Below are positions 1 through 9,514 of a stretch of 9,514 nt of DNA, in pieces. Positions within the stretch are counted from its first letter, which is position 1, and each line of letters begins with the position of its first letter. This stretch comes from Myxococcales bacterium (lineage in GTDB: Bacteria > Myxococcota > Polyangia > Fen-1088). Below the pieces are notes generated by a model that worked only from the letters and a program-made list of their open reading frames with translations, was not told where the DNA came from and made no database searches. A program made the position numbers and the translations under genes. The stretch spans positions 1 to 9,514 of the forward strand of contig PMCR01000116.1 in NCBI GenBank assembly GCA_003155465.1, in the 5' to 3' direction.

Positions 1-165
1 GGCGCAGGTGGCGCGAGCGGAAGCGGCGGGGTAGGTGGGTTCGGCGGCTCGCTTGCGGGAGGCGCAAGTGGCTACGATGGCGCGAGCGGCGGTGGCGGCA
101 GCGGTGCGGGTGGTGCCACCAGCAGCGGCGGGGCAGACGGAGGGAGCGGCACGGGTGGCTCCAGT
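1..165 (+). repeat. Gly/Ser-coding low-complexity repeat tract
   Basis: Imperfect short repeats of GGC/GGT/AGC/GCG codons encode units such as GGASG, GASGG and GGGSG. The DNA is degenerate rather than a perfect tandem array, as expected for a linker kept for its composition. It lies within the surface-protein gene. Confidence 0.6.
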
Positions 166-432
166 GGCCGCACAGATGGCGGAAGAGACTCAATCTCACC
201 CGACACGGGCAAATCCGATAGCAGAACAGATCTTCTCCTACCCGACGCCGCCAGTGTCGAGGGCCGGCGAGATGCGAGCCCACCCGACGCGGGCAGCAGG
301 CTGCGGCTGGTCAGCGGAGCTTGTAGCTGCAGTCTCGGTCAGGCTGCCACGGCGGCTAGGCCCGTGCCCCCGTTTGCCCTGCTCACCGCCGCCCTCTTAT
401 TGCGGCGACTGCGCAGGAAAAGGCGGGAATAG
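1..432 (+). CDS. C-terminal part of a Gly/Ser-rich surface protein with a MYXO-CTERM-type sorting tail (5' partial)
   Basis: Frame 1 is open from the first base to TAG at 430-432, giving 143 residues with the N-terminus outside the window. Residues 1-60 are almost all Gly, Ser and Ala, a flexible low-complexity linker. Residues 61-100 are Pro/Asp-rich, with PDA-type motifs (LLPDAASVEG, SPPDAGS). The end is diagnostic: a Cys-Ser-Cys at residues 108-110, a spacer, a hydrophobic stretch (about 121-134, PVPPFALLTAALLL), then RRLRRKRRE. This is the layout of the myxobacterial MYXO-CTERM tail, which in studied proteins is processed at the Cys and anchors the protein on the cell surface. Function of the missing part is unknown. 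It runs toward the small minus-strand frame, with 28 bases between their stop codons. No clear terminator hairpin is seen in that gap. Confidence 0.8.
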   Translation, partial: GAGGASGSGGVGGFGGSLAGGASGYDGASGGGGSGAGGATSSGGADGGSGTGGSSGRTDGGRDSISPDTGKSDSRTDLLLPDAASVEGRRDASPPDAGSRLRLVSGACSCSLGQAATAARPVPPFALLTAALLLRRLRRKRRE

Positions 433-460
433 TCGCTCGCAAGGGTTCGCAGGGCTCCTT

Positions 461-757
461 TCAATGTCCTAGCATGGCATCGAGGATGACGGCGCCCATG
501 ACCATCACGGCGTAGTAGTTGATGGCGTGGAAGGCTTGGCGGAAGCCGTATTTGCTCGGGGCACGTAGCGCGCGCCACGCGACGAAGGTCAGCCACGCGC
601 CCTGGCTTTTCCAAACAAGCGCATTTGCATAACAGATTGGACGTGCTGGTCTTCCCCGGTCGTGCTCAACAAGTAAATACGACAGGAGTGTGACGGCGAG
701 CTGTATCGAAGCATAGAATTGAGCGAGCCTTCGAGCGTGGCGCTTTTTGCCACGCAT
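461..757 (-). CDS. Small predicted membrane protein, possibly chimeric or truncated
   Basis: A 98-residue frame running from ATG (complement of 755-757) to TGA (461-463). I do not recognise a family. It has a basic N-terminus (MRGKKRHARR) and three hydrophobic stretches: about residues 11-30 (LAQFYASIQLAVTLLSYLLV), 42-62 (around ALVWKSQGAWLTFVAW) and 78-96 (INYYAVMVMGAVILDAML). By hand count, third-position G+C is about 46% over the first 50 codons but about 83% over the last 48. The second half therefore looks like a genuine resident gene, while the first half has the composition of imported DNA. It may be the C-terminal remnant of a longer membrane protein joined to foreign sequence, or a real small gene with a patchy history. 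No good ribosome site is seen upstream of the ATG. It abuts the transposase relic. Confidence 0.4.
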   Translation of the reverse strand: MRGKKRHARRLAQFYASIQLAVTLLSYLLVEHDRGRPARPICYANALVWKSQGAWLTFVAWRALRAPSKYGFRQAFHAINYYAVMVMGAVILDAMLGH

Positions 758-768
758 CCGGTCATGCT

Positions 769-1075
769 TTGGAAAGACTGCCTCGCAGGCTGGCGCAACT
801 GGCGGCAGCCGCCGTTGCGGGGTTGCCGCCGGCGGGCCCCGCCGAGCGCAAGCGCGAGCCCGTAGCCATCGCCACGGCTGGCCGGCCTGAGATCGTTGGC
901 GACCTGGTCGTACAAGACTGCGGTTTCAACTTGCACGCCAAGACCCACGCGGATGCCTTCGACGACGACGCCCGAGCCCGCCGCTTGCGCAGGAACGCCT
1001 CACCGTCTTGCCTGACCACCGGGTCCGTTTGACCCTCGAGCGTCCGTGGTCAGAGTGACGAGGCCATTGGCTTTG
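769..1075 (+). pseudogene. Relic of an IS91-like (Y2) transposase, C-terminal part, frameshifted
   Basis: Frame 1, open from about 694 to 1032, contains GPAERKREPVAIATAGRPEI and then VVQDCGFNLHAKTHADAFDD. The GF-x-LHA motif with a following acidic stretch is typical of the C-terminal half of IS91-type transposases (Pfam 'putative transposase', Y2 class). Past about 975 frame 1 stops making sense, and frame 3 (963-1058) continues with PPLAQERLTVLPDHRVRLTL and ERPWSE. This matches the usual family sequence RPPLAQERL..LPDGRVRL.LKRPWSDGT. The family's intervening 'LLRY' segment is missing, so a small deletion plus a frameshift is implied. After the TGA at 1056-1058, frame 1 resumes weakly with SDEAI. 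The catalytic N-terminal region is absent, so it cannot be active. The family assignment is from memory of the motif pattern. Confidence 0.65.
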
Positions 1076-1290
1076 CTGGGGGCGCCGTCGGGCATCTACG
1101 CAGCTTTCCACGCGTCTCGCGGGCCCTGGCGGCGGCAGAGGCTGAATTGACGGGACGCCGACGAGGGCGGTCTGGAGTAAACTGCCGCGGGTAGTCGATC
1201 CCAAAACGCGCATGATGTTGGGAAATCAACGGTGAGATGCCGGAGAATGAACAGACGACCGGGCTGAGGGGCGGTTTGAATGGCTGGACA
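1076..1290. other. Non-coding leader upstream of the operon
   Basis: No convincing coding frame is seen on either strand in this stretch between the transposase relic and the promoter motif. It contains a short dyad, GTTG-N6-CAAC, at 1217-1230. The dyad is centred about 70 bases upstream of the -24 element and could be a regulator site, though four-base arms can easily arise by chance. Confidence 0.3.
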
Positions 1291-1292
1291 GC

Positions 1293-1310
1293 ACGGCACA
1301 GCGATTGCTT
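1293..1310 (+). promoter_or_regulatory. Candidate sigma-54 (-24/-12) promoter for the operon
   Basis: GGCAC begins at 1295 and TTGCT ends at 1309. The invariant GG (1295-1296) and GC (1307-1308) are separated by exactly 10 bases, as required for sigma-54. The match to the consensus TGGCACG-N4-TTGCW is good, apart from C for the first T and A for the seventh base. Predicted transcription start is about 1319-1320, leaving a leader of about 23 bases before the ATG at 1343, with the ribosome site correctly inside it. Sigma-54 promoters need an enhancer-binding activator; none is encoded in the window. Confidence 0.5.
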
Positions 1311-1329
1311 TCGCCAAGCGCCTAAGACT

Positions 1330-1335
1330 AGGAGG
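1330..1335 (+). promoter_or_regulatory. Strong ribosome binding site for the first operon gene
   Basis: A perfect AGGAGG lies 7 bases before the ATG at 1343. It decides the start of the lipoprotein gene over an upstream in-frame start at 1280, which would put 21 extra residues ahead of the signal peptide. Confidence 0.85.
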
Positions 1336-1342
1336 CAGCAAC

Positions 1343-2344
1343 ATGGAACGACGAGACCTGCTAAAGGCCGGGGCCGCGGTCGGAGCCGCCGCACTCGCTT
1401 CGGGCTGCGCCACGGGACACAGCCCAGCAGCCCGCTCGGCTGGGGCAAGCACCCCACCCCCGCCCATCCCGGACGCAGATATGGACGGGCTGGTGGCGCG
1501 GATGGACGCGACCCTGGCAGGCATGAAGCAGACCAGTCTGATGCGCGAGTTGACGCCCGACGGACTGGCGCAGGGCCTCGATGAGGGCGCCCTGGCCGCG
1601 CACGAGGACTTCATGCAGAGGAGCGTGCGGTCCCTGTATGTCTCGGGCATCTTCCTGGATCAGCCGGAGCACGCGCGGTCGCACGCGGGCCTGCAAGAGC
1701 GCGTGGTCCAGACGTTGCCCGACATGGACAGTTCGGTGCGAGACTCGTACGCCATTCTCGCCAGCCTCGATGACGAACAACATGCCCAGATCCGGGAGGT
1801 GCTACAGAAGCAGCCCGACTTCGGTATGCGGGTGGCCGAGGCGCTGGACGCTCGCGCAGCGGAGGTGGGCATTTCCAGAAAGCGCCGGATGCAGCTCCGC
1901 TCGGCAGCGGTGGAGATCAGCACACGCATGCGCCGGCAGCACCCAGCGACGCTGGTGCAGGAGTATCTCGCCAAGACGGAGAGAGTCTATGAGCGGCACG
2001 GGGAGAGCGAGCTCAGTCGCCAGATCGCCACGGCGGCGGGCGAGCAGCTCTTCTGGGCTCGCGTTGCCCATGCAGATGCCCCGCCGGAGCCAGCCCCATC
2101 CGCTCCGCTGGCGCGGCCGCAGGGTGCCGCCCAGCCACCGCAGCCCAAGCCAGGAAGCGGGGCGCTCCGCGCTGCTGGCTGGATGTTCGGCATCGGCGCG
2201 GCCTCGACCGCGACGGGGGCCATCATGGTGGCGTCCGGTACGTTAGTTGGTTTGTTCGCCATCACCCTGGGAGTGGTGCTGCTGCTGGCTGCAATTGTCA
2301 CCGCCATCGTGGGCGTCATCATTCAAGCCGCCTCGCACCCATGA
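1343..2344 (+). CDS. Tat-type lipoprotein with a C-terminal membrane hairpin, unknown function
   Basis: A 333-residue protein starting at the ATG behind AGGAGG. The N-terminus MERRDLLKAG has a twin-arginine pattern (RRxLLK) followed by an Ala-rich hydrophobic stretch and ASGC, making Cys22 a likely lipidation site. Residues 30-45 are a Ser/Pro-rich linker. Residues 46-240 are mostly helical and charged (for example SLDDEQHAQIREVLQKQPDF, about 141-160), loosely recalling periplasmic helical proteins with LTxxQ-like motifs, but I cannot assign a family. A Pro-rich linker (247-270) leads to two hydrophobic helices (about 276-300 and 302-329). A lipid anchor plus a terminal hairpin is an odd combination. 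Its TGA overlaps the ketosynthase ATG by 4 bases (ATGA), so it is translationally coupled and likely works with the pathway, perhaps tethering it at the membrane. That role is inference. Confidence 0.85.
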   Translation: MERRDLLKAGAAVGAAALASGCATGHSPAARSAGASTPPPPIPDADMDGLVARMDATLAGMKQTSLMRELTPDGLAQGLDEGALAAHEDFMQRSVRSLYVSGIFLDQPEHARSHAGLQERVVQTLPDMDSSVRDSYAILASLDDEQHAQIREVLQKQPDFGMRVAEALDARAAEVGISRKRRMQLRSAAVEISTRMRRQHPATLVQEYLAKTERVYERHGESELSRQIATAAGEQLFWARVAHADAPPEPAPSAPLARPQGAAQPPQPKPGSGALRAAGWMFGIGAASTATGAIMVASGTLVGLFAITLGVVLLLAAIVTAIVGVIIQAASHP

Positions 2345-4473
2345 CCCCGCCTGCGACAGGAACCCGCGAGCCGGCTGTGACGGGCATGGGCGCCGTTTCG
2401 GCCCTGGGCAATGGGTGTCTGTCGCTGAAGCAGGCGCTGGATGAGGGTCGCGACGGCATCGCTCCCATCACCCGATTCTCGACCGAAGAACTGACCGTGC
2501 ATTTCGGCGCGATGGTCACGGACGGGGACAGCGCCCCGGAGGGTGAAACGCCCGACGCTCATCGCAGGCTGTGCGTCGGCTTCGCGCTCCGGGCGGCGCG
2601 CGAGGCCTGGGCGGCGGCGCGTGTCGACGACGCCGGTCTGGCGCCCGACCGGGTCGCGCTGGTGCTGGGAACCAGCATCGGGGGCCATGTCGATGCTCTG
2701 CATGGGATCACTGAAGAGGTCGGCGAGCGCCTGGGTGTGGGCGGACCGCGCCTCACGGTTTCCACCGCCTGCTCGTCGTCGGCCAATGCGCTCGATCTGG
2801 CGCGCTGTCTTCTGGAAAGGGGCGAGGCCGATCTGGTGGTGGCGGGCGGCGCCGACGTTCTCACCGCCGAGGTTTTCGCGGGCTTTCACGCCCTCGGGCT
2901 CTTGTCCCGAGAAAAGTGCGCCCCGTGGAGCGAACCCTACGGGACCACGCTGGGTGAAGGAGCGGGATTTCTGGTCCTGGAATCTGAGGTGCAGGCGCGG
3001 GGCCGCGGTGTCCGCCCGCGCGCTTTCTTGCACGGATTCGGCCTGTCGTCCGACGCCTACCACGCCACCTCGCCGGATCCGGCGGGTGCCGGCGTGGCCC
3101 GGGCGATGCGGGCCGCGCTGGATGATGCTGGCCTGACCCCGGACGCCATCGGTTACGTCAATGCGCACGGCACCGGCACGCAGGCCAACGACATCGCGGA
3201 GTGGAAAGCGATTCGCGCTGTCTTTGGGCCGCGCGCCGAGACGCTGCCGGTGAGCGCGACCAAGACCTACCTAGGCCACGCCCAGGGGGCTGCCGGCGTA
3301 CTCGAGATCATCGCGACGATCCTGTGCATGGAACGTGCTCTGGTGCCGCCGACCCTGCGCCACACGCGTCCGAGACCCTTCAGTCCGCCTGATTCCGTGG
3401 CCGGGAGCCGCCCCCGTTCCCTCGACTATGACCACGCTGTGTGTACCAGCTCGGCTTTTGGCGGCGCCAACGCAGTGGTCGTGCTCGGCCGCCGGCCGCG
3501 CGAGCTGCCCGTTCGTTCCCGCCGTCCGGTGTATGTCCTCGGCTCGGGATGGGTCGCGTCTGCCGGCGTCGGCACGGGCGACGTGAATGCCGCCGGCGCC
3601 GCGAAGGCGCCGGGCACCGTCCCCGAATTCGACCTGCCGGCTCTGGTCCCGACCCTGGATCCGCGCGGAGTGGACCCGGCCTCGCGCTTCCTGATTGCCG
3701 CGGCCGCCCGGGCACTCGGTGCCGCAGGCATCGTGGTGCGCGCCGCGCTCCGCGAGCGTGCCGGGCTCTTCGTGGGCGCCCTGGCCACATCCGCCGCGAG
3801 TACGGCGGAGTTCCGCCACAGCATCCAGGAACGCGGACTGGCGCAGCTTTCAGCCACGGCCTTCTCGCGTCTGGTGCTCAATGCCGCTGCCGGGGTGTGC
3901 TGCCAGGCGCTGGCCTTGCGGGCACCGACCACGACGGTCAGCATCGGTCCCGGCAGCGGGCTATTGGCCTTGCTCTACGCGGCGGAACTGCTGTCCACGG
4001 AACAATCCGCCGATCTCATGTTGGCCGGTGGGTTCGACGAGCCCGACACGTCGGCGGTGGCGCGAGGAGAGGCCGGGGGCGCCGCCTGCCTGGTGCTGGC
4101 ATCGCCCGCGCTCGCCCTGCAGGCGCAGCCGCGCATCTCGGTGCGAGCAGCGGGCTGGGCCATCGGAGCGCCGGGGCGGTTTGCATCAACCGCCGAGCTG
4201 GCGCTGGAGCGCGCGGCGGTTTCCGTCGGCGACGTCGACGGGATGTACCTCGACGGGCCTGCCCGCACCGCCTGGCCGGCGCAGGCGTCCGGCGCCGCAT
4301 TTCGGGGGCCATGCGCTCCGGCGGCGGAACCCTTGTTCGCGACAGCAGCAGCGCTCGAAGCACTCCAGAGTGGGAAGGCGCGTGTGGCTCTGGTCGGAAC
4401 CGGCGCCGGGCATTGTGCTTCGTTGGCGCTGGTTCTGACCGTCGATGACGAACCCCAAGGCACAGGGCAATGA
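2341..4473 (+). CDS. Fused beta-ketoacyl synthase and chain-length-factor-like protein
   Basis: A 710-residue protein. Residues 11-385 form a complete FabF-type ketosynthase: VTGMGAVSALG at the start, nucleophile Cys144 in TVSTACSSS, His276 in NAHGTGTQAND, Lys308 and His313 in KTYLGHAQGAAG, and SSAFGGANAVVVL at the end. It should condense ACP-bound malonyl units with a growing chain. Residues 396-702 look like a second, degenerate thiolase-fold unit (VYVLGSGWVASAGVG at its start, GTGAGHCASLALVL at its end). There the Cys region reads TVSIGPGSG, so the nucleophile is gone (Pro537 aligns with Cys144), and the two catalytic His motifs are missing. This is the logic of a KS-chain length factor pair, normally two genes in type II systems but fused in PUFA-synthase subunits such as PfaC. 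The usual CLF Gln is not seen. It has no clear ribosome site and overlaps both neighbours by ATGA. Confidence 0.9.
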   Translation: MTPPATGTREPAVTGMGAVSALGNGCLSLKQALDEGRDGIAPITRFSTEELTVHFGAMVTDGDSAPEGETPDAHRRLCVGFALRAAREAWAAARVDDAGLAPDRVALVLGTSIGGHVDALHGITEEVGERLGVGGPRLTVSTACSSSANALDLARCLLERGEADLVVAGGADVLTAEVFAGFHALGLLSREKCAPWSEPYGTTLGEGAGFLVLESEVQARGRGVRPRAFLHGFGLSSDAYHATSPDPAGAGVARAMRAALDDAGLTPDAIGYVNAHGTGTQANDIAEWKAIRAVFGPRAETLPVSATKTYLGHAQGAAGVLEIIATILCMERALVPPTLRHTRPRPFSPPDSVAGSRPRSLDYDHAVCTSSAFGGANAVVVLGRRPRELPVRSRRPVYVLGSGWVASAGVGTGDVNAAGAAKAPGTVPEFDLPALVPTLDPRGVDPASRFLIAAAARALGAAGIVVRAALRERAGLFVGALATSAASTAEFRHSIQERGLAQLSATAFSRLVLNAAAGVCCQALALRAPTTTVSIGPGSGLLALLYAAELLSTEQSADLMLAGGFDEPDTSAVARGEAGGAACLVLASPALALQAQPRISVRAAGWAIGAPGRFASTAELALERAAVSVGDVDGMYLDGPARTAWPAQASGAAFRGPCAPAAEPLFATAAALEALQSGKARVALVGTGAGHCASLALVLTVDDEPQGTGQ

Positions 4474-4784
4474 GCAGAACTGAGGCGATGGAGCAAGCGC
4501 AGGCTGCGGTGGACCGGAGGCAAGACATGCTCCGGCGTGTGCGCGAGCTTCTCATCAACAACCTGCACGTCCGGCGGGAGCCGGATGAGATCGATCCGGA
4601 CGCGCCACTCTTTGCGACCGGGCTGGGGCTGGACTCGCTGGATGCGGTCGAGCTGGTGGTGTGCCTGGAAACCGCGTTCGGGGTCAGGCTGGGCGACGAC
4701 CAGGAGCTGCGCCGCAAGACCCGCACGGTGAACAGCGTGGTCGACACTGTGCTCGCGACGACGGAGACTTCACATGGCGGCTGA
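4470..4784 (+). CDS. Acyl carrier protein
   Basis: A 104-residue ACP. The phosphopantetheine site is Ser56 in the typical GLDSLDAVEL motif. Helix I is seen at RRVRELLINNL (about 22-32) and helix III at residues 80-98. It has a longer N-terminal extension (about 18 residues, MSRTEAMEQAQAAVDRRQ) than stand-alone ACPs of about 80 residues. It should carry the growing chain as a thioester in the cytoplasm, and needs a phosphopantetheinyl transferase that is not encoded here. The ATG overlaps the ketosynthase stop (ATGA), and its 3' end overlaps the next gene by 11 bases, so tight stoichiometry with both neighbours is likely. Confidence 0.92.
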   Translation: MSRTEAMEQAQAAVDRRQDMLRRVRELLINNLHVRREPDEIDPDAPLFATGLGLDSLDAVELVVCLETAFGVRLGDDQELRRKTRTVNSVVDTVLATTETSHGG

Positions 4785-5808
4785 CACGACGGCCATCCGC
4801 CTGTCGGTCGCGGTCAGCGAGGCCTCGCACGTCTCGGTCCTGCGGGTGTCGGGAAGTGCCGCCTTCGATGCACTCGATCGCATCGTCCCGCGCGAGCTCT
4901 ACCTCCGGGACGGCCAGATCCTGCACTCGATGCTGCTGAAGGACGATGCGACACTGCTCGCGGATCTCTTTGTGTGCCGCCAGGACGAGTCCTACCTGCT
5001 GCTTTCCGAGGGGGCCTGTGCGGACGAGATCAGCCGCCGCTTGCAGGAACAGGTCCCGGTCGGCGCGGACCTGGAACTTCGCTCACTCGCAGAGACGCAT
5101 GGCCTGGTGGCGCTCGATGGCCCGTACGCCTGGGAGCTCTTGGCGGAGGCGTTGAGCCCCGACGTGGTCGGCCTGCCGTATCTGGGGTTCTTCGACCTCG
5201 ATCCTTGGATCTGCTTGCGCGCCGGAAAGACCGGCGAGTACGGCTACTGGCTGCTGGGAGCCCGCAGCGAAATTCCCGCCCTGATGGTGCACTTGCTGGA
5301 GGTGGGCAGACGATTCGACGTGGCACGCACGGATCTCGAAGCACTCGATCAGTGCGCTCTCGAAAATGGCTTCTTCAACATCCGGCGCGAGGGGGCCCTC
5401 GAGCTGACGCCGATCGAGCTGCAGCTCCAGTGGCGCGCGTCGTACCAGAAGGACTACGTCGGCGCCGCCGCTCTTCGCCAGCACCGGACCGAGGGAGCCC
5501 GCGCCCGGGTCACGACGATCGTTGGAGACGGCCCCCTGGCCGAGGGCGATTCCGTGTTCCTCGACGGGACCCGCATCGGACGCATGGTCAACGCCGGCTT
5601 TTCCGTCACGCGCGGAGACTGGGTCGCACTGGCGCTGGTCGAGGAGCGCTGGGCCCATCCTGGACTGAATTTCAACGCAGCCCATGGCGACGCACGACTT
5701 GACGTTCATTCGATTTCTCCACCCGTGATCAACAACCGGAGCCTGTATGTTCACTCGCAGCGCCACAGTTATCGGACTCGGGATGAGCAAACTTTCCCAG
5801 CCCTGTAA
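4774..5808 (+). CDS. GcvT (T-protein/aminomethyltransferase) family protein, diverged
   Basis: A 344-residue protein, close in length to T-proteins. The order of family segments is kept: LLKDDATLLADLFV (55-67; family MLN..GGIIDDLIV), GLVALDGPYAWELLAEALS (110-128; family LIAVQGPNA), AGKTGEYGYWLL (150-161; family R.GYTGEDGFE), ALENGFFN (195-202; family RLEAGL..YG), LTPIELQLQW (211-220; family P.EAGL.W), and the C-terminal barrel with IGRMVNAGFSVTRGDWVALALV (268-289). Known members transfer one-carbon units to or from tetrahydrofolate. Several usually conserved residues differ: the first Asp of DD is Ala63, TGED is TGEY, and the Arg of RLEAG is Ala195. It may therefore bind a folate or another ligand without the classical glycine-cleavage reaction. 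Genes for the other glycine-cleavage proteins are absent. The substrate may be an ACP-bound chain; that is inference. The TAA stop directly touches the next ATG. Confidence 0.8.
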   Translation: MAADTTAIRLSVAVSEASHVSVLRVSGSAAFDALDRIVPRELYLRDGQILHSMLLKDDATLLADLFVCRQDESYLLLSEGACADEISRRLQEQVPVGADLELRSLAETHGLVALDGPYAWELLAEALSPDVVGLPYLGFFDLDPWICLRAGKTGEYGYWLLGARSEIPALMVHLLEVGRRFDVARTDLEALDQCALENGFFNIRREGALELTPIELQLQWRASYQKDYVGAAALRQHRTEGARARVTTIVGDGPLAEGDSVFLDGTRIGRMVNAGFSVTRGDWVALALVEERWAHPGLNFNAAHGDARLDVHSISPPVINNRSLYVHSQRHSYRTRDEQTFPAL

Positions 5809-6561
5809 ATGGCCATGAACCGCTTTGCAGACAAGACCGTGGTCGTGACCGGCGCGTCGCGAGGGCTGGGTCGGGCGATCGCCGTCGCCTTCGCAGGCGA
5901 GGGCGCGTACGTGTACGTGGCCTTTCGCAACCGCGCCGACGACGCCGCCCAGACACTGGAACTGATGGCAGGAGTGGGCGGGCCAGGGGCTGCCCTGCCG
6001 TTCGACGTGCGCGATCGCGACGCCGTGACTGAGGCCTTTGCGCGCGTGCAGCGCGAACGCGCAGGTCTGGACGTGCTGGTCAACAATGCCGGGCTGGCGC
6101 GCGATGCCCTGTTTCCGCTGATGGGCGCGGACGACTGGCAGGAGGTGATCGACGTGAACCTCTCGGGGACCTTCGCCTGCACGTCCGCTGCCGTCCGGCT
6201 GATGCTGGTGCGAAGGACTGGCGCCATCATCAATGTCGCATCGGCGGCCGGAATCAGGGCGGCGGTGGGCCAGGTCAACTACTCGGCGTCGAAAGGCGGC
6301 GTGCTGGCCCTCACGCGGTCACTGGCCGCCGAGCTCGCACCGCGCGGCGTGCGGGTGAACGCCGTGGTGCCGGGGCTGCTGTCAACCGGCATGGCGGCGC
6401 GTCTCGATCATCGAATCGCCGCCGAGCAGCGGGCTCGTATCCCGCTAGGACGCCCGGGTTCCGCCGAGGAGGTCGCCCGGGCGGTGTTGTTCCTCGCATC
6501 CGATGACGCCAGCTACATCGTGGGGCAATGCTTGCCGGTAGACGGGGGATTGACGCTGTGA
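5809..6561 (+). CDS. fabG: 3-oxoacyl-ACP reductase, FabG-type short-chain dehydrogenase
   Basis: A 250-residue SDR, the normal FabG length. Visible motifs are TGASRGLG for cofactor binding (14-21), NNAG (92-95), the structural Asn117 in DVNLSGTF, and the catalytic Ser145, Tyr158 and Lys162 (NVASAAG and NYSASKGG) with the expected S-13-Y-4-K spacing. The C-terminus SYIVGQCLPVDGGLTL is typical. It should reduce the ketone made by the ketosynthase to a hydroxyl, using NADPH. The start may be ATG 5809 or ATG 5815 (MAMNRF); neither has a clear ribosome site, so coupling to the upstream stop (TAAATG) is likely. Its TGA overlaps the next gene's GTG. Confidence 0.92.
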   Translation: MAMNRFADKTVVVTGASRGLGRAIAVAFAGEGAYVYVAFRNRADDAAQTLELMAGVGGPGAALPFDVRDRDAVTEAFARVQRERAGLDVLVNNAGLARDALFPLMGADDWQEVIDVNLSGTFACTSAAVRLMLVRRTGAIINVASAAGIRAAVGQVNYSASKGGVLALTRSLAAELAPRGVRVNAVVPGLLSTGMAARLDHRIAAEQRARIPLGRPGSAEEVARAVLFLASDDASYIVGQCLPVDGGLTL

Positions 6562-7499
6562 CGGTGAGGCACCGTCTTGGCGAGCGGAAGTGCGCTCTCA
6601 TCTTTCCCGGGCAGGATGGGCCGCGTGCACGCATGGGGCTGGAACTCGCCGCGCGCTCGGCGCCCGCGGCTGCGCTGCTGGACAGGGCCGCCGAGGCCGC
6701 GGGGGTCGACCTTCGCCGCGCCCTGGAACGAGGAGGGCCGGCGCTGGAGCGGACCTCGGTTTTGCAGCCGGTGCTCACCGCCGTGCTGCTGGGCGTGGCC
6801 GAAGAAATCGCGCGCGCCGGCGTGCGGCCCGCGTTGCTGGCCGGCCATTCGCTGGGCGAGATCGCCGCCTGGAGCGCGGCGGGCTGCATCGCCCCGGCGG
6901 CGGCGGTCGATGCGGCGGCCACGCGTGGCCGCTTGATGGAACGCGAGGCGCGCCTGCACCCGGGCGGCATGCTGGCGCTGCCAGGGGCGACCAAGGAGAT
7001 CCTGGATCAGGCGCTCGCCTGCGGCCGTGTCCGCGGGCGCCTCGATCTGGCGGCACGCAACACAATGGACGAATGGGTCGTGACCGGGGAGGAATCCGCC
7101 CTGCGCGCGGTAGCCGCACGCCATCCATCGACCCGCTTGCCGGCAGCGGGTCCGTGGCATAGTCCCGCCCTGGTCGATGCGGTGGACGAGCTTCGCGCGG
7201 CCCTGACCGCGATCCCTCGCGAACCCGGCCGCGCGCGCTTCATCGCGAACCGGACAGGCCGCGTGGTCGAGCGCGAGGCCGACATCCCCAACTTGCTCGC
7301 GGACCAGCTCACTCACCCGGTGGCGTGGCTGGAAACGCTGGAATATCTGGCCGAGGCCGAAGTGACCGACATCGTCGTGGTGGGTCCGGCCCGGCCCCAT
7401 GCCACCTTTGCGCGCTCCCATCTGGGCGAGCGAGCTAGAATCTGGACCACCGAGACCGGCGCCGAGCTCTCTTGCGCACTGGAGGCACTGCGATCATGA
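6558..7499 (+). CDS. Acyl/malonyl transferase, FabD-type
   Basis: A 313-residue protein. I chose GTG 6558 because it overlaps the reductase stop as GTGA and lies 8 bases after GGGGGA (6544-6549). ATG 6528 is also in frame but would add ten unlikely residues. Motifs are LIFPGQD (14-20; family FPGQGSQ), nucleophile Ser98 in GHSLGE, Arg123 in ATRGRLM (the carboxylate-binding Arg of malonyl transferases), and His201 in GPWHSPAL. It should load malonyl units from CoA onto the ACP. Oddities are GQD for GQG, and Glu172 where the family has Gln in the SPGQVV segment. Arg123 argues for a carboxylated substrate such as malonyl. A private AT beside the housekeeping FabD suggests dedicated supply, or a different extender or starter. 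Confidence 0.87.
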   Translation: MTVRHRLGERKCALIFPGQDGPRARMGLELAARSAPAAALLDRAAEAAGVDLRRALERGGPALERTSVLQPVLTAVLLGVAEEIARAGVRPALLAGHSLGEIAAWSAAGCIAPAAAVDAAATRGRLMEREARLHPGGMLALPGATKEILDQALACGRVRGRLDLAARNTMDEWVVTGEESALRAVAARHPSTRLPAAGPWHSPALVDAVDELRAALTAIPREPGRARFIANRTGRVVEREADIPNLLADQLTHPVAWLETLEYLAEAEVTDIVVVGPARPHATFARSHLGERARIWTTETGAELSCALEALRS

Positions 7500-8104
7500 A
7501 CGCGAAGAAGGAAACCCCGCTGCGCCTGGGAACGGACGTCATCCAGAAGCTGTTGCCGCACCGGCGTCCGTTCTTGATGGTGGATCGGATCGAGTCGTTG
7601 GTTCGCTCCCCTGTTCCGACGCTGCGGGCCACGCGGCACATCTCGGCCAACGAGGAGGTCTTCGCCGGCCACTTCCCAGGATTGCACCTGTGGCCCGGCG
7701 TCTACACCATCGAGGGACTCGGGCAGACCGCTAACGTCCTTGAAGCGTTGATGGCATTGATTGACGGCTTCGAGGTTGCGGGCGGGAGCGCGGAGGATGT
7801 GATCGAGGGGCTGCTCAGCCTGGAGGCCCGCTACACCCTGCGGGCCGCGCCCCACGCCGACAAGGTGGCCGTGCTGCTGGAACAGATGCGCGACCCGCTC
7901 CGCTTCATGGGAATGTCGGCCCAGGTCAACGTCAAGCTCCTCTCCCCGGTGTTCGCGGGGCAACGGCTCGACTACTGCGTCCGGCGCACGCATACTGCGG
8001 GCGATCTCGTCCGCTTCGAAGTCGAGGCCGAGGCTGACGGGAGAGAGGTCGCCCGGGGGTCCATGGATTCCATTGTCAAGGTCGCTGCTCCGTCGTCGGA
8101 CTAG
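7496..8104 (+). CDS. 3-hydroxyacyl-ACP dehydratase, FabZ-type hotdog with an insertion
   Basis: A 202-residue protein starting at ATG 7496, ten bases after GGAGG (7481-7485) and overlapping the AT stop (ATGA). FabZ features are LLPHRRPFLMVDRI (19-32), catalytic His59 in FAGHFPG, and Glu73 in IEGLGQ on the central helix. The C-terminal strands SAQVNVKLLSPVFAGQRLDY and GSMDSIV complete the fold. FabZ is usually about 145-150 residues; the excess is mainly about 90-137, an extra segment between the central helix and the later strands. It should remove water from the hydroxyacyl-ACP to give a double bond. Without an enoyl reductase, the double bonds may remain. Confidence 0.88.
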   Translation: MNAKKETPLRLGTDVIQKLLPHRRPFLMVDRIESLVRSPVPTLRATRHISANEEVFAGHFPGLHLWPGVYTIEGLGQTANVLEALMALIDGFEVAGGSAEDVIEGLLSLEARYTLRAAPHADKVAVLLEQMRDPLRFMGMSAQVNVKLLSPVFAGQRLDYCVRRTHTAGDLVRFEVEAEADGREVARGSMDSIVKVAAPSSD

Positions 8105-8106
8105 CC

Positions 8107-9423
8107 ATGCGAGCCGCAGTGCCGGTCTTGGCCGTCTTGGCCTTGGGGGCCGCATCCGGGGCGGGGTGCGCGGGCAGGTTGGTTTGGCAGAGCAAGACCC
8201 GCGACCGGCGCGCGTGGGTCCAGGTGCTGGAAGATGGCAAGGGGCAGCGGGTGAGGATCGGGGCGCTCTATGGCCCACTCTATGACGGTATCGGCGTAGA
8301 CGCCCTATCACTCTGCGGGAACCACATCGCGTACCCGGCGCGACGAGGCACGCGGTGGTTGGTCGTGCATGACGGGCACGAGCTGGGTTTCTGGAGCGGG
8401 GTTGGCGAGCTGGCCTTCAGTCCCGATGGCGCGCGGCTGGCGTTCTCGGCCGAACGCGATGGGGAATGGCAGGTCGTCGTCGATGGAACGGCCGGGCCAC
8501 GTTTCGAATCCATCTTCGCCCACAGCCTGACCTGGAGGGCCGATGGGGTGTCGCTGGCCTATGCGGCCACGCGGGCGGGCCGGGCGCACGCCGTGCTCGA
8601 CCAGGTTCCCGGCCCACCCTTCGACGGGGTTGGCAGGCTGGCCTTCGGGGGAGTGCGCTTCGCGTACGTGGGCCGGATGGGAACGACTTCTTCCCTGGTC
8701 CTGGACGGAATCGCGGGAGCGCCCGAGAAACAGATCGGGGAGTTCGCCTTCAGCCCAGACGGCGCGCACCTCGCCTACGTGGTCGGGAGGGGTGACGAGG
8801 AATGGATCGTGCTCGACCGCCAGAAAGTCGCCGGCCGCGGGCAGGGACACTTCTCCTTCCTGCACGTGGACGACCGTGGTGGCCTGACCTTCGTGATCTC
8901 GTCGAGCGGGTGGGCGCGGCTTGTGCGTCTCTTCGAGGTGGGGCCCACGTACGCGGCGATCCCCGAGCTGGTTGTCACGCCGGCTGGCCGCTGGGCCTAC
9001 CTGGCCCGTGAAGGCAACTTCGTGCGCGCCGTGCTGGATGGTGTGCCCCAGCCTGCCTGCGAGTGGGCCAGCAACCTGGTGGCGAGCCCCGACGGCAAGC
9101 GTCTCGCCTACCTGGCGCAGCGGCAGGGCCGCATCATGGTGATTCACGAAAGTCAGCAGACGCCGGCGAACGCCGCGGTCGACGGCAGTTTGGTGTGGAG
9201 CCGCGACAGCCGCCACTGGGCCTGCCTGGCGGGTGACCCGACGACCCGCACCATCTTCGTGTCGGTGGACGGCATCCGGCGTCGCCCCTTCGATGTGCAG
9301 GAATTGGTCTTCCTCGCAGAGAGGCAATCCGCCCAGGCTCCCGGGAGTGAGGAACGGCTGCTGCAGGAAATTGTGTCAGGCGAGCTCGAGCTCGAGCTCG
9401 CGTCCTGCGGCGGTGTTCACTGA
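8107..9423 (+). CDS. Lipoprotein with a PD40-like (TolB-like) beta-propeller
   Basis: A 438-residue protein, 2 bases after the dehydratase stop. It has a hydrophobic signal (MRAAVPVLAVLALGAASGAGC) with Cys21 as a possible lipidation site; Gly at -3 makes a weak lipobox. The rest is a run of blades with the pattern SPDGxxLAY..., each followed about ten residues later by VxxDG: FSPDGARLAFSA (104-115), RADGVSLAYA (144-153), GGVRFAYVG (181-189), FSPDGAHLAYV (215-225), TPAGRWAYLA (291-300), SPDGKRLAYLA (327-337) and SRDSRHWACLA (365-375), with VVVDG, LVLDG and AVLDG partners. This is a periplasmic or outer-surface propeller, usually a ligand or partner scaffold rather than an enzyme. Tight linkage to the biosynthetic genes suggests that it senses, carries or displays the product; that is inference. 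The C-terminus includes a repetitive GELELELAS. Confidence 0.8.
   Translation: MRAAVPVLAVLALGAASGAGCAGRLVWQSKTRDRRAWVQVLEDGKGQRVRIGALYGPLYDGIGVDALSLCGNHIAYPARRGTRWLVVHDGHELGFWSGVGELAFSPDGARLAFSAERDGEWQVVVDGTAGPRFESIFAHSLTWRADGVSLAYAATRAGRAHAVLDQVPGPPFDGVGRLAFGGVRFAYVGRMGTTSSLVLDGIAGAPEKQIGEFAFSPDGAHLAYVVGRGDEEWIVLDRQKVAGRGQGHFSFLHVDDRGGLTFVISSSGWARLVRLFEVGPTYAAIPELVVTPAGRWAYLAREGNFVRAVLDGVPQPACEWASNLVASPDGKRLAYLAQRQGRIMVIHESQQTPANAAVDGSLVWSRDSRHWACLAGDPTTRTIFVSVDGIRRRPFDVQELVFLAERQSAQAPGSEERLLQEIVSGELELELASCGGVH
9380..9401. repeat. 22-bp perfect palindrome from GAGCTC repeats inside the lipoprotein gene
   Basis: The sequence is GC flanking three tandem GAGCTC units, and reads identically on both strands over 22 bases. 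It encodes the ELELEL run near the C-terminus. It may be a slippage-prone microsatellite or only a codon effect. It sits about 20 bases before the stop, without a following T-run, so a rho-independent terminator is not indicated. Confidence 0.5.
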
Positions 9424-9448
9424 CGGCCCTGCCGATAGCGCCGCACCG

Positions 9449-9514
9449 ATGTTTGGCGAGGCGCCGCGGAAGCTGCCGGGAGCTGCCGTTGCTCAGCTCG
9501 GCGGAGCGGTGGCG
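9449..9514 (+). CDS. Possible start of a further gene (3' partial)
   Basis: ATG 9449 opens a frame to the window end with high G+C at third positions (FGEAPRKLPGAAVAQLGGAVA after the Met). The same frame can begin at GTG 9413, overlapping the preceding stop. No ribosome site is clear and no family is recognised, so this may be chance in GC-rich DNA. No terminator is seen in 9424-9514. An AGCTGCCG direct repeat occurs at 9471 and 9481. Confidence 0.25.
   Translation, partial: MFGEAPRKLPGAAVAQLGGAVA

Follow-up and report, generated by a model that had tools for sequence, protein, structure and literature searches.

Eight adjacent genes in the window analyzed here (the whole 9,514-nucleotide stretch, positions 1 to 9,514 of contig PMCR01000116.1 from a Myxococcales bacterium) form a genuine operon. 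We propose, with somewhat better than even confidence, that this operon is a dedicated iterative type II PKS making a conjugated polyene acyl chain, accompanied by a pair of lipoproteins that accept, retain or sense the polyene in the envelope. The product would probably be a light-absorbing polyene lipid. According to the comparisons presented below, the six-enzyme core is known from the cyl (granadaene) operon, and the lipoprotein-framed block without CylE or an exporter is a variant for which no description was found.

Operon organization

All eight open reading frames were verified on the plus strand, between positions 1343 and 9423 of the window. Families were assigned with Pfam and NCBIfam (TAT signal; ketoacyl-synt N and C; PP-binding; GCV_T and GCV_T_C; adh_short/FabG; Acyl_transf_1; FabA/FabZ; PD40). 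The gene order is Tat-type lipoprotein, ketosynthase/chain-length factor fusion (KS-CLF), acyl carrier protein (ACP), GcvT-like protein, ketoreductase (KR), acyltransferase (AT), dehydratase (DH) and beta-propeller lipoprotein, as follows.

1330..1335, + strand: AGGAGG, likely ribosome-binding site ahead of the first gene (read from the sequence; ATG at 1343)
1343..2344, + strand: Tat-type lipoprotein, 333 aa, with RR signal, Cys22 lipobox, helical bundle and C-terminal hydrophobic hairpin (TAT signal, alignment, AF2)
2341..4473, + strand: KS-CLF fusion, 710 aa, with active KS half (C144, H276, H313, K308) and degenerate CLF half (Pfam, NCBIfam, hhalign)
4470..4784, + strand: ACP, Ser56 within DSL motif (PP-binding)
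4774..5808, + strand: GcvT-like protein, member of the CylF-like clade associated with polyketide genes (GCV_T, GCV_T_C, tree)
5809..6561, + strand: beta-ketoacyl-ACP reductase (KR, FabG-like), S145/Y158/K162 (adh_short/FabG)
6558..7499, + strand: AT, resembling FabD/MdcH and hence of malonyl type, with Ser108 and Arg133 as counted in ORF 6528 (Acyl_transf_1; GTG start 6558)
7496..8104, + strand: DH with a FabZ-like hot dog fold, His67 and Glu81 as counted in ORF 7472 (FabA/FabZ; ATG start 7496)
8107..9423, + strand: beta-propeller (PD40) lipoprotein, lipobox Cys21 (PD40, AF2 model)

The junctions, whose lengths depend on start codons picked by hand in the analysis, measure -4 bases between the first lipoprotein and KS, -4 between KS and ACP, -11 between ACP and GcvT, 0 between GcvT and KR, -4 (GTG 6558) or +2 (GTG 6564) between KR and AT, -4 between AT and DH (ATG 7496), and +2 between DH and the propeller. 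GC3 is 0.79 to 0.84 across all eight genes. The original prediction of one eight-gene operon in this order was borne out by the open reading frames and their junctions (-4, -11, 0, +2), and the identities it had given to the genes were confirmed by Pfam and NCBIfam, by hhalign for the CLF half and by an AF2 model for the propeller. The grouping goes beyond chance, since the same genes recur together in other phyla.

Conservation of the block across genomes

Relatives were collected in one GcvT-alignment scan of a species-genome collection, and the best 80 of 109 were taken. The 23 rows of alignment A1 were picked by hand, like those of A2 and A3 described below. The loci were sorted into types by the analyst, according to neighbors and best matches, and gene presence was counted with HMMs built from those same loci. 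Under this sorting, 42 of the 80 loci are of the window type, and the remaining 38 of these best 80 of 109 comprise 32 of a second type and 6 of a third. Myxobacterial or Deltaproteobacteria record titles are carried by 32 of the 42 window-type loci; the others belong to Fibrobacterota (2), Gemmatimonadota (2), Poribacteria (2), and KSB1 (1), and three more come from records whose titles give proteobacterium or Pseudomonadota. Across the 42 loci, GcvT identity to the window protein is 35 to 52%.

The Tat lipoprotein was detected in 37 of the 42 window-type loci, KS in 36, CLF in 37, ACP in 40, KR in 37, AT in 30, DH in 31 and the propeller in 22. The five loci without the Tat lipoprotein lie on contigs that start 2 to 1145 bases before GcvT. 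In the 24 loci with room on both sides, the counts are 24 for the Tat lipoprotein, 22 for KS, 24 for ACP, 21 for KR, 19 for AT, 21 for DH and 17 for the propeller; the absence of the propeller from 7 of these 24 counts against the polyene and envelope reading. All eight genes occur together in 15 of the 42 loci, in the window order in 14 of those 15, and this order is kept in 33 of the 40 loci having at least four of the genes. Among the seven exceptions, the Tat lipoprotein is displaced in six and AT in one. KS was not detected in L023 and L044 despite contigs extending more than 5 kb upstream, which also counts against the polyene reading. Within the other two locus types, KS (38/38) and ACP (37/38) were found, and neither the Tat lipoprotein nor the propeller was (0/38 each). 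By these profile counts, the eight-gene block is conserved and occurs in myxobacteria as well as in several further Gram-negative groups. The conserved co-occurrence that the original prediction had proposed to look for was thereby found, as the block recurs in 42 window-type loci.

The synthase enzymes and the likely product

The N-terminal half of the KS-CLF protein retains Cys-His-His-Lys. Its CLF half also has a KS fold, though a degenerate one (hhalign against the KS half: probability 98.9, E 3.8e-17), in which Pro stands opposite the nucleophile Cys in the window protein. Across the relatives, in counts that include the window sequence, the KS active site has Cys in 36/37 (one gap) and both His and the Lys in 37/37; the ACP Ser is kept in 41/41, the AT Ser in 31/31, DH His67 and Glu81 in 32/32, and the KR Ser, Tyr and Lys in 37/38 each (one gap). 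This retention of catalytic residues supports the activity of each step.

No enoyl reductase stands out among the eight genes in Pfam or NCBIfam. The broad Pfam model PF13561, described as "Enoyl-(Acyl carrier protein) reductase," picks up the KR, but the best NCBIfam matches of the KR are mainly FabG ketoreductases (best 25 of 236). The predicted absence of an enoyl reductase thus holds. Of the products named with it as simplest, an unsaturated chain is retained in the form of a polyene; a hydroxylated chain is possible, yet it no longer ranks as simplest.

That hydroxylated or partly unsaturated product belongs to an alternative which we judge unlikely but worth keeping in view, namely, a specialized fatty-acid elongation unit that uses a housekeeping enoyl reductase in trans to build a long acyl group destined for some unusual lipid of the envelope. 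KS and KR are most like FabF and FabG: the window KS scores 221 bits with FabF, above 174 with 6KXD and 133 with 6QSP, which we take to be solved polyene KSs, a ranking that counts against the polyene reading. Enoyl reductase genes are, as general knowledge, commonly unlinked, a housekeeping enzyme could act in trans, and no pigment is known. However, the CLF half together with the private ACP and AT, which are hallmarks of dedicated iterative synthases, points to such a synthase instead. Furthermore, the nearest gene-set match, granadaene biosynthesis, is reported to make a chain with 12 double bonds (PMC7083881).

Comparison with the cyl operon

Operons of the cyl type are carried by Streptococcus agalactiae (group B streptococcus, which makes its orange-red pigment by this pathway), Acidipropionibacterium and Lactococcus. 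In a 2020 survey, cyl genes were reported from Firmicutes and Actinobacteria as well as from the Chloroflexi genus Thermosporothrix (PMC6985545). The window shares six gene types with them according to Table 1 of that survey: KS (CylH/I), ACP, GcvT-like (CylF), KR (CylG), DH (CylZ) and a malonyltransferase (CylD or equivalent). The likeness is one of gene type, the nearest Gram-positive sequences compared being Priestia/Bacillus GcvTs, and at this level the window operon shares the cyl assembly core.

The differences are considerable. The survey calls the acyltransferase CylE universal in cyl operons (PMC6985545), whereas the window operon has no CylE, judged by the family assignment of its eight genes. 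The block also lacks the CylA/B exporter, glycosyltransferase, PPTase and ornithine genes of cyl, and it has two lipoproteins that cyl does not, in Gram-negative hosts. Since CylE, the ornithine and glycosyl genes and an ABC exporter are missing, the window is not a member of the cyl family as defined. The original prediction had not recognized a described pathway; this stands for the whole eight-gene block, since no description of such a block, having two lipoproteins but neither CylE nor an exporter, was found in the CC-licensed PMC literature (which omits most subscription papers), but it does not stand for the six-enzyme core, which has its precedent in cyl.

The GcvT-like protein

The GcvT-like protein falls far below the curated GcvT cut-offs (TIGR00528, 75.7 bits against 235.85; NF001567, 102.1 against 300). 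A cluster copy is present in 13/13 searched genomes, and 11/13 also hold at least one other GcvT-type gene, at 22 to 29% identity. Of 377 sampled Myxococcota genomes, 28 gave a strong match (E<=1e-40), amounting to 29 copies. An ACP lies near 28 of these 29 (within about 1.5 kb, in stretches of up to 4 kb), and the sole copy without one, L103, is cut off there; the same stretches contained a piece of KS or CLF for 21 of the copies, KR for 21 and AT for 18. None of the eight partner profiles was found with the same flanks around 20 paralogous GcvT-type genes (20 of the 21 paralogues from the searched genomes; 3/20 shortened by contig ends), and a control with shorter flanks than the test set gave 0/15. 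The flanks of both copies and paralogues are too short for counting lipoproteins.

A tree built by a quick method from 84 of the 136 available rows, with three long branches and composition warnings, places 66 polyketide-associated GcvTs on one side and 18 housekeeping-type ones on the other (SH-aLRT 99). The 66 rows cover the window type, extra Myxococcota, the enterobacterial type, the multi-KS type and Priestia/Bacillus-like sequences. Within them, one clade of 37 (SH-aLRT 99) unites the window-type rows with 12 of the 14 extra Myxococcota rows, and L120 and L121 lie outside it. On sequence grounds, the GcvT-like protein thus belongs to a clade that is associated with polyketide genes and separate from housekeeping GcvT.

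Residue patterns bear on the possibility that this protein is a true folate enzyme adding or removing a one-carbon unit on the chain, which we consider improbable. The catalytic acidic residue of Thermotoga maritima GcvT, which we take to be D96, matches D64 of the window protein, and this putative catalytic acid is D or E in 66/66 polyketide-type rows, as a folate enzyme would have it. By contrast, four residues shared by 13/13 housekeeping rows (13 of the tree's 18, after five divergent ones were dropped by the analyst), namely N114, Y189, E196 and Y236 in E. coli numbering, are largely replaced; the window protein has E79, K152, W159 and I203 there. In the polyketide-type rows, the N114 position is Glu in 51/66, the Y189 position is Lys or Arg in most and Tyr in 6/7 Priestia/Bacillus-like rows, and the Y236 position is mostly aliphatic, Met or Pro; E196 is kept in 3/39 window-type and other Myxococcota rows and in 0/27 rows of the other types. 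The granadaene operon has CylF, yet its product argues against an added carbon: the ion formula C39H53N2O8 (PMC6985545), after subtraction of ornithine and rhamnose, leaves a C28 chain, in agreement with the 13 elongation rounds reported for the polyene (PMC6498181), so CylF adds no carbon. The same even-numbered chain and 13 rounds led us to reject the idea that GcvT provides one carbon toward a starter of odd length. Our reading is that of a GcvT fold turned to a different task.

The 2020 survey called the role of CylF previously unresolved and proposed ammonia supply for ornithine (PMC6985545). The GcvT-like gene is present in the window without ornithine genes, which argues against this proposal, provided that the GcvT proteins share their function. 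A further point against it is that T-protein alone does not split glycine. Two candidate precedents were set aside: a Streptomyces canus plasmid match, as its annotation shows a folate-metabolism locus and no polyketide cluster, and the solanimycin paper, whose glycine-cleavage passages concern labeling and no cluster gene (PMC10204066).

The two lipoproteins

The window Tat lipoprotein gene matches no known Pfam or NCBIfam family beyond the TAT signal. In alignment A2 (29 hand-picked rows, with some matching loci omitted and two rows beginning after the signal), the Pfam TAT signal is found in 9/29 members, other matches being scattered and weak. RR is present in 27/27 rows reaching the signal, the lipobox Cys in 27/29, and two hydrophobic C-terminal segments in 28/29; relatives are 22 to 34% identical to the window protein. 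AF2 predicts a helical bundle at residues 41-210, with block-wise pLDDT of about 80-95, followed by a helical hairpin at the C-terminus (residues 274-331, pLDDT 34-83), and the model gave no confident or usable PDB fold match. For the propeller lipoprotein, Cys21 is invariant in the 21/21 rows of alignment A3 (hand-picked, some matching loci omitted), with relatives 25 to 36% identical to the window protein. The propeller fold is backed by an AF2 model (mean pLDDT 91.5) which in structure comparison resembles many large propellers, and the protein lies below the TolB equivalog cut-off (26.8 bits against 343.15). The link to the envelope that had been predicted from these lipoproteins is upheld.

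Co-conservation of both lipoproteins with the synthase, together with their lipobox Cys, would also be expected if they were substrates, the special acyl group being transferred onto both of them. Nevertheless, the block contains no dedicated lipoprotein acyltransferase gene, the propeller is missing from loci with room for it, and the Cys column of the Tat lipoprotein is occupied by Ser or Val in L026 and L043; we give this explanation little credence.

Other polyene clusters

Several further clusters combine similar enzymes. In Priestia megaterium, a plasmid cluster (L003) has AT-KR-ACP-DH-GcvT-KS (809 aa) in a row, with a GcvT of the same clade as the window; it differs in gene order, in an added thioesterase and PPTase, and in having no lipoproteins annotated. 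Enterobacterales and Pseudomonas clusters (L001, L002, L004, L045 and others) have ACP, DH, KR, GcvT and KS-CLF (about 850 aa) as in the window, and their GcvT also falls in the same clade. Unlike the window, they add a second KS, AcpS, an ABC transporter, a LolA-like protein and often two-partner secretion genes, and they have no Tat lipoprotein or propeller match (0/38 over the two non-window types). The Lactobacillus reuteri pks and fun clusters have a single long KS (688 and 798 aa) and predicted polyene products, and their tables list acetyl-CoA carboxylase genes and no GcvT, on Gram-positive plasmids (PMC6498181). Three other long-KS clusters (L139, L140 and L141) have no gene annotated as GcvT either. 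Hence, GcvT is not required for polyenes generally, a point that counts against the polyene reading.

Aryl polyene clusters, which carry an aromatic starter and more accessory genes, are alike in the logic of KS-CLF, ACP, KR and DH and in an envelope polyene. Their KS-CLF is heterodimeric (ApeO-ApeC; PMC8358021), and that of the window is fused. The common KS/KR/DH logic and the presence of 6QSP among the KS matches might speak for a variant of an aryl polyene or PUFA cluster, which is very improbable: the window has no aromatic-starter genes, second KS or exporter, and the match to the multidomain type I PUFA synthase model PfaA reaches 88.1 bits, far below the cut-off of 1010.1. The comparison with both cluster types suggested by the original prediction accordingly led to rejection of membership in either.

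Neighboring genes

Outside the eight genes, no neighbor group reaches more than 7 of the 42 window-type loci, among the 25 largest groups listed, a minority of which were scanned against a family library. Redox-group neighbors occur in 17/42 loci, in three groups of 5, 6 and 6 loci that, from one to three members each, look like a carotenoid isomerase/desaturase, a halogenase/reductase-type flavoprotein and an acyl desaturase. Two of the flavoproteins were scanned and reached no NCBIfam equivalog cut-off. Neighbors of this kind are in keeping with a polyene or acyl product; none is seen in the window. The Polyangium operon (L007) is flanked by a protein kinase and a leucyl-tRNA synthetase, with the same neighbor groups in L008, L009 and L013. 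No ABC exporter or glycosyltransferase was found in the window or among the five shared L007 flank proteins scanned, and ABC-ATPase-like ORFs stand at the locus edge in 2/42 window-type loci (L020 and L042). That no transporter gene is linked to the operon counts against the polyene and envelope reading.

Proposed pathway and implications

In the polyene pathway that we favor, AT would load malonyl onto ACP, and KS-CLF would condense iteratively and set the chain length. KR and DH would convert each beta-keto group to a double bond, and with no enoyl reductase acting, family chemistry suggests that the double bonds would stay conjugated. The GcvT-like protein would be a repurposed GcvT that has left glycine cleavage and instead acts on the chain carried by ACP, or together with it. 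The first lipoprotein would cross the membrane folded via its Tat signal, possibly with product bound, and would then be anchored by its lipid and, perhaps, by the C-terminal hydrophobic hairpin. Release, transport and final location of the product are suggested by the lipoproteins only. Since a Tat signal implies folded export, this lipoprotein could carry the product out. A bolder version, which we hold to be speculative and rather unlikely, is that the Tat-exported lipoprotein folds around the polyene in the cytoplasm and ferries it prefolded without a dedicated transporter, and that the CylF-type GcvT is an ACP-partner enzyme, overturning the ammonia role.

These operons suggest a hitherto unrecognized polyene lipid in myxobacteria and other Gram-negative bacteria, with a possible Tat-dependent handling of a lipid pigment. 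Furthermore, operons that have a CylF-type gene but neither ornithine nor CylE genes make the ammonia proposal for CylF testable in nonpathogens.

Sequence upstream of the operon and variation among loci of the window type

Two ORFs precede the operon in the window:

1-432, + strand: Gly/Ser-rich ORF with a MYXO-CTERM-like tail at its end
461-757, - strand: 98-aa ORF

The MYXO-CTERM-like tail scored 14.8 bits, which is under the cut-off of 20; it hints at a myxobacterial host. The 98-aa ORF had no family matches in the family-profile search of the window ORFs and may not be a real gene.

Tandem pairs of Tat lipoprotein genes lie ahead of the KS gene in three loci that share the window's cluster type (L024:3523-5970, L036:5701-7795, and L040:4969-7309). 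Immediately ahead of the Tat lipoprotein region, L024 also carries a DH-like gene, a flavoprotein gene, and a gene for a DUF1702-type protein (685-3559), and a similar arrangement is found in L025 and L040. In L015, an extra 527-aa ORF (12753-14336) lies between the AT and DH genes of an otherwise complete operon.

Other GcvT-containing clusters

A compact cluster on a Priestia megaterium plasmid (L003) has the gene order AT-KR-ACP-DH-GcvT-KS, together with PPTase and thioesterase genes; none of its annotated products is CylE-like. A third type, with several KS genes (L048, L051, L065, L067, L068, and L079), occurs in Competibacteraceae, Bryobacterales, one planctomycete, and one proteobacterium.

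The second type (L001, L002, L004, L045-L047, L050, L052-L063, L066, L069-L078, and L080-L084) is ordered AcpS-SDR-DH-ACP-GcvT-KS-KS-ABC-LolA and is often adjoined by two-partner secretion genes. Near matches to the GcvT-KS segment of L004 occur in 370 of the 5426 complete Escherichia coli genomes searched, all of them chromosomal, and a relative is carried by a mobilizable Enterobacter bugandensis plasmid.
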